The notes under the pieces: generated by a model
Seen by the model: only the letters and a program-made list of their open reading frames with translations
Told to the model about the DNA's origin: nothing
Database searches by the model: none
From: an uncultured Lachnospiraceae bacterium
Lineage (GTDB): Bacteria; Bacillota; Clostridia; Lachnospirales; Lachnospiraceae
Length of the DNA: 59,064 bases
Direction: 5' to 3'
Assembly: GCA_944384105.1 (NCBI GenBank)
Contig: CALWSC010000012.1
Location: 1 to 59,064 of the forward strand
Shown here: positions 1-59,064 of the stretch, piece by piece
Numbering within the stretch: the first letter of the stretch is position 1
Layout of the letters: each line of letters starts with the position of its first letter
Made by a program: the position numbers and the translations under genes

Positions 1-131
1 GAAACACTTGAATAATCCAGTCATCCAGACAAGAAAGTAGCAAATGAAGCACCGTATTGTACAGAAATCAGATTTATACTGAGGTAATATTTAAAATTTG
101 TGTCCAGTTTTTGTTGACTAGTGCACATTTT

Positions 132-239
132 AAGCTGCGAAGCACTCAAATTAAAGGTTCACATTCAAAGTAGTGAAGCACTTAAATTAAAAGTTTGCCC
201 TCCAAGTAGCAAAGCACTTAATTTGATCAGATTACATTG
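132..239. repeat. Three degenerate 36-bp tandem repeats
   Basis: Units begin at 132, 168 and 204, giving an exact 36-bp period. The conserved core is close to AAGTAGCGAAGCACTT followed by AAATTAAA; the third unit is the most diverged. A partial fourth copy with a 3-base insertion lies near 31-52. Each core can form a small hairpin (AAGT and GC arms around a GAA loop). The rest of 1-332 is AT-rich, with an alternating AT tract at about 241-260, and holds no credible gene. Confidence 0.6.
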
Positions 240-332
240 ATCATATATATTATATATAATCACCGCAAAAAAAGCAATTAAAAATTCCAAATTATATGTG
301 GCACTAACGTTTGATAAGTAATTTTCCACGTG

Positions 333-1130
333 TCAAGAGCTCGCGCTGCTGTACCGCTTTAATGCAAATTTCCAAAGCGCCCGGCTCAGTGCGAAGAACA
401 GGACCGGAGCAGCGGCGCCCCAAAGGCAGGCGAAAGGGGAGAGTTCACCCATGAGAAACAGTCCCGGGAAGTTTGTTATCACAAAAATGGGCAGGATATA
501 AGTACCGATTCTGCGGAACCATTTTCCATAGATCAGAGAGGGCATATTATTAAAATCCCAAAGCGCATTGCTGATATCCGCGATACCTCCCACCGATACA
601 GTCCAGAAGCTGAGAAGATACGGCAGCAGGAACAGACTGTAGGTCAGCAGGGCCCCGCAGAGCAGATAGAATAAAAATCCCGCGATGGGAAGAAATCCTA
701 CGGGAAGTTCGGCTAGGCGCCATCCGGTTATAATCATAATGATACCGGCAGCGAGATCCGGCAGAAGATAGGCAAAATCGAGCCGACGTATTGTTATGAG
801 AAACTGCAGTGACAGCGGTTTTACAATATAGAGATCGAGCTCCCCGTGCCGAACCATCTCCGGAAGGGAGGAAAAATTGCCGAAATACAGCATATAAATG
901 CCCGTCAGTACCAGATAGATTCCTACAAACAGTAAAATATGATTCGGAGTCAGGATACCGATATTGGTTCCCGCCTTGTAAATGATAGCCACATACAGCA
1001 GCTTAATCAGCATCCATCCCATTTCCACTGTAATACCCGTGATAAAATTTATGCGGTATTCCAGAGCGGACATCAGAGAGTACTTTGCGAAGACCCCCAT
1101 AAGTTTTAAATAGTATACGATCTTTTTCAT
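333..1130 (-). CDS. ABC-2 type transporter permease (second permease)
   Basis: A 265-residue integral membrane protein with about six hydrophobic segments and no signal peptide, resembling the ABC-2 permeases grouped as COG3694 (DUF990-like). It should form half of the membrane channel of the exporter encoded by the next two genes upstream. The reading frame is open much further upstream, but that extension reads through the antisense of the neighbouring permease and is not membrane-like. The start at 1130 (MKKIVYYLK) has a GGAGG six bases ahead; an ATG at 1133 is too close to it. It is the last gene of the minus-strand operon, 17 bp after the preceding permease. The substrate is unknown. Confidence 0.85.
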   Translation of the reverse strand: MKKIVYYLKLMGVFAKYSLMSALEYRINFITGITVEMGWMLIKLLYVAIIYKAGTNIGILTPNHILLFVGIYLVLTGIYMLYFGNFSSLPEMVRHGELDLYIVKPLSLQFLITIRRLDFAYLLPDLAAGIIMIITGWRLAELPVGFLPIAGFLFYLLCGALLTYSLFLLPYLLSFWTVSVGGIADISNALWDFNNMPSLIYGKWFRRIGTYILPIFVITNFPGLFLMGELSPFACLWGAAAPVLFFALSRALWKFALKRYSSASS

Positions 1131-1147
1131 CATATTCCTCCATAATT

Positions 1148-1945
1148 TCATCCGCTGACCGCCGAATAATGGCGTATTCCGCGCTTCCAGAGATAATTTC
1201 CGAGACATAAGAAGAACAGAATCCATCCAATCTGAAAGGTAAATCCCATACCAACACGTTCCCATCCAAAACGTCCGTTGATAATATTTACCGGGAACTG
1301 CGCAGTGTATCCAAACGGCAGCAGAGTGGTCAGCATTTCTGCGGTTTTGCCGAAAATATCCAGAGGAAATACGCCGCCGCTTATGACAGTCAGGACAATG
1401 CTGATTGTTCCGAACAGTTTTTCCACATCCGTAAGCCAGAAGGCAAGAAGCCCGATACAGAAGAAAATAGTAAAGTTCAGAATAATAGCCAGTACGAGGC
1501 TTAAGAAGAATGCGGCTGTCCTTCCGGCGGTAATCGGCATTCCCTGTAAGCAGGCTGCCGCGGTAATGATTATGATGGCAGGCAGAGTGATCATAATTCT
1601 GGGAATCTTCTGTCCAAGAAACCAAAAGAATTGATACCGTTCGTATTTCAGAGGGCGGACGAGATATTTATTCAGCCCTCCTAATTTAATATCCGAATTC
1701 ATTTCCCATTCAAATCCAGTGCTTACAAGCTGAGATATGATTACAGCCAGCAAAGAGTACATCAGAATCTCTCCGCGCTCATATCCAAAGACAGCCGATG
1801 CGTCTGAATGGCGGTACAGATAATTCCACATAGTTGTCTGAATGATGATGGGAAACAGTGCGCTGAGCATACTGAGAAGAAAGCTGATCCGGTATTCCAG
1901 AGCCTGTTCGACGCCCATAAGAAACACACAGCGATAGGCGTTCAT
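1148..1945 (-). CDS. ABC-2 type transporter permease (first permease)
   Basis: A 265-residue membrane protein with about six hydrophobic stretches, resembling COG4587 ABC-2 permeases. It is equal in length to the following permease but clearly different in sequence, which suggests a heterodimeric channel. Its ATG overlaps the stop codon of the ATPase gene in an ATGA arrangement, so the two are probably translationally coupled; GGAGG lies about ten bases upstream. Family members export unidentified small molecules, peptides or lipids. The cargo cannot be told from the sequence. Confidence 0.85.
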   Translation of the reverse strand: MNAYRCVFLMGVEQALEYRISFLLSMLSALFPIIIQTTMWNYLYRHSDASAVFGYERGEILMYSLLAVIISQLVSTGFEWEMNSDIKLGGLNKYLVRPLKYERYQFFWFLGQKIPRIMITLPAIIIITAAACLQGMPITAGRTAAFFLSLVLAIILNFTIFFCIGLLAFWLTDVEKLFGTISIVLTVISGGVFPLDIFGKTAEMLTTLLPFGYTAQFPVNIINGRFGWERVGMGFTFQIGWILFFLCLGNYLWKRGIRHYSAVSG

Positions 1946-2922
1946 GGCACTATGACCTCCTTCTGATAAAATCGGGAGATACTCTCCTCAATGGGTATTT
2001 CCGTGACGGTAAAATCCTCTATTTCAAGATTCGATAAAATAGCGGAGACTGCATCTTTCACATTTTCCTGTGCTACCTCCAGAATTACTTCAGCCGCGTT
2101 GATTTCTCTGACAGTGCCGAAGGTTTCCCAGATTTCAGCGCTTACCGGGGCGGCAGTCTTTACGGACAGCAGCTTTCTTTTGCCGAGAAGCCGGTTGATT
2201 TCCTTTAACTGTCCGTCGTATACGAGGCAGCCCTGATTGATGATTACAGTACGGCTGCACAGCGCCTCTATATCAGCCATATAGTGACTTGTGATAATAA
2301 CCGTGGTCTTTTGCTGCTCATTGTATATTTTCAGAAATTCACGGATCTTTTGCTGCGAGAGAAGGTCAAGCCCGATTGTGGGTTCATCCAGAAACAGAAT
2401 TTTCGGCCTGTGGATCAGCGCTGCCAGAATTTCCATCTTCATTCGTTCACCCAGAGAAAGCCTGCGCACCTGAACATTCATCAGATCCTTCACGTCGAGT
2501 AATTCTGCAAGCTCCGTTACGATATCCCGGTAATCGCTGTCGCTGATTCCGAAAATACATTTATTCAGGTAAAAGCTGTCGCTGGCGGGGAGATCCCACC
2601 AGAGCTGATTTTTCTGTCCCATGACAATGGAAATCTGGCGCTTAAATTCTGCAGAGCGATCCCACGGAGTAAATCCGTTTACCGATACGCTTCCGGAAGT
2701 CGGGTATAAAATGCCGGACAGCATTTTTAAAGTCGTCGTCTTTCCGGCTCCGTTCGGCCCCAGAAAACCAATCATTTCCCCTTCTTCGACTGAGAAGGAG
2801 ATATCGCGGACCGCCTCTTTGATCAGTGATTCCCGGTGGAAAATATTGTGGAGAGAGCCTCTGATCCCGGCCGCCTTTCTGTAATACGTAAACTCTTTTC
2901 TAAGGTGTTCTACGGTAATCAT
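1942..2922 (-). CDS. ABC transporter ATP-binding protein
   Basis: A 326-residue ATPase. Walker A is GPNGAGKT near residues 56-63, the signature is LSLGERMKME near 155, and Walker B is ILFLDEPTIGLD near 176. The N-terminal extension, the ATPase core and a regulatory-looking C-terminal tail of about 90 residues match the COG4586 group that pairs with two ABC-2 permeases. It should bind the cytoplasmic face of the two permeases encoded next and power export. An AAAGGA lies upstream of the ATG. It starts 20 bp after the LytTR regulator gene, so the four genes look like one operon. Confidence 0.92.
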   Translation of the reverse strand: MITVEHLRKEFTYYRKAAGIRGSLHNIFHRESLIKEAVRDISFSVEEGEMIGFLGPNGAGKTTTLKMLSGILYPTSGSVSVNGFTPWDRSAEFKRQISIVMGQKNQLWWDLPASDSFYLNKCIFGISDSDYRDIVTELAELLDVKDLMNVQVRRLSLGERMKMEILAALIHRPKILFLDEPTIGLDLLSQQKIREFLKIYNEQQKTTVIITSHYMADIEALCSRTVIINQGCLVYDGQLKEINRLLGKRKLLSVKTAAPVSAEIWETFGTVREINAAEVILEVAQENVKDAVSAILSNLEIEDFTVTEIPIEESISRFYQKEVIVP

Positions 2923-2942
2923 GATATCTGCATCCTTTCTGC

Positions 2943-3644
2943 CTATATAAAATCTAAATGGCGGATATAATTTTCAAATGAAAGCTTTACCTCCGGATAT
3001 CTTCGGCGGCTGATATACAGGTGTTCCCCGTTATCCAGCAGAACGCTGCTCCGCTCCAGGCAGCGGATATGATACATATTTACCAGAAAGCTTCGGTCTG
3101 TTCTGATAAATCCGGAACCCTTTAATCTTTTCTCGTACAGGGTCAGAGTTTCGGCAACGGAGAAAATATCCGTCTGTAAATGAAGCTTTATCTCGTGATG
3201 ACAGCTCTCCAGATAAAGGATTTCTTTTTTGGGAATCAGCATCATTTTCCCATTGTGGATAAAGCTGACTCTGGCTGATGCGGGAGATTTGCTGCGCTGC
3301 ATCTTTTGAAAAACGACGGCCAGATCCTGCTCCAGATTATAAAATCTTACTGTGTGGAAAAACGGCATTCTCAGAGCTGCAAATATGTCCTCAGACCGGT
3401 ACGCGACATATACAATAGAAAGCGAGGACTCTTTTTGCCATAGCGTTTCCGCATACCCGAAAGCAGCAGCTCTGTCTTCATATGCCAGCAAAAGACAGGA
3501 CAGATCGCTGCGGGACCCAGGCGAGGCAGGGGAGAGATCCTGAATCAGGCAGCCAAAGTTCTCCCTGACGGACAGAAGTTCCACTGTATGCCGAATTGTA
3601 TTTTTCTCTTCATCCCGTCCGCATAGTATTCCGACCCTGAACAT
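2943..3644 (-). CDS. LytTR-domain transcription regulator
   Basis: A 233-residue protein. The N-terminal 120 residues are receiver-like (MFRVGILCGRDEEK at the start) but conserved receiver aspartates are not obvious, so phosphorylation is uncertain. The C-terminal ~100 residues are a LytTR DNA-binding domain (IPKKEILYLES, then the FIRTDRSFLVN region). The start at 3644 has GGAGAG six bases upstream; an in-frame ATG 16 codons earlier lacks such a site. It leads the ABC exporter operon, and two LytTR-type sites lie upstream, so autoregulation plus control of the exporter is the natural inference. No histidine kinase gene is adjacent. Confidence 0.85.
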   Translation of the reverse strand: MFRVGILCGRDEEKNTIRHTVELLSVRENFGCLIQDLSPASPGSRSDLSCLLLAYEDRAAAFGYAETLWQKESSLSIVYVAYRSEDIFAALRMPFFHTVRFYNLEQDLAVVFQKMQRSKSPASARVSFIHNGKMMLIPKKEILYLESCHHEIKLHLQTDIFSVAETLTLYEKRLKGSGFIRTDRSFLVNMYHIRCLERSSVLLDNGEHLYISRRRYPEVKLSFENYIRHLDFI

Positions 3645-3682
3645 CGTCCGCTCTCCTTTGTCTCTGTTTTTCACGTGTTCCA

Positions 3683-3711
3683 AGCGTAACAAAATTGTTT
3701 CGCAAAATCAA
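3683..3711 (-). promoter_or_regulatory. Promoter of the lytTR-ABC operon
   Basis: Minus strand: -35 TTGATT (3711-3706), a 17-bp spacer, -10 TACGCT (3688-3683). The -10 is weak, as expected for an activated promoter. The LytTR repeats end directly upstream of the -35. Confidence 0.5.
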
Positions 3712-3717
3712 GACGTT

Positions 3718-3753
3718 CTGCCTAAACGGTAGCGCGGTCTGCCCCAACGGCAG
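3718..3753 (-). promoter_or_regulatory. Paired LytTR operator (two direct repeats)
   Basis: On the minus strand, CTGCCGTTGGGGCAG (3753-3739) and CTACCGTTTAGGCAG (3732-3718) lie 21 bp apart start to start, about two helical turns. ACCGTTTAG fits the known LytTR core (T/A)(A/C)(C/A)GTTN(A/G)(T/G) fully; GCCGTTGGG fits except at the first base. The position just upstream of the -35 suits activation. Confidence 0.7.
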
Positions 3754-3819
3754 ATGGCTTTTCTGTGAGATTATTTACAGGGAAACATTTTTCAGATACT
3801 GGAAGAATTGAATTGAAAT

Positions 3820-3847
3820 AAAAATGGGGCTGCCGTTTGGCAGCCCC
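3820..3847 (-). terminator. Terminator of hsp20
   Basis: A GGGGCTGCC/GGCAGCCCC stem (9 bp, 4-base loop) followed on the minus strand by a T-rich tail, 11 bp after the hsp20 stop. Confidence 0.85.
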
Positions 3848-3858
3848 GTGATGTGAGA

Positions 3859-4311
3859 TTATCCTTCAATAGAGATATATTTCTTTTCATCCACCTGTTT
3901 TGCGTCCTTTTTCGGAACGGTCAGTTTCAGGATGCCGTCCTCAAATTTCGCGTGGATGTCTTCCTGCTGGATGTGTTCTCCAACGTAGAAGCTTCTGCTT
4001 ACCGCTCCGGCGTAACGCTCACGGCGGATGTACTTGCCGGTATCTTTCTCCTTCTCATCCTTATCCAGTCCCTTTGCGGCGCTGATGGTCAGGTAGCCGT
4101 TCTCCAGCTTAGCGGTAACTTCATCTTTCTTAAAGCCCGGAAGGTCAATATCCAGTTCATAGGAAGAATCTGTCTCGCGCACATCAGTCTTCATAATGTT
4201 CTTCTCATTCTTTCCGTACAGAGGATTTCTTCTTCCCCAAAATTCTCTCTCAAACGGGAAATCCATAAAATCATCAAATAAGTTTTCTCCAAAAATACTA
4301 GGCATCATCAT
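3859..4311 (-). CDS. Small heat-shock protein, Hsp20/alpha-crystallin family
   Basis: A 150-residue ATP-independent holdase chaperone of the cytoplasm. The N-terminal ~40 residues are aromatic-rich (FGENLFDDFMDFPFE). The alpha-crystallin domain follows, with the family-typical DLPGFKKDEV and the GILKLTVPKK strand near the C-terminus. The length is typical. Three consecutive ATG codons open the frame; the first has AAAGGAG nine bases upstream. The gene is monocistronic between a CIRCE-bearing promoter and its own terminator, so control by the HrcA repressor is expected. Confidence 0.95.
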   Translation of the reverse strand: MMMPSIFGENLFDDFMDFPFEREFWGRRNPLYGKNEKNIMKTDVRETDSSYELDIDLPGFKKDEVTAKLENGYLTISAAKGLDKDEKEKDTGKYIRRERYAGAVSRSFYVGEHIQQEDIHAKFEDGILKLTVPKKDAKQVDEKKYISIEG

Positions 4312-4430
4312 AAGTCATATCTCCTTTCAAATGACAAATTATAATTAGCACTGTCGGAGAATTCCGAGGTGTTGTTTCCAGAACGATCCGGTCGGGTTTC
4401 TTTTTGTTCCCCTTCCTTTGTTCTAGTAGT

Positions 4431-4473
4431 ACTATAACACTGATTGTTAGCCATGTCAAGCCTTGAGTGCTAA
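4431..4473 (-). promoter_or_regulatory. hsp20 promoter with CIRCE (HrcA) operator
   Basis: Minus strand: -35 TTGACA (4459-4454), a 17-bp spacer, -10 TATAGT (4436-4431). A CIRCE-type element covers the -35: TTAGCCATG (4447-4455), exactly nine bases, GAGTGCTAA (4465-4473). The right arm is perfect against TTAGCACTC-N9-GAGTGCTAA and the left arm matches 6 of 9. HrcA bound here would block RNA polymerase. Confidence 0.85.
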
Positions 4474-4534
4474 TTTCACAGTTTTTTCACAAACTTCAAG
4501 AGACAGAATGGGAACGCCCGACGGCAGCTGGTAT

Positions 4535-5398
4535 TCAGTTGGATTTAGATGATCTGTTTTTGTAGAAGGCTTTTATTGCCTGTGCAAAAAAATCAGACGC
4601 TCCTGCACCATATTTTTCATCAGTTATCCGCCTGGCTTTTTCATTGCGATAGTATTGCGCCTGAGCCAGCATAAGCCCTTCTTCGCTTTTGATCTGTGAA
4701 AACTGCTTCATAATAGAACCGTATTCTCCGACTGCTTCTCTAACTTCAAAAGAATCGGCATCACAGCCTTTCTTTGAGGCCAGTTTTTGTAAAACCCCCT
4801 CCAGCCGTTTGTTGTAACTTTCCGCCGCTTCTTTGCTGACAGGATTGTTGGCGACAGATAAGAACTTCTCTTTTCCGCCGTACCACTCAACAACTTTTGC
4901 GTAGCCTCTCTGCATTTTTTCTGATGAAACTGCCTCCATATAGTGCTGTCTCCACTCGTCGACACTTCCGAATTCTTTGACCGCAAGATTCCTTATGTTT
5001 TCCGGCATATGGTCAAACATAGTCTGGAACATTTCTTCAATTTCTGTTTTGTTGAATACTACAAAATCCATTTTATTGTCTCCTTTCAGAATGTCATCAA
5101 TGCTGGCAATCAGGCGCTCCATGCGTTCCTTCTTTGTGACCAGCATTTTCCTTTGCATCTGCAGAATCTGCTTTTTATCAAGAGACGGGTTCTCCATAAC
5201 GGCTTTGATATCTTTCAGAGGGATATCGAATTCACGGAAAAACAAAATCTGCTGCAGTGTTTCCAGTGCTTTATCGTCATAAAGCCGGTATCCCGCATCA
5301 CTTTTTTCTGTCGGCTTCAATAATCCGATTTCATCATAATAGTGAAGCGTGCGTACGCTGATACCTGTTAAATTTGATATTTCCTTTACTGTCCTCAT
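4535..5398 (-). CDS. MerR-family regulator with TipAS effector domain
   Basis: A 287-residue regulator. Residues 1-70 form the MerR winged helix (TVKEISNLTGISVRTLHYYD, then GYRLYDD), a helical linker follows, and the C-terminal ~170 residues are TipAS-like (EWRQHY, a Met/Gln/Phe-rich helical bundle). In Streptomyces TipA this domain captures thiopeptide antibiotics; MerR proteins of this kind also sense other hydrophobic drugs. It is probably autoregulated from the 19-bp-spacer promoter upstream. No efflux gene is adjacent in the same orientation, so its target may be itself or distant. Confidence 0.9.
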   Translation of the reverse strand: MRTVKEISNLTGISVRTLHYYDEIGLLKPTEKSDAGYRLYDDKALETLQQILFFREFDIPLKDIKAVMENPSLDKKQILQMQRKMLVTKKERMERLIASIDDILKGDNKMDFVVFNKTEIEEMFQTMFDHMPENIRNLAVKEFGSVDEWRQHYMEAVSSEKMQRGYAKVVEWYGGKEKFLSVANNPVSKEAAESYNKRLEGVLQKLASKKGCDADSFEVREAVGEYGSIMKQFSQIKSEEGLMLAQAQYYRNEKARRITDEKYGAGASDFFAQAIKAFYKNRSSKSN

Positions 5399-5428
5399 AA
5401 CTGTTGACCTCCCGTTCCTGATATACTC

Positions 5429-5459
5429 ACTTTACTCTATGACGCTCCGTAAGGGTCAA
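5429..5459 (-). promoter_or_regulatory. MerR-type promoter with 19-bp spacer
   Basis: Minus strand: -35 TTGACC (5459-5454), a 19-bp spacer and -10 TAAAGT (5434-5429). The over-long spacer is the hallmark of promoters that MerR proteins activate by untwisting DNA. An ACG-GAG-CGT dyad lies inside the spacer. Confidence 0.65.
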
Positions 5460-5471
5460 TAGGAAATTTCA

Positions 5472-5505
5472 AAGAAAAAGCAGGAAACCGTTTCTGATTT
5501 CCTGC
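5472..5505 (-). terminator. Terminator after the kinase-like gene
   Basis: A GCAGGAAA/TTTCCTGC stem (5480-5487 with 5498-5505) followed on the minus strand by TTTTTC. It closes the minus-strand transcript of the broken kinase gene. Confidence 0.75.
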
Positions 5506-5548
5506 CCCGCACCTTCTGTGATAATGCCGTTTTTGCCATAGTCCTCCT

Positions 5549-6034
5549 TCAAATTGAAACAGCATTATAAATATCCTCGACAACGCTTTCCATATCTTTT
5601 TCGGATGTAATACGGACTTCCTTCAATACGTCCGAAAAATCCTTTTCCCTCCACCATCTGCGCATTGCTTCTTCGCCAAATTCCTGACACTTAGCTCTTG
5701 TCTGATGGCGCTTTAAAGTTTCCTCAAACGGCAAATCAAAGTAGTAGGCATAGATCTTCGTATCGTATAATTGAACGGCCAATTCAAATAGCGGCTTATA
5801 CCAATCTGAATACATAATTCCTTCCAATATAACAATATCGCTGTGCTCACTGCCATACCTGAGGAGCTCTTTCATAAGAGGCAGGGCCAGAGTATTTTCT
5901 CCATCCTTGACTTTGAGCATTTCCCGTCTGACTGCATCCTGTGAAAGAAGCATGGTGTTGTGACCGAACCTGTTTTGTAATTCTTTGACAGTCGTGGTCT
6001 TGCCGCTGCCGGAATTGCCTCTGAGTATAAAATT
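5549..6034 (-). pseudogene. P-loop kinase (zeta-toxin/uridine-kinase-like), 5' end damaged
   Basis: From the first ATG in frame (5953) only 134 residues follow, and they lack a nucleotide-binding loop. The same frame continues upstream as FILRGNSGSGKTTTVKELQN, a perfect Walker A region, but is closed by a TAA at 6037-6035 with no ATG, GTG or TTG between. Adding one T to the run at 6029-6032 would join the P-loop to ATTAAAATT just after a GGAAGG. This suggests an ancestral ATG-AAA-ATT start lost by ATG-to-ATT change plus a one-base deletion, or a sequencing error. The rest (DIVILEGIMY, a lid-like RHQTRAK) looks intact. The original substrate is unknown. Confidence 0.7.
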
Positions 6035-6125
6035 TTAATCTCGCTGCGCCTTCCGTTTTGGTTGTATTATATAACGATCCGGAGTATTATGGAAGAAACA
6101 ATTTTACAGGACAGGGGGATTTCCT

Positions 6126-6692
6126 ATGCCGAACACGACGAAGCAGGCGCTGGAAGCGTCTCTTAAAAATATGATGCTGAAAAAGCCGCTGGACAAGATA
6201 ACGATACACGATCTCACCTCAGACTGCGGGATCAGCCGTATGGCGTTTTATTATCATTTTAAGGATATTTATGATCTGGTGGAGTGGACGTGCGTGGAGG
6301 ACGCGCGGCGGGCGCTGCAGGGGAAGAAAACATATGATACATGGCTGGAGGGAATGGTGCAGATCTTTGAGGCAGTGCTTGAGAATAAGCCGTTTATACA
6401 GAATGCCTACCGCTGCATCAGCAGGGATCAGATTGAGAGATTTCTGTTTCAGATTACATATGATCTGATCCGCGGCGTTGTGGAAGAGAAGGCAGAAGGA
6501 ACCGGGATTGCAAAGGAGGATAAGACGTTTATCGCGGACTTCTATAAATACAGTTTTGTGGGAATCATGCTCGATTGGATCCGGAGGGGGATGAAGGACG
6601 ATTACCGGGAGATTGCTGAGAAGATGAATCTGACGCTGCACGGAAATATTGCAAACTCCATCCGAAATTTCACCAATGGCATTGAGAAATAA
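6126..6692 (+). CDS. TetR/AcrR-family regulator (DhaS-like C-terminal domain)
   Basis: A 188-residue protein. The N-terminal HTH reads KITIHDLTSDCGISRMAFYYHF, a typical TetR recognition helix; the C-terminal ligand domain resembles the TetR_C_8 group seen in dihydroxyacetone-kinase regulators. GGGGG lies upstream of the ATG. It sits 115 bp before the oleate hydratase gene in the same direction, with a long perfect inverted repeat between, so it may control that gene, perhaps in response to fatty acids. That link is inference from position only. Confidence 0.85.
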   Translation: MPNTTKQALEASLKNMMLKKPLDKITIHDLTSDCGISRMAFYYHFKDIYDLVEWTCVEDARRALQGKKTYDTWLEGMVQIFEAVLENKPFIQNAYRCISRDQIERFLFQITYDLIRGVVEEKAEGTGIAKEDKTFIADFYKYSFVGIMLDWIRRGMKDDYREIAEKMNLTLHGNIANSIRNFTNGIEK

Positions 6693-6747
6693 TTTACAGA
6701 TGCGGGTAAATGATAAAAAACTTATCATTTACCCGCATCTGTAAATT
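6691..6747. repeat. 26-bp perfect inverted repeat with 5-base loop
   Basis: Left arm 6691-6716 and right arm 6722-6747 are perfect reverse complements; the loop is AAAAC. The left arm begins inside the tetR stop codon. There is no T-run after it on the plus strand, and the stem is longer and less GC-rich than typical intrinsic terminators. It could be an RNA processing or attenuation hairpin, or a small repeat element. Confidence 0.9.
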
Positions 6748-6807
6748 GGCGCGGAAAGAAAAGAGCGGTAGGATAGAGCCATAAAACACAGAAAGAGGGC
6801 AGTATAT

Positions 6808-8778
6808 ATGGCTAAGAAAAGCATGAAATTTACAGTGGCGTCCGCAGTGCTCGCAGGAGCCGGGGCAGCAGCGGTGCTGGCAAAGAAAACAAAGGACAGC
6901 GGCCGTGAAAAGGCGAAAAAATCCGCGCAGAATACCGGCAGCTACCGCAATACGGAGCTGGGGATGCATGAGAAGAACAGCAAGGGTATTTATTACAGCA
7001 AGGGCAATTATGAGGCGTTTGCAAGACCGGAGAAGCCGGAGGGCGTGGAGGAGAAGAATGCCTATATTGTGGGCAGCGGGCTTGCGGCGCTCGCGGCAGC
7101 GTGTTTCCTCGTGAGAGACGCTCAGATGCCGGGCGAAAACATCCATATTTTGGAGGCGATGGATGTGGCGGGAGGCGCCTGCGATGGGATTTTTGATCCG
7201 AACCGCGGCTATGTCATGCGCGGCGGCAGGGAGATGGAGGACCATTTCGAGTGCCTCTGGGATCTGTTCCGCAGCATTCCTTCCCTGGAAAACCCGGGCG
7301 CGTCGGTGCTGGATGAATTCTACTGGCTGAATAAGCATGATCCGAACTATTCGCTCTGCCGTGCGACTGTAAACCGCGGCGAGGATGCGCATACAGATGG
7401 AAAATTTAATCTGAGCCAGAAGGGATGTATGGAGATCATGAAGCTCTTTATGACAAAGGATGAGGATCTCTATGACAAGACAATCGAGGATGTGTTTGAC
7501 GACGAGGTGTTCCAGTCCACGTTTTGGCTGTACTGGAGGACGATGTTCGCGTTCGAGAACTGGCACAGCGCGCTGGAGATGAAGCTGTACTTTCAGAGGT
7601 TTATCCACCATATCGCGGGGCTTCCGGATTTCAGCGCCTTAAAATTTACGAGATATAATCAGTATGAGTCGCTGATCCTTCCGATGCAGAAGTACCTGGA
7701 GGACGCGGGCGTAGATTTTCAGTTTCATACCGAAGTGACCAATGTAGTATTTGAGTTCAAGAACGGCAGAAAGATCGCGTCCGCGATCGAATGCAGCGTG
7801 AATGGTGCGGAGAAGGGTATCCTTCTGACAGAAAATGATCTTGTGTTTGTAACAAACGGAAGCTGCACGGAGGGCACGATTTACGGCGACCAGAATCATG
7901 CGCCGAACGGGGATGCTGAGGTGCGTACAAGCGGCTGCTGGAATCTCTGGAAGAATATCGCGAAGCAGGATTCCTCCTTCGGGCATCCGGAGAAGTTCTG
8001 CTCAGACATCTCGAAGACAAACTGGGAGTCAGCTACAGTCACGACGCTGGACGATAAGATTCTGCCGTATATCACAAATATCTGTAAGAGAGACCCGAGG
8101 AGCGGAAAGGTTGTGACCGGAGGAATTGTAAGCTGCCGTGATTCGAGCTGGCTGATGAGCTGGACTATCAACCGTCAGGGTCAGTTTCAGGAGCAGGATC
8201 CGGAGAAGGTCTGCGTATGGGTATACGGGCTGTTCACAGACGTGCCGGGCGATTTTGTGAAAAAACCGATGAAAGAATGTACGGGCAGAGAGATTACGGA
8301 GGAGTGGCTGTATCATATCGGGGTTCCGGTGGAGCAGATTCCTGAGCTGGCAGAGAGCAGCGCTGTGTGCGTGCCCACGCTGATGCCGTATATTACCGCG
8401 TTTTTCATGCCCAGAACAAAGGGAGACCGTCCGGATGTAATACCGGATGGATGCGTGAATTTCGCGTTTCTGGGACAGTTTGCTGAGACGCCGAGGGATA
8501 CGGTCTTTACCACGGAATACTCGGTTCGAACCGCTATGGAAGCTGTGTACGGGCTGCTGGGAGTAGACCGCGGCGTCCCGGAAGTCTGGGGCAGTGTATA
8601 CGACATCCGCGAACTGCTGGAAAGCTCTGTACGCCTCATGGACGGCAAGTCTCCTCTTGAAATCGAACTTCCAGGACCGTTAAACGTTCTGAAAAAGCCT
8701 CTGCTTAAGGCGGTGAAAGGAACGGTAATTGAAAAGGTGCTTAGGGATCATAATGTAATCAAAGAAGGCATGCTATAA
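6808..8778 (+). CDS. ohyA: Oleate hydratase (myosin-cross-reactive antigen family)
   Basis: A 656-residue FAD-dependent enzyme that adds water to the 9,10 double bond of oleate and related unsaturated fatty acids, giving hydroxy fatty acids and detoxifying them. The family core starts near residue 61 (GIYYSKGNYEAFARP), followed by the dinucleotide-binding loop VGSGLAALAAACF at 88-100, the GGACDG loop and NRGYVMRGGREMEDHFECLW. The first ~60 residues are an extension with a hydrophobic stretch at about 8-25 and a Lys-rich tail, suggesting membrane anchoring. Ribosome site AAGAGGG. It is downstream of a TetR-type regulator and convergent with the retron. Confidence 0.95.
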   Translation: MAKKSMKFTVASAVLAGAGAAAVLAKKTKDSGREKAKKSAQNTGSYRNTELGMHEKNSKGIYYSKGNYEAFARPEKPEGVEEKNAYIVGSGLAALAAACFLVRDAQMPGENIHILEAMDVAGGACDGIFDPNRGYVMRGGREMEDHFECLWDLFRSIPSLENPGASVLDEFYWLNKHDPNYSLCRATVNRGEDAHTDGKFNLSQKGCMEIMKLFMTKDEDLYDKTIEDVFDDEVFQSTFWLYWRTMFAFENWHSALEMKLYFQRFIHHIAGLPDFSALKFTRYNQYESLILPMQKYLEDAGVDFQFHTEVTNVVFEFKNGRKIASAIECSVNGAEKGILLTENDLVFVTNGSCTEGTIYGDQNHAPNGDAEVRTSGCWNLWKNIAKQDSSFGHPEKFCSDISKTNWESATVTTLDDKILPYITNICKRDPRSGKVVTGGIVSCRDSSWLMSWTINRQGQFQEQDPEKVCVWVYGLFTDVPGDFVKKPMKECTGREITEEWLYHIGVPVEQIPELAESSAVCVPTLMPYITAFFMPRTKGDRPDVIPDGCVNFAFLGQFAETPRDTVFTTEYSVRTAMEAVYGLLGVDRGVPEVWGSVYDIRELLESSVRLMDGKSPLEIELPGPLNVLKKPLLKAVKGTVIEKVLRDHNVIKEGML

Positions 8779-8799
8779 AAAATTCACCCGCGCCGGGTG
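8776..8799 (-). terminator. Terminator of the retron (minus strand)
   Basis: A CACCC/GGGTG stem (8785-8789 with 8795-8799) followed on the minus strand by AATTTTTT. It lies just beyond the RT stop and overlaps the end of ohyA, separating the convergent genes. Confidence 0.7.
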
Positions 8800-8803
8800 C
8801 GCT

Positions 8804-9775
8804 TTATGTTCTTCCGGCGGAAAGTTCCTTCAGCATATCGGCGAACTCCCGGTCGTCGGGATCGATCGAGAGCACGTAGCGGACGCGTCCCTCGAAGCTC
8901 TGCAGATATTTCTCAGGCGGCAGGGGAGAGCTCATGTGCCGAAGATGATCTTCCGCACCGTATTTTTTCAGAAAGTACCATTCCTGGCGAAGCTTCCGCC
9001 GATAGGATTTGGAAAGATGCGGGCGGTCATTGACGACAATGCCGGTGACCTCCTGGCGCCGGGAGGAGGAGAAGAAGCCGGTCTTGTCCGGATTCAGCTC
9101 AAAACCGAGGCGCAGCAGAAACCCTTCGGCGGTCGACTTCACTTGGTCCGGGTTGAAATCGCCCGAGAAGGTCAGGTCATCACAGTAGCGGGTGTAGGTG
9201 ATGCTGCGCGCCCCGCACCAGCCGCTCATATAACGGTCAAAGGGAGCCATCACGAGATTGGAGATATACGGTGAGGTGGGAGCTCCCTGGGGAAGGCTGT
9301 CATGAAGGCAGCACAGATGTGCGAGCAGCGTCCGAACGGCGGGAGGAAAAAACTCGCCGGGGAAAGCGAGACTGTAGACGGACAGATAGGTGATACTTCC
9401 GAAGAAATCGCGGATATCCAGCTTCAGAACACAGCGCTTCCCCGTATGCGGCTGTGCATTCTCAAGCAGAGGAATCCCTTTTCTGTAAGCGCGTGCGCAT
9501 GGGGAAACGGGAAGCTGTTCGAGAATCTGCGTCAGAATACGCTTTTGAACAGATTTTAAGAGATGGTCCGGCACATCGAGCGTGCGGTATCCGCCGCTCT
9601 TCTTTGGAATACGAACGCGGCGGTAGTGATCCTCGGCATGGTTGGAGAGCGCATAAAGAAGCGCAGCCTGCTTTCCGCGTGAAGCCGTAAGCTCTCCGGC
9701 AAGATCCAAAGACAACAGAAACTCTGTCTCCTGTTTGCTGCTGCAATACTTCCATAATCCGTTCCGCAAAATCAT
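8804..9775 (-). CDS. Retron reverse transcriptase
   Basis: A 323-residue RT that would copy part of the adjacent msr-msd RNA into branched msDNA. Both retron hallmarks are present: NAxxH as NAQPH at 106-110 and VTG at 243-245 (EVTGIVVND). The palm motifs are LDIRDFF at 119-125, LPQGAPTSP at 161-169 and the catalytic YCDD at 197-200. The length equals a stand-alone retron RT such as Ec86; no effector domain is fused. There is no maturase or endonuclease domain, arguing against a group II intron. GGGAGG precedes the ATG, which lies 25 bp after the a2 repeat. No effector gene adjoins; retrons usually act in phage defence together with one. Confidence 0.93.
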   Translation of the reverse strand: MILRNGLWKYCSSKQETEFLLSLDLAGELTASRGKQAALLYALSNHAEDHYRRVRIPKKSGGYRTLDVPDHLLKSVQKRILTQILEQLPVSPCARAYRKGIPLLENAQPHTGKRCVLKLDIRDFFGSITYLSVYSLAFPGEFFPPAVRTLLAHLCCLHDSLPQGAPTSPYISNLVMAPFDRYMSGWCGARSITYTRYCDDLTFSGDFNPDQVKSTAEGFLLRLGFELNPDKTGFFSSSRRQEVTGIVVNDRPHLSKSYRRKLRQEWYFLKKYGAEDHLRHMSSPLPPEKYLQSFEGRVRYVLSIDPDDREFADMLKELSAGRT

Positions 9776-9800
9776 TCCGCCTCCCTCAGGTAATAATCAG

Positions 9801-10004
9801 GCGCGCAAAAGTACACAAAAAGATGATACCGGAGACAGCGCAGATGTGCAGAACCAGCCGGAAGGCTGGACGCGGGCATGTATATGACCGCCGTACATCG
9901 AAGCTGCCGCAGGGCGGGCGAAGCCGTCCCGCCGGAAAAGAAAACCGGGAAAGCGACTCGCTTCCCCCACAGAAAAACCCTGTGAACGCTGTACCTTTGC
10001 GCGC
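9801..10004 (-). ncRNA. Retron msr-msd RNA
   Basis: A 204-nt RNA on the RT coding strand. a1 (10004-9990, GCGCGCAAAGGTACA) pairs with a2 (9815-9801, TGTACTTTTGCGCGC) over 15 bp with a single G-U. An AGC follows at the a1 edge; G9989 is the candidate branching guanosine. msr hairpins: CACAG/CTGTG with loop GGUUUUU (9984-9968); GGGAAGCG/CGCTTTCCC with one bulge (9966-9947); GGCGGG/CCCGCC (9933-9913). The msd part (about 9910-9816) holds a long stem (CAGC...GATGT with ACATC...GCTG) capped by CCAGCC-TTCC-GGCTGG (9869-9854). Exact msr/msd ends and the branch site are inferred. Confidence 0.88.
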
Positions 10005-10015
10005 ATGTTATTCTC

Positions 10016-10043
10016 AGTGTAGCATATACGGGGGAAAATGCAA
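10016..10043 (-). promoter_or_regulatory. Retron promoter
   Basis: Minus strand: -35 TTGCAT (10043-10038), a 16-bp spacer, -10 TACACT (10021-10016). The predicted start falls within a few bases of the a1 repeat, where a retron transcript should begin. Confidence 0.6.
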
Positions 10044-10065
10044 GGATAAAACGATGAATTCAGCA

Positions 10066-10100
10066 TCAAAAAGGAGGGGTGTCTTTCGACAGCCCTCCTT
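10066..10100 (-). terminator. Terminator of htrA
   Basis: An AAGGAGGG/CCCTCCTT stem with an inner GTC/GAC helix and GAAA loop, followed on the minus strand by TTTTT. It isolates htrA from the retron promoter. Confidence 0.88.
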
Positions 10101-10117
10101 AAATATCTTATCTATGA

Positions 10118-11452
10118 TTAAGCTGCAGCATTGTCTGTATTAGAGCTTCCAAGCGTAATGTCAAGCGTCTGCTCCGAGTAGGTTCCGTTATCCGGAACCT
10201 GGACGGTGATCGTGACTTTCTCACCGGATGAATAATACTGAAGCGTATCTTTTAGCTGCTCTGTTGTGGTCACAGAATTTCCGTCAAATTTGGTGATCAC
10301 ATAGCCCTGTCTGATACCTGCCTGCTCTGCAGCGCCGCCTTTGTTGACTTCCGCAACGTAGACACCCTCCGGGATGCCGTAGGCACTGCTCAGCGCGCTG
10401 GAGACATCTCTGCACTGAATGTCAAGTGTTCCCCGGTTGTCCTCGGAGACTTTGGAGCGGGTAGTCTGGTTCATCAGGCGCTCGATGATGTCGCTGGCCC
10501 TTGATACAGGAATCGCATAGCCCATACCTTCAACCTCTGTGGAGGCGAGCTTTGCGGAGTTGATGCCGATGACCTCACCGTTCATGTTCAGCAGCGCGCC
10601 GCCGCTGTTGCCCGGATTGATGGCTGCATCGGTCTGGATGTATGTGGCATCTGTATCAGCAGAGCTGTCCGAAGCATCACTGAGTGTGCGGTTCGTTGCG
10701 CTGACGATACCGGTTGTCACGGACTGACCGTAGCCGAGTGCGTTTCCGATTGCAACAACCTGTTCGCCGACCTGCAGTTCATCGGAATCGCCGATGGTCG
10801 CGATTGCGATGCTCGATATGGTATCCGAGGAAATGCTGTCCAGAGGAACCGCAATGACAGCAAGGTCATTGTCCGCATCTGTGCCTTTGATCTGTGCCTC
10901 GTAGACCTGATTATCGATAAAGCTTACGGACAGGGTATCCGACCCCTCCACGACATGGTTGTTGGTGACGATCAAAAGTTCTGTGTCGTTTTTACCGATA
11001 ATGATACCGGAACCGCAGCTCTCTGTCTCTTCGGTCTGCGGCTGCTGGAAGCTGTAGCCAAAAGCACTGAAGAGGGACTGAACTTCCTGCACGGATTTAT
11101 TTGTAATCGATACGATGGAAGGCATCGCCGCGGAAGCAATGTCAGATACATCGAGGCTTCCTGCTGCATCCGAGGATCCTCCCGTCGCAGTCGCCTTAAT
11201 CAGATTAGCCTGCTGAGAAGCTGCTGACGTATTCCGGCTGTAGCCAGACAGGTAGTTTACACCCTGGAACGCACCTGCTGCGACGCCTCCGAAGAGCATT
11301 GCACTTAATGTGATCGCTCCTGCTTTCTTCATGAGAGCGGAAGTTTTCTTCGGGAGTCTTCTGCGCGGTTTCCTCTGTTTCGGCATCTCCGGAACCTGAA
11401 AGCTGTTATTTTCGTTATCTGTGTACTCTGTATAATCTCTGAAATCTGACAT
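10118..11452 (-). CDS. htrA: HtrA/DegP-like serine protease with PDZ domain
   Basis: A 444-residue membrane-anchored protease for misfolded extracytoplasmic proteins. The N-terminal ~40 residues are charged and cytoplasmic; one transmembrane segment follows at about 43-65. The trypsin-like domain shows the triad: His166 (TNNHVVEG), Asp196 (NDLAVI) and Ser283 (GNSGGALL). One PDZ domain occupies about 340-440. The start at 11452 (MSDFRDYTEY) has AAAGGAGG eight bases upstream; the frame is open for 58 more codons without such a site. It has its own terminator before the retron, so it is not a retron partner. Confidence 0.95.
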   Translation of the reverse strand: MSDFRDYTEYTDNENNSFQVPEMPKQRKPRRRLPKKTSALMKKAGAITLSAMLFGGVAAGAFQGVNYLSGYSRNTSAASQQANLIKATATGGSSDAAGSLDVSDIASAAMPSIVSITNKSVQEVQSLFSAFGYSFQQPQTEETESCGSGIIIGKNDTELLIVTNNHVVEGSDTLSVSFIDNQVYEAQIKGTDADNDLAVIAVPLDSISSDTISSIAIATIGDSDELQVGEQVVAIGNALGYGQSVTTGIVSATNRTLSDASDSSADTDATYIQTDAAINPGNSGGALLNMNGEVIGINSAKLASTEVEGMGYAIPVSRASDIIERLMNQTTRSKVSEDNRGTLDIQCRDVSSALSSAYGIPEGVYVAEVNKGGAAEQAGIRQGYVITKFDGNSVTTTEQLKDTLQYYSSGEKVTITVQVPDNGTYSEQTLDITLGSSNTDNAAA

Positions 11453-11584
11453 ATATGATTCCTCCTTTGGAATGTCTGATTTGTATTCCTCTTTGTTTTT
11501 ATGGCTACAGTATAAAAAAAGTCTGTGAAAAAAGTATTGTGGAAATGTGATGGAAATTGGATAAAAGTGTGAAAAAATGGTGAT

Positions 11585-11614
11585 AAAAAAAGAGGAGCCG
11601 CATGCTGCGGTTCC
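11585..11614 (-). terminator. Terminator of treR
   Basis: A GGAACCGC/GCGGCTCC stem with one A-C mismatch and a five-base loop, then seven T on the minus strand, shortly after the treR stop. Confidence 0.85.
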
Positions 11615-11629
11615 CTTTATCTTCAATCT

Positions 11630-12373
11630 TCAGACAGCAGTTTCCGGCTGTCTGCGCACTGCGTTATCCTGGAAGCGAAAGTAGTCCGGGCGGTGGCGTG
11701 ACTCCGTGTACTCAAACATGACGCCGTCGCTGTTAAATGTCTGGCTGCTGATCACAGCGAGACAGTTATAATCGTCCGCATTCATCTCAAGGTACTTCTC
11801 ATCGATCTGCGTGATCTTCTCTACCGTCACAACGCGCTTGCTGTTTACTATTGTCATATGAAGCGTATGCTCCAGATAATCGTAGATCGAACGCTCTGCG
11901 ATCTCAGGCGTAAGCCCCGGGACTGCGTTTTTGAGAAAATAGTTGTGATTCAGAATCAGCGGCTTGCCGTCAATATAATGAAGCCTCTGCAGATAATACA
12001 ATTCCGTGCCCGCAGGAAATCCGGTGCGCCGCTCGATCTTGGCGTCAGCGGTCAGTTCCGTAAAAAAGAGAACCTTCGTGACCCCCTTGCGATGTGTGCG
12101 GGCAGACGCTTCATGGAAGGACTCAATGCCTCCGATCGTGTAGGAGGTCTGCTCAACCGGGCGGAAGATATTCCGGACACCTTTGCCCTGAAGTGTCTGC
12201 ACATACCCGTCGCGAACCAGTTCGCCGATCGCGCGGCGGATCGTATTGCGGGAGCAGTCATATGTGACAATCAGACTGTTCTCCGAGGGCAGTAGCTCCT
12301 GATACGGAAAATCCTCAGTCTCAATCTTCTGCTTTAAATCCCGGTAAATCGCATAATACTTGCTCTTTGGCAT
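11630..12373 (-). CDS. treR: Trehalose operon repressor, GntR/HutC family
   Basis: A 247-residue regulator. Residues 1-75 form the GntR winged helix (YRDLKQKIETEDF, LPSENSLIVTYDCSRNTIRRAI, then GKGVRNIF); the rest is a UTRA ligand domain that in TreR proteins binds trehalose-6-phosphate. It is divergent from the trehalose PTS gene, with palindromic operators in both promoter regions. This supports negative autoregulation and repression of treP-treC relieved by the sugar phosphate. A GAGGGTG lies before the ATG. Confidence 0.9.
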   Translation of the reverse strand: MPKSKYYAIYRDLKQKIETEDFPYQELLPSENSLIVTYDCSRNTIRRAIGELVRDGYVQTLQGKGVRNIFRPVEQTSYTIGGIESFHEASARTHRKGVTKVLFFTELTADAKIERRTGFPAGTELYYLQRLHYIDGKPLILNHNYFLKNAVPGLTPEIAERSIYDYLEHTLHMTIVNSKRVVTVEKITQIDEKYLEMNADDYNCLAVISSQTFNSDGVMFEYTESRHRPDYFRFQDNAVRRQPETAV

Positions 12374-12392
12374 GCTGTGTCACCCTCTCTGT

Positions 12393-12406
12393 CTTGTTTA
12401 AACATC
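12393..12406. promoter_or_regulatory. TreR-like operator in the treR leader
   Basis: CTTGTTTAAACATC matches the consensus CTTGTTTAAACAAG seen at the other two sites in 12 of 14 positions. It lies 20 bp upstream of treR, suggesting autoregulation. Confidence 0.6.
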
Positions 12407-12531
12407 TTGAATTTTATTATGAGAGAAGAAGCCCAGAAAGTCAAGCGTCGAGAGCAAGGTAATATCCTACAAATTTGCAAAAGCATTTTTAGATAAAAAA
12501 TACGAAAAACGCATAACCTTCAGTAAACTGA

Positions 12532-12577
12532 TTGACATGTTTAAACAAGCGTGCTAAGCTATACTTGTTCAAACAAG
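12532..12577 (+). promoter_or_regulatory. tre promoter with two TreR-like operators
   Basis: -35 TTGACA (12532-12537), a 17-bp spacer, extended -10 TGC-TAAGCT (12555-12560). Operator CATGTTTAAACAAG (12536-12549) overlaps the -35 edge and spacer; operator CTTGTTCAAACAAG (12564-12577) covers the start site. Together they bracket the promoter. Confidence 0.75.
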
Positions 12578-12630
12578 TACGGCGACTCGGTAACGAGCGA
12601 TGTGCAGATAAATATAAGGAGGTATGGGGA

Positions 12631-14604
12631 ATGGCAAAGTATGATAACGAAGTCAGAGAGCTCTTGAGACTCGTCGGAGGAAAAGAGAACATCTCAGCAG
12701 TTTCCCACTGTATGACGAGAATGCGCTTCGTGCTGGTCGATGAGAAGAAAGCGCAGACCAAGGAAATTGAGAAGATCAAATGCGTGAAGGGAACCTTCAC
12801 CCAGGCAGGGCAGTATCAGGTAATCATCGGAAACGATGTATCGACGTTTTATAATGAGTTTACTGCCTATGCCGGCATCGAGGGCGTGAGCAAGGAGGCG
12901 GCGAAGCAGGCTGCCAAGGGTAATCAGAACTGGGTGCAGAGGCTGATGAGCAATCTCGGCGAGATTTTCGCTCCTATTATTCCGGCCCTGATCTGCGGAG
13001 GTTTGATCCTCGGATTCAGAAACATCATTGACAGTATCGCATTTTTTGACAATGGAACAAAGACGCTTGTAGACATTTCCCAGTTCTGGGCGGGCGTGGA
13101 CAGCTTTCTGTGGCTGATCGGCGAAGCGGTATTCCATCTGCTGCCTGTAGGCATCGTATGGTCGATCACGAAGAAGATGGGCACAACGCAGATGCTTGGT
13201 ATCGTTCTGGGTCTGACACTTGTATCCCCGCAGCTTCTGAATGGATTCAGCGTGGCGAGCACGCCGGCGGATCAGATACCTGTATGGGATTTCGGATTTG
13301 CCAAGGTTCAGATGATCGGCTATCAGGGTCAGGTTATCGCAGCGATGATGGCAGGCTTCGTTCTGGTATATCTTGAGAAGTTTTTCCGAAAACACTGTCC
13401 GGCAGTGATCAGCATGATTGTCGTACCGTTTTGTTCCCTGGTTCCGGCAGTATTTATCGCACACATGGTTGTAGGCCCTATCGGCTGGAAGATCGGAAAT
13501 GCAATCGCTGATGTCGTTTACGCAGGATTGACCTCCAATGTGAGATTCCTCTTCGCAGGTTTGTTCGGTCTGCTGTATGCACCGATCGTTATGACTGGTC
13601 TGCACCATATGACAAACGCTATTGATACGCAGCTGATCGCGAACATGCAGAATACTGCTACCCCCGGTACCATTCTGTGGCCGATGATCGCTCTGAGTAA
13701 TATCGCACAGGGATCCAGTGTACTCGCTATGTCCGTGCTTCAGAAGAAGAACGAGCGCGCAAAGCAGGTCAATGTTCCGGCATGTATCTCCTGTTATCTG
13801 GGTGTAACGGAGCCGGCTCTCTTCGGTGTCAACCTGAAATACGGATTCCCTCTTGTATGTGGTATGATCGGTTCAGCGATCGCGGCAATGATCTCCGTAG
13901 GCTTCGGCGTTCGTGCAGTCAGCATCGGTGTCGGAGGACTTCCGGGAATCTTATCCATCTATTCAGAGTATTATTTGATTTTCCTTGCAGCGATGGCAGT
14001 GGCTATTGTGGTGCCGTTCGTACTCACACTTATTATAGGAAAGGCAAAGCTTTCCAGAGCAGATCTTGTAGGAGAAGAAGAGGCAGAAGAGCCCGCAGAG
14101 GCAGCTGCAGAGACAGAGGAGACTGCAGCAGCAGAGCAGACACAGGATACACCTTCAGAATTAAAGGCAGTTCTCAGCGGCAGGGTAATCCCGCTGGAGG
14201 ATGTTCCGGACGATGTATTCTCACAGCATGTAATGGGTGACGGTGTGGCAATTGAGCCCACGGATAATACGGTAGTTGCACCGGCTGACGCCACAGTCAG
14301 TGCAGTCATGGAGGATTCCAGACATGCCTGCGGTCTGACGCTTGCAAATGGAACCGAGCTTTTGATCCATGTCGGCATCGACACTGTAGATATGAACGGC
14401 GACGGCTTTGAGCTCTTTGTAAAAGAGGGAGATAAGGTAAAATGCAAAGACCCGCTGATCCGGTTTAACCCTGATAAGATTAAAGCAGCAGGACACCCGA
14501 CGACGACAATCTTCCTTGTAACAGACGAGGGAAGCGCCTCCGGCATTCAGTATCTGTCAGGTATGGATGCGAAGGCAGGAGAGACGGCAGTAATAAAATT
14601 CTGA
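12631..14604 (+). CDS. treP: Trehalose-specific PTS EIIBCA component
   Basis: A 657-residue membrane permease-kinase importing trehalose as trehalose-6-phosphate. EIIB is at residues 1-90 with the phosphorylated Cys27 (AVSHCMTRMRF). EIIC spans about 105-470 with roughly ten membrane segments. An acidic linker of Glu/Ala repeats follows, then EIIA at about 500-657 with active His580 (LLIHVGIDTVDMNG). The start at 12631 (MAKYDNEV) has AAGGAGG eight bases upstream; earlier in-frame ATGs lie inside the operator region. Trehalose rather than sucrose specificity is inferred from the adjoining treR and treC. Confidence 0.92.
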   Translation: MAKYDNEVRELLRLVGGKENISAVSHCMTRMRFVLVDEKKAQTKEIEKIKCVKGTFTQAGQYQVIIGNDVSTFYNEFTAYAGIEGVSKEAAKQAAKGNQNWVQRLMSNLGEIFAPIIPALICGGLILGFRNIIDSIAFFDNGTKTLVDISQFWAGVDSFLWLIGEAVFHLLPVGIVWSITKKMGTTQMLGIVLGLTLVSPQLLNGFSVASTPADQIPVWDFGFAKVQMIGYQGQVIAAMMAGFVLVYLEKFFRKHCPAVISMIVVPFCSLVPAVFIAHMVVGPIGWKIGNAIADVVYAGLTSNVRFLFAGLFGLLYAPIVMTGLHHMTNAIDTQLIANMQNTATPGTILWPMIALSNIAQGSSVLAMSVLQKKNERAKQVNVPACISCYLGVTEPALFGVNLKYGFPLVCGMIGSAIAAMISVGFGVRAVSIGVGGLPGILSIYSEYYLIFLAAMAVAIVVPFVLTLIIGKAKLSRADLVGEEEAEEPAEAAAETEETAAAEQTQDTPSELKAVLSGRVIPLEDVPDDVFSQHVMGDGVAIEPTDNTVVAPADATVSAVMEDSRHACGLTLANGTELLIHVGIDTVDMNGDGFELFVKEGDKVKCKDPLIRFNPDKIKAAGHPTTTIFLVTDEGSASGIQYLSGMDAKAGETAVIKF

Positions 14605-14612
14605 CAGAGGAC

Positions 14613-14645
14613 GGGGGCGGCGGCGCGGCGAAGCGCTGCGTCCCC
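14613..14645 (+). other. GC-rich hairpin between treP and treC
   Basis: GGGGGCG (14613-14619) pairs with CGTCCCC (14639-14645) around further GC-rich pairing. No T-run follows. It may stabilise the upstream message or dampen expression of treC. Confidence 0.4.
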
Positions 14646-14723
14646 ATTCGCATATAGCAGAGCAGAAAGGAAGTTTGGAAGCTACCATTATTGACGCAGT
14701 AAATGCGTCGGAAAGGGGAAAAG

Positions 14724-16382
14724 ATGAAGATGGCAGATTTTAAGAAAAGTGTAGTTTATCAGATTTATCCGAAATCTTTTTACGATACGAACAGCGACGG
14801 TCTGGGAGATCTGAGAGGAATTATTGAGAAACTGGACTATATCAAGGAGCTGGGTGCAGATTATATCTGGATGACTCCGTTCTTTGTATCTCCGCAGAAG
14901 GACAATGGCTATGATGTGGAGGATTATTACAACATTGATCCGAGATACGGAACAATGGAAGACTTTGAGGAGCTCTCCAGAGAAGCTGAAAAAAGAGGTA
15001 TCCGCCTGATGCTCGATATGGTATTTAACCATACGTCCAGCAGGAATGCATGGTTTCAGAAAGCGCTGGCAGGGGATGAAAAGTATAAGAATTATTATAT
15101 CTTCCGCAAAGGAAAAGCGCCGGGAGTGCCGCCTACCAACTGGGAGAGCAAGTTTGGCGGCAACGCATGGGAATATGTAGAGAAATTTGACGAATACTAT
15201 CTGCATCTGTTTGATGTCAGCCAGCCGGATTTAAACTGGGATAACCCGGAAGTCCGCCGGGAAGTTCAGAATGTCGTGAAGTTCTGGATGGGAAAGGGCG
15301 TCAAGGGATTCCGCTTCGATGTGGTAAACCTCATCAGCAAGAGTGTATATGAGGACGACTATGAAGGCGACGGACGCCGCTTCTATACCGACGGCCCCAA
15401 TATTCACAAGTATTTAAAAGAGTTGAATGAAATGACCTTCGGAACCGATGCTGAGATTATTACAGTTGGTGAGATGTCCAGCACTTCCATGGAAAACTGT
15501 TATCAGTATGCGGGAGAAAATTCCCATGAGCTTTCCATGGTGTTCAGTTTCCATCACCTGAAGGTGGATTTCATGGGAAACGAAAAGTGGGTAATGGTAC
15601 CGTTTGACTTTAAGAAATTAAAGAAAATTATTTTCGACTGGCAGACAGGTATGGCGGAGCACAATGCATGGAATGCGGTATTCTGGTGCAACCATGACCA
15701 GCCACGCGTGGTATCCAGATTCGGAAATGTGGAAAAATACTGGAAGGAATCCGCAAAGATGCTTGGAACCGTCGTACACTGCCTGCGCGGTACGCCGTAT
15801 ATCTATCAGGGTGAAGAGCTCGGAATGACAAACGCGGGATTCACAGACATTTCCCAGTATAAGGATGTCGAGAGTCTGAACCACTTCCGTATTCTGCAGG
15901 AGAAGGGTCTGACTGCGGAGAATGCATATCAGATTCTGCAGATCCATTCCAGGGATAACAGCCGTACTCCGATGCAGTGGACAGATGGGAAAAACGGCGG
16001 TTTCACAGACGCAGAGCCGTGGATAGAGGTAAATCCGAACCACACGCAGATCAACGCGGAGGCAGAGCTGGCGGACGAGGATTCTATTTTCCGCTATTAT
16101 CAGAAGCTTGTGAAGATGAGAAAAGAGTATGACGTCATCGCATACGGAGACTTCAAGGCGCTGGCACAGGAAGATCCGGAGGTGTTCGCGTATAAGAGGG
16201 CATACCGGGATGAAGAGCTTCTCGTGGTGAATAACTTCTACGGAAAAGAGATATCGTGGAAGGTACCGGAAAATATGGATGGTTATGACCGTATTTTGGG
16301 CAATTATGACACCTGGAACATTGAAAATAAAAAAATTATATTAAAACCGTATGAAAGTCTGGTATTTTACAGAAAAAAATAG
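14724..16382 (+). CDS. treC: Trehalose-6-phosphate hydrolase (GH13)
   Basis: A 552-residue cytoplasmic enzyme splitting trehalose-6-phosphate into glucose and glucose-6-phosphate. GH13 regions: the N-terminal KKSVVYQIYPKSFYDTN; LMLDMVFNHTS at 96-106; the nucleophile Asp199 in KGFRFDVVN; the acid/base Glu250 in ITVGEMSS; and Asp325 in WCNHDQPR. The start at 14724 (MKMADFKK) has GAAAGGGG five bases upstream; an ATG 21 bp earlier has none. It is second in the tre operon. Confidence 0.93.
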   Translation: MKMADFKKSVVYQIYPKSFYDTNSDGLGDLRGIIEKLDYIKELGADYIWMTPFFVSPQKDNGYDVEDYYNIDPRYGTMEDFEELSREAEKRGIRLMLDMVFNHTSSRNAWFQKALAGDEKYKNYYIFRKGKAPGVPPTNWESKFGGNAWEYVEKFDEYYLHLFDVSQPDLNWDNPEVRREVQNVVKFWMGKGVKGFRFDVVNLISKSVYEDDYEGDGRRFYTDGPNIHKYLKELNEMTFGTDAEIITVGEMSSTSMENCYQYAGENSHELSMVFSFHHLKVDFMGNEKWVMVPFDFKKLKKIIFDWQTGMAEHNAWNAVFWCNHDQPRVVSRFGNVEKYWKESAKMLGTVVHCLRGTPYIYQGEELGMTNAGFTDISQYKDVESLNHFRILQEKGLTAENAYQILQIHSRDNSRTPMQWTDGKNGGFTDAEPWIEVNPNHTQINAEAELADEDSIFRYYQKLVKMRKEYDVIAYGDFKALAQEDPEVFAYKRAYRDEELLVVNNFYGKEISWKVPENMDGYDRILGNYDTWNIENKKIILKPYESLVFYRKK

Positions 16383-16425
16383 TACAATAGCTATATCATG
16401 ACGGATATGAAAGGAGAACAACATT

Positions 16426-16683
16426 ATGAAATCATTTACTTACACAATTCAGGACGAACTGGGGATCCATGCAAGACCGGCGGGCGTACTCGTAAAAGAG
16501 GTTAAAAAGTTCGAGTCCAAGATTACCATCGAGGGCAACGGTAAGAAAGCAGATGCAGGAAAGCTCCTTGCTGTTATGGGAATGGGCATCAAGAAAGGAA
16601 CAGAGATCACTGTAAGCGCTGAGGGCGCTGATGAAGATACTGCGATCGCTGAGGTGGAGAAGTTCTTCAAAGAGAACTTATAA
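16426..16683 (+). CDS. ptsH: Phosphocarrier protein HPr
   Basis: An 85-residue PTS phosphocarrier. The phosphorylated His15 lies in ELGIHARPAG. The position of regulatory Ser46 in the Bacillus protein is Lys46 here (ADAGKLLAVMG), so HPr-kinase control at that site is not possible. A similar replacement is, from memory, common in clostridial HPr. Ribosome site AAAGGAG. It lies between treC and ptsI and is probably co-transcribed with both, which makes trehalose use and general PTS supply linked. Confidence 0.93.
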   Translation: MKSFTYTIQDELGIHARPAGVLVKEVKKFESKITIEGNGKKADAGKLLAVMGMGIKKGTEITVSAEGADEDTAIAEVEKFFKENL

Positions 16684-16709
16684 TTAGGGCAGGAAAGGAG
16701 AGCAGTCCC

Positions 16710-18335
16710 ATGGAAAGATATGCAGGAAAGTCAATCTTAAAGGGAACGGCAATCGGAAAAGTTCTGTTCTATTCCAAGGAAGAGCAGGTTGTCCAGCGCA
16801 GAAGCGTGGAGGATATCCAGGCAGAGCTGGAACGCTTTGAGAAAGCGAAGAACGAGGCGGTCGTTCAGCTAAATGCGCTGTATGAGAAGGCGCTCAAGGA
16901 AGTCGGAGAGGTCAACGCGGCAATCTTTGAGGTTCATGCGATGATGGTCGAGGACGGAGATTTTAATGATTCCATTAAGAATGTAATTGAATCTCAGGCT
17001 GTCAACGCAGAGTATGCGGTGGCAGTTACAGGCGATAACTTCGCCAAGATGTTCGCTGAGATGGACGACGATTACTTCAAGGCGCGTTCTGCAGATATCA
17101 AGGATATTGCCGAGCGCATCGTGAGAATCCTTCACGGCGGACACAGCGGCGGGGATCTCGGTGAAGAGCCGGTTATTCTTGCGGCAAAAGATCTGGCACC
17201 CAGTGAGACTGTTCAGATGGATAAGACGAAGCTGCTCGGTTTTGTCACAGAACTCGGTTCCTCGAACTCCCACACGGCGATTCTTGCAAGGACGATGAAT
17301 ATCCCTGCGCTGATCGGAATTCATGTGAGTGAAGATATGGACGGGAAGATGGCGATTATTGACGGCGTATCCGGCGAACTGATTCTCGATCCGGATGAGG
17401 ATGTTCTGAAGCAGTACCGACAGAGACAGGAAGAAGAGAAGAGAAGCCGTGAGCTGCTGCAGCAGTTAAAGGGCAAGCCGGCTGTCACGCTGGACGGCAA
17501 GGAGATCAAGCTGTTCGCGAACATCGGAAGTGTAGGCGATATGGCAAAGGTTCTCGCCAATGATGCAGGAGGCATCGGTCTGTTCAGAAGCGAGTTCTTA
17601 TATCTGGAAAAGGACGATTATCCCACAGAGGAGGAGCAGTTCCAGGCTTACAAGACGGTGGCTGAGACAATGGCCGGCAAGAAGGTTGTTATCCGTACGC
17701 TCGACATAGGCGCGGACAAGCAGGTGGATTATTTTAAGATGGATAAAGAGGATAACCCGGCAATGGGTTACCGCGCGATTCGTATCTGTCTTGACCGTCC
17801 CGAAATTTTCCGCACGCAGCTCCGTGCAATTATGCGTGCCAGCGCATACGGCAATATTGCAATCATGTACCCGATGATTATTTCTGTTGATGAGGTTCTT
17901 CAGATCAAGAAGATCGTTGCCTCGATCAAGGCAGACTTTGATGAGAAGGGTATTCCTTACGGAGACTTTGAGCAGGGAATCATGATCGAGACTCCGGCAG
18001 CTGTGATGATCAGTGATCTTCTGGCGAAGGAGGTAGATTTCTTCAGCCTGGGAACAAACGATCTGACACAGTATACATTGGCGATTGACCGTCAGAACTC
18101 AAAACTCGATAATATCTATGATGCGCATCATCCGGCAATTCTGAGGATGATTCAGATGGTTATTGACAACGGACATAAAGAGAACTGCTGGGTTGGTATC
18201 TGCGGCGAGCTTGGCGCAGACCTTACCATGACAGAGAAGTTCCTGAGAATGGGAATTGACGAGCTGTCCGTATCACCGGCAGCAGTCCTTCCGGTCAAAA
18301 AGATCATCCGCGAGACGGATCTGAAGAGTGAATAA
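16710..18335 (+). CDS. ptsI: PTS enzyme I (phosphoenolpyruvate-protein phosphotransferase)
   Basis: A 541-residue cytoplasmic enzyme transferring phosphate from PEP to HPr. The N-terminal HPr-binding and phosphohistidine domains hold His188 in GSSNSHTAILAR. The C-terminal PEP-binding barrel shows GIGLFRSEFLYL, MIETPAAVMISD, FFSLGTNDLTQYTLA and the conserved GICGELGAD. The length is typical. It starts 26 bp after ptsH, has an AGGAGA site, and is followed by a strong terminator, so it ends the operon. Confidence 0.96.
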   Translation: MERYAGKSILKGTAIGKVLFYSKEEQVVQRRSVEDIQAELERFEKAKNEAVVQLNALYEKALKEVGEVNAAIFEVHAMMVEDGDFNDSIKNVIESQAVNAEYAVAVTGDNFAKMFAEMDDDYFKARSADIKDIAERIVRILHGGHSGGDLGEEPVILAAKDLAPSETVQMDKTKLLGFVTELGSSNSHTAILARTMNIPALIGIHVSEDMDGKMAIIDGVSGELILDPDEDVLKQYRQRQEEEKRSRELLQQLKGKPAVTLDGKEIKLFANIGSVGDMAKVLANDAGGIGLFRSEFLYLEKDDYPTEEEQFQAYKTVAETMAGKKVVIRTLDIGADKQVDYFKMDKEDNPAMGYRAIRICLDRPEIFRTQLRAIMRASAYGNIAIMYPMIISVDEVLQIKKIVASIKADFDEKGIPYGDFEQGIMIETPAAVMISDLLAKEVDFFSLGTNDLTQYTLAIDRQNSKLDNIYDAHHPAILRMIQMVIDNGHKENCWVGICGELGADLTMTEKFLRMGIDELSVSPAAVLPVKKIIRETDLKSE

Positions 18336-18350
18336 TACATGATTTTTATA

Positions 18351-18390
18351 AAGAGGCGTTGTACAGTATCAGTATAGCGCTTCTTTTTTT
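18351..18390 (+). terminator. Terminator of the tre-pts operon
   Basis: AAGAGGCG (18351-18358) pairs with CGCTTCTT (18378-18385), followed by a T-run to 18390. Confidence 0.85.
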
Positions 18391-18674
18391 GAAACATTTT
18401 GCACTGTGCGGGATCTAAATAGCTGCAAAGGAGACAGAGATGGAACCTGGAATTTGTCATGGAAGGGAAGACGCAGGATCTGGAATATACAAAACAGTGT
18501 GCCGTCTTTGGATATGAGTTTGAATTGTCAGAAAACTAAAAAATTTTACACTTCATGGTACAGCATATCACAGATGGAAATATAAGTCTATCTTTTTCTG
18601 AAAAAATCTGGTATAAAGAATATCAGCGCTGATAGGGATGGAATCGGCAGATTTTACAGAAAGGGAGAACTTAT
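18391..18674. other. Intergenic region, possible gene remnant
   Basis: No credible full gene. A 26-codon frame at 18459-18539 (MEGKTQDLEYTK...) reads like the C-terminal end of a protein but has no ribosome site and no upstream part, so it may be a remnant. The last 20 bases hold the helD ribosome site (AAGGGAG). Confidence 0.3.
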
Positions 18675-20714
18675 ATGGATACAGAAAAGCTAAAAGAGCA
18701 GAAGCATCTGAACAACTGCCTTGCGATTGTCAAAGAGAATATCCGGCAGTACGAGGAAAAAGAACAGGCATATAAAGAGGAAGTTAAGTCTCTGTTTCAG
18801 AACGTCAAAAAAGGTGAAGGCGATTCCTATGGCGCTCTGATCGCGGGACAGAATATCCTTGAGCATACCCAGAATTCCCTGAGAAAGAACAGAGCAGCGC
18901 TGAAAAAGGCGTACTTCGGACGGGTAGACTATCGGGATGAAACCTATCATACCGAAGAGAGCTGCTATATCGGAAAGAACGGGATCACGCGCAATCAGAC
19001 AGACGTGGTCATCGTGGACTGGCGCGCACCTGTTTCGAGCGTATATTATGAGAATGAGCTTGGCGAGGGAAGCTACGAGGTGCCTGGGGCAGCAAGCGTC
19101 TCGATTGATTTAAAGAAAAAGAGGACATACGATATTTCCGGGGAAGAACTGCTGGGATATTATGATGACGACGTGGCGGCGAACGACGAGCTGCTCGTAA
19201 AATATCTCTCTCAGAACAAAGAGGCGGTGCTGGGAGATATCATCGCTACGATTCAGAAGGAGCAAAATGAGATTATCCGCGCAGTTCCATTCAAAAATAT
19301 CATTGTACAGGGCGTGGCAGGCAGCGGTAAGACAACCGTAGCACTGCACAGAATTTCCTATCTTCTGTATAACTATGAAGAGCGGTACAAGCCGTCGGAA
19401 TTCTGCATTGTCGGAAGCAGCGACATGCTGCTCAATTATATCAGCAGCGGTCTGCCGGAGCTGGACGTCAACCATGTGGGGCAGATGCGTATGGACAGAT
19501 TTATCCCGTATCTGATGGGCAGGGCATGGAAGAAGAAATATAAGCTTGTTTCCGACCGGGCGGATGCTCCCACAAAGAGCAAGCTGCGCTTTGTGCGTGA
19601 GCTGGAAGCATTTCTGACAGAATGGCGGCAGAGAGCGCTCCCGGCGCAGGATATTCAGGATGAGCAGCTGGGAGTCGTGCTGTCGCACGATAATATGGCG
19701 GAGACAATCCGCACGGGCAGCGGGCTGTCGCTGATGCAGCTGGAAAAGCTGATAAATGCGAGAATAATTTCCAGAGTGAAATTTTTGTGTACGGAGGAAG
19801 AAGATTCCTTTAAAAAAGAAAAACTTGCCGCGTACAGAAAGTATTTCGATTCCGGGAAGCATAAATGGACGGAGCTTCAGATCTATAGTGAGTTTTTGAG
19901 CTCTCTTGAGGGAAAATATGAGGGCGTCAGCTTTGAGGAGACGCGCAGGGAAGCCGAAAAAGGGATTCTGGATATCTATGACGCCGCGGCAGCCGCACTG
20001 ATCTGGAAACGAATCTTTGTGAAGAAAGACACGGACGAGTTCAGCCAGATTATTATTGATGAGGCACAGGACTTTGGGGAGATGATTTACTACGTGCTCA
20101 GTCAGATTCTGCCGGAGTGTTATTTCACGGTCATGGGCGACGTCTCCCAGAATATTCGCTATGATACCGGAATGAACGATTGGGATGGATTAAAGGAAGC
20201 GCTCTTTGACGGGGAGCGGGACAGCTTCTATCTGCTGGCAAAGAGTTACCGAAATACCATCGAGATTTCAGAATGTGCGGGAAAGGTGCTTGAGAAGGCA
20301 TCACAGGGAAGCTATAAGATTCAGCCGGTGATCCGGCACGGCAAGCCGGTAGATTTCTGCCGGACAGACAGCGGAAGGATCGAGGAGCGCCTGCGGGAGA
20401 CGGTGCGCAGTGTGCAGGACGAGGGATATGAGACGATCGCTGTGATTTGCCGTACTGACGAGGAGGCAGAGCAGGTGCGCGGGATTCTAGGAATCCGCAA
20501 AGAGGAGCAGGACAGCTTCCGAAACGGAGTTATGGTGCTTACGGTGACGCTTACAAAGGGACTGGAGTTTGACGCGGTCATTCTCTGGAAACCGGATGAA
20601 GCGCACTACGGAAGAAATCCGCGGGAGGCAAAGCTTCTGTATGTGGCGATCACCCGGGCGCTGCATGAGCTCCATATAATTTTGGATGAAGAGCCCAGCG
20701 GGCTGTTCGCGTAA
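18675..20714 (+). CDS. helD: HelD-like superfamily 1 ATPase/helicase
   Basis: A 679-residue UvrD-like motor. An N-terminal coiled-coil arm (about 1-100, rich in Lys/Glu) comes first, which in HelD proteins enters RNA polymerase and clears stalled complexes. Walker A is QGVAGSGKTTVALHR near 216; Walker B is QIIIDEAQDFGEM near 458; C-terminal motifs include LAKSYRNTIEI and LLYVAITRALHEL. Ribosome site AAGGGAG. It is transcribed alone, with a terminator hairpin after it. Helicase IV is an older name for such proteins; RNA polymerase recycling is the better supported role for Firmicute members. Confidence 0.88.
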   Translation: MDTEKLKEQKHLNNCLAIVKENIRQYEEKEQAYKEEVKSLFQNVKKGEGDSYGALIAGQNILEHTQNSLRKNRAALKKAYFGRVDYRDETYHTEESCYIGKNGITRNQTDVVIVDWRAPVSSVYYENELGEGSYEVPGAASVSIDLKKKRTYDISGEELLGYYDDDVAANDELLVKYLSQNKEAVLGDIIATIQKEQNEIIRAVPFKNIIVQGVAGSGKTTVALHRISYLLYNYEERYKPSEFCIVGSSDMLLNYISSGLPELDVNHVGQMRMDRFIPYLMGRAWKKKYKLVSDRADAPTKSKLRFVRELEAFLTEWRQRALPAQDIQDEQLGVVLSHDNMAETIRTGSGLSLMQLEKLINARIISRVKFLCTEEEDSFKKEKLAAYRKYFDSGKHKWTELQIYSEFLSSLEGKYEGVSFEETRREAEKGILDIYDAAAAALIWKRIFVKKDTDEFSQIIIDEAQDFGEMIYYVLSQILPECYFTVMGDVSQNIRYDTGMNDWDGLKEALFDGERDSFYLLAKSYRNTIEISECAGKVLEKASQGSYKIQPVIRHGKPVDFCRTDSGRIEERLRETVRSVQDEGYETIAVICRTDEEAEQVRGILGIRKEEQDSFRNGVMVLTVTLTKGLEFDAVILWKPDEAHYGRNPREAKLLYVAITRALHELHIILDEEPSGLFA

Positions 20715-20720
20715 TACGGC

Positions 20721-20751
20721 GCGGGACATTTACATCTTGTGAATGTCCCGC
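20721..20751 (+). terminator. Terminator hairpin of helD
   Basis: GCGGGACATT (20721-20730) pairs with AATGTCCCGC (20742-20751). The T tail is weak (GTTTAT). Confidence 0.65.
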
Positions 20752-20860
20752 GTTTATCATAAAAATCTGCCGCCGAATAGGCGGTATGCCTTCAGGGATG
20801 TCAAATGCGGCCGTCAGAACTGTACGGTCAGGTGCAAGAAGGTTTCTTGTACGAAACCGG

Positions 20861-20909
20861 TTGCATTCTTGCGATTATTGTTATACAATGTATTTAGTAA
20901 TACTAAATA
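20861..20909 (+). promoter_or_regulatory. padR promoter and palindromic operator
   Basis: -35 TTGCAT (20861-20866), a 17-bp spacer, -10 TACAAT (20884-20889). A perfect palindrome, TATTTAGTA-A-TACTAAATA (20891-20909), sits at the start site, well placed for autorepression by the PadR protein. Upstream (20834-20872), GCAAGAA/TTCTTGC encloses GGTTTC/GAAACC, possibly by chance. Confidence 0.7.
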
Positions 20910-20926
20910 TAAAAGGAAGGATGCAG

Positions 20927-21283
20927 ATGGAGCAGAAATTTGCACAGCAGCTCAAGAAAGGCGTTCTCGATATGATTGTGCTCCGGCTGATCTGTGAGGA
21001 GGACACATATGGCTACAGACTGCTGCAAAAGCTGGAGCAGCGGGGCGGCGGATTCTTCAATCTGAAAGAAGGCACGCTTTATCCGGTTTTGTACCGCCTG
21101 GAGGACGCGGGCCTGATACAGTCCGCCTGGCAGGCAGCAGAAGGGAAGCGCGCCGCGCCTAAGAAGTATTATTCGGCTACAGAGGAAGGACGGCAGGCTT
21201 ACAGAAAATACCATAGAGTATGGCGGGAGTTCTCCGCGTGTGTGGAAAATATCTGCGCTGAGAAGGAGGGGGAATCGCGATGA
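20927..21283 (+). CDS. PadR-family transcriptional regulator
   Basis: A 118-residue winged-helix repressor. Typical PadR features: KKGVLDMIVLRLICEEDTYGYRLLQKLEQ, then FNLKEGTLYPVLYRLEDAGLI and a KKYYSATEEG wing. The start at 20927 (MEQKFAQQ) places GGAAGG six bases upstream; the ATG two codons earlier abuts that site. It overlaps the next gene by ATGA, a standard PadR-HAAS pair in Firmicutes. The palindrome at the promoter suggests autorepression. Confidence 0.9.
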   Translation: MEQKFAQQLKKGVLDMIVLRLICEEDTYGYRLLQKLEQRGGGFFNLKEGTLYPVLYRLEDAGLIQSAWQAAEGKRAAPKKYYSATEEGRQAYRKYHRVWREFSACVENICAEKEGESR

Positions 21284-21963
21284 TGACAGAGGAGCAGAAG
21301 AAAATTAAGAAGTATGTCACAGACATCGAGCGCGCGCTTCATGTACCGTCAATGACAAAGGAGAGAATTAACCATGATCTCGGAACAGAGATCCAGCTTT
21401 TAAAGGAGCAGGGGCTTACAGCAGATGAGATTATTGCCCGGATGGGCAAGCCGGAGGAGATTGCAGAGCGGTTCAATGAAGAATTGGGCAAGAGCGGTAT
21501 GCAGAGGGGACAAAAGGTATTTTATCTTCTGGTGGGAATTCTTGCTCTGCTTGCCGCTTTGCTTGCCGCATGCTTTGAGCAGCGGCACGGCAGACTTTTT
21601 GACTCTGCGGGAGTCATGGTAATAGGAGGAGCTGACGGACCGACGAGCATTTTCATTGCCGGAAGGATCAGTTCGATCATGCCGTTTGTATTTGCCTCCC
21701 TGGCATTGGCGCTTTGTATGGCGTCGCAGTTCCTCCGCAGCTTGAAAGGGCGCAGAGATGACAGAGAGTTCCTGCTTGCTGAGCGGATTTTAGATATCCT
21801 CGCGGCAGCGGTATCTGCAGCAGGGCTGTGGCTTGGAATGAAACCGTTTGTCACGGAACAGAACGTATCTGCGGATACAGCGGCGCTGCTGGCCAACGGC
21901 GCTGCGGCTGCGGTGTTGATTGTGGCGCTGTTTCTGCTGGCAAGGACGTTTGTAAAGAAATAG
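21280..21963 (+). CDS. HAAS-domain membrane protein with GGADGPTSIF motif
   Basis: A 227-residue protein. Residues 1-75 form a helical HAAS/DUF1700-like domain (DIERALHVP, a short linker, MGKPEEIAERFNEEL). Four hydrophobic segments follow at about 80-98, 130-152, 168-188 and 202-223. Between the first two lies VMVIGGADGPTSIFIAG, the signature seen in the beta subunit of sodium-pumping decarboxylases, although the rest is not such a subunit. Translation is coupled to padR. HAAS proteins are usual membrane partners of PadR regulators; their function is poorly known. Confidence 0.8.
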   Translation: MMTEEQKKIKKYVTDIERALHVPSMTKERINHDLGTEIQLLKEQGLTADEIIARMGKPEEIAERFNEELGKSGMQRGQKVFYLLVGILALLAALLAACFEQRHGRLFDSAGVMVIGGADGPTSIFIAGRISSIMPFVFASLALALCMASQFLRSLKGRRDDREFLLAERILDILAAAVSAAGLWLGMKPFVTEQNVSADTAALLANGAAAAVLIVALFLLARTFVKK

Positions 21964-21984
21964 AAACCGTGCGGAGGGATTGAT

Positions 21985-22551
21985 ATGCAGTACATCAGCC
22001 ATTATGAATCGCCGCTTGGAACCATGCTCCTTGCTGCAGATGAGCTCGGTCTGACAGGAGCGTGGTTTGAAGGGCAGAAATATTTTGCGTACGGGCTCGG
22101 CAGTGAATACGAAGCGCGAGAGGTTCCGGTCTTTGAAGAGACAAGGAGATGGCTGACTGCCTATTTCTCGGGCAGGAAGCCTCAGAATCAGGTTCCGCTT
22201 CATTTCCTGGGAACGGATTTCCAGAAAGAGGTGTGGAAGATTCTCTGCACCATTCCGTACGGCAGAACGATAACGTACGGCAAAATCGCCGCCCGGATTG
22301 CAGCAGAAAGAGGGATCTCGCATATGTCTGCGCAGGCGGTCGGAGGCGCTGTCGGACATAATAAAATTTCTGTTCTGGTTCCCTGCCACCGTATCATCGG
22401 GACAAACGGCAGCCTCACAGGGTATGCAGGGGGAATAGACAGGAAAGTAAAGCTGCTGGAACTGGAAGGGGCGGACATGAAGTCGTTTGTTATTCCTGAG
22501 AAGGGAGCAGCGCTGCAGGGCAAGCAAATAGAAGTTCGCAAAGGAGAATGA
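21985..22551 (+). CDS. ogt: Methylated-DNA-[protein]-cysteine S-methyltransferase
   Basis: A 188-residue suicide repair protein that takes the methyl group from O6-methylguanine. The acceptor is Cys134 in LVPCHRIIGTNG; the helix-turn-helix region VWKILCTIPYGRTITYGKIA and the asparagine-bearing GGAVGHNKIS hinge are present. The final ~25 residues extend past the usual family end. Ribosome site GGAGG. It starts 21 bp after the HAAS gene and is followed after 4 bp by a phosphoesterase gene, so it is probably in the same transcript. Confidence 0.95.
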   Translation: MQYISHYESPLGTMLLAADELGLTGAWFEGQKYFAYGLGSEYEAREVPVFEETRRWLTAYFSGRKPQNQVPLHFLGTDFQKEVWKILCTIPYGRTITYGKIAARIAAERGISHMSAQAVGGAVGHNKISVLVPCHRIIGTNGSLTGYAGGIDRKVKLLELEGADMKSFVIPEKGAALQGKQIEVRKGE

Positions 22552-22555
22552 AGTT

Positions 22556-23296
22556 ATGGCATTATATGCACTCGGAGATTTGCATCTGAGCTTTCAGGCA
22601 GATAAACCGATGGATCAGTTCGGAAAAGTATGGCGTCACCATGAACGAAAAATAGAAAAATATATAAATCAGATTGTAAAACCGGAAGACACCCTCGTGC
22701 TTACAGGCGATCATTCCTGGGGGAGAAAACTGCCGGAGTGCCGGGAGGATCTTGCATTCATTGAACGGCTGCCCGGGCGTAAGATCCTGCTGCGCGGGAA
22801 TCACGATATGTTCTGGGATGCAAAGAAGACAAGACGGCTGAATGAGGAATTTGACGGAAGGCTGTTCTTTCTGCAGAATAATTTTGCGTCATATGAGGAT
22901 TACGCACTTGTCGGCACAAAGGGCTATACTTTTGAGGGGCCATTCTATCTGAACCGACAGGGCAGAGTGATCGGGTGGGATGAGGAGCGAAAAGAGCAGG
23001 CAGACAGGCTTGTTGCCCGGGAAATGGAGCGGCTCAGAGAGTCGTTTCGCCTGGCACAGCAGGCAGGATATCAGAAGTTTATCATGTTTCTGCACTATCC
23101 GCCGACGAATATTCTGGAGCAGGACTCACCGTTTACGAGGATTGCGGAGGAATACGGCGCTTTGGCTGTTGTGTATTCTCACTGCCACGGGGAGAGCCGC
23201 TTCGGAGACAGCATACGGGGGGATTTTCATGGAATTCAATATATGCTGGTATCAGGAGACTATCTGAAATTTCATCCGGCGCTTGTACTGCCCTGA
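22556..23296 (+). CDS. Metallophosphoesterase (calcineurin-like)
   Basis: A 246-residue protein with the metal-binding motifs of the calcineurin-like fold in order: YALGDLHLS (6-14), VLTGDHSWG, LLRGNHDMFW, FLHYPPTN and VYSHCHGES. These bind two metal ions for phosphoester hydrolysis. The substrate cannot be predicted. A good AAAGGAG lies upstream, and the gene starts only 4 bp after ogt, suggesting co-transcription. Confidence 0.9.
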   Translation: MALYALGDLHLSFQADKPMDQFGKVWRHHERKIEKYINQIVKPEDTLVLTGDHSWGRKLPECREDLAFIERLPGRKILLRGNHDMFWDAKKTRRLNEEFDGRLFFLQNNFASYEDYALVGTKGYTFEGPFYLNRQGRVIGWDEERKEQADRLVAREMERLRESFRLAQQAGYQKFIMFLHYPPTNILEQDSPFTRIAEEYGALAVVYSHCHGESRFGDSIRGDFHGIQYMLVSGDYLKFHPALVLP

Positions 23297-23345
23297 GTAA
23301 CAGGGCTGCGCAGAAACAGAATGTCGAAAAATCTGCAAGGAACGA

Positions 23346-23374
23346 TTGACTTTCCATTTCCCGCTTGCTAGAAT
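23346..23374 (+). promoter_or_regulatory. Promoter of the asparagine synthetase gene
   Basis: -35 TTGACT (23346-23351), a 17-bp spacer, -10 TAGAAT (23369-23374). Confidence 0.75.
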
Positions 23375-23399
23375 GTTTTACAAAAGAAAGCGGGCAGAA

Positions 23400-23432
23400 G
23401 GGGGCGATACCGCTCAGGCGGCGCTCCCTTTT
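23400..23432 (+). terminator. Leader hairpin, possible attenuator, before asnB
   Basis: GGGGGC (23400-23405) pairs with GCTCCC (23423-23428), with an inner CCGC/GCGG helix, followed by TTTT. It lies between promoter and coding region, so it could terminate early. Confidence 0.45.
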
Positions 23433-23473
23433 CCTGTTTTTGGACTACTATATAAAGAAGAGGTTGATGCTTT

Positions 23474-25012
23474 ATGATAAAAATTCAAGAGTACAGAGGT
23501 CATATTCGCAACTGGAAAGCGCTCTGCGCAGAACTTGGAATCGACAGCACGCTGTCCAGAGAGGAGCGGGAGGAACAGATTATTGTGCGGGCGTACGAAA
23601 AGTGGGGCTGCCGTATGGCGGATCATATCTATGGCATGTTTGCATTCGCGCTGTGGGACGAGGAGAAGGAGGAGCTGTTCTGTCTGAGAGATCAGTTTGG
23701 AACGAAGCCCTTCTATTATTATCAGACCGCGGACGGCGGGCTGCTGTACGGTTCCTCCATCCGAAGCATCATGGAGCAGCCGGGATTCGTAAAGGAGCTT
23801 AACGAGGAGATGCTGCAGCTTTATCTGAGCCTGACATATGTGGCTGGAGAGGATACGTTCTTTAAGGGACTGAAAAAACTGATGCCCGGCAGATACCTGA
23901 TCTGGAAGAACGGCAGCCTGAGCATCAAGCGCTACTGGTCACCGCAGTTTCATCCGGATGAGAGCAAATCTCTGGAAGACTGGGCAGATGAGATCCACAC
24001 GACGCTGCAGCACGTGATGACAGAGGTAAAGACGGAGGATGAGACGGCAGAGTCTTTCCTGTCCGGAGGGGTGGATTCCTCTTATGTTCTCGCTATGTCA
24101 GACGCACAGATGACGGATTCGTGCGGTTATGAGGAGGAGCGTTTCGATGAGTCCATTCTGGCGCAGAAGACGGCAGCGCTTCTGGGAAGGAAGAATTCCA
24201 GATGCGTGATTACGCCAGAGCAGTATTTCGAAGCCGTTCCTTATGTAATGTATCATATGGAACAGCCTCTGGGCGACGCTTCCGCAATCGTATTTGCAAT
24301 CGCATGCCGGGCGACAGCGGAGCACACGAAGCTGTGCTACTCCGGAGAGGGCTCCGATGAGTTCTTTGGAGGATACAACATGTACCGCAACGCGGAGCGC
24401 TACGGTGATAACCTGAAGACGTTCTATGTCGGAAACACAAATATTATGAAAGAGGATGAGAAGAAGAGAATCCTGAAGAACTACCATGAGGGAGTGCTTC
24501 CGATTAACCTGGTGAAGGATATTTATGAGGAGACAGAAGGACTGGATCCGCTGACAAAGATGTCAGATGTGGATATTCAGATCTGGCTGGAAGGCGATAT
24601 TTATCTGAATGTCGACAAGATGAGTACTGCAGCGGGCCTGGAGATCCGTATGCCGCTCACGGATATGAGAATTTTCGACATTGCGTCCCGTATGCCGTCC
24701 GCATATAAGGTGACGAGTGATCAGAACAAGGTAGCACTGCGCACGGCGGCGGCGAAAGTTCTGCCGGAGGAGATCGCATTCCGCAAGAAGCTCGGATTCA
24801 TCGTACCGATCCGCATTTGGATGGCAGATGACCGCTACAATCAGGACGTAAGAGAGAAGCTCTTCGGAAGCAGCGCAGAGAAGTTTTTCCATGTGGATGA
24901 GATCCGGGCAATCTTCGATGATTACGTGGGCGGAAACTCAGATAACTGGAGAAAAATCTGGACGATTTATACCTTCCTTGTATGGTATGAGGAGTATTTC
25001 GTAAAACGATAA
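23474..25012 (+). CDS. asnB: Asparagine synthetase B-like, missing the N-terminal glutaminase nucleophile
   Basis: A 512-residue protein. The C-terminal synthetase domain is complete, with SFLSGGVDSSYVLAMS (ATP pyrophosphatase loop, near 195) and CYSGEGSDEFFGGY (near 289). The N-terminal domain starts where ordinary AsnB has its FNGEIYNY strand (here IQEYRGHIRNWKAL), so about 70 residues, including the catalytic Cys that follows Met1 in AsnB and the HRGPD region, are absent. DNA upstream does not encode them in any frame. Glutamine use is therefore unlikely unless another protein supplies it; free ammonia is the simpler donor. The ribosome site is modest (AGAAGAGG, ten bases away). Confidence 0.85.
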   Translation: MIKIQEYRGHIRNWKALCAELGIDSTLSREEREEQIIVRAYEKWGCRMADHIYGMFAFALWDEEKEELFCLRDQFGTKPFYYYQTADGGLLYGSSIRSIMEQPGFVKELNEEMLQLYLSLTYVAGEDTFFKGLKKLMPGRYLIWKNGSLSIKRYWSPQFHPDESKSLEDWADEIHTTLQHVMTEVKTEDETAESFLSGGVDSSYVLAMSDAQMTDSCGYEEERFDESILAQKTAALLGRKNSRCVITPEQYFEAVPYVMYHMEQPLGDASAIVFAIACRATAEHTKLCYSGEGSDEFFGGYNMYRNAERYGDNLKTFYVGNTNIMKEDEKKRILKNYHEGVLPINLVKDIYEETEGLDPLTKMSDVDIQIWLEGDIYLNVDKMSTAAGLEIRMPLTDMRIFDIASRMPSAYKVTSDQNKVALRTAAAKVLPEEIAFRKKLGFIVPIRIWMADDRYNQDVREKLFGSSAEKFFHVDEIRAIFDDYVGGNSDNWRKIWTIYTFLVWYEEYFVKR

Positions 25013-25032
25013 ATAAAGCAGTAAAAGGGAAA

Positions 25033-25186
25033 TTGACAAAGCTTTGAGAGTATGCTAATATCCAGTGTGGATAAAAGTAAACGGGAGGAGTACCTGCGTG
25101 CACATGATTCGCAGGAATGAAGCGCAGGCGTTACCGTACAAGAATGATTCTCCTGCCCTGTCTTTTGAGATGGGGCAGGATTTTTT
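25033..25186 (+). promoter_or_regulatory. trpS promoter and structured leader with terminator
   Basis: -35 TTGACA (25033-25038), a 17-bp spacer, extended -10 TGC-TAATAT (25056-25061). In the leader, CCTGCG (25093-25098) can pair with either of two CGCAGG copies (25110-25115, 25123-25128). GGGAGGAG (25083-25090) can pair with CTCCTGCCC (25150-25158), which is also the 5' arm of the terminator TCCTGCCC/GGGCAGGA (25151-25158 with 25173-25180) plus T6. This is the layout of an attenuator. The ligand is unknown, and no clear T-box core was found. Confidence 0.65.
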
Positions 25187-25212
25187 ATTGACCTGAGGAG
25201 GCAAAAACAGAG

Positions 25213-26304
25213 ATGGGAAAAATTATACTTACAGGAGACAGACCCACGGGAAGACTGCATGTGGGCCATTATGTGGGATCTCTGAGAAGACGTGTAGAGC
25301 TTCAGAATTCCGGAGAATATGACAAGACATTTATCATGATTGCAGACGCGCAGGCGCTGACGGACAACATCGAGAATCCTGAGAAGGTTCGCCAGAATAT
25401 CATCGAGGTGGCGCTTGACTATCTCGCATGCGGGCTGGATCCGGCGAAATCGACGCTGTTTATTCAGTCTCAGATCGCTGAGCTGTGCGAGCTGACCTTC
25501 TATTATATGGATCTCGTGACCGTATCGAGACTTCAGAGAAATCCAACGGTGAAGTCTGAGATCAAGATGCGCAACTTTGAGGCAAGCATTCCGGTCGGGT
25601 TCTTCACATATCCGATCAGCCAGGCAGCGGACATCACCGCGTTTAAGGCAACGACGGTTCCGGTCGGGGAGGATCAGCTTCCGATGATTGAGCAGACAAG
25701 AGAGATTGTGCGTAAGTTTAATGCCGTGTATGAGGAGGTTCTGGTGGAGCCTGAGGTGCTGCTGCCCGAAAATGACGCCTGCATGAGACTTCCGGGCATC
25801 GACGGCAAGGCGAAGATGAGCAAGTCCCTGGGAAACTGTATTTACCTGGCAGACAGTGCGGACGAAGTCAGAAAGAAAATTATGAGCATGTACACGGATC
25901 CGGAGCATATCCAGGTCAGCGATCCGGGTCATATCGAGGGAAATACGGTATTCACCTATCTGGACGCATTCTGCCGTCCGGAGCATTTTGAGAGATACCT
26001 TCCGGATTACGCAGATCTGAATGAGCTCAAAGCGCATTATCAGAGAGGCGGACTTGGAGATGTAAAGGTGAAGAAGTTCCTCAATAACATCATTCAGGAG
26101 GAGCTTGAGCCTATCCGCACCCGCAGAAAAGAATTTGAAAAAGACATTCCGGCAATCTACGAGATGCTCAAGAAGGGAAGCGACATCGCAAGAGAAGTGG
26201 CGGCGCAGACACTGTCTGAGGTTAAGCGTGCGATGAAGATCAACTATTTTGAAGATATGGCACTGATTCAGTCTCAGGCAGAGAAGTACGGGCAGGAGTC
26301 ATGA
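25213..26304 (+). CDS. trpS: Tryptophanyl-tRNA synthetase
   Basis: A 363-residue class I synthetase charging tRNA-Trp. The HIGH-like signature is [12 protein letters not shown] at 12-23; KMSKS is in [10 protein letters not shown] near 200. The length is slightly above the usual ~330. The start ATG has GAGGAGG about eleven bases upstream, inside the region following the leader terminator. The stop codon overlaps the start of an acetyltransferase gene. Confidence 0.96.
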
Positions 26305-26753
26305 GAATACGCAGATATCAGAGCAGTGATTTAAAAGAGATGGCAGAGCTGTTCTACGACACGGTTCATACGGTGAATGCCCGGGATTATACGAAGGAGC
26401 AGCTCGATGCCTGGGCGGACGGCAATCCTGATTTAGAGACATGGGACCAGTCTTTTCAGGCGCACGAGACGCTGATTGCCGAAGAGGACGGCAGAATAGC
26501 CGGATTCGCGGACATGGACCGGACGGGGTATCTGGATCGCCTGTATGTACACAGCGCATATCAGGGGCGGGGAATTGCTACCCTGCTGTGTGATCTTCTG
26601 GAGGAACTGGCCGAGGGAAGCGTGATTACTGTTCACGCTTCTGTCACGGCAAAACCGTTTTTTGAGCACCGTGGATACCGCGCAGTGAAGCGCCAGCAGG
26701 TAGAGAGAAAAGGAATTCTGCTTACAAACTATATAATGGAAAAAAATAAATAG
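26301..26753 (+). CDS. GNAT-family N-acetyltransferase
   Basis: A 150-residue protein. The acetyl-CoA loop is [12 protein letters not shown] near 93-104, preceded by a [20 protein letters not shown] strand that is typical of YafP-like GNAT enzymes. A C-terminal [13 protein letters not shown] segment completes the fold. It overlaps trpS by ATGA, so translation is coupled. The acceptor substrate is unknown. Confidence 0.88.
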
Positions 26754-26773
26754 AGTTCGAAAGGACATGGAAC

Positions 26774-27442
26774 ATGCGAAAAGCAGTATTTATGGATTTT
26801 TACGGTACGGCTGTATACGAAAACGGACCTCATTCCGAGGAGGTCATACGCCGGATCTTTCGGACCGGCAATGCACAAAACCCTGAAGAGATCGTATTAT
26901 ACTGGTGGAAAGAGTACGGCAGCTTTTTGCAGGACTGTGTGGGAGATAACTATCGCAGACAGTTCGATCTGGCTCTGGAGTGCCTGCAGAGATGCCTGGA
27001 TAAATTTGAGGCGGATCTGGATGCTGGAGAGCTCAGGGATATGATGGTAAAGCACTGGTGCTGCCCTCCGATGTATGAAGATGCAAAGCAGTTTCTTGAA
27101 AGTATAAGGGAACCTGTGTATTTTGTCACAAACAGCGACGATATGTTTATGCAGGAAGCGGTGAGAAATCTGAAGCTGACACCGGCAGGAATTATCACGA
27201 GTGAGGAAGCGCGCTTCGCGAAGCCTCACAGAGAGTTATTCCGGTATGCTCTGGAAAAGACAGGGCTTGCTCCGGAGGAAGTTGTGCATATCGGGGATTC
27301 CCTGAAGGGTGACGCGCTGTGTCCCATGTCGCTGGGAATACGGGCGATATGGCTGAACCGCGGAAGAAAACCAGTGCCGGAAGGAGTAACCGCCGCCGCC
27401 GATCTTCGGCAGGCAGCAGAACTTCTGGCAGCCATAAAATGA
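26774..27442 (+). CDS. HAD-superfamily hydrolase
   Basis: A 222-residue phosphatase-like protein with HAD motif I FMDFYGTAV (6-14), motif II VYFVTNSDD, the KPH lysine region and motif IV HIGDSLKGDAL. In motif I the second Asp, two residues after the nucleophile in phosphatases, is Tyr (DFYGT). This is unusual and may change activity, although DFYGT is found in other HAD proteins annotated as hydrolases. The helical cap is large. Ribosome site GAAAGGA. It lies 20 bp after the acetyltransferase gene. Confidence 0.8.
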   Translation: MRKAVFMDFYGTAVYENGPHSEEVIRRIFRTGNAQNPEEIVLYWWKEYGSFLQDCVGDNYRRQFDLALECLQRCLDKFEADLDAGELRDMMVKHWCCPPMYEDAKQFLESIREPVYFVTNSDDMFMQEAVRNLKLTPAGIITSEEARFAKPHRELFRYALEKTGLAPEEVVHIGDSLKGDALCPMSLGIRAIWLNRGRKPVPEGVTAAADLRQAAELLAAIK

Positions 27443-27469
27443 TATAAGTCAATGGAAGGCGGGAGCAGT

Positions 27470-28759
27470 ATGCCGCAAAAAGACTATACGGCTGCATTTA
27501 AGGTAATAGAAAATTTCTTTTGTGCGTATCTGTTAGAGCACGATGCGCAGAAAGCGATTTCCCTGGCAGCAGAGGATATTTATTTTACAGATTTGAATAA
27601 TAAGGCGCTGTTTGGAAGGGATGTGATGGCAGAATATCTCGCGGTGAGATTTTCTCAAAAGCAGATTCCGGCAGCGCACACAATCACACAGTATAAAGAA
27701 AAAAATATAGAAGGATCAACGGTCAGCTCGTTTTTGATTGAAAGCGAAAAAGAAGACTGGCATGTGCGGGCGACTGCGGTAGTGCGCGGAGGGAAACTGC
27801 AGGCGCTGCACTGTTCGGGCAGAGAAACCGGACAGGAACATCTGCAGTTTAAGGGAGAGAGTCCCGGAAATGTCTACGGGATGCTGCCGGGTGCCGTGTT
27901 CTGCGGATATATTGAGGAAGGATTTCCGCTCTGGTTTGTTAATCAGGAATTTTTAGAGCTGACCGGCTATACATACGAAGAATTTTTCGAGAAAACAAAG
28001 GGCAGGCTTACAGAAATTTTCCGGGTGCAGGATAAGGAGAGAATTTGCCGGGATATCCGGGAAGGTCTCAAGACCAAGGGCAGATATGAGATAGAATACA
28101 GGATTAAAAGAAAAGACGGAAGCTTTTTCTGGGCGCATATCCTGGGAATTCACGTGCGGATGCAGGATGGGCGTATGATATTGATCAATGTAATGTTTGA
28201 TGTTTCGAAGAACCGACAGATCAGGCAAATACTGCAGGAGGAAAATGTAAGGGACGATCTGACCGGCGCGCTTAACCGCAGAGGAGGGGAACGGCTGCTC
28301 AAAGAACATCTGAAGATGGAGCAGAATGCTATATTTGTGCTCATGGATATTGATAATTTTAAGAAGGTCAACGACATTTACGGGCATATAATGGGAGATA
28401 AAGTCCTGATTTACGTTGCCGGACTCCTTAGAAAGTCATTCCGGGAAACAGATGTCATTTTCAGGCTGGGAGGCGATGAGTTTGCAATTTTTGCATGTCC
28501 CTGCAGCTCCGCTTCGCACATTGAGAAAAAGCTGAGCAATATCAACCGGTGTTTTCATAAGAAAATCATGGAAAGTCTTCCGATGAGCACGGCGTCTTTA
28601 TCCTTTGGAGGGATTCAGTGTGCGGGATGCAGAGATATTACCGCTCTGTACCGTGAGGCGGACCGTGTTCTGTATGAAGTTAAACGCACAAAGAAGGGAA
28701 GCTGCATCATCCGGCAGATGGCGGACGGCGGGGATACAGGATCAACGATTATATCATAA
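27470..28759 (+). CDS. Diguanylate cyclase: NTF2-like, PAS and GGDEF domains
   Basis: A 429-residue protein making cyclic di-GMP. Residues 1-120 resemble a SnoaL/NTF2-like sensor (FFCAYLLEHDAQKAI). A PAS domain spans about 140-250 (GYTYEEFFEK, then RKDGSFFWAHILG). The GGDEF domain is at about 265-425, with RLGGDEFAIF near 332-341. An inhibitory-site RETD lies exactly five residues before GGDEF. No membrane segment, so probably cytosolic. The start at 27470 has GGCGGGAG four bases upstream; the ATG at 27452 has no site. Confidence 0.9.
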   Translation: MPQKDYTAAFKVIENFFCAYLLEHDAQKAISLAAEDIYFTDLNNKALFGRDVMAEYLAVRFSQKQIPAAHTITQYKEKNIEGSTVSSFLIESEKEDWHVRATAVVRGGKLQALHCSGRETGQEHLQFKGESPGNVYGMLPGAVFCGYIEEGFPLWFVNQEFLELTGYTYEEFFEKTKGRLTEIFRVQDKERICRDIREGLKTKGRYEIEYRIKRKDGSFFWAHILGIHVRMQDGRMILINVMFDVSKNRQIRQILQEENVRDDLTGALNRRGGERLLKEHLKMEQNAIFVLMDIDNFKKVNDIYGHIMGDKVLIYVAGLLRKSFRETDVIFRLGGDEFAIFACPCSSASHIEKKLSNINRCFHKKIMESLPMSTASLSFGGIQCAGCRDITALYREADRVLYEVKRTKKGSCIIRQMADGGDTGSTIIS

Positions 28760-28772
28760 AGAGGGATGACGA

Positions 28773-30116
28773 ATGACAAATGACATGACGAGAGGGAATC
28801 CGATAAAGCTGATTATCAGTTTTATGATTCCTGTCTGCCTGGGAAATATTTTCCAGCAATTTTATAATATTGCGGATTCGATTATAGCCGGACAGTTTCT
28901 GGGCGTGGATGCGCTTGCAGCGATCGGAAGCACGGGATCACTGATCTTTTTCGTGACCGGATGGCTTAACGGTCTCTCAAGCGGATTCGCGATTTACGTA
29001 GCTCAGTGTTTCGGCGCGAAGGACTTTAAGCGGATGCGGCATTATATTGCGATGTCGATCTATCTGTGCGTGTTTTTCACCGTGATCATGACCGTGGGAT
29101 TCCTGATTGCAAACGAGCCGATTTTAAGGCTGATGAACGCTCCCGAGGAGCTTTTGGGAGATATTAAGTGGTATATGGCGATTATTTACGCCGGATTGTT
29201 TGCAACATGCGCCTACAATGCGCTTGCGGCGGTACTGCGTGCGCTGGGTGACAGTAAGTCTCCGCTGTATTTCCTGATTATATCAGCGATCATCAATGTG
29301 GTGCTGGATATTGCGTTTATCGTGCTGTTCGGCATGGGTGTGGAGGGCTGCGGATATGCAACCGTAATCGCTCAGGGAATTTCTGCGCTGCTGTGCCTGG
29401 TCTACATAGCCAGGAAATTTGACGTCCTGAAGCTCCATAAAGAGGACTTCAGATTTTCCATGGAGAGTATCAAAAAATTGCTGGCGCTGGGCGTACCGAT
29501 GGGACTGCAGTTTTCCATCACAGCGATTGGAACGATCATCGTACAGGGAGCGATCAATGTTTACGGCGCTGTCTATATGGCGGGATTCTCTGCGGCAGGG
29601 AAGATTCAAAATATCATCAGCACCGTATTTATCGCGTTCGGCGCAACCATCGCGACCTATGTGGGACAGAACCGCGGTGCAGGCAGAATGGACCGTGTGC
29701 GCAAGGGTGTGTATATGACGCAGGGAATGATTCTTGTGTGGAGTTTTGTGCTGATGGCAGTTATTCATTTCTTCGGGCAGTATCTGATGCTGATCTTTGT
29801 GGATGGCTCGGAGACAGGGGTATTAAGCGCTGCTCAGACGTACTTTGATACCGTGGGATGGGCGTATCCGTTCCTGGGAAGTATCTTCCTGTACCGAAAC
29901 GCGCTGCAGGGTATGGGATATGGACTTGTTCCCATGCTGGGAGGTGTGTTCGAGCTTGCGGCAAGAGCCGGGATCGTGCTTTTTGTGGCGGGAAAGACGA
30001 GCTTTGCGGGCGTCTGTATGTCCGATCCGGCTGCATGGCTTGCAGCGCTCATACCGCTTGTGCCGTATTATTTCTGGATCATGAAAAAGCATAAGGCGGC
30101 AGAAGCCGCAGTTTAG
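28773..30116 (+). CDS. MATE-family efflux transporter
   Basis: A 447-residue, twelve-segment antiporter. The start (MTNDMTRGNPIKLIISFMIPVCLGNIFQQ split over the first helix) and FYNIADSIIAGQFLG are typical of bacterial MATE proteins of the NorM/DinF class, which exchange sodium or protons for drugs or metabolites. A GAGGG lies before the ATG, and the gene begins 13 bp after the cyclase gene, so the two are probably co-transcribed. The substrate is unknown. Confidence 0.92.
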   Translation: MTNDMTRGNPIKLIISFMIPVCLGNIFQQFYNIADSIIAGQFLGVDALAAIGSTGSLIFFVTGWLNGLSSGFAIYVAQCFGAKDFKRMRHYIAMSIYLCVFFTVIMTVGFLIANEPILRLMNAPEELLGDIKWYMAIIYAGLFATCAYNALAAVLRALGDSKSPLYFLIISAIINVVLDIAFIVLFGMGVEGCGYATVIAQGISALLCLVYIARKFDVLKLHKEDFRFSMESIKKLLALGVPMGLQFSITAIGTIIVQGAINVYGAVYMAGFSAAGKIQNIISTVFIAFGATIATYVGQNRGAGRMDRVRKGVYMTQGMILVWSFVLMAVIHFFGQYLMLIFVDGSETGVLSAAQTYFDTVGWAYPFLGSIFLYRNALQGMGYGLVPMLGGVFELAARAGIVLFVAGKTSFAGVCMSDPAAWLAALIPLVPYYFWIMKKHKAAEAAV

Positions 30117-30122
30117 GGAAGT

Positions 30123-30158
30123 GCCGGCGCGCAGAAGATTTTCTGCGCGTCGGCTTTT
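30123..30158 (+). terminator. Terminator after the MATE gene
   Basis: A 14-bp stem (30123-30136 with 30141-30154) with a GATT loop followed by TTTT. Confidence 0.85.
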
Positions 30159-30177
30159 GCATAGGAGGAAAAGAGAA

Positions 30178-33100
30178 ATGTATATTGCAGATTTACACAT
30201 TCATTCCAGGTATTCCCGTGCCACGAGCAGGGATGGAACGCCGGAGCAGCTGGAACTGTGGGCGAGGCGCAAAGGAATCCATATCGTGGGTACCGGGGAT
30301 TTCACTCACCCTGCCTGGAGGGAGGAGTTAAGTGAAAAGCTGACCCCGGCGGAGGACGGACTGTATAGATTAAAAGAGGAGTACCGGATCCATGCGGCAG
30401 ATACGCCTGACTCTATACAGCCGCGGTTTGTGATCACCGGCGAAATCAGTTCGATTTACAAGAAATTCGGGAAGGTGCGCAAGGTGCACAGCCTCATTAT
30501 ACTGCCGAGTCTTGAGAGCGCCGGGTTGATCTCGCGCAAGCTGGAGGAAATCGGGAATATCCACTCAGACGGACGGCCGATCCTGGGGCTCGACTGCCGG
30601 GATCTTCTGGAAATTGTACTGGAGCTGGAGCCTGAGGCAATGTACGTGCCGGCGCATATCTGGACGCCGCACTTCTCACTGTTCGGGGCATTTTCCGGTT
30701 TTGATACGATAGAGGAGTGCTTCGGTGATTTGACCGGGAATATCCATGCGCTGGAGACAGGTCTGTCCTCGGATCCGCCGATGAACTGGCGGGTATCTGC
30801 GCTCGACCGCTTCCAGCTTATCTCAAATTCCGACGCTCACTCCCCGGCAAAGCTGGGCAGGGAGGCAAATCTGCTGGACTGCGAGCTTACGTATCAGGGA
30901 CTGAAAAAGGCGGTTGAGACAGGCGAGGGACTGTACGGTACGATTGAATTCTTCCCGGAGGAGGGGAAATATCACCTGGATGGGCACCGGAAATGCAGTC
31001 TCTGCCTGACACCTCTTGAGAGCGAGCGGTACGGGGGAATCTGCCCGGTGTGCGGCAGAAAGATTACGATCGGTGTGTTCCACCGTGTGGAGCAGCTCTC
31101 AGACCGCGCGGAAGGCTATAGGAAGCCGGGAGCAAAGGCATTTGAGAGTCTCGTGCCTCTGCCGGAGGTTATAGGCGCCGCGACCGGACATTCTGCGGCA
31201 GGTCAGAAGGTACAGAGAGAATATTTCCATATGCTGCAGAGGCTGGGCTCTGAATTTGAGATTCTGCGCGAGATACCGGCAGAGGAGATCCGCAGTGTTT
31301 CCGGGCGTATGATTGCTGAGGGAATCTCGCGGCTGCGCGCCGGGAAAGTCGAACGTATCCCCGGCTTTGACGGAGCGTATGGGACAATCCGGCTCTTTAA
31401 AGCGTCTGAGCTGGAGGATACAGACGGACAGATGGATTTCTTCTCACTCCTGAATATGGGCAGAGAACGCGTATCGGCAAAGGAGAAGGAAGAAACACAC
31501 GCGGAGGATTGTGTAAAGATGCCGGAGAGTGCGCAGCCGGAGAAGGTTAAGCCGCAGACCGGAATATCCGGCATCAGCGGCCTTAACGAAGGGCAGCAGC
31601 AGGCCGTGCGTGCGCAGCAGAGGAGAATCGCTGTCGCCGCCGGACCGGGAACAGGCAAAACAAAGACGCTGGTCGCTCACATCGTTTATCTGCTGGAGGC
31701 GAGAAAGGTAAAAGCGGCTGAGATCACGGCCGTCACATTTACCAATCAGGCTGCAGCGGAGCTGAGGGAGCGAATCCAGAGAGAGGCGGGCAGGAAAAAG
31801 AGAATCAGCGCGATGCAGATTGGAACGTTTCACGCGATCTGTCTGGCATTTCTGAAAACACAGGGGATCGTGTTTACACTCGCCGATGACGCGGCACTGC
31901 AGGCGCTTGCCGGTCAAGCAGTAAAGGAAGCGGGGTTAAAAATGCCGGTAAGGAAATTTCTTGAGGCTGTCTCAGCCAGGAAGTCCGGCGCAGCAGAGGA
32001 GAACAGCCAGATGGATGAGGCAGTTCGCATCTATGCAGAAGCGCTGAGAGCAAGAAAGCTCTTTGACTTCGATGATCTGCTGTTGGAGACGATTCGCCTG
32101 ATTGAGGAAGGGAAAGCGCAGAAGGGATGGGAGAAGGCGTTCTCGTATCTGCTTGTCGATGAGTTTCAGGACATCAACCCGCTGCAGTACCGGCTGATGT
32201 GCACGTGGAATAAGATGGGAAGAGAGCTGTTTGTGATCGGCGATCCGGATCAGTCGATTTACGGCTTCCGCGGCGCCGATGCAGGCTGCTTTGACCGGCT
32301 CAGAAGCGAGTACGGGGAGCTGGAGATCATCAGGCTTGAGGAGAATTACCGGTGCGCGCCGCAGATCCTGGACGCTGCGCTCAGGGTGATTTCCGGCAAT
32401 CCCGGAGGTGAGCGGGTTCTGCATGCAAACTGTCCGCAGTCTGTTCCCGTACGTCTGGCACAGGCGGGAACAGAGATGGGAGAAGCGATCTTCACTGCAA
32501 AGGAGATCAGCCGCCTCGCCGGAGGTATCGGCATGCTGGAGGCGCACGATGCCGCGGAACAGTCTGACCGAGAAAAGCTCAGAAGCTTTGACGAGATAGC
32601 GGTACTCTGCCGCACGCACCGCCAGATAGAACTGGTGGAAAAATGTCTGCGTCAGGAGGGAATTCCGTATATCGCTGCCGGAAGGGAGTCATTTCTGGAA
32701 GACGAGACGGTAGCGCGAAGCCTCGCGTTTTTCCGAAGCGCAGTCAATCCGCAGGACATTACATCGCGGGAAGAGTGTCTGCCGCTGCTGATTCCGGATA
32801 TGGCGGACGGCAGACTTCAGCTTGAGGGAGAGGAGAGCATAAACCCTGTAGCGGAGGCCGTATATGAGAAGTGGGCAGGAAAGTACGCACCTCTGTGTTT
32901 AAAGGGCAGGCCGGGAAAGGTCTTGGAGCAGTGGCTGGACGAGCTGCACATTGAGAAGAACAGTGCAGTGCAGAAGCTGCTGGACATGACCGTGTTCTAT
33001 AAAAATATAAAAGGGCTGCTTGAGGCGGTAAGCCTTGGAGTGGAGAGCGACTTAAAGCGCTGCGGAGGAAAGAATTATACATCAGGCGCTGTTACCCTCA

Positions 33101-33387
33101 TGACCCTCCACGGCTCCAAGGGGCTGGAATTCCCCGCGGTAATCATTTTCGGAGCCCGAAAAGGAACAATTCCCTTTGAGAATGAAAGACATCCCGCCGA
33201 TAAGGAGGAGGAACGCCGCCTGCTTTATGTGGGGATGACAAGAGCCAGGGAAGAACTTATTCTGACCAGTTCCGGGGAAGAGTCTGAATTTTTATCGGAT
33301 ATTCCGGAAGATATAATTGTGAGAGAGCGTGCGGATAAGAGGAAGAAGAGCGGGGAGTATCATCAGATGAGTTTATTTGAAATATAA
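30178..33387 (+). CDS. PHP domain-zinc ribbon-UvrD/Rep helicase fusion
   Basis: A 1069-residue fusion. Residues 1-260 form a PHP phosphoesterase (ADLHIHSRYSRA at 4-15, GTGDFTHP, ISNSDAHSPAKLG). A four-cysteine zinc ribbon follows near 272-293 (CSLC and CPVC). From about 470 there is a superfamily 1A helicase with AAGPGTGKTKTLVAHI near 486, LLVDEFQDINPLQ near 658 and LLYVGMTRAREEL near the end. It is likely to process DNA, perhaps as nuclease-helicase; the PHP activity is not proven. The start at 30178 has AGGAGG nine bases upstream. Confidence 0.88.
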   Translation: MYIADLHIHSRYSRATSRDGTPEQLELWARRKGIHIVGTGDFTHPAWREELSEKLTPAEDGLYRLKEEYRIHAADTPDSIQPRFVITGEISSIYKKFGKVRKVHSLIILPSLESAGLISRKLEEIGNIHSDGRPILGLDCRDLLEIVLELEPEAMYVPAHIWTPHFSLFGAFSGFDTIEECFGDLTGNIHALETGLSSDPPMNWRVSALDRFQLISNSDAHSPAKLGREANLLDCELTYQGLKKAVETGEGLYGTIEFFPEEGKYHLDGHRKCSLCLTPLESERYGGICPVCGRKITIGVFHRVEQLSDRAEGYRKPGAKAFESLVPLPEVIGAATGHSAAGQKVQREYFHMLQRLGSEFEILREIPAEEIRSVSGRMIAEGISRLRAGKVERIPGFDGAYGTIRLFKASELEDTDGQMDFFSLLNMGRERVSAKEKEETHAEDCVKMPESAQPEKVKPQTGISGISGLNEGQQQAVRAQQRRIAVAAGPGTGKTKTLVAHIVYLLEARKVKAAEITAVTFTNQAAAELRERIQREAGRKKRISAMQIGTFHAICLAFLKTQGIVFTLADDAALQALAGQAVKEAGLKMPVRKFLEAVSARKSGAAEENSQMDEAVRIYAEALRARKLFDFDDLLLETIRLIEEGKAQKGWEKAFSYLLVDEFQDINPLQYRLMCTWNKMGRELFVIGDPDQSIYGFRGADAGCFDRLRSEYGELEIIRLEENYRCAPQILDAALRVISGNPGGERVLHANCPQSVPVRLAQAGTEMGEAIFTAKEISRLAGGIGMLEAHDAAEQSDREKLRSFDEIAVLCRTHRQIELVEKCLRQEGIPYIAAGRESFLEDETVARSLAFFRSAVNPQDITSREECLPLLIPDMADGRLQLEGEESINPVAEAVYEKWAGKYAPLCLKGRPGKVLEQWLDELHIEKNSAVQKLLDMTVFYKNIKGLLEAVSLGVESDLKRCGGKNYTSGAVTLMTLHGSKGLEFPAVIIFGARKGTIPFENERHPADKEEERRLLYVGMTRAREELILTSSGEESEFLSDIPEDIIVRERADKRKKSGEYHQMSLFEI

Positions 33388-33401
33388 AATTAAAAAAACT
33401 A

Positions 33402-33430
33402 TTGACAACCTTCTTTCAAGATGGTAACAT
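33402..33430 (+). promoter_or_regulatory. rplJ-rplL promoter
   Basis: -35 TTGACA (33402-33407), a 17-bp spacer, extended -10 TGG-TAACAT (33425-33430). Confidence 0.8.
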
Positions 33431-33436
33431 ACACTC

Positions 33437-33556
33437 GTATCACGCCGAAGACAGCAGGTGCCGCAAGGCATAAGGAGAAAACGCCTGCCGAGGAAGTACA
33501 TTCTTTGTAATAAAGAATCACAACGCCTCTCTGTCTTATGCGCAGAGAGGTTTTTT
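33437..33556 (+). promoter_or_regulatory. L10 ribosomal protein leader with terminator
   Basis: The region between promoter and rplJ has the layout of the known L10 leader, where excess L10(L12)4 binds and shuts the operon. Visible elements: a GC-rich paired region at about 33451-33490, TTCTTT/AAAGAA, and a terminator CCTCTCTG/CAGAGAGG (33526-33533 with 33543-33550) followed by six T. Confidence 0.75.
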
Positions 33557-33601
33557 AGTATCGGCGGTACACTAACTATACTATAAGGAGGTGCACCATT
33601 C

Positions 33602-34099
33602 ATGGCAAAAGTAGAACTGAAGAAACCTATCGTAGAAGAGATTGCTGGAAACATCAAAGGCGCTGCATCCGTAGTTCTGGTAAACTACAGCGGTTTAACT
33701 GTAGAGCAGGATACACAGCTTCGTAAGCAGTTAAGAGAAGCAGGTGTCGTATACAAGGTATACAAGAACACCATGATGAACTTTGCATTCCAGGGAACAC
33801 CGTGCGAAGAGCTGTGCAAGCACTTAGACGGAACAAACGCACTGGCTGTATCCGCTACAGACGCTACAGCACCGGCAAGAATCATTGCGAAGTTCGCAAA
33901 GACAGCTCCGAAGCTGGAGTTAGTAGCAGGTGTTGTTGAGGACACATACTACGATAAAGCAGGCATCGAGGCTATGGCTGAGATCCCGTCCAGAGAAGAA
34001 CTTCTCGGAAAACTGCTTGGTTCTATCCAGTCTCCGATTTCCAACTTTGCTCGTGTTATTAAACAGATCGCTGAGCAGAACGGCGGAGCAGAGGCTTAA
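33602..34099 (+). CDS. rplJ: 50S ribosomal protein L10
   Basis: A 165-residue protein that anchors L7/L12 dimers to the ribosomal stalk. The N-terminus (MAKVELKKPIVEEI) and the VLVNYSGLTVEQDTQLRKQLR segment are typical. The length is normal. AAGGAGGTG lies before the ATG. It is encoded upstream of rplL and downstream of a leader through which L10 should repress its own operon. Confidence 0.97.
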   Translation: MAKVELKKPIVEEIAGNIKGAASVVLVNYSGLTVEQDTQLRKQLREAGVVYKVYKNTMMNFAFQGTPCEELCKHLDGTNALAVSATDATAPARIIAKFAKTAPKLELVAGVVEDTYYDKAGIEAMAEIPSREELLGKLLGSIQSPISNFARVIKQIAEQNGGAEA

Positions 34100-34149
34100 T
34101 CAGGCAAAGTAAGAATTACAGAAAATAAAAATTTTGGAGGTAAAGAAGA

Positions 34150-34524
34150 ATGGCAAAGTTAACAACAGCTGAATTTATCGAAGCTATCAAAGAGTTATCC
34201 GTATTAGAGTTAAATGATTTAGTAAAAGCATGTGAGGAAGAGTTCGGCGTATCCGCAGCAGCAGGCGTAGTAGTAGCAGCAGCAGGCGGCGCAGCTGAGG
34301 CAGCTGAGGAGAAAGACGAGTTCGACGTAGAGCTGACAGATGTAGGCCCGAACAAAGTTAAAGTTATCAAGGTAGTTCGTGAAGCTACAGGCTTAGGCTT
34401 AAAAGAGGCTAAGGCAGTAGTTGACGGCGCTCCGAAGGTAATGAAAGAGGCTGTTTCCAAGGCAGAGGCTGAGGATCTGAAAGCTAAATTAGAGGCTGAG
34501 GGAGCTAAAGTTACTTTAAAATAA
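34150..34524 (+). CDS. rplL: 50S ribosomal protein L7/L12
   Basis: A 124-residue stalk protein that recruits translation factors. The N-terminal dimer domain, an Ala/Gly-rich hinge at about 40-55, and the C-terminal [20 protein letters not shown] face are all present. Codon use is strongly biased, as for highly expressed genes. GGAGG precedes the ATG and a strong terminator follows. Confidence 0.98.
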
Positions 34525-34544
34525 TTTTAAAGTGAATGATTACA

Positions 34545-34587
34545 CCGCACAGACAGTTGGGTTTGCCGCTGGCTGTGCGGTTTTTTT
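34545..34587 (+). terminator. Terminator of rplJ-rplL
   Basis: CCGCACAG (34545-34552) pairs with CTGTGCGG (34573-34580), then seven T. Confidence 0.92.
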
Positions 34588-34596
34588 CTTTATCGG

Positions 34597-35157
34597 TCAG
34601 ATACGGTGATACTCTTCCAGTGAAAGACCCGTCAGCGAGAGATACAGCGCCAGCGGCTTGCTCACATACCGTATATGCCACGGTTCATAAGCATATCCCG
34701 TAATTTCTTCTTTGTTCTGCGGATACCGCAGGATGAATCCAAACATAGGCGCATACGTCCGCAGCCATTTGCCTTCGCGTGTATTTTCAAATGCTTCCGT
34801 CAGATCAAACCCCACGTCCGGACAGGATACATCCAGAGCGAGCCCGGTCTGATGCTCGCTGCAGCCCGGCGCGGCGATAAAGCGCTCCGTGTGTTCCCTG
34901 CCGCGGGACTGGAGGCTGGAATTATAGATTTCCTGCTGACGGGCGTAGGGACGGTAGCCCGAGATACCATACAGAGATATATGGAAGGCGCGGCTGTAGC
35001 AGAAGAGCTGATGCGCCGCCTCTGCTGCAGGTCGGCAGAGCATCCGGCGGGATTCGGGCTCGCAGAGGTGGAAGGGAATGTCCGCCTGTATGAGAAATTC
35101 CGGGATAAAGTCCGGGGCGAGCGGGTGCTCCCTGTTGACCAGATATGTACACGACAT
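34597..35157 (-). CDS. D-alanyl-D-alanine carboxypeptidase, M15B (VanY-like)
   Basis: A 186-residue zinc peptidase that trims D-Ala from peptidoglycan stem peptides. The motifs are complete: GISGYRPYARQQEIY, SEHQTGLALDVS (SxHxxGxAxD, metal-binding His and Asp) and EPWHIRYV (catalytic Glu, metal His). Unlike most M15B enzymes, no signal peptide or membrane anchor is visible; the frame has no earlier start with a ribosome site. AGGGGG lies nine bases before this ATG. It may act in the cytoplasm, as VanX/VanXY enzymes do, or leave by another route. It follows pncB by 64 bp. Confidence 0.88.
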   Translation of the reverse strand: MSCTYLVNREHPLAPDFIPEFLIQADIPFHLCEPESRRMLCRPAAEAAHQLFCYSRAFHISLYGISGYRPYARQQEIYNSSLQSRGREHTERFIAAPGCSEHQTGLALDVSCPDVGFDLTEAFENTREGKWLRTYAPMFGFILRYPQNKEEITGYAYEPWHIRYVSKPLALYLSLTGLSLEEYHRI

Positions 35158-35221
35158 AAAGAAAATCCCCCTTTCCCATTTATCATATGGAAAAGGAGGA
35201 TTTTTATGCCATTAGATAGAA

Positions 35222-36691
35222 TTATTGATACTTCAGATTCTCAAGACTCATTTTTTCAAGCAGATCGCTCTTGATGCGGTACAGTTTATCTGACAGATCG
35301 ACATAGACCTCATGCGGATTCACAAGACGCAGCGTCTCATCCCACAGAGTCTCCTTCTCTCTGGCGCATATATCACGGATCTCCATCACGGTAGGGGAGG
35401 TATAGACGCAGCGGCCCTTCTCGAAGATCGGTACGAGAAGCTCACGGAGCGTATAGGTGCCGCCTTTGATTTTCGTCTTTTTCCATGTCTCAATCGGGTC
35501 AAAGATAATCATATCCTTGGAATCATCGAAGGTTTCATCGACAAGGCAGATCAAATCCGCACGGATTTTCCCCGTTTCTCTGTCATAAATACGGTAAATC
35601 GTCTTGTTTCCCGGGTTTGTGACCTTCTCAGAATTTTCGGAGAGCTTGATTTTCGGGATAAATTCATCATCTTCCCTGTTCTTGATCGCCGCCAGCTTAT
35701 AGACGCCTCCGAATGCCGGACAGTCTTTGGCTGTAATCAGATTTGTGCCGACTCCCCAGGAGTTAATCTTTGCACCCTGCGCTTTTAAACTGTCGATGAG
35801 ATATTCATCCAGGTCGCTGGAAGCGGAGATGACTGCATCCTCAAATCCTGCCTCAGAGAGCATCTTATACGCCTTCTTGGAGAGATACGCAAGATCGCCG
35901 CTGTCAATGCGGATACCGTAGCCCTTCAGCTCTATCCCCGCATCGCGCATCTCCTGGAAGACACGGATGGCATTCGGGATACCGGAATCCAGTACGTCAT
36001 ATGTATCCACGAGAAGAATACAGGAATCCGGATACAGCTTTGCATACGTTTTGAATGCCGTGTATTCGTCCGGAAAGCTCATAATCCAGCTGTGTGCATG
36101 CGTGCCCTTTACCGGAACATCAAACATCTGTCCGGTGAGCACATTGGAAGTTCCGATGCAGCCGCCGATCATTGCCGCACGCGCTCCGTAGATGCCTGCG
36201 TCCGGTCCCTGTGCCCGGCGAAGTCCGAACTCCATAATGCCGTCTCCCTTTGCAGCGTATACTACACGGGAAGCCTTTGTTGCGATAAGGCTCTGATGAT
36301 TCAGAATATTTAATATCGCTGTTTCCAGAAGCTGTGCTTCCATAACCGGTGCCACGACCTTTAAGAGAGGCTCGCGTGGGAACACCACTGTGCCCTCAGG
36401 TATTGCATAAATATCTCCGGTAAAATGAAAGCCGCGCAGATATTCCAGAAAATCTGTGTCAAAGATGCCAAGCGTCCGCAGATAGTCAATGTCGTCGGGA
36501 TGGAAATGCAGATCACGCACATATTCAATAATCTGCTCCAGCCCCGCAGCAATGGCATATCCTCCGTCGCAGGGATTGTGGCGGTAAAATGCGTCGAAGA
36601 CTACAACCTGATCCGTAGGGTTTTTAAAATAGCCCTGCATCATTGTCAGCTCGTAGAGGTCTGTTAATAATGTAAGGTTTGTCGCTCTCAT
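35222..36691 (-). CDS. pncB: Nicotinate phosphoribosyltransferase
   Basis: A 489-residue enzyme joining nicotinate to PRPP to form nicotinate mononucleotide in NAD salvage. Family features include LLTDLYELTMMQGYF at the start, EFGLRRAQGPDA near 153, KGTHAHSWIMSF near 193 (the region of the phosphorylated His) and GIRIDSGDLAYLSKKA near 259. The length is that of the longer Firmicute form. GGAGA lies upstream, and the gene has a good promoter of its own. Confidence 0.95.
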   Translation of the reverse strand: MRATNLTLLTDLYELTMMQGYFKNPTDQVVVFDAFYRHNPCDGGYAIAAGLEQIIEYVRDLHFHPDDIDYLRTLGIFDTDFLEYLRGFHFTGDIYAIPEGTVVFPREPLLKVVAPVMEAQLLETAILNILNHQSLIATKASRVVYAAKGDGIMEFGLRRAQGPDAGIYGARAAMIGGCIGTSNVLTGQMFDVPVKGTHAHSWIMSFPDEYTAFKTYAKLYPDSCILLVDTYDVLDSGIPNAIRVFQEMRDAGIELKGYGIRIDSGDLAYLSKKAYKMLSEAGFEDAVISASSDLDEYLIDSLKAQGAKINSWGVGTNLITAKDCPAFGGVYKLAAIKNREDDEFIPKIKLSENSEKVTNPGNKTIYRIYDRETGKIRADLICLVDETFDDSKDMIIFDPIETWKKTKIKGGTYTLRELLVPIFEKGRCVYTSPTVMEIRDICAREKETLWDETLRLVNPHEVYVDLSDKLYRIKSDLLEKMSLENLKYQ

Positions 36692-36736
36692 AAACTTTTT
36701 CTCCTTCTGAAAATAAAAAGGTTCCGAATTTTTCTT

Positions 36737-36765
36737 ATTATACCACCCGACTGTTAAAAATACAA
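36737..36765 (-). promoter_or_regulatory. pncB promoter
   Basis: Minus strand: -35 TTGTAT (36765-36760), a 17-bp spacer, extended -10 TGG-TATAAT (36742-36737). Confidence 0.8.
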
Positions 36766-36786
36766 CGATTCAGGGAAAAGTTAGCA

Positions 36787-36816
36787 TTGACTCCCCGGCA
36801 ATCCGCGGGATAAGAT
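36787..36816 (+). promoter_or_regulatory. Promoter of the CDF transporter gene
   Basis: -35 TTGACT (36787-36792), an 18-bp spacer, -10 TAAGAT (36811-36816). Confidence 0.55.
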
Positions 36817-36847
36817 ATAGGGAATGAAAAATAGGGGGCAAGATAAG

Positions 36848-38035
36848 ATGACAGAATTTCTTGTGAGAAGATTTGTAAAGGATTATACACAGACAGACAA
36901 CATCCGGGTACGCACAGATTACGGTATCCTCTCAAGTTTCGTAGGAATCTTCTGCAACGTCCTGCTGTTTGCCGCAAAGTTTCTGATCGGCTTTGTGATG
37001 GGGAGTATTGCAGTTATGGCGGATGCTTTCAACAATCTTTCGGATGCTGCGTCTTCGATCATCAGCTATATAGGAGTCAGGATGGCGGGTAAGCCGGCAG
37101 ATAAGGATCATCCGTTCGGTCACGGGCGTATTGAGTATATAGCGGCGCTGATTGTAGCGTTTCTCGTGATTGAAGTGGGATTTTCTTTCTTCAGGAGCGG
37201 CATCGATAAAATCCGCAATCCGGAGGATATCAGCTTTGATCTGATCCCGTTTCTGATTCTGCTGCTTTCCATCGGCGTCAAGCTGTGGATGGCTGCGTTT
37301 AACAAAAAGCTGGGGAAAAGGATAGATTCCAAGGTGATGCTCGCGACGGCGGCGGATTCCATGGGAGATGTAATTACGACGAGTGCCACGGTTCTTTCTA
37401 TATTAATCTGCGCATTTGCGGGAGTGAACATTGATGCATTTGCAGGTATTGCGGTATCTCTTGTTGTCATGTGGTCAGGCGTGAGCATTGCTAAGGACAC
37501 GCTTGCTCCTTTGATCGGCGAGCCGGTGGACCCGCAGCTTTATCAGGACATTACCGCCTGTGTGGAGAGCTATGACGGGGTGCTCGGAACGCATGATCTG
37601 ATAGTGCATAATTACGGACCCGGCAGAAGCATGGCTTCGATTCATGCGGAGGTGCCAAGAGATGTAGATATCGAAACCTCTCATGAGGTCATTGACCGCA
37701 TAGAGCGGGAGGTGAGCAAAAAGCTGGGAATATTTCTTGTAATCCATATGGATCCTGCGGAAGTCAACAATCAGGAGATTATATACTTAAAAGACAGGCT
37801 TCACGTTCTGCTGTCCGATCTGGACAGTAAGCTGAGCTTCCACGATTTCCGAATGGTGAATGGAAAAGATTCGGCAAATCTGATTTTTGATCTTGTGGTT
37901 CCGTTTGATTACGAAAAGAAGGATATTGACAATCTTAAAAACCGCATAGCGGAAGATATGGAAAAGCAGACAAAATATCCCGGTAAGAAATATCACTGTG
38001 TGATGACAATTGACCGGAATTTCATCGGGGAATGA
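36848..38035 (+). CDS. Cation diffusion facilitator family transporter
   Basis: A 395-residue metal exporter with six membrane segments in residues 25-215. Metal-binding pairs are visible in ADAFNNLSDAASS (helix II) and AADSMGDVITT (helix V); the inter-helix HPFGHGRIEY loop is typical. The long cytoplasmic C-terminal domain (about 215-395) is larger than the usual ~90 residues and may hold two alpha-beta units. The start at 36848 has GGGGG nine bases upstream; an ATG 24 bp earlier is weaker. Likely substrates are zinc, manganese or iron. Confidence 0.92.
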   Translation: MTEFLVRRFVKDYTQTDNIRVRTDYGILSSFVGIFCNVLLFAAKFLIGFVMGSIAVMADAFNNLSDAASSIISYIGVRMAGKPADKDHPFGHGRIEYIAALIVAFLVIEVGFSFFRSGIDKIRNPEDISFDLIPFLILLLSIGVKLWMAAFNKKLGKRIDSKVMLATAADSMGDVITTSATVLSILICAFAGVNIDAFAGIAVSLVVMWSGVSIAKDTLAPLIGEPVDPQLYQDITACVESYDGVLGTHDLIVHNYGPGRSMASIHAEVPRDVDIETSHEVIDRIEREVSKKLGIFLVIHMDPAEVNNQEIIYLKDRLHVLLSDLDSKLSFHDFRMVNGKDSANLIFDLVVPFDYEKKDIDNLKNRIAEDMEKQTKYPGKKYHCVMTIDRNFIGE

Positions 38036-38041
38036 CCGCTT

Positions 38042-38070
38042 ACGGCTGCCGCAGAACCGGCGGCAGCCGT
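38042..38070 (+). terminator. Hairpin after the CDF gene
   Basis: ACGGCTGCCGC (38042-38052) pairs with GCGGCAGCCGT (38060-38070). There is no T-run, so it may be a weak or factor-assisted terminator. Confidence 0.55.
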
Positions 38071-38106
38071 ACCATAAGCAAAAATGAAAAAAATTAAAAA
38101 AAACTC

Positions 38107-38135
38107 TTGATTTTTCCGCTGGAATCTGGTATCAT
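38107..38135 (+). promoter_or_regulatory. Promoter of the tRNA-Gln pair
   Basis: -35 TTGATT (38107-38112), a 17-bp spacer, -10 TATCAT (38130-38135), 18 bp before the first tRNA. Confidence 0.7.
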
Positions 38136-38152
38136 ACATAGCGTTGACACGA

Positions 38153-38224
38153 TGGGCTATCGCCAAACGGTAAGGCAACGGACTCTGACTCCGTCATTTC
38201 AAGGTTCGAATCCTTGTAGCCCAG
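38153..38224 (+). tRNA. tRNA-Gln, anticodon CUG
   Basis: A 72-nt cloverleaf. Acceptor TGGGCTA/TAGCCCA, anticodon stem ACGGA/TCCGT with loop CTCTGAC (anticodon CTG), T-arm loop TTCGAAT, discriminator G. The 3' CCA is not encoded. It reads the CAG codon. Confidence 0.95.
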
Positions 38225-38254
38225 TTTCTTTTTCTAATATATTCGTCAGTATAG

Positions 38255-38326
38255 TGGGCTATCGCCAAATGGTAAGGCAACGGACTCTGACTCCGTCATT
38301 TCAAGGTTCGAATCCTTGTAGCCCAG
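38255..38326 (+). tRNA. tRNA-Gln, anticodon CUG (second copy)
   Basis: Identical to the first copy except for one D-loop base (C to T, in CCAAATGG). It lies 30 bp downstream and is likely in the same transcript. Confidence 0.95.
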
Positions 38327-38332
38327 TTTGGA

Positions 38333-38364
38333 AAGTCCTAAGCAGAAGCTTAGGACTTATTTTT
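38333..38364 (+). terminator. Terminator of the tRNA transcript
   Basis: AAGTCCTAAGC pairs with GCTTAGGACTT (11 bp, AGAA loop), then ATTTTT. Confidence 0.88.
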
Positions 38365-38393
38365 GTAAATAATAACAGGAGGCAGATGTTCAA

Positions 38394-39110
38394 ATGAAGT
38401 ATTCGTTCGAGAGCAGAATACGTTACAGCGAGGTGGGGGAGAACGGAAAGCTGACACTTTTCGGGCTGCTGAATTATTTTCAGGACTGTACGATTTTTCA
38501 TTCGGAGTCTATTGGGCTTGGCGTGAATCATCTGGAGCAGGCGAAGAAGATCTGGGTGCTTCAGAGCTGGCAGATTGATATCGCCCGGTATCCGCAGATG
38601 GGCGAGCGCATCCGGGTATGCACATGGCCATATGGGTTCAAGGGATTTTTCGGCGACAGAAACTTTGTTATGGAAGATGAGAGCGGCGAACCTGTTGCCT
38701 GGGCAAATTCCGTGTGGGTCTTTATGGATCTTGAGACGGGCAGACCGGCGCGTGTGACAGAGGAGGAGCTTGCGGGCTACGAGCTGGAGGAGAAACTGGA
38801 TATGGATTATCAGGACCGCCGTGTGCGTATGCCTGAGGGAGGAAGGATCGCAGAGCCGATCACCATCCGCAGAGAATATCTGGATACGAACCATCATGTA
38901 AATAACGGACAGTATGTACGCCTGGGACAGCTCTGCCTGCCGCCGGATTTTACGGTTAAGAGGCTGCGGGCGGAGTATAAATCACAGGCAAGGCTGGGGG
39001 ACGTCTGCATCCCTGAGATTGTGGAACAGGACAGCGCTGTTTATGTGGCTTTGAAGAATGAACAGGGCGCAGCCTATGCAAATATGGAATTTTGCAGTGA
39101 GAGGCATTGA
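38394..39110 (+). CDS. Acyl-[acyl-carrier-protein] thioesterase
   Basis: A 238-residue double hot-dog enzyme that releases fatty acids from ACP. The N-terminal hot-dog shows YSEVGENGKLTLFGLLNYFQ; the second holds the catalytic DTNHHVNNGQYV near 165-176, with the conserved Asn and His of FatA-type enzymes. The length fits the bacterial family. GGAGG lies upstream. It begins 30 bp after the tRNA terminator and is followed by cvfB, 34 bp on. Confidence 0.9.
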   Translation: MKYSFESRIRYSEVGENGKLTLFGLLNYFQDCTIFHSESIGLGVNHLEQAKKIWVLQSWQIDIARYPQMGERIRVCTWPYGFKGFFGDRNFVMEDESGEPVAWANSVWVFMDLETGRPARVTEEELAGYELEEKLDMDYQDRRVRMPEGGRIAEPITIRREYLDTNHHVNNGQYVRLGQLCLPPDFTVKRLRAEYKSQARLGDVCIPEIVEQDSAVYVALKNEQGAAYANMEFCSERH

Positions 39111-39144
39111 CAGACAGGACGGAGAAACCGGGAAAGGAAAAAGT

Positions 39145-39984
39145 ATGTTGAGATTAGGACAGAAGCAGAAATTGCTGGCAGTAAAGAAAGTGGATTTTGG
39201 TATTTACCTGGGAGAAAAAATAGATGCGCAGGAGAAGGAGCGTGTGCTGCTCCCTGCCAAGCAGGTACCGGAGGGAACAAAAATCGGGGATAAGCTGGAA
39301 GTATTTCTCTATAAGGATTCGAGAGACAGGATGATTGCAACGACAAGGGAGCCGAAGATTTCCGTGGGACAGACGGCTGTACTTGAGGTGCTTGAGGTCG
39401 GAAAGATCGGCGCCTTCCTCGATTGGGGTCTGGAGAAGGATCTGCTGCTGCCGTATCATGAGCAGACCCGGCGGGTTAGGAAAGGTGATCGCTGCCTCGT
39501 GGCTATGTATGTGGATAAGAGCGGGCGGCTCTGCGCGACGATGAAGGTGTACCATTATTTAAAGACGAACTCTCCTTACATCATCGGAGATATGGTAAAG
39601 GGAACAATTTATGAGATCAGTGATAATTTCGGTGTGTTTGTAGCTGTAGACAATCAGTATACAGGACTGATTCCTAAGCAGGAGGCGCAGGGCAGATATG
39701 AGATAGGAGCAGAGATGGAGTTTCGCGTGACTGCAGTGAAGGAAGACGGCAAGCTCAATCTCTCTGCGAAGCAGAAGGCATATCTTCAGATCGAGGAGGA
39801 CGCAGAGGCGGTGCTGCTTGCAATCAGAGAATTTGCAGGCGTGCTTCCGTTTGATGACAAGGCTTCTCCGGAGGTTATCAAGCGCGAGTTCGGACTGAGC
39901 AAGGCGGCGTTTAAGAGAGCAGTCGGTCATCTGCTCAAGGAAAAGAAAATAGAGATCCGGGACGGCAGAATTTTTATGCGCTAA
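39145..39984 (+). CDS. cvfB: CvfB/YitL-type S1 RNA-binding protein
   Basis: A 279-residue protein with consecutive S1-like OB domains: FGIYLGEKID (first), KIGAFLDWGLEKDLLLPYHE (second) and DNFGVFVAVDNQYTGLIPKQ (third). A winged helix (EFGLSKAAFKRAVGHLLKE) closes it. This is the arrangement of CvfB, an RNA-binding regulator of virulence genes in Staphylococcus aureus. The start at 39145 (MLRLGQ) has GGAAAGG upstream; the frame is open earlier, inside the thioesterase gene. Confidence 0.9.
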   Translation: MLRLGQKQKLLAVKKVDFGIYLGEKIDAQEKERVLLPAKQVPEGTKIGDKLEVFLYKDSRDRMIATTREPKISVGQTAVLEVLEVGKIGAFLDWGLEKDLLLPYHEQTRRVRKGDRCLVAMYVDKSGRLCATMKVYHYLKTNSPYIIGDMVKGTIYEISDNFGVFVAVDNQYTGLIPKQEAQGRYEIGAEMEFRVTAVKEDGKLNLSAKQKAYLQIEEDAEAVLLAIREFAGVLPFDDKASPEVIKREFGLSKAAFKRAVGHLLKEKKIEIRDGRIFMR

Positions 39985-40078
39985 ACAATAGATTTTGACG
40001 AGTACTTATGCTATACTTTTTGTGTATGCAGTAAAAAAATCAGAAATGATGGACGAATATTAAAGGAGGGTTTTGTTC

Positions 40079-40663
40079 GTGGATTCGATTGACTATTATA
40101 ATCGGTACGCTGCGCCTTATTATGAAGCAACTGTCGATTTAGATATGTCAGAGATTATGCAGCCGTTTATTGACCTGCTGCCTGAGGATGCCGAGGTTCT
40201 GGATCTGGGATGCGGTTCGGGGAGGGATTCCCTTGCGCTGGAGGAGCATGGATTTTATGTAAGCTCTATGGACGGCTCTGAGGAAATGTGTAAGCTGGCA
40301 AGCATTTATCTGGATAAAGAGGTTCTTCATCTCACCTTTGAGGAGATGGATTTTGACGAGGTGTTTGACGGTATATGGGCATGTGCGTCCCTGGTGCATG
40401 TACACCCGGATAAGATGCCGGCGATCTTAAAGAAGATCTTCAACGCGCTCAAGCCGGGGGGAATCTTATATTTTTCCGTTTATGAGGGCAGCCGGGACGG
40501 CGTCTACAAAGGGAGATATTACCACGATTACACCAAGGCGGAACTGAGAGAACTTCTGGAGGGCTTTGAGCATATTGAAGTGCTTGACATCTGGCGGACA
40601 CAGGATGTGCGTCAGGAAAAGGGCGACCGGAAATGGCTGAATGTATTGGTGAAGAAGGTATGA
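40079..40663 (+). CDS. Class I SAM-dependent methyltransferase
   Basis: A 194-residue methyltransferase with motif I VLDLGCGSGRDSLAL near 39-53, the acidic SMDGSEEM after strand 2, and ALKPGGILYFSVY near 121. The substrate is unknown. There is no ATG: the start is GTG at 40079, nine bases after GGAGG, or TTG at 40073, only three bases after it. Its stop overlaps the dnaE start. TAGATT and an extended TGC-TATACT about 70 bp upstream may form the promoter. Confidence 0.85.
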   Translation: MDSIDYYNRYAAPYYEATVDLDMSEIMQPFIDLLPEDAEVLDLGCGSGRDSLALEEHGFYVSSMDGSEEMCKLASIYLDKEVLHLTFEEMDFDEVFDGIWACASLVHVHPDKMPAILKKIFNALKPGGILYFSVYEGSRDGVYKGRYYHDYTKAELRELLEGFEHIEVLDIWRTQDVRQEKGDRKWLNVLVKKV

Positions 40664-43600
40664 GTGTGAATTTTGCCCATTTACATGTGCATACGGAGTA
40701 CAGTCTGCTGGACGGCTCCAATAAAATTAAAGAATATGTAGCCAGAGTTAAGGAACTGGGAATGAACAGTGCAGCCATCACGGACCACGGCGTCATGTTT
40801 GGGTGCATTGATTTTTACCGCGCTGCAAAGGAGGCGGGAATCAATCCAATCCTGGGCTGCGAGGTCTATGTGGCGCCCGGGTCCCGCTTTGACAAGGAGC
40901 AGGGAAATGCTTCCGAGCGGTACTACCACCTGGTTCTGCTGGCTGAGAATAATACGGGATACGGTAATCTTATGAAAATCGTATCCCGTGGTTTTACCGA
41001 AGGATTTTACTATAAGCCGCGAGTGGACCTTGATCTGCTGCGCAAATACCGCGAGGGTATCATTGCGTTATCAGCCTGCCTGGCGGGAGAGGTTTCACGC
41101 AATCTCGTGCGCGGTCTATACGAGGAAGGAAAGAAGGCGGCGCTGCGGTATCTCGATATCTTCGGGGAGGGAAATTTCTTTCTCGAGCTTCAGGATCACG
41201 GAATTCCGGAGCAGAGAATGGTTAATCCGCAGCTTCTGCGCATGAGCCGTGAGACGGGCATCCCGCTCGTGGCGACGAATGATGTACATTACACCTACAA
41301 GGAGGATGTGGTGCCGCATGACATTCTGCTGTGCCTTCAGACCGGAAAGAAGATCGGCGATGAGGACAGGATGCGCTATGAGGGCGGGCAGTATTTCGTG
41401 AAGTCTCCCCAGGAGATGGAAGAGCTGTTTTCATATGTGCCTGAAGCGCTTGAGAATACCCAGAAGATCGCTGACCGCTGTCATGTGGAGATCGAGTTCG
41501 GCGTGACGAAGCTGCCGAAGTTTGATGTGCCGGACGGATACACCGCATGGGAATATCTGAATAAGCTATGCTTTGAGGGATTAAAGGAGCGGTATCAGCC
41601 CGTGACGCCTGAGCTTGAAGAGCGGCTGAAGTATGAGCTGAATACGATCCGTGAGATGGGGTATGTGGACTATTTCCTGATTGTGTGGGACTTTATCCGT
41701 TATGCCCGCGATCACGATATTATGGTGGGTCCCGGAAGGGGTTCTGCAGCGGGAAGCCTTGTGTCGTATACACTGGGCATCACCAAGCTTGATCCTATCC
41801 GGTATAATCTGCTGTTTGAGCGCTTCCTGAATCCGGAGCGCGTTTCCATGCCTGATATCGATATTGACTTTTGTTTCGAGCGCAGGCAGGAGGTTATAGA
41901 TTATGTGGTGCGCAAGTACGGCAAGGACCGCGTCGTGCAGATCGTGACATTCGGTACGCTGGCGGCGCGCGGTGTTATCCGGGATGTGGGAAGAGTGCTG
42001 GATATGCCGTATTCTGCGGTGGACGTGATCGCTAAGATGATACCCACGGAGCTGAATATGACGATTGACAAGGCGCTTCAGATGAACCCGCAGCTTAGAA
42101 AGACGTATGAGGAGGACGATCAGGTTCATTATCTGATCGATATGGCTAAGCGCCTTGAGGGTCTGCCGCGCCACACTTCCATGCATGCGGCCGGCGTCGT
42201 GATCAGTCAGAAGGCGGTGGATGAGTATGTGCCGCTCTCAAGGGCGTCCGACGGCTCAATTACCACGCAGTTTACGATGACCACGCTGGAGGAACTCGGG
42301 CTCCTGAAGATGGACTTCCTGGGACTTCGCACACTTACCGTGATTCAGAACGCGGTCAAGATGGCAGAGAAGAATAACGGAATTACCCTGGATCTGGACC
42401 ATGTGGATTACAATGATCCCAAGGTTATGCAGATGATCGGAGCGGGAAAGACCGAGGGAGTATTCCAGCTTGAGAGTGCGGGCTTTAAGAGCTTCATGAA
42501 GGAGCTTAAGCCTCAGAACCTCGAGGACATCATCGCCGGAATTTCTCTGTACCGGCCGGGTCCGATGGATTTTATTCCGCAGTACATCAAGGGTAAGAAT
42601 CACCCCGAGGAAATCGTCTACGACTGTCCGCAGCTAAAGCCGATTCTAAAGTCAACGTACGGATGTATTGTCTATCAGGAGCAAGTTATGCAGATCGTCC
42701 GTGAGCTTGGAGGCTATACACTGGGCAGGAGCGATCTGGTGCGGCGTGCAATGTCGAAGAAGAAGGCTGCGGTGATGGAGAAAGAGCGCCAAAATTTCGT
42801 CTACGGAAATCCTGAAGAGGGAGTACCCGGCTGTATTGCCAACGGTATTGACGAGAAGGTGGCGAATAAGATCTATGACGAGATGATCGATTTTGCAAAG
42901 TACGCGTTTAACAAATCCCATGCGGCGGCGTATGCAGTTGTTTCTTATCAGACAGCGTATCTGAAGTGCTACTATCCGGTGGAGTTCATGGCGGCTCTGA
43001 TGACGTCCTGTATTGAAAATCCGAGTAAGGTCTCCGAGTATATCATGAACTGCCGGCAGATGGGAATCGAGATTCTCCCGCCGGACGTGAATAAGAGCAC
43101 GGGCGTATTCTCTGTGGAGGGCTCTTCGATCCGGTATGGTCTGACCGCGATCAAGGGAATAGGCAAGCCGGTCATGGAAGCGATTGAAGAGGCGAGAAAG
43201 GACGGGCCGTTCCTATCTCTGCAGGATTTCCTGGAGCGCATCAGCGGAAAGGATATCAACAAGCGCAACGTAGAGAATTTAATCAAGTCCGGCGCACTGG
43301 ATGGACTGGGAGGCACCAGGCGCCAGTTTATGATGATCTATCTGCAGGTCATGGATGATGTTTCAAGAGAACATAAAAACTCCATTACCGGCCAGATGAG
43401 CCTCTTCGACCTCGTGGGCGAGGAAGAGAAGAAGGAATTTCAGGTACAGCTTCCCAATGTGGGAGAATACTCGAAGGAAATGAAACTTGCCTTTGAGAAA
43501 GAAGTGCTGGGCGTATATATCAGCGGACATCCGCTTGAGGAGTATGAAGAGCGCTGGAGAAAGAATATCACCGCCACGACGGCAGATTTCCAGCCGGATG

Positions 43601-44145
43601 AGGACACGGGATTCCCGCATGTCAGGGACGGGGAAAAGGTCATCTGCGGCGGCATGATCACGGATAAGACCATCAAATACACGAAGACGAACAAGGTTAT
43701 GGCATTTCTTACCCTGGAGGATCTCGTGGGCACGGTGGAGGTCGTGGTATTCCCGAGAGACTATGAGCGAAATATGAGTCTGATAGAGGCGGACGCAAAG
43801 GTATTTATCAAGGGACGGGTTTCCGCTGAAGACGAAAAAGCAAGCAAGCTGATCTGCGAAAAAATCATATCCTTTGAGGATTCTCCCAGAGAATTATGGA
43901 TACAGTTCCAGGATAAGGCATCCTATGAGAGGCAGGTTCACGGACTTTACGAAAATTTAAAGGAGTCTGACGGAAAGGATCAGGTTGTGATCTATCTGCG
44001 CCGGGAAAAGGCTTTAAAACGGCTTCCTGCAAGCCGAAACGTGTGTGCGGACGAGGCGCTTTTGGGGCGTTTAAGGGCGCTTTACGGTGAGGGCAACGTG
44101 AAAGTTGTAGAAAAGAGTATTGAAAATCTTGCTGGAATGAATTAG
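40660..44145 (+). CDS. dnaE: DNA polymerase III subunit alpha
   Basis: A 1161-residue replicative polymerase. N-terminal PHP domain (FAHLHVHTEYSLLDG, AITDHGVMFG); polymerase palm with GPGRGSAAGSL near 361 and the catalytic PDIDIDF at 398-404; a thumb/finger core (MHAAGVVIS, YRPGPMDFIPQYIKG); tandem HhH; and a C-terminal OB domain (VMAFLTLEDLVGTVEVVVFP). The start at 40660 (MSVNFAHLHVH) overlaps the methyltransferase stop as ATGA. In Clostridia PolC is normally the main replicase, so this is probably the DnaE partner. Confidence 0.96.
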   Translation: MSVNFAHLHVHTEYSLLDGSNKIKEYVARVKELGMNSAAITDHGVMFGCIDFYRAAKEAGINPILGCEVYVAPGSRFDKEQGNASERYYHLVLLAENNTGYGNLMKIVSRGFTEGFYYKPRVDLDLLRKYREGIIALSACLAGEVSRNLVRGLYEEGKKAALRYLDIFGEGNFFLELQDHGIPEQRMVNPQLLRMSRETGIPLVATNDVHYTYKEDVVPHDILLCLQTGKKIGDEDRMRYEGGQYFVKSPQEMEELFSYVPEALENTQKIADRCHVEIEFGVTKLPKFDVPDGYTAWEYLNKLCFEGLKERYQPVTPELEERLKYELNTIREMGYVDYFLIVWDFIRYARDHDIMVGPGRGSAAGSLVSYTLGITKLDPIRYNLLFERFLNPERVSMPDIDIDFCFERRQEVIDYVVRKYGKDRVVQIVTFGTLAARGVIRDVGRVLDMPYSAVDVIAKMIPTELNMTIDKALQMNPQLRKTYEEDDQVHYLIDMAKRLEGLPRHTSMHAAGVVISQKAVDEYVPLSRASDGSITTQFTMTTLEELGLLKMDFLGLRTLTVIQNAVKMAEKNNGITLDLDHVDYNDPKVMQMIGAGKTEGVFQLESAGFKSFMKELKPQNLEDIIAGISLYRPGPMDFIPQYIKGKNHPEEIVYDCPQLKPILKSTYGCIVYQEQVMQIVRELGGYTLGRSDLVRRAMSKKKAAVMEKERQNFVYGNPEEGVPGCIANGIDEKVANKIYDEMIDFAKYAFNKSHAAAYAVVSYQTAYLKCYYPVEFMAALMTSCIENPSKVSEYIMNCRQMGIEILPPDVNKSTGVFSVEGSSIRYGLTAIKGIGKPVMEAIEEARKDGPFLSLQDFLERISGKDINKRNVENLIKSGALDGLGGTRRQFMMIYLQVMDDVSREHKNSITGQMSLFDLVGEEEKKEFQVQLPNVGEYSKEMKLAFEKEVLGVYISGHPLEEYEERWRKNITATTADFQPDEDTGFPHVRDGEKVICGGMITDKTIKYTKTNKVMAFLTLEDLVGTVEVVVFPRDYERNMSLIEADAKVFIKGRVSAEDEKASKLICEKIISFEDSPRELWIQFQDKASYERQVHGLYENLKESDGKDQVVIYLRREKALKRLPASRNVCADEALLGRLRALYGEGNVKVVEKSIENLAGMN

Positions 44146-44249
44146 AATAAGTATGGATTTGGAATAATATCCGGTATAAACCGGAGTTATGAAGGTTGGA
44201 ATAAGATCAGATATTTTAGAATAGTGTAACCACTAATGGAGGGAAGAAT

Positions 44250-45248
44250 ATGTCTACAGCAAGTAAAATTAAAACCATAGGTGTTCTGACAAGCGGTGGC
44301 GACGCACCCGGAATGAACGCGGCGATTCGTGCGGCGGTAAGAAGAGGTCTGGGCTGCGGAGTGAAAATGAAGGGTATCCTGAAGGGCTACGACGGTCTTA
44401 TGAACGAAGAGATTATTGATATGTCTGCCAGAGATGTATCTGATACAATCGAGCGCGGCGGTACCATTCTGTACACGGCACGCTGCGCAGAGATGCGTAC
44501 CGAAGAGGGACAAAAGAGAGCTGCCGAGGTCTGCAGAAAGCACGGGATTGACGGTCTTGTCGTAATCGGTGGAGACGGTTCCTTTGCCGGAGCACAGAAG
44601 CTGGCTAACCTGGGAATCAATACAGTAGGAGTTCCGGGTACCATTGACCTGGACATTGCATGTACAGAGTATACGATCGGATTTGATACAGCGGTAAATA
44701 CCGCTATGGAGGCTATCGATAAAGTACGTGATACATCCACATCTCATGAGCGGTGCAGTATCATCGAGGTTATGGGAAGAAATGCCGGATATATCGCTCT
44801 GTGGTGCGGTATTGCCAACGGAGCTGAGGATATTCTGCTTCCGGAGAAGTATGACTACGACGAGCAGAAAATCATCAACAACATCATCGAGAACCGCAAG
44901 AAGGGAAAGAAGCACCATATCATTATCAACGCTGAGGGTATCGGACATTCCACCAGCATGGCAAAGCGTATCGAGGCGGCTACCGGCATCGAGACGCGGG
45001 CAACCATTCTCGGACATATGCAGCGCGGCGGAAGTCCGACCTGCAAGGACAGAGTATACGCATCCATTATGGGAGCTTATGCTGTAGACCTTCTGCTCGC
45101 AGGTAAGACAAAGCGTGTTGTCGGCTATAAGAACGGCGAATATGTGGACTTTGATATCAACGAGGCTCTTGCGATGACGAAGAGTATTCCGGAATATCAG
45201 TATGAGATCGCGAGAGCACTTTCCCATAACTACAGCAAGAACGATTGA
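44250..45248 (+). CDS. pfkA: ATP-dependent 6-phosphofructokinase
   Basis: A 332-residue glycolytic enzyme. VLTSGGDAPGMNAAIRA at the start, VVIGGDGSFAG (Gly of the ATP-type enzymes rather than Asp of PPi types), the catalytic PGTIDLDI and the EVMGRNAGYIAL loop. In the catalytic motif the residue after TID is Leu where the E. coli enzyme has Asn; this variant is familiar from clostridia. Ribosome site GGAGGG. It has its own terminator. Confidence 0.95.
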   Translation: MSTASKIKTIGVLTSGGDAPGMNAAIRAAVRRGLGCGVKMKGILKGYDGLMNEEIIDMSARDVSDTIERGGTILYTARCAEMRTEEGQKRAAEVCRKHGIDGLVVIGGDGSFAGAQKLANLGINTVGVPGTIDLDIACTEYTIGFDTAVNTAMEAIDKVRDTSTSHERCSIIEVMGRNAGYIALWCGIANGAEDILLPEKYDYDEQKIINNIIENRKKGKKHHIIINAEGIGHSTSMAKRIEAATGIETRATILGHMQRGGSPTCKDRVYASIMGAYAVDLLLAGKTKRVVGYKNGEYVDFDINEALAMTKSIPEYQYEIARALSHNYSKND

Positions 45249-45263
45249 TAAATTGGAATTTGC

Positions 45264-45290
45264 AAGGCTGCCGCATATGGCAGCCTTTTT
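45264..45290 (+). terminator. Terminator of pfkA
   Basis: AAGGCTGCC (45264-45272) pairs with GGCAGCCTT (45279-45287), then T-run. Confidence 0.88.
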
Positions 45291-45307
45291 GCATGAGAGG
45301 AGAACGT

Positions 45308-46090
45308 ATGATAACAAGCAGCAGTAATGCGCAGGTAAAAAATGTAATACTATTAAACAAGAAGGCGAGAGCGAGGCGCCAGCAGGGATTGTTTATCGCC
45401 GAGGGGATAAAAATGTTTCAGGAAGCACCGAGGGAATGGGTTGAGAAGATCTATGTTTCCGAGAGTTTCGCTGCAGACCCGGAGCATGCGGCTCTGCTTG
45501 CGGATATATCCTATGAAACGGTGGAAGACAGAATCTTCGCCCAGATGTCGGATACACAGACGCCGCAGGGCATCCTCTGCGCGGTGAAGATTCCTTCATA
45601 CACCCCTGCGGAAGTGCTTTCCGGCGATCGCCCGCTGCTGTTGGTGCTGGAAGATCTGCAGGATCCCGGAAATGTGGGAACAATTCTGCGTACCGGCGAG
45701 GGTGCGGGCGTCACAGGCGTGATACTGAGCAGAAATACAGCGGATCTCTTTAATCCAAAGACAATCCGTTCTACAATGGGATCCATATACCGGATGCCGT
45801 TTTACCGCGCAGACGATCTGGGCGAAGTTATGGACATGCTTTCCAGGCGCGGTATCCGCACCTGTGCAGCACATCTGCGGGGAGAACATTCTTATACGCA
45901 GGAGGACTACTGTAAGCCCTGCGCGTTTCTGATAGGAAACGAGGGAAACGGTTTAAGCGACAGGCTCTCCGAACGCGCTGACCGTCTGGTCCGTATCCCG
46001 ATGGCGGGAAAGGTGGAGTCCCTGAACGCGGCAATCGCCTCTGCGGTTCTGATGTATGAGGCGAATCGCCAGAGAGGAGCGGGAAGATAA
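45308..46090 (+). CDS. TrmH/SpoU-family RNA methyltransferase
   Basis: A 260-residue SPOUT methyltransferase of 2'-O-ribose in rRNA or tRNA. An N-terminal substrate-binding domain (KNVILLNKKARARRQQGLFI) precedes the trefoil-knot domain: LEDLQDPGNVGTILRTGEG (motif 1), LIGNEGNGLS (motif 2) and RIPMAGKVESLNAAIASAV (motif 3). The start at 45308 has AGGAGA upstream; the earlier open frame reads through the pfkA terminator. The target nucleotide is unknown. Confidence 0.92.
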   Translation: MITSSSNAQVKNVILLNKKARARRQQGLFIAEGIKMFQEAPREWVEKIYVSESFAADPEHAALLADISYETVEDRIFAQMSDTQTPQGILCAVKIPSYTPAEVLSGDRPLLLVLEDLQDPGNVGTILRTGEGAGVTGVILSRNTADLFNPKTIRSTMGSIYRMPFYRADDLGEVMDMLSRRGIRTCAAHLRGEHSYTQEDYCKPCAFLIGNEGNGLSDRLSERADRLVRIPMAGKVESLNAAIASAVLMYEANRQRGAGR

Positions 46091-46135
46091 ATTCCTTACG
46101 AAATGATTAAGATTCCGGGGAATTGGGAAATACTG

Positions 46136-46164
46136 TTGTCCGCACACCAAAGGCGTGATAAGAT
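46136..46164 (+). promoter_or_regulatory. Promoter of the deacetylase gene
   Basis: -35 TTGTCC (46136-46141), a 17-bp spacer, -10 TAAGAT (46159-46164). Confidence 0.5.
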
Positions 46165-46193
46165 AAGACTAATACCGCATGAAGGAGGAGAAA

Positions 46194-47669
46194 ATGGAGA
46201 AAAAAAAGAGTTCCAATCAAAAAAAGAGACGCCGCAGACGCCGCAAGCAGCGTGAGCTGATCTTAAAAGCATCTCTCGTCGGAGTACTCCTGATAATCCT
46301 GGCAGTGATTTTGGTTCTTGCCTTCAGAGGCGGGAAAGATAAGACACAGACCGCGGATAAAGACTCCGGGAAAAAGCAGGAGCAGCAGCAAGAAGACAGC
46401 GAGGCGGCCGAGGAGGAACAGAAAGAGAAGCAGCGCCAGCTCCTCATGGCGCAGGCAGATCTGCAGGCAGCACAGTACGATTACGATGCGGCGATGGCTA
46501 CTTTGAATTCGATCGAAGGCGCGGCCGAGGATGAGGAGATTCAGCAAAAGCTCACTCAGATCCAGCAGACAAAAGACAGCTGTACGCCTGTGAATATGAA
46601 TGAGGTTACGCATATTTTCTACCACTCTCTGGTTGTTGATCCCGAAAAGGGCTTTGCCGGAAATGACAGCATTGCGGCAGGGTTTAAGCAGTGGATGACC
46701 ACAGTGGATGAGTTCAACAAAATCACGCAGTCCATGTATGACAAAGGGTATGTGATGGTGAGTCTTCACGATCTGGTGGAGCAGACGGTGGACGCAGACG
46801 GAACAGTACATTTTAAGCCTGCGACGATCATGCTGCCGCCCGGAAAGAAGGCATATGTGCTCTCGCTTGACGATCTGTGCTACTATCACTCCTACGACAA
46901 CCGCGGGATTGCCTCCAAGATCGTGCTCGACGAAAACGGAAAGCCGACCTGCGAGTATATTCAGTCAGACGGAACTGTCGTGACAGGTCCCTATGACTGC
47001 GTCCCGCTGATGGATGCGTTTGTCGAGCAGCATCCCGATGCTTCCTACCGCGGGGCAAAGGGCATCATTGCTCTGACCGGCTATAACGGAATCCTGGGAT
47101 ACCGCACGGACGGTGTGTATAACACGGCAGTGCCGGAGGAAGATCCGGAGCACTTCTTTCTGAGCAGCGACCAGCAGAAATGGCTCGATGAACATCCGGA
47201 TTTCAACTGGGACGAGGAATGCGCGGAGGCGAAGAAGGTGGCCGATGCAATGAAGGCGGACGGCTGGGAATTTGCAAGCCATACCTGGGGGCATCAGCAT
47301 GTGGCCGATATCTCCTATGATAAGCTGGTACGCGATACGGAGCGCTGGGCGAAATATGTGGCACCGCTTGTGGGCGGCACAGATACCATTATCTTCGCTC
47401 ACGGACAGGATCTGACATCGGGACCGGACTACACACCTGACAACGAGAAGTTCAGCTACTTAAAAAGCCAGGGATTTAACTTTTACTGCAACGTGGATTC
47501 CACTCAGTACTGGCTGAAGATAGAGGATAATTACCTGCGCATGGGCAGAAGAAATCTCGACGGCTACCGTCTGTGGCAGGACGCTCACGGAACAGAGAGC
47601 AAGACGAGTGATCTGTTTGACGCAAGAGAGGTTCTGGACCCGCGAAGGACGGATGTACCGGATTTATAA
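46194..47669 (+). CDS. Membrane-anchored polysaccharide deacetylase-like protein
   Basis: A 491-residue protein. A very basic N-terminus (KKRRRRRRKQR), one membrane segment at about 28-45 and a Glu/Gln-rich coiled region at about 60-125 precede the catalytic domain. NodB-like features are LSLDDLCYYH (metal-binding Asp pair) near 225 and FASHTWGHQH (HxxxH) near 363. The family removes acetyl groups from cell wall glycans. The region between the motifs is long, and the substrate is unknown. The start at 46194 has AAGGAGG five bases upstream. Confidence 0.85.
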   Translation: MEKKKSSNQKKRRRRRRKQRELILKASLVGVLLIILAVILVLAFRGGKDKTQTADKDSGKKQEQQQEDSEAAEEEQKEKQRQLLMAQADLQAAQYDYDAAMATLNSIEGAAEDEEIQQKLTQIQQTKDSCTPVNMNEVTHIFYHSLVVDPEKGFAGNDSIAAGFKQWMTTVDEFNKITQSMYDKGYVMVSLHDLVEQTVDADGTVHFKPATIMLPPGKKAYVLSLDDLCYYHSYDNRGIASKIVLDENGKPTCEYIQSDGTVVTGPYDCVPLMDAFVEQHPDASYRGAKGIIALTGYNGILGYRTDGVYNTAVPEEDPEHFFLSSDQQKWLDEHPDFNWDEECAEAKKVADAMKADGWEFASHTWGHQHVADISYDKLVRDTERWAKYVAPLVGGTDTIIFAHGQDLTSGPDYTPDNEKFSYLKSQGFNFYCNVDSTQYWLKIEDNYLRMGRRNLDGYRLWQDAHGTESKTSDLFDAREVLDPRRTDVPDL

Positions 47670-47684
47670 AGAAAAACAGAATAA

Positions 47685-47736
47685 AAACAGCCGGGAGATT
47701 ATGGCAGAATTCGTGCATAATCTCCCGGCTGTTTCT
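47685..47736 (+). terminator. Long terminator hairpin after the deacetylase
   Basis: An 18-bp stem (47685-47702 with 47717-47734) ending in TTTCT. The following 150 bp to the next promoter hold nothing recognisable. Confidence 0.85.
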
Positions 47737-47881
47737 GCATTCGGATATAGGGAAGGAAATGCAGGAAAACAGCAGTCTATTCGGGGAAATGGGTCAGAGA
47801 GTCTCTGGTAAGATTATTCAGAAAAATTTATTTTTATGCACTGTTCGAAAAATGATGTCAAAAAAGCACGTACGATTGTTG

Positions 47882-47910
47882 TTGACAAAAAAACTTAACA
47901 ATGTTAGAAT
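47882..47910 (+). promoter_or_regulatory. Promoter of the SleB-type hydrolase gene
   Basis: -35 TTGACA (47882-47887), a 17-bp spacer, -10 TAGAAT (47905-47910). Confidence 0.85.
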
Positions 47911-47974
47911 CACTTCGCAATAAATTCTTAACAAGTTTGTAATAATTACAGGCGAAAACAAACAGGAGGTAAGT

Positions 47975-48745
47975 ATGAAACTGAAAACTATCACCAAGAT
48001 CCTGGGAGGAGCGCTTATGCTTTGTGTGCTGACGGCAGTGCCGGTCAGGGCGGAGGCAATGAATGCAGAGAATACGAATGAGAGTGATTATACAGATGTC
48101 CGTGTATGGGCGGATATGGCGGCAGCGAACGTACAGACCTGCGCAAACATCCGTACAGCTCCGTCTGTTGAGGCGGAGCGGACAGGAATACTCAGCAGCG
48201 GCTGCGCCGCTGAGGTGCTCGGAGAAGAGAACGGCTGGACCAGAGTGCGTTCCGGGGCTGTGGAAGGGTACATAAGAAGTGACCTGCTCTCATTTTCGGG
48301 GGAGGCGTATGAGCTGTATCGTGCAAAATACGATATGGGCGGCGAGCTTCAGACAGCCACGCCGATCGCAGAGCACCTGGGACAGGCACAGCAGACAGCT
48401 GCAGCCGGAGTAAGCGGATCGGAGCTTGACCTGCTTGCGGCGATCATTCAGTGCGAAGCCGGCGGCGAGAGCCACGAGGGCAAGGTAGCGGTCGGAGCAG
48501 TGGTATTAAACAGAGTGCGGAGCAGCAGCTTCCCGAACACCATTACCGGTGTTGTGTACCAGAGCGGGCAGTTCTCACCGGTATCGAGCGGTATCCTCTC
48601 CAGCGTACTTGCTTCCGGCGCCAGAAGTGACTGCTACGAGGCAGCCCGCGATGCCGTAAACGGTCAGAATCCAGTGGGAGATGCGCTGTATTTCAACAGC
48701 GGATACGGCAGAGGAATTCAGATCGGCAACCAGCACTTCTATTAA
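47975..48745 (+). CDS. Cell wall hydrolase, SleB/CwlJ family with SH3 domain
   Basis: A 256-residue exported protein. The signal peptide covers about residues 1-26 (VRAEA cleavage region). A bacterial SH3 domain at about 45-110 (ANIRTAPSVEAERTG) precedes the SleB-like hydrolase domain at about 150-256, with AAIIQCEAGGESHEGKVAVG, VLNRVRSS and GNQHFY. In Bacillus the family degrades spore cortex; in gut clostridia such proteins may also act on vegetative walls. GGAGG precedes the ATG. The gene is monocistronic. Confidence 0.9.
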   Translation: MKLKTITKILGGALMLCVLTAVPVRAEAMNAENTNESDYTDVRVWADMAAANVQTCANIRTAPSVEAERTGILSSGCAAEVLGEENGWTRVRSGAVEGYIRSDLLSFSGEAYELYRAKYDMGGELQTATPIAEHLGQAQQTAAAGVSGSELDLLAAIIQCEAGGESHEGKVAVGAVVLNRVRSSSFPNTITGVVYQSGQFSPVSSGILSSVLASGARSDCYEAARDAVNGQNPVGDALYFNSGYGRGIQIGNQHFY

Positions 48746-48756
48746 TTTCTCAGACA

Positions 48757-48788
48757 AAAGCCTCCGCTTTACGGGGGCTTTCCTTTAT
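48757..48788 (+). terminator. Terminator of the SleB-type hydrolase gene
   Basis: AAAGCCTCCG (48757-48766) pairs with CGGGGGCTTT (48772-48781), then TCCTTT. Confidence 0.8.
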
Positions 48789-48852
48789 ATTCACGCTTTT
48801 TAGATAAATATATTTTGTAAGAAAAATGAAAGATATATTTTTAACAAATCCG

Positions 48853-48881
48853 TTGTATTTTCAGAAAAAATATAGTATGAT
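48853..48881 (+). promoter_or_regulatory. Promoter of nfeD-SPFH
   Basis: -35 TTGTAT (48853-48858), a 17-bp spacer, -10 TATGAT (48876-48881). Confidence 0.75.
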
Positions 48882-48917
48882 AACAGCAGAACATCAGCAG
48901 AGAAAGGAGAGATGATT

Positions 48918-49349
48918 ATGGTTGCTGTAATCTGGCTCAGTATACTGGTTGTGCTGCTGATTATTGAAGCTGCTACGATGGGGCTTACGACGATCTGGTT
49001 TGCAGGCGGTGCGCTGTTTGCGTTTCTTGCGGCACTCCTGGGGGCACCGATCTGGATTCAGGTAGCGCTGTTTGTTGTGATCTCTCTTGTGCTTTTGATC
49101 TTTACAAGACCGGCTGCGGTTCGGCTGATGAACCGTCCGAAGACACAGACAAACGTGGACAGCATCCCGGGAAAGACGGGAATTGTCACGGAGGAAATCG
49201 ATAATCTTGCCGCAAAGGGCAGGGTGCAGGTCGATGGGATGGAGTGGTCAGCGAGAGCACAGCATGCGGAGGATAAGATCCCAAGAGGGGAAGAGGTAAC
49301 GGCACTGCGCGTAGAAGGCGTGAAGCTGATAGTGGAAAGGAAAAGGTAA
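48918..49349 (+). CDS. NfeD-family membrane protein
   Basis: A 143-residue protein with two or three hydrophobic segments in residues 1-75 and an OB-fold domain at about 85-143 (IPGKTGIVTEEIDNLAAKGR). It is the short NfeD form without a protease domain. NfeD proteins partner with SPFH proteins, and the SPFH gene follows after 5 bp. The start at 48918 has GGAG eight bases upstream; the ATG two codons earlier is too close to it. Confidence 0.9.
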   Translation: MVAVIWLSILVVLLIIEAATMGLTTIWFAGGALFAFLAALLGAPIWIQVALFVVISLVLLIFTRPAAVRLMNRPKTQTNVDSIPGKTGIVTEEIDNLAAKGRVQVDGMEWSARAQHAEDKIPRGEEVTALRVEGVKLIVERKR

Positions 49350-49354
49350 GAAGT

Positions 49355-50299
49355 ATGGAAAATATGGGAATTATTATTGCCGTTATAGCATTTATTGTTG
49401 TGGTGCTTTGCATCCTGGCATCCTGCGTTAAGATTGTCCCTCAGGCCAAGGCAATGGTTCTGGAGCGTCTCGGCGCATACCGCGACACCTGGAATACGGG
49501 ACTTCATTTTAAGATACCGTTTATTGAGCGTATTGCAAAGCGTGTGAATTTAAAGGAGCAGGTGGTGGATTTCCCGCCTCAGCCGGTAATCACCAAGGAT
49601 AATGTAACGATGCAGATTGATACGGTAGTGTACTTTCAGATCACAGATCCGAAGCTGTTTGCATACGGAGTAGAGAATCCGATCATGGCGATTGAGAACC
49701 TGACGGCGACCACTCTGCGAAATATCCTCGGAGAGATGGAGCTGGATGAGACGCTGACTTCCCGTGAGGTCATCAACACAAAGATGCGCTCCGCGCTCGA
49801 TGTTGCGACCGACCCGTGGGGCATCAAGGTCAATCGTGTGGAGCTTAAGAACATCATGCCGCCCAAGGCAATCCAGGAAGCGATGGAGAAGCAGATGAAG
49901 GCTGAGCGTGAACGAAGAGAGGCGATACTGATCGCAGAGGGTGAGAAGAAGTCAACGATCCTGATTGCAGAAGGCAAAAAGGAATCCGCAATTCTTGACG
50001 CAGAGGCAGAGAAGCAGTCAGCGATTCTGAAAGCGGAGGCCGAGAAGGAGAGAAGAATCCGTGAGGCAGAAGGCCAGGCGGAGGCTATCCTGAAGGTACA
50101 GCAGGCGAACGCCGACGGTATCCGATTCCTGAAGGAGGCAGGCGCCGACGAGTCGGTTTTGACACTGAAGAGTCTGGAGGCGCTTGGAACTCTGGCAAAC
50201 GGCAGAGCCACAAAGATCGTTGTTCCGTCCGATATTCAGGGTCTTGCAAGCCTTGCGACCTCGCTCAAAGCGATTGTGGAGGATAAGAACGCAGAATAA
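49355..50299 (+). CDS. SPFH/band-7 (stomatin-like, QmcA) protein
   Basis: A 314-residue membrane scaffold. One N-terminal membrane segment (about 5-24), an SPFH domain at about 25-180 (VPQAKAMVLERLGAYRDTW) and a long charged coiled coil at about 180-255 with repeated AEGEKKS/AEAEKQS units. The C-terminal ASLATSLKAI is typical. Such proteins form oligomeric membrane microdomains with NfeD partners. It is co-transcribed with nfeD and ends at a good terminator. Confidence 0.93.
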   Translation: MENMGIIIAVIAFIVVVLCILASCVKIVPQAKAMVLERLGAYRDTWNTGLHFKIPFIERIAKRVNLKEQVVDFPPQPVITKDNVTMQIDTVVYFQITDPKLFAYGVENPIMAIENLTATTLRNILGEMELDETLTSREVINTKMRSALDVATDPWGIKVNRVELKNIMPPKAIQEAMEKQMKAERERREAILIAEGEKKSTILIAEGKKESAILDAEAEKQSAILKAEAEKERRIREAEGQAEAILKVQQANADGIRFLKEAGADESVLTLKSLEALGTLANGRATKIVVPSDIQGLASLATSLKAIVEDKNAE

Positions 50300-50324
50300 T
50301 ATTTGGAATACAGATGAGGGGGAG

Positions 50325-50359
50325 AAACTGCCGCACCGTGATGTGCGGCGGTTTCTTTT
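50325..50359 (+). terminator. Terminator of nfeD-SPFH
   Basis: AAACTGCCGCAC (50325-50336) pairs with GTGCGGCGGTTT (50343-50354) with one G-U, then CTTTT. Confidence 0.82.
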
Positions 50360-50396
50360 CTGCTTTTCCGGGGTTTTTTGAGAGGAGTGAGAGCGT

Positions 50397-51584
50397 ATGA
50401 AACCGGTTATAGATTTAGACAGAGAATACGGGATTGTACTGGAAGGGGGAGGAGCGCGCGGAGCGTACCAGATCGGAGCCTGGAAGGCGCTTAGGGAGGC
50501 AGGCGTGCGCATCAGTGCAGTGGCAGGTACGAGTGTGGGCGCGCTCAACGGGGCATTCATCTGCATGGACCGCCTGGAGCAGGCGGAGGAGATCTGGAAG
50601 AACCTCTCTTTTTCGAGCGTTATGGATGTTGATGATATACAGATGCGAAGACTTTTTGACGGAGAGCTGCCGCTGAAGGAAGCTGTGTCCGGAATTCTGC
50701 ACCAGCTCGGAAACGGCGGTGTGGATGTGACTCCTTTAAAGGAGCTGCTTGCCAGATATGTGGATGAGGACGCTCTGCGCAGCTCTCCGATTCCGCTCTA
50801 TATTCTGACATTTAACATGGATGCGTTTCAGGAGCTGGAGCTGAACGTCAGGGATATAGAGCCCGGGATGATCAAAGATTATCTGTTGGCGAGCGCCTAT
50901 ATTTTTCCTCTGTTTAAGAATGAGAGGATCAACGGAAGAAAATATATTGACGGCGGGGCGATCAACAATGTCCCGCTGGGAACGCTGATTGACCGGGGTT
51001 ATAAGGATATCATCATGGTGAGAATCTTTGGGCCCGGAAGAGAGAAACGGGTAAAGCTGCCTGAAGATGCGACTGTGCTGGTCGTTGAGCCGCGGGTCCA
51101 TCTTGGGAAGTTTGTTGACTTTGACCCGAGAAAGAGTGTGCGCAACATGAAGATCGGGTATTACGACGCCATGAGAATGATCTACGGGCTGAAAGGGAAA
51201 ATATATTATATTGAAGAAAACCGGGAAGAGTGTTATTATTTAAATCAACTGGTAAATGTGCCGGATACGGTGAAGACAGCGGTGATGGAGGCGTACCATA
51301 CGGGAACGGAGACCTCCAGATGGATCCGCCGTTTCACAGAGATTATTGCTCCTGCTGCGGCGCTGGAGCTGAAGCTTCCCGCCGGCTGGAACTATCGGGA
51401 TCTGTATCTCGCCATTCTGGAGGCGGCTGCTAAGATCTACCGGATTCCCAAATACCAGATATATACGGCAGAGGAACTGAGAAACCGTATCATAAGCAGG
51501 GCGGCACCGGGAGATGCAGACGAGCTCCCGGCGTTTGTAAGGCTGATTGTAAAGGATGAGGAAAGAGGAGGACAATTATTATGA
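50397..51584 (+). CDS. Patatin-like phospholipase
   Basis: A 395-residue lipid acyl hydrolase candidate. The oxyanion loop is [13 protein letters not shown] at 17-29, the nucleophile is the Ser of GTSVGALNG near 43-51, and the catalytic Asp is in DGGAINNVP near 186. A C-terminal region of about 130 residues has no clear domain. There is no signal peptide, so it is cytoplasmic or membrane-peripheral. The stop overlaps the argF start (ATGA). The substrate is unknown. Confidence 0.92.
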
Positions 51585-52570
51585 ATTTAAAAGGCAGACA
51601 TTTTCTGACGCTGAAGGATTTCACACCGGAGGAGATCACTTATCTGGTGGATTTGGCGGCAGAGCTTAAGGAAAAGAAGAAAAACGGAATTCCTGTCGAT
51701 ACGCTGCGGGGCAAAAATATCGCCCTGATTTTCGAGAAGACAAGCACCAGAACGAGATGCGCCTTTGAGGTGGCAGCGCACGATTTAGGCATGGGCGTGA
51801 CGTACCTGGATCCGAAGGCATCCCAGATTGGCAAGAAGGAGAGCATCAAGGATACCGCACGCGTGCTGGGAAGAATGTTCCAGGGCATCGAATACCGGGG
51901 CTATGGACAGGAAATTGTGGAGGAGCTGGCAAAGTACGCCGGTGTTCCGGTGTGGAACGGTCTGACGAACGAATATCATCCGACGCAGATGCTGGCAGAC
52001 ATGCTGACAATCCGGGAGCATCTGGGCCGTGTAAAGGGCGTGAAGCTGGTATACATGGGTGATGCCCGCTACAATATGGGCAATTCACTGATGATTCTGT
52101 GCGCAAAGATGGGTATGCATTTCGTTGCGTGCGCGCCGGAGAAATATTTCCCGAACGGGGAGCTTGTGGCGCAGTGCCGGGAATACGCGAAGGAGAGCGG
52201 CGCTACAATCACGCTGACAGAGGATGTGAAAGAGGGCACAAAGGGTGCGGATGTTATCTATACAGATGTTTGGGTATCTATGGGCGAGCCGGAGGAAATC
52301 TGGGAGGAGCGTATCCGCGATCTGTCTCCGTATAAGGTGACAAAGGAAGTTATGGAAAATGCGGGAGAGCAGGCAATTTTCCTGCACTGCCTGCCGGCAT
52401 TTCACGATCTGGACACGGAGATCGGAAAAGAGATGGGTGAAAAGTACGGGCTTACTGAGCTCGAGGTAACGGATGAAGTCTTTGAATCCGAACAGTCTGT
52501 GGTATTTGACGAGGCAGAAAACCGCATGCACACCATCAAGGCTGTGATCGCGGCGACGCTGGGAGCGTAA
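51581..52570 (+). CDS. argF: Ornithine carbamoyltransferase
   Basis: A 329-residue enzyme making citrulline from ornithine and carbamoyl phosphate (or working in reverse for arginine breakdown). The carbamoyl-phosphate site [12 protein letters not shown] at 53-64, [12 protein letters not shown], and the ornithine loop HCLPAFHD near 271 are intact. No other arginine genes are near, so the direction of use cannot be told. GAGGAGG lies upstream. Confidence 0.96.
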
Positions 52571-52574
52571 CTGC

Positions 52575-53375
52575 ATGGAAAACAGTAAGATGACGAGCCG
52601 CCTTGCCGCGATTCTGCCTCCGGGAATGAAAGCATTTTGGGAGACGAGCGTGGACTCCACGAATCTGGCTGTGGTGCGGCTGGCACAGCAGACGGATGCG
52701 GAGATTGTGCTCGCCGCTGCGGATGAGCAGACGCAGGGCAGAGGCAGAAGGGGCAGAAGCTGGAGTTCTCCGATGGGGGAATCGCTGTACATGTCACTGC
52801 TTCTGAAGCATCCGGCGGTTGAACCGGAAAACGCATCCATGCTCACGCTGGTTATGGGACTTTCCGCAGTGCAGGCACTCAGAGATCTCACAGGACACAG
52901 TGCCCGGATTAAATGGCCGAACGATGCGGTCATGGGCGATAAGAAGATCTGCGGCATACTCACAGAGATGCGCGCTGCAGAGAACGGCATACGCCATGTC
53001 GTGATCGGCGTGGGACTAAACCTGAATGCTCGTGCGTTTCCACAGGAACTCATGGACAGGGCAACATCGCTGTATCTTGAGACCGGAAAGGAGTATGACC
53101 GCGCCGAAGCCGCCGCCGCGCTCTGCCGCCGCTTCCTGGAGAACTATAACACGTTCTTAAAGACGCAGGATATGAGTGGGCTTCTGGAGGAATATAACGG
53201 CGCACTGATCAATCTTGGGCGCCGGGTAAAGGTGCTCGATCCCGGGGGAGAATATACCGGAACAGCAGGCGGCATTACACCCCGCGGGGAACTGCGCGTG
53301 ACGCGGCAGGACGGGGGCATGGAGCTTATTTATGCCGGAGAGGTATCCGTCCGCGGGCTGTACGGGTATGTATAA
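52575..53375 (+). CDS. birA: Biotin-[acetyl-CoA-carboxylase] ligase
   Basis: A 266-residue class I biotin protein ligase that activates biotin and attaches it to carboxylase subunits. It has the biotinyl-AMP loop QGRGRRGRSWSSP near 55-67, IKWPNDAVMGDKKICGIL near 113, and a C-terminal SH3-like domain. There is no N-terminal DNA-binding domain, so it is not a repressor. The ATG is only 4 bp after argF with a weak ribosome site, suggesting coupling. Confidence 0.94.
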   Translation: MENSKMTSRLAAILPPGMKAFWETSVDSTNLAVVRLAQQTDAEIVLAAADEQTQGRGRRGRSWSSPMGESLYMSLLLKHPAVEPENASMLTLVMGLSAVQALRDLTGHSARIKWPNDAVMGDKKICGILTEMRAAENGIRHVVIGVGLNLNARAFPQELMDRATSLYLETGKEYDRAEAAAALCRRFLENYNTFLKTQDMSGLLEEYNGALINLGRRVKVLDPGGEYTGTAGGITPRGELRVTRQDGGMELIYAGEVSVRGLYGYV

Positions 53376-53394
53376 GGAAAAGATGGAGGTAAGA

Positions 53395-53730
53395 ATGTAT
53401 TCGGACAGAATTGTATTATGCGGCGCCAGTGCATATGAGCAGAAATACTATTTTAACAGGGATTTTTCGGCGCTTCCCAAGGATGTGCAGGATGAGCTGC
53501 ATATCATGTGTGTGCTCTTTACCGAGGATGTGGGCGGGATTCTGACGCTGGAATTCAATGAGGAGGGCGGACTGGAATTTAAGGTCGAGGCACTGGACGC
53601 AGACGCCCGCTTTGATGAGATCGGAAGCGCCCTCAAGATCAAGGAGCTTCAGCGCACGAAGCATGAACTTTTGGAATCCCTGGAGCTGTATTACAGAGTA
53701 TTCTTTCTGGGAGAGGATGTCCCGGAATGA
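53395..53730 (+). CDS. Small conserved protein, DUF6145-like
   Basis: A 111-residue acidic protein with no signal or membrane segment. I recall a protein of this type (DUF6145) beside birA and dusB in Lachnospiraceae; its function is unknown. The start at 53395 (MYSDRIVLCGASAYEQKYYF) has GGAGG five bases upstream. Its stop overlaps the dusB ATG, so the two are translationally coupled. Confidence 0.75.
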   Translation: MYSDRIVLCGASAYEQKYYFNRDFSALPKDVQDELHIMCVLFTEDVGGILTLEFNEEGGLEFKVEALDADARFDEIGSALKIKELQRTKHELLESLELYYRVFFLGEDVPE

Positions 53731-54695
53731 AAATGAGAGAACTGAAGATCGGGAATGTCGCCCTGGAAAATCCGCTCGTGCTCGCTCCGATGGCAGGAGT
53801 GACGGATCTGCCGTTTCGCCTGCTGTGCCGGGAACAGGGAGCGGGACTTTTATGTACAGAGATGGTGAGCGCCAAGGCGATTTATTACAAGAATAAGAAC
53901 ACAGAGCCGCTGATGGCAATCGATGAGCGGGAGCATCCGGTATCGCTGCAGCTTTTTGGCTCTGACCCTGAACTGCTCGGAAACATCGCAGCTCAAATCG
54001 AGGAGCGTCCGTTTGAGATTCTGGATTTCAACATGGGATGCCCGGTACCGAAGGTGGTGAACAACGGAGAGGGGTCTGCTCTGATGAAGAATCCCAAGCT
54101 GGTGCGCGAGATTGTTTCTTCCCTCGTAAAATCGGTGAAGAAACCGGTGACTGTCAAGATTCGAAAAGGCTTTGATGACGATCACGTTAATGCGGTAGAA
54201 ATTGCAAAAATTATCGAGGACTGCGGAGCGGCTGCGGTTGCCGTTCATGGAAGAACGCGGGCGCAGTATTATTCCGGAAAGGCAGACTGGGATATTATCC
54301 GACGCGTCAGGGAGGCTGTCTCAATTCCTGTAATCGGAAACGGGGATGTCGTCTCGCCCGAGAGCGCCGAGGCACTGATCAAAGAGACAGGCTGCGACGG
54401 CATCATGATCGGCAGAGGCGTGCAGGGAAATCCATGGCTGTTTTCTCAAATCCTGGAATACTTCGAGACAGGCAAAGTGCCGCCGAAGCCGACGGCGGCT
54501 GAGGTGCGGAAAATGATCCTGCGCCACGCAAAGCTGCAGGTGGAGTTTAAGGGTGAGTATATCGGTATGAGAGAGATGCGAAAGCATGTCGCGTGGTACA
54601 CGGCGGGCTATCCTCATTCCGCAAAGCTGCGGGCAGACGTTAATGAGGTGCAGACCCTGGACGAGCTTGAACATCTGTTGGAACGGCTGGGATAA
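53727..54695 (+). CDS. dusB: tRNA-dihydrouridine synthase B
   Basis: A 322-residue FMN enzyme reducing uridines in the tRNA D-loop. LAPMAGVTDLPFRLLCRE at 19-36, the catalytic Cys in DFNMGCPVPKVVNNGEGSA near 95, KIRKGFDD, AVHGRTRAQYYSGKADW and GIMIGRGVQGNPWLF (FMN phosphate site). It overlaps the preceding small gene by ATGA. Confidence 0.95.
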   Translation: MKMRELKIGNVALENPLVLAPMAGVTDLPFRLLCREQGAGLLCTEMVSAKAIYYKNKNTEPLMAIDEREHPVSLQLFGSDPELLGNIAAQIEERPFEILDFNMGCPVPKVVNNGEGSALMKNPKLVREIVSSLVKSVKKPVTVKIRKGFDDDHVNAVEIAKIIEDCGAAAVAVHGRTRAQYYSGKADWDIIRRVREAVSIPVIGNGDVVSPESAEALIKETGCDGIMIGRGVQGNPWLFSQILEYFETGKVPPKPTAAEVRKMILRHAKLQVEFKGEYIGMREMRKHVAWYTAGYPHSAKLRADVNEVQTLDELEHLLERLG

Positions 54696-54739
54696 GACCG
54701 GATTTTTGGATATACTAAGGGCGTAACAGCCACAGACGG

Positions 54740-54767
54740 GGTGCTGCCGGCGGGCAGCGCCTCCTTT
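54740..54767 (+). terminator. Terminator-like hairpin after dusB
   Basis: GGTGCTGCC (54740-54748) pairs with GGCAGCGCC (54753-54761), followed by TCCTTT. It may close the patatin-to-dusB transcript. Confidence 0.6.
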
Positions 54768-54794
54768 ATATTTTCCGGAGGAAAGGAGCCAGTT

Positions 54795-56399
54795 ATGCAG
54801 AAAATATATGTAAACGGAACAATTCTGACAATGGAGGGGGAAGGAGATATCGCTGAGGCGGTGCTCACGGAAGGAAAGTATATCCGATGCGTGGGCAGTG
54901 AGGCAGAGGTGAGAAAGGCGGCCTCACCGGACGCACAGGAGATTGATCTGCAGGGACGGACGATGATGCCTGCATTTATTGACGGACACAGCCATATCAC
55001 GATGGCGATGCAGATGTCGCAGGCGGCGGATCTGACCGAGTGCGGAGATTTTGATGAAATGATCCGGCTGCTTCGCGCATATAAAGAAGAAAACGGGATT
55101 ACAGCAGAGGGGATGATCTCCGGATTCGGCTATGATCATAACTTTCTGCCCGGCGGCTGCCATCCGGTGAAGAAATATCTGAACCAGGTATCTGAGGAAA
55201 TCCCGGTCTACGTCGCCCATGTCTCCGGACATATGGGCTGTGCGAATGATGCGGCGCTGCATCTGGCAGGCATCACCCGCGATACGCCGGATCCTGAGGG
55301 AGGCAAAATCGGCAGGCTGTCCGATGGGGAGCCGGACGGGTACCTTGAGGAGAGCGCTGCGGTGATGCTGCAGAGGGCAATCGGCCAGAGAGCGGCATTT
55401 GATCCGGTTCGCGCGCTGGAGAAAGCACAGAAGCTCTACCTGGAAAACGGAGTTACAACTGTACAGGACGGCGCAAGCGCGGAGCAGACGGTGGAGCTGT
55501 TGAAACAAATGGCGCAGTCAGGACGTCTGAAAGTTGATGTGGTGGCATATCCTCTGGTGACGGACAATGCCGGAAAGGTTTTCGATGAGAATCCGGAGTA
55601 TGCGGGAAAATACTGTCATCGTCTGAAACTTGGGGGGTATAAGGCAGTGCTGGACGGCTCGCCGCAGGGAAAATCGGCATGGCTTTCCAGACCGTATGAG
55701 GACAGCGGCGACTACTGCGGCTATCCGTGGTTTACCGATGAGCAGGTGGAGGAATTTATGCGCATGGCCGTCAAAGACGGCAGACAGATCCTCGTACACT
55801 GCAACGGGGATGCCGCAAGTGAGCAGTATCTAAACGCCTATGAGAAAGCGCTTGCGTCGGTCAAAGGCACAGCGCAGCGGGATCTGCGGCCTGTGATGAT
55901 TCACTGCCAGACCGTTCGTGAGGATCAGCTGGACCGGATGCAGAAGCTGCATATGATTCCATCGATCTTCATAGGACACGTCTATTACTGGGGAGACGTA
56001 CATCTGAAAAATCTAGGTGAGCAGCGTGCCAGGAGAATCAGCCCCAGCCGCCCGGCATTTGACCGGTGCTTAAAGGTCAACTTCCACCAGGACACGCCGG
56101 TGACAAAGCCGAACATGCTTCACTCCGTCTGGTGCGCGGTGAACCGCATCACGCGCGGCGGAAAGCTGCTTGGAGAGGAGCAGCGCTGTACCGTCTACGA
56201 GGCGCTGCAGGCAGTGACGGTAAACGGCGCTTACGCCTACTTTGAGGAGGACAGAAAGGGAACAATCCGCGCAGGAAAACTCGCAGATCTTGTGATCCTC
56301 GACAGAAATCCGATGGAGACGCCAAAAGAGGAAATCCGCCGAATCCGTGTCCTGGAGACAATCAAGGACGGGGAGACTGTTATGAGGAAAGACGATTGA
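54795..56399 (+). CDS. YtcJ-type amidohydrolase
   Basis: A 534-residue metal-dependent hydrolase. The metal site HxH is in FIDGHSHITMAM near 59-70. The SGHMGCAND loop, QDGASAEQTVEL, ILVHCNGDAASEQYL, the second HCQT histidine and the closing GTIRAGKLADLVILDRNP (small beta-sandwich) are all present. Related proteins are N-substituted formamide deformylases or of unknown role. No signal peptide. The start at 54795 has GGAAAGGAG upstream. Confidence 0.88.
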   Translation: MQKIYVNGTILTMEGEGDIAEAVLTEGKYIRCVGSEAEVRKAASPDAQEIDLQGRTMMPAFIDGHSHITMAMQMSQAADLTECGDFDEMIRLLRAYKEENGITAEGMISGFGYDHNFLPGGCHPVKKYLNQVSEEIPVYVAHVSGHMGCANDAALHLAGITRDTPDPEGGKIGRLSDGEPDGYLEESAAVMLQRAIGQRAAFDPVRALEKAQKLYLENGVTTVQDGASAEQTVELLKQMAQSGRLKVDVVAYPLVTDNAGKVFDENPEYAGKYCHRLKLGGYKAVLDGSPQGKSAWLSRPYEDSGDYCGYPWFTDEQVEEFMRMAVKDGRQILVHCNGDAASEQYLNAYEKALASVKGTAQRDLRPVMIHCQTVREDQLDRMQKLHMIPSIFIGHVYYWGDVHLKNLGEQRARRISPSRPAFDRCLKVNFHQDTPVTKPNMLHSVWCAVNRITRGGKLLGEEQRCTVYEALQAVTVNGAYAYFEEDRKGTIRAGKLADLVILDRNPMETPKEEIRRIRVLETIKDGETVMRKDD

Positions 56400-56404
56400 G
56401 AAAA

Positions 56405-56440
56405 AGCCGCAAACCTGCAGAAACAGTGGGTTTTGCGGCT
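56405..56440. terminator. Hairpin between the amidohydrolase and greA
   Basis: AGCCGCAAA (56405-56413) pairs with TTTGCGGCT (56432-56440). The A-run is on the left side only, so it would terminate minus-strand RNA best; on the plus strand it is a stem without a T tail. Confidence 0.5.
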
Positions 56441-56449
56441 GTACAGGTC

Positions 56450-56478
56450 TTGACATTTGACCGGAGATTTCGTATAAT
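56450..56478 (+). promoter_or_regulatory. Consensus promoter of greA-lysS
   Basis: -35 TTGACA (56450-56455), a 17-bp spacer, -10 TATAAT (56473-56478): a perfect sigma-A match. A short hairpin lies in the leader after it (GGTTCAG/CTGAATC region, 56498-56518). Confidence 0.92.
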
Positions 56479-56564
56479 ACATTGATTCAAAGAGAAGGTT
56501 CAGGGGGTTCCTGAATCCTATCGTTGGATAATTAGCAGGAAATTCAGAAAGGGTGTAGTAAATC

Positions 56565-57047
56565 ATGGATGAGAAGAAAAATATACTGACATATGCTGGT
56601 TTAAAGAAACTGGAAGATGAGCTGCATGACTTAAAGGTTGTGAGAAGAAAAGAGGTTGCAGCTAAGATAAAAGAAGCGAGAGAGCAGGGTGACTTATCCG
56701 AGAACGCAGAGTATGATGCAGCAAAGGATGAGCAGCGCGATATTGAGGCCCGTATCGAGGAGATCGAGAAGATCTTAAAGAACGCTGAGGTTGTAGTTGA
56801 GGATGAGGTTGACTTTGACAAGATCAGCATCGGCTGCAAGGTAACGGTATTCGACATGGAGTTCGATGAGGAGATGGAGCTTCAGATCGTAGGCTCTACA
56901 GAGGCGAACAGCCTGCAGGGCAAGATTTCCAACGAATCCCCGGTAGGCAAGGCGCTGATCGGTGCTAAGACCGGCGACGTGGTGGATGTGGAGATGCCCA
57001 CCGGAATTATGCAGTATAAGGTATTGAACATTCAGAGAAACATCTAA
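56565..57047 (+). CDS. greA: Transcription elongation factor GreA
   Basis: A 160-residue factor that rescues backtracked RNA polymerase. The N-terminal coiled coil carries GDLSENAEYDAAKDEQ at about 45-60, with the acidic tip residues. The C-terminal FKBP-like domain has SPVGKALIGAKTGDVV. The length is typical. It has its own strong promoter and is followed after 27 bp by lysS. Confidence 0.96.
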   Translation: MDEKKNILTYAGLKKLEDELHDLKVVRRKEVAAKIKEAREQGDLSENAEYDAAKDEQRDIEARIEEIEKILKNAEVVVEDEVDFDKISIGCKVTVFDMEFDEEMELQIVGSTEANSLQGKISNESPVGKALIGAKTGDVVDVEMPTGIMQYKVLNIQRNI

Positions 57048-57074
57048 ATACTGGAAAGAGGAGAGAGAAAACAA

Positions 57075-58994
57075 ATGGCTGAACAGAGAAAGCAGGCACA
57101 GGAACAGGACGTTAACCAGCTTCTGAAGGTGCGCCGTGATAAATTAAAGGAGCTTCAGGAGAATGGCAAGGACCCGTTCGTAATTACAAAATATGACGTT
57201 ACGCATCACAGCCAGGAGATCAAGGATCATTTTGACGAGCTGGAGGGACAGATTGTATCCATAGCAGGACGTGTAATGTCCAAACGTGTGATGGGAAAAG
57301 CGTCTGTCTGCAACATTCAGGATCTGCCGGGCAATATCCAGTCCTATGTGGCAAGAGACAGTGTCGGAGAGGAAGCCTACAAGGACTTTAAGAAAATGGA
57401 TATTGGAGATATCGTGGGAATCAAGGGCGAGGTATTCCGCACAAAGACCGGAGAGATTTCGATTCATGCAGCATCTGTGCAGCTTCTCTCCAAGAGCTTA
57501 CAGATCCTTCCGGAGAAGTTCCACGGACTGACAAACACAGATATGCGTTACCGCCAGAGATATGTAGACCTGATTATGAATCCGGAAGTAAAGGATACAT
57601 TTGTAAAGCGCTCCCAGATTATCCGCGAGATCCGCAACTTCCTTGACGCGCAGGGCTTCATGGAGGTAGAGACTCCGATGCTGGTGGCAAATGCGGGAGG
57701 CGCTGCGGCAAGACCGTTCGAGACGCATTACAATGCGCTGGACGAGGATGTGAAGCTGCGTATTTCCCTGGAGCTGTACTTAAAGAGACTGATCGTCGGA
57801 GGGCTTGAGCGCGTATACGAGATCGGACGCGTATTCAGAAATGAGGGAACCGACGCAAGACATAATCCGGAGTTCACTCTGATGGAACTGTATCAGGCGT
57901 ATACAGACTACAATGGAATGATGGATCTGACAGAGAATCTGTATCGCACAGTTGCCGAGAAAGTCTGCGGAACTGCAGTCGTACCGTACGGCGATGCGAT
58001 GATCGATCTCTCCAAGCCGTTTGAGCGCATCTCCATGGTAGACGCCGTGAAGAAGTACGCAGGCGTAGATTTTCGTGAGATCAAGAGCGATGAGGAGGCA
58101 AAGGCTGCTGCCGATGCTCATCACGTAGAGTATGAGCCGAGACACAAGAAGGGCGATATTTTAAGCCTGTTCTTTGAGGAGTTTGTCGAGGAGCACCTCG
58201 TACAGCCGACATTCGTCATTGATCATCCGGTTGAGATCTCCCCGCTGACAAAGAAGAAGCCGGACGATCCGGAGTATACTGAGCGTTTCGAGCTGTTCAT
58301 CACCGGAAGAGAGATGGCAAACGCTTACTCCGAGTTAAACGACCCGATTGACCAGAGAGCGCGCTTCGAGGCACAGGAAGCACTGCTCGCACAGGGCGAC
58401 GAGGAGGCAAACCATACAGATGAGGACTTCTTAAATGCCCTTTCCATCGGTATGCCGCCGACAGGAGGAATCGGATTCGGAATCGACAGAATGGTGATGC
58501 TGCTGACGAACTCCGCAGCAATCCGCGATGTGCTGCTGTTCCCGACAATGAAGAGCATCGGCGGAGCCGAGGGTAAGAAAACGGACAAGAAAGAGGAGTC
58601 CGAACCGGCTGTGAAGATTGATCTTTCCAAGGTGAAAGTTGAGCCGCTGTTCGAGGATGCCGTTGATTTTGACACCTTCAGCAAGTCCGATTTCAGGGTT
58701 GTAAAGGTAGAGGCATGTGAGGCAGTTCCGAAGAGTAAGAAGCTTCTGAAGTTCACACTGAACGACGGAACAGACCGGAAACGCACGATTTTAAGCGGAA
58801 TTCACGAGTATTACGAGCCGGAAGAGCTGGTTGGAAAGACCTGCATCGCCATCGTAAATCTGCCGCCAAGGAAGATGATGGGTATTGACTCCGAAGGTAT
58901 GCTGATCAGTGCAGTACATGAGTACGACGGACAGGAGGCCTTAAATCTGCTGATGGTGGATGATCAGATTCCGGCAGGAGCGAAGCTGTACTAA
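57075..58994 (+). CDS. lysS: Lysyl-tRNA synthetase (class II) with C-terminal tRNA-binding domain
   Basis: A 639-residue class II synthetase. The OB anticodon-binding domain (about 55-170), motif 2 (RVFRNEGTDARHNPEFTLME near 254) and motif 3 (GIGFGIDRMVMLLT near 466) are intact. After a charged linker (about 500-515) a Trbp111/EMAP-like domain covers about 525-639 (FSKSDFRVVKVEACEAVPKS, NLPPRKMMGIDSEGML). Ordinary bacterial LysRS ends near 500. The added domain, as in the tail of MetRS, should raise general tRNA affinity. It is co-transcribed with greA. Confidence 0.95.
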   Translation: MAEQRKQAQEQDVNQLLKVRRDKLKELQENGKDPFVITKYDVTHHSQEIKDHFDELEGQIVSIAGRVMSKRVMGKASVCNIQDLPGNIQSYVARDSVGEEAYKDFKKMDIGDIVGIKGEVFRTKTGEISIHAASVQLLSKSLQILPEKFHGLTNTDMRYRQRYVDLIMNPEVKDTFVKRSQIIREIRNFLDAQGFMEVETPMLVANAGGAAARPFETHYNALDEDVKLRISLELYLKRLIVGGLERVYEIGRVFRNEGTDARHNPEFTLMELYQAYTDYNGMMDLTENLYRTVAEKVCGTAVVPYGDAMIDLSKPFERISMVDAVKKYAGVDFREIKSDEEAKAAADAHHVEYEPRHKKGDILSLFFEEFVEEHLVQPTFVIDHPVEISPLTKKKPDDPEYTERFELFITGREMANAYSELNDPIDQRARFEAQEALLAQGDEEANHTDEDFLNALSIGMPPTGGIGFGIDRMVMLLTNSAAIRDVLLFPTMKSIGGAEGKKTDKKEESEPAVKIDLSKVKVEPLFEDAVDFDTFSKSDFRVVKVEACEAVPKSKKLLKFTLNDGTDRKRTILSGIHEYYEPEELVGKTCIAIVNLPPRKMMGIDSEGMLISAVHEYDGQEALNLLMVDDQIPAGAKLY

Positions 58995-59032
58995 GGATAA
59001 GAAATGACCTTCAGATTTGACAGCAAAAATTC

Positions 59033-59054
59033 ATTTTGACAACATTTTGACAAC
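59033..59054 (+). repeat. Tandem 11-bp direct repeat
   Basis: ATTTTGACAAC occurs twice head to tail (59033-59043, 59044-59054); a diverged copy (ATTTGACAGC) lies just upstream. The window ends shortly after, so its context is unknown. Confidence 0.6.
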
Positions 59055-59064
59055 AAATTCAAAG

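Follow-up and report, generated by a model that had tools for sequence, protein, structure and literature searches.

The 59,064-nt stretch of an uncultured Lachnospiraceae contig analyzed here (the window) carries, between htrA and ohyA, what is very probably a solitary retron of the Ec107 (Retron-Eco5) family, an RNA plus reverse transcriptase (RT) unit predicted to make msDNA; this high confidence applies to the nature of the unit, not to its role. Judged by sequence comparison, no third gene belongs to the unit, the structure of the RNA has been kept by compensatory change and the RT by purifying selection. The identification as a retron, already made in a first-pass annotation of this DNA, is borne out by the RT family, the predicted fold, the noncoding RNA (ncRNA) and the covariation described below. 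Coordinates are collected in Table 1.

Table 1. Features of the retron locus, in window positions.
Feature	Position	Strand	Basis
Terminator hairpin separating the RT from convergent ohyA	8777..8799 (hairpin 8785–8799)		Terminator scan; T run on the minus strand
Retron RT, 323 aa	8804..9775	-	Open frame; NAQPH, YCDD and VTG motifs
msr-msd ncRNA, 204 nt	9801..10004	-	Bounded by the 15-bp a1/a2 pair
a2 arm, TGTACTTTTGCGCGC	9801..9815	-	Complementarity, hand-set borders, covariation
Predicted msd template, ~95 nt cDNA	9816..9913	-	Inferred borders
Further msr hairpin, GGCGGGACGGC..GCCCGCC	9913..9933	-	Present in L082 too; shorter in L009
msr hairpin, GCGAGTCGC core	9948..9967	-	Alignment and covariation
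Predicted branching G directly after a1	9989	-	G in 23/23 loci including the window (hand-set borders); putative role, from known retrons
a1 arm, GCGCGCAAAGGTACA	9990..10004	-	Complementarity, hand-set borders, covariation
Promoter-like elements, TTGCAT ... TATGCTACACT	10016..10043	-	Identity in congeners and hexamer survey; missed by generic scan
Terminator-like hairpin after htrA, separating htrA from the retron	10068..10100	-	Read from sequence

The RT frame, with the three motifs noted in the first-pass annotation, is present and open. Its best PADLOC model was RT_Ec107-like (436.1 bits, residues 15–318), followed by RT_III-A (317.1 bits), the model of Type III-A retrons such as that of a Vagococcus plasmid, whose RT is of the St85 family; among NCBIfam models the St85 RT model was closest, below its cut-off (220.7 of 235). 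Pfam reported RVT_1 alone, and the 323 residues hold no additional domain. A PDB search with an AlphaFold2 model (built from 17 sequences; mean pLDDT 90.0, pTM 0.82) gave retron RTs in all of rows 1–17, ahead of any group II intron RT. The motifs NAxxH (region X), YxDD and VTG occur together with a predicted retron-type fold. Placement of the RT, proposed earlier as a check on the retron reading, thus came out in its favor by both the PADLOC model and the first 17 PDB rows. The nearest solved structure, whether judged on sequence or on fold, was that of retron Ec86 (Eco1), with 26% identity in the fold alignment; the accessory protein of Ec86 is described as a predicted NDT with a DNA-binding domain (PMC8989520). 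Compared with two congeners, the dN/dS values of the RT were 0.067/0.547 (~0.12) and 0.133/1.364 (~0.10), and we therefore conclude that the RT protein has been kept by purifying selection. Its constraint is about equal to that of htrA (~0.09 and ~0.07 against the congeners), looser than that of ohyA (0.03) or the gntR gene, and not above that of the flanking genes.

The 204-nt RNA with its 15-bp a1/a2 pair, also claimed in the first-pass annotation, was confirmed upstream of the RT. The pair, which includes one G-U, encloses exactly 204 nt. When the 300 nt of 9776–10075 were shuffled 500 times with dinucleotides preserved, an equally strong inverted repeat arose once, and the predicted fold (−95 kcal/mol, z −4.99) was equaled in 0 of 200 shuffles. 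The locus thus has the structured upstream ncRNA, the a1/a2 pairing and the conserved G after a1 by which retron RNAs are recognized.

Conservation of this RNA was assessed in 23 loci, including the window, in which the a1/a2 borders were set by hand; a1 ends in A followed by G in all 23, and a G precedes a2 in all. A five-helix structure derived from a single relative was scored on an alignment of 21 of these RNAs (L063 and L014 left out). Standard pairs occupied 86.7% of pair cells vs 68.4% in shuffles, changes on both sides occurred at 37 of 45 pairs (24.7 in shuffles), and covariation reached 0.499 vs 0.183 when shuffled and at most 0.138 when the partner was slid by 1–3 columns; the shuffles disregard the relatedness of the rows, which the slid control retains. 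The covariation of a1/a2 in relatives that had been anticipated was found as pairing with two-sided changes, but helix 1 is not independent evidence because the a1/a2 borders were picked by complementarity. In helices 2–5, which include the GCGAGTCGC hairpin and the msd stem and were not picked by complementarity, 24 of 31 pairs had changed on both sides. Purifying selection on the RT and compensatory changes in the RNA lend indirect support to the earlier statement that the retron is functional. A decayed remnant, to which the lack of an effector gene might point, is hardly credible in view of the open frame with all its motifs, the purifying selection and the intact, covarying RNA.

A covariance search for the ncRNA, also suggested earlier, had a divided outcome: Rfam 15 returned zero matches to 8700–10200 at E values up to 5, but R1, a covariance model whose training rows are Bacillota or of the window's own family (except L015, a record without rank), found relatives and the E. 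coli copy described below. On its own genome R1 gave a single match, 9802–10003. It matched at E 0.01 or better in 18 of 397 family genomes, and an RT adjoins R1 in all 18; an additional partial match in the family sample (L101, E 0.001) has no RT alongside. Six of the 24 RT-positive family genomes (G077, G132, G266, G283, G299 and G348, with distant RTs of 33–46% identity) were unmatched by R1, as was the second RT of G282 in the 397-genome search. A smaller R1 search did match L076 (G077) and L077 (G283) and, where it covered them, left L058/L080, L060, L061 and L057/L079 unmatched. Of 398 genomes sampled from the phylum, five matched at E 1e-4: the genome of the window and four more, each of which has an RT of 41–47% identity. 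R1 was also run on 34 further loci, most of which have RTs that are more distant or awkward; it matched 15 at E up to 1 (L027 being a training row) and not the remaining 19. A distant blastn search for phage records carrying the ncRNA found none.

Naming the E. coli relative Ec107 combines a 34-bp gap at the slmA-pyrE locus with the site of Ec107, which we take to be between pyrE and ttk (slmA). A K-12 slmA-pyrE query matched 5374 E. coli genomes, of which 5001 have 80% or more of the site at a single place; among the five matches listed for the remainder, the query is covered at 333–631 (four) or 1–298 (one), that is, 34 bp are absent between the halves. At two such loci a 'reverse transcriptase family protein' is the sole annotated gene between slmA and pyrE. 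The E. coli RT is 49% identical to the window RT over 299 aligned columns and scores 437.4 bits on RT_Ec107-like, and R1 matched upstream of both RT copies at full length (positions 1–201; E 2.2e-18 and 3.7e-19). The window retron is therefore homologous to the E. coli slmA-pyrE retron in both protein and RNA. Ec107, a long-known retron, has been reported to replace a palindromic 34 bp of intergenic region and to have YCDD (PMC6868368). The RT model, the 49% RT identity, the R1 match and a 34-bp gap as published together place the window retron in the Ec107 (Eco5) family.

The two units have NAQPH and YCDD in their RTs and the same ncRNA plan, with homologous msr-msd RNAs; each is a solitary RNA plus RT in a gene gap, between a tandem and a convergent gene (pyrE and slmA in E. 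coli, htrA and ohyA in the window). They differ in host phylum, genomic site, msd loops, a1/a2 sequence, and the msr hairpins between the GCGAGTCGC hairpin and msd. The earlier impression that this is not a described example thus holds for the window copy but not for its family. A literature search by title and abstract start gave no paper describing the window copy or giving the Ec107 family a function, which is weak evidence given the sparse coverage of subscription journals.

Two RT trees were computed, one of 50 rows (L008, L012, L026, L032, L035, L036, L038 and L081 left out) and one of 39 rows, with 11 more removed as long-branched or near-duplicate. A starred clade (100/100) unites the window RT with those of its congeners in the 50-row tree. 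On a separate branch (93/93, not starred) lie the Vagococcus plasmid RT and a Tritonibacter RT; RT_III-A is the best model for the plasmid RT (408.8 bits), and a phosphoribosyltransferase gene, absent from the window locus, lies near it. The E. coli RT pair was placed among Lachnospiraceae RTs with weak support. Descent of Ec107 from a Clostridia group was considered and set aside: the E. coli RTs are nested in both trees with weak support, and a topology keeping the 23 near rows together without E. coli was not rejected (p-AU 0.18).

The retron's weakest part is its promoter, proposed earlier to start transcription at a1. A generic sigma-70 scan reported none at this position, but a −10-like hexamer (at least 4/6) lies 23–38 nt before the branch G, at variable spacing, in 21 of 23 loci including the window, and TATGCTACACT is identical in two congeners. 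Best hexamer matches averaged 4.61 vs 3.43 in mononucleotide shuffles, with L015 and L017 reaching 3/6 only; the best candidates in the window, TACACT (10016–10021) and TATGCT (10021–10026), each match 4/6. The terminator expected after the RT was found by the scan, as a hairpin with its T run.

Between a2 and the RT lie 22–26 nt, depending on where a2 ends, and 25 nt separate the RT and ohyA frames. The htrA-ohyA gap is filled by this very compact unit of RNA and RT, with no room for an effector alongside. The upstream neighbor htrA, on the same strand, encodes a trypsin-like protease with PDZ, and an arrangement like that of RT-protease type XI retrons could be imagined, with htrA as effector; the htrA of L009 indeed matches RT-Protease_XI models (E 6e-13), at the protease end only. 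However, a terminator-like hairpin stands between htrA and the retron, an htrA relative occurs within five ORFs in 3 of 39 loci, all of this genus, and the E. coli copy adjoins pyrE, which makes an htrA effector very improbable.

Retrons typically comprise a toxic effector (PMC12548924), and some, according to a 2022 review, are seemingly without clear effector neighbors (PMC8867640). Neither a dedicated effector gene nor a fused domain, the mark of tripartite retrons, was found among the neighbors and RT domains of this locus. The word 'complete' in the first-pass annotation therefore suits a two-component unit of intact RNA and RT but not a locus with an effector, and its claim of a part in phage defense is not supported, since the locus lacks the effector typical of defense retrons and leaves no space for one. 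Nor did any neighbor recur among 39 loci (L008, L012 and L032 left out beforehand, L026 without a called RT frame), the largest cluster comprising 5 of them. PADLOC was also run on 81 neighbor proteins of 22 relatives. They come from a list of 85 ORFs, each 110 aa or longer and called by a simple longest-frame method, of which four were dropped (L014, two; L081 and L064, one apiece); one L013 border was reset. No PADLOC family was matched by more than two of the 81. Strong matches to PDC-M10B (6.6e-65), ShosA (3.9e-58), PDC-M37B (7.8e-34), PsyrA (2.4e-31) and DolB (8.5e-26) were each made by 1 of the 81 proteins; such models also catch housekeeping relatives. Ten neighbor proteins were scanned, including DAHP synthase, EF-G, adenylosuccinate synthetase (twice), an Mg-chelatase-type ATPase and a DHDPS family enzyme.

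These counts bear on the suggestion that the unit belongs to a tripartite defense retron whose effector acts in trans from elsewhere in the genome. Such an arrangement would accord with the toxic effector that retrons typically comprise (PMC12548924) and with the maintenance of the RT; we consider it rather unlikely, as no neighbor recurs (at most 5 of 39 loci, at most 2 of 81 proteins per PADLOC family, in counts that cover neighbors only) and as the E. coli copy has the RT as sole annotated gene between slmA and pyrE.

At L013, an Eisenbergiella MAG, a gene for a DUF2268-like HExxH protease (22.4 bits, cut-off 23.6) lies between the RNA and the RT. L012 has the same spacing, and the near kin L016 has no protease gene. 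A Zn-protease as general effector was rejected: three homologues were found in 397 family genomes, none of them in the 24 RT-positive genomes.

Within the genus, all three genomes, the window's included, carry the RT, and htrA adjoins the retron in each; the ohyA side is common to the window and G002, and the G001 contig ends there, with the G001 ohyA on another contig. In the family, the RT was found in 24 of 397 genomes (E 1e-40), and 33 RT loci came from named records; the neighbors of the retron differ in most genera. The 34-bp replacement at the insertion site is seen in E. coli. No empty htrA-ohyA counterpart was found at 28 ohyA loci from other genera (46 such genomes have ohyA), 0 of 28 having htrA or an RT in flanks of up to 1.5 kb. 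Similarly, no empty site was found in the genus of G048, both of its two genomes carrying the neighboring gene and the RT. A tetR-like gene stays next to ohyA in many relatives, and htrA and the retron are not adjacent to it in the 28 loci.

Patchiness in the family, different neighbors in most genera and the clean 34-bp replacement in E. coli might indicate a passenger or slowly mobile element that sits in gene gaps without benefit to the host. The E. coli unit occurs in 373 of 5426 genomes, always in one copy and always chromosomal; the 373 equals 5374 minus 5001, the number of genomes with a match but no intact site, although the lists were not matched genome by genome. One copy per genome and a count equal to that of genomes without an intact site therefore give no sign of jumping. 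Together with the presence of the retron beside htrA in 3 of 3 genus genomes, this makes a passenger, in our estimate, rather improbable.

Retron RTs use the G that follows a1 as their priming site and begin to copy msd immediately before a2. By analogy, the window RNA would be transcribed from about 10008, a1 would pair with a2 and the msr hairpins would be bound by the RT, which would prime at the 2'-OH of G9989 and copy from about 9816 towards about 9911. The product would be an msDNA of ~95 nt, joined to msr and held by the RT. Much less surely, the cellular role of the retron may be independent of any gene in cis: RT-msDNA might act alone or with a host protein, as a sensor or regulator that is perhaps stress-induced, or the effector might be encoded elsewhere. 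Phosphate starvation and the onset of stationary phase were reported to raise the expression of Ec107 (PMC6868368).

By sequence, then, the retron is real and intact, an additional member of a known family; what is surprising is that the family lacks an effector, not the window copy as such. Tentatively, the Ec107 family could be a true two-component class, kept by both gut Clostridia and E. coli, in which RNA, RT and msDNA act alone or with a core host protein and with no toxin; if so, the msDNA would be a regulator or sensor and not an antitoxin. R1 finds members of the Ec107-like family, whereas Rfam 15 has no match to the window RNA. Retrons are now mostly interpreted as toxin-guarding phage defense, and a toxin-less family, alike in RNA and protein across two phyla and often among housekeeping genes, would offer a natural test for another job of msDNA.

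The usual layout in this retron family, in which the ncRNA is followed by the RT without an effector gene, is interrupted at one locus of an Eisenbergiella MAG (L013), where an ORF for a DUF2268-like HExxH Zn-protease is placed between the retron RNA and the RT. The RNA-to-RT spacing at a second locus, L012, is equal to that of L013; L016, a close relative of L013, lacks the protease ORF. Homologues of the protease were found in 3 of the 397 family genomes searched, none of them RT-positive. At L067, ~240 nt separate the ncRNA from the RT start, and this spacer contains a long imperfect inverted repeat.

Features of retron loci L013 and L067
Locus	Feature	Position	Remark
L013	Retron RNA	6883-7105	Protease ORF lies between it and the RT
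L013	Zn-protease ORF	7135-7989	
L067 (G180:C5)	ncRNA	157997-158190	
L067 (G180:C5)	RT match	from 158443	

The RT match at L081/L059 (G206:C26) is divided between two frames at about residue 124, possibly a broken copy or an assembly error; the ncRNA there matches the covariance model R1 in full. Besides the window RT, its own genome carries three further RVT_1 matches, at two places on contig C85 and on C107, two of which contain an internal stop.

An oleate hydratase gene also lies close to an Ec67-family retron RT on a Staphylococcus carnosus plasmid (L139), separated from it by a recombinase gene; this proximity is probably coincidental. Two neighbour genes near the retron are common to L069, L070 and L071, from three genomes. 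The retron sits on one side of these genes at L069, where it adjoins DAHP synthase, and on the opposite side at L070 and L071.
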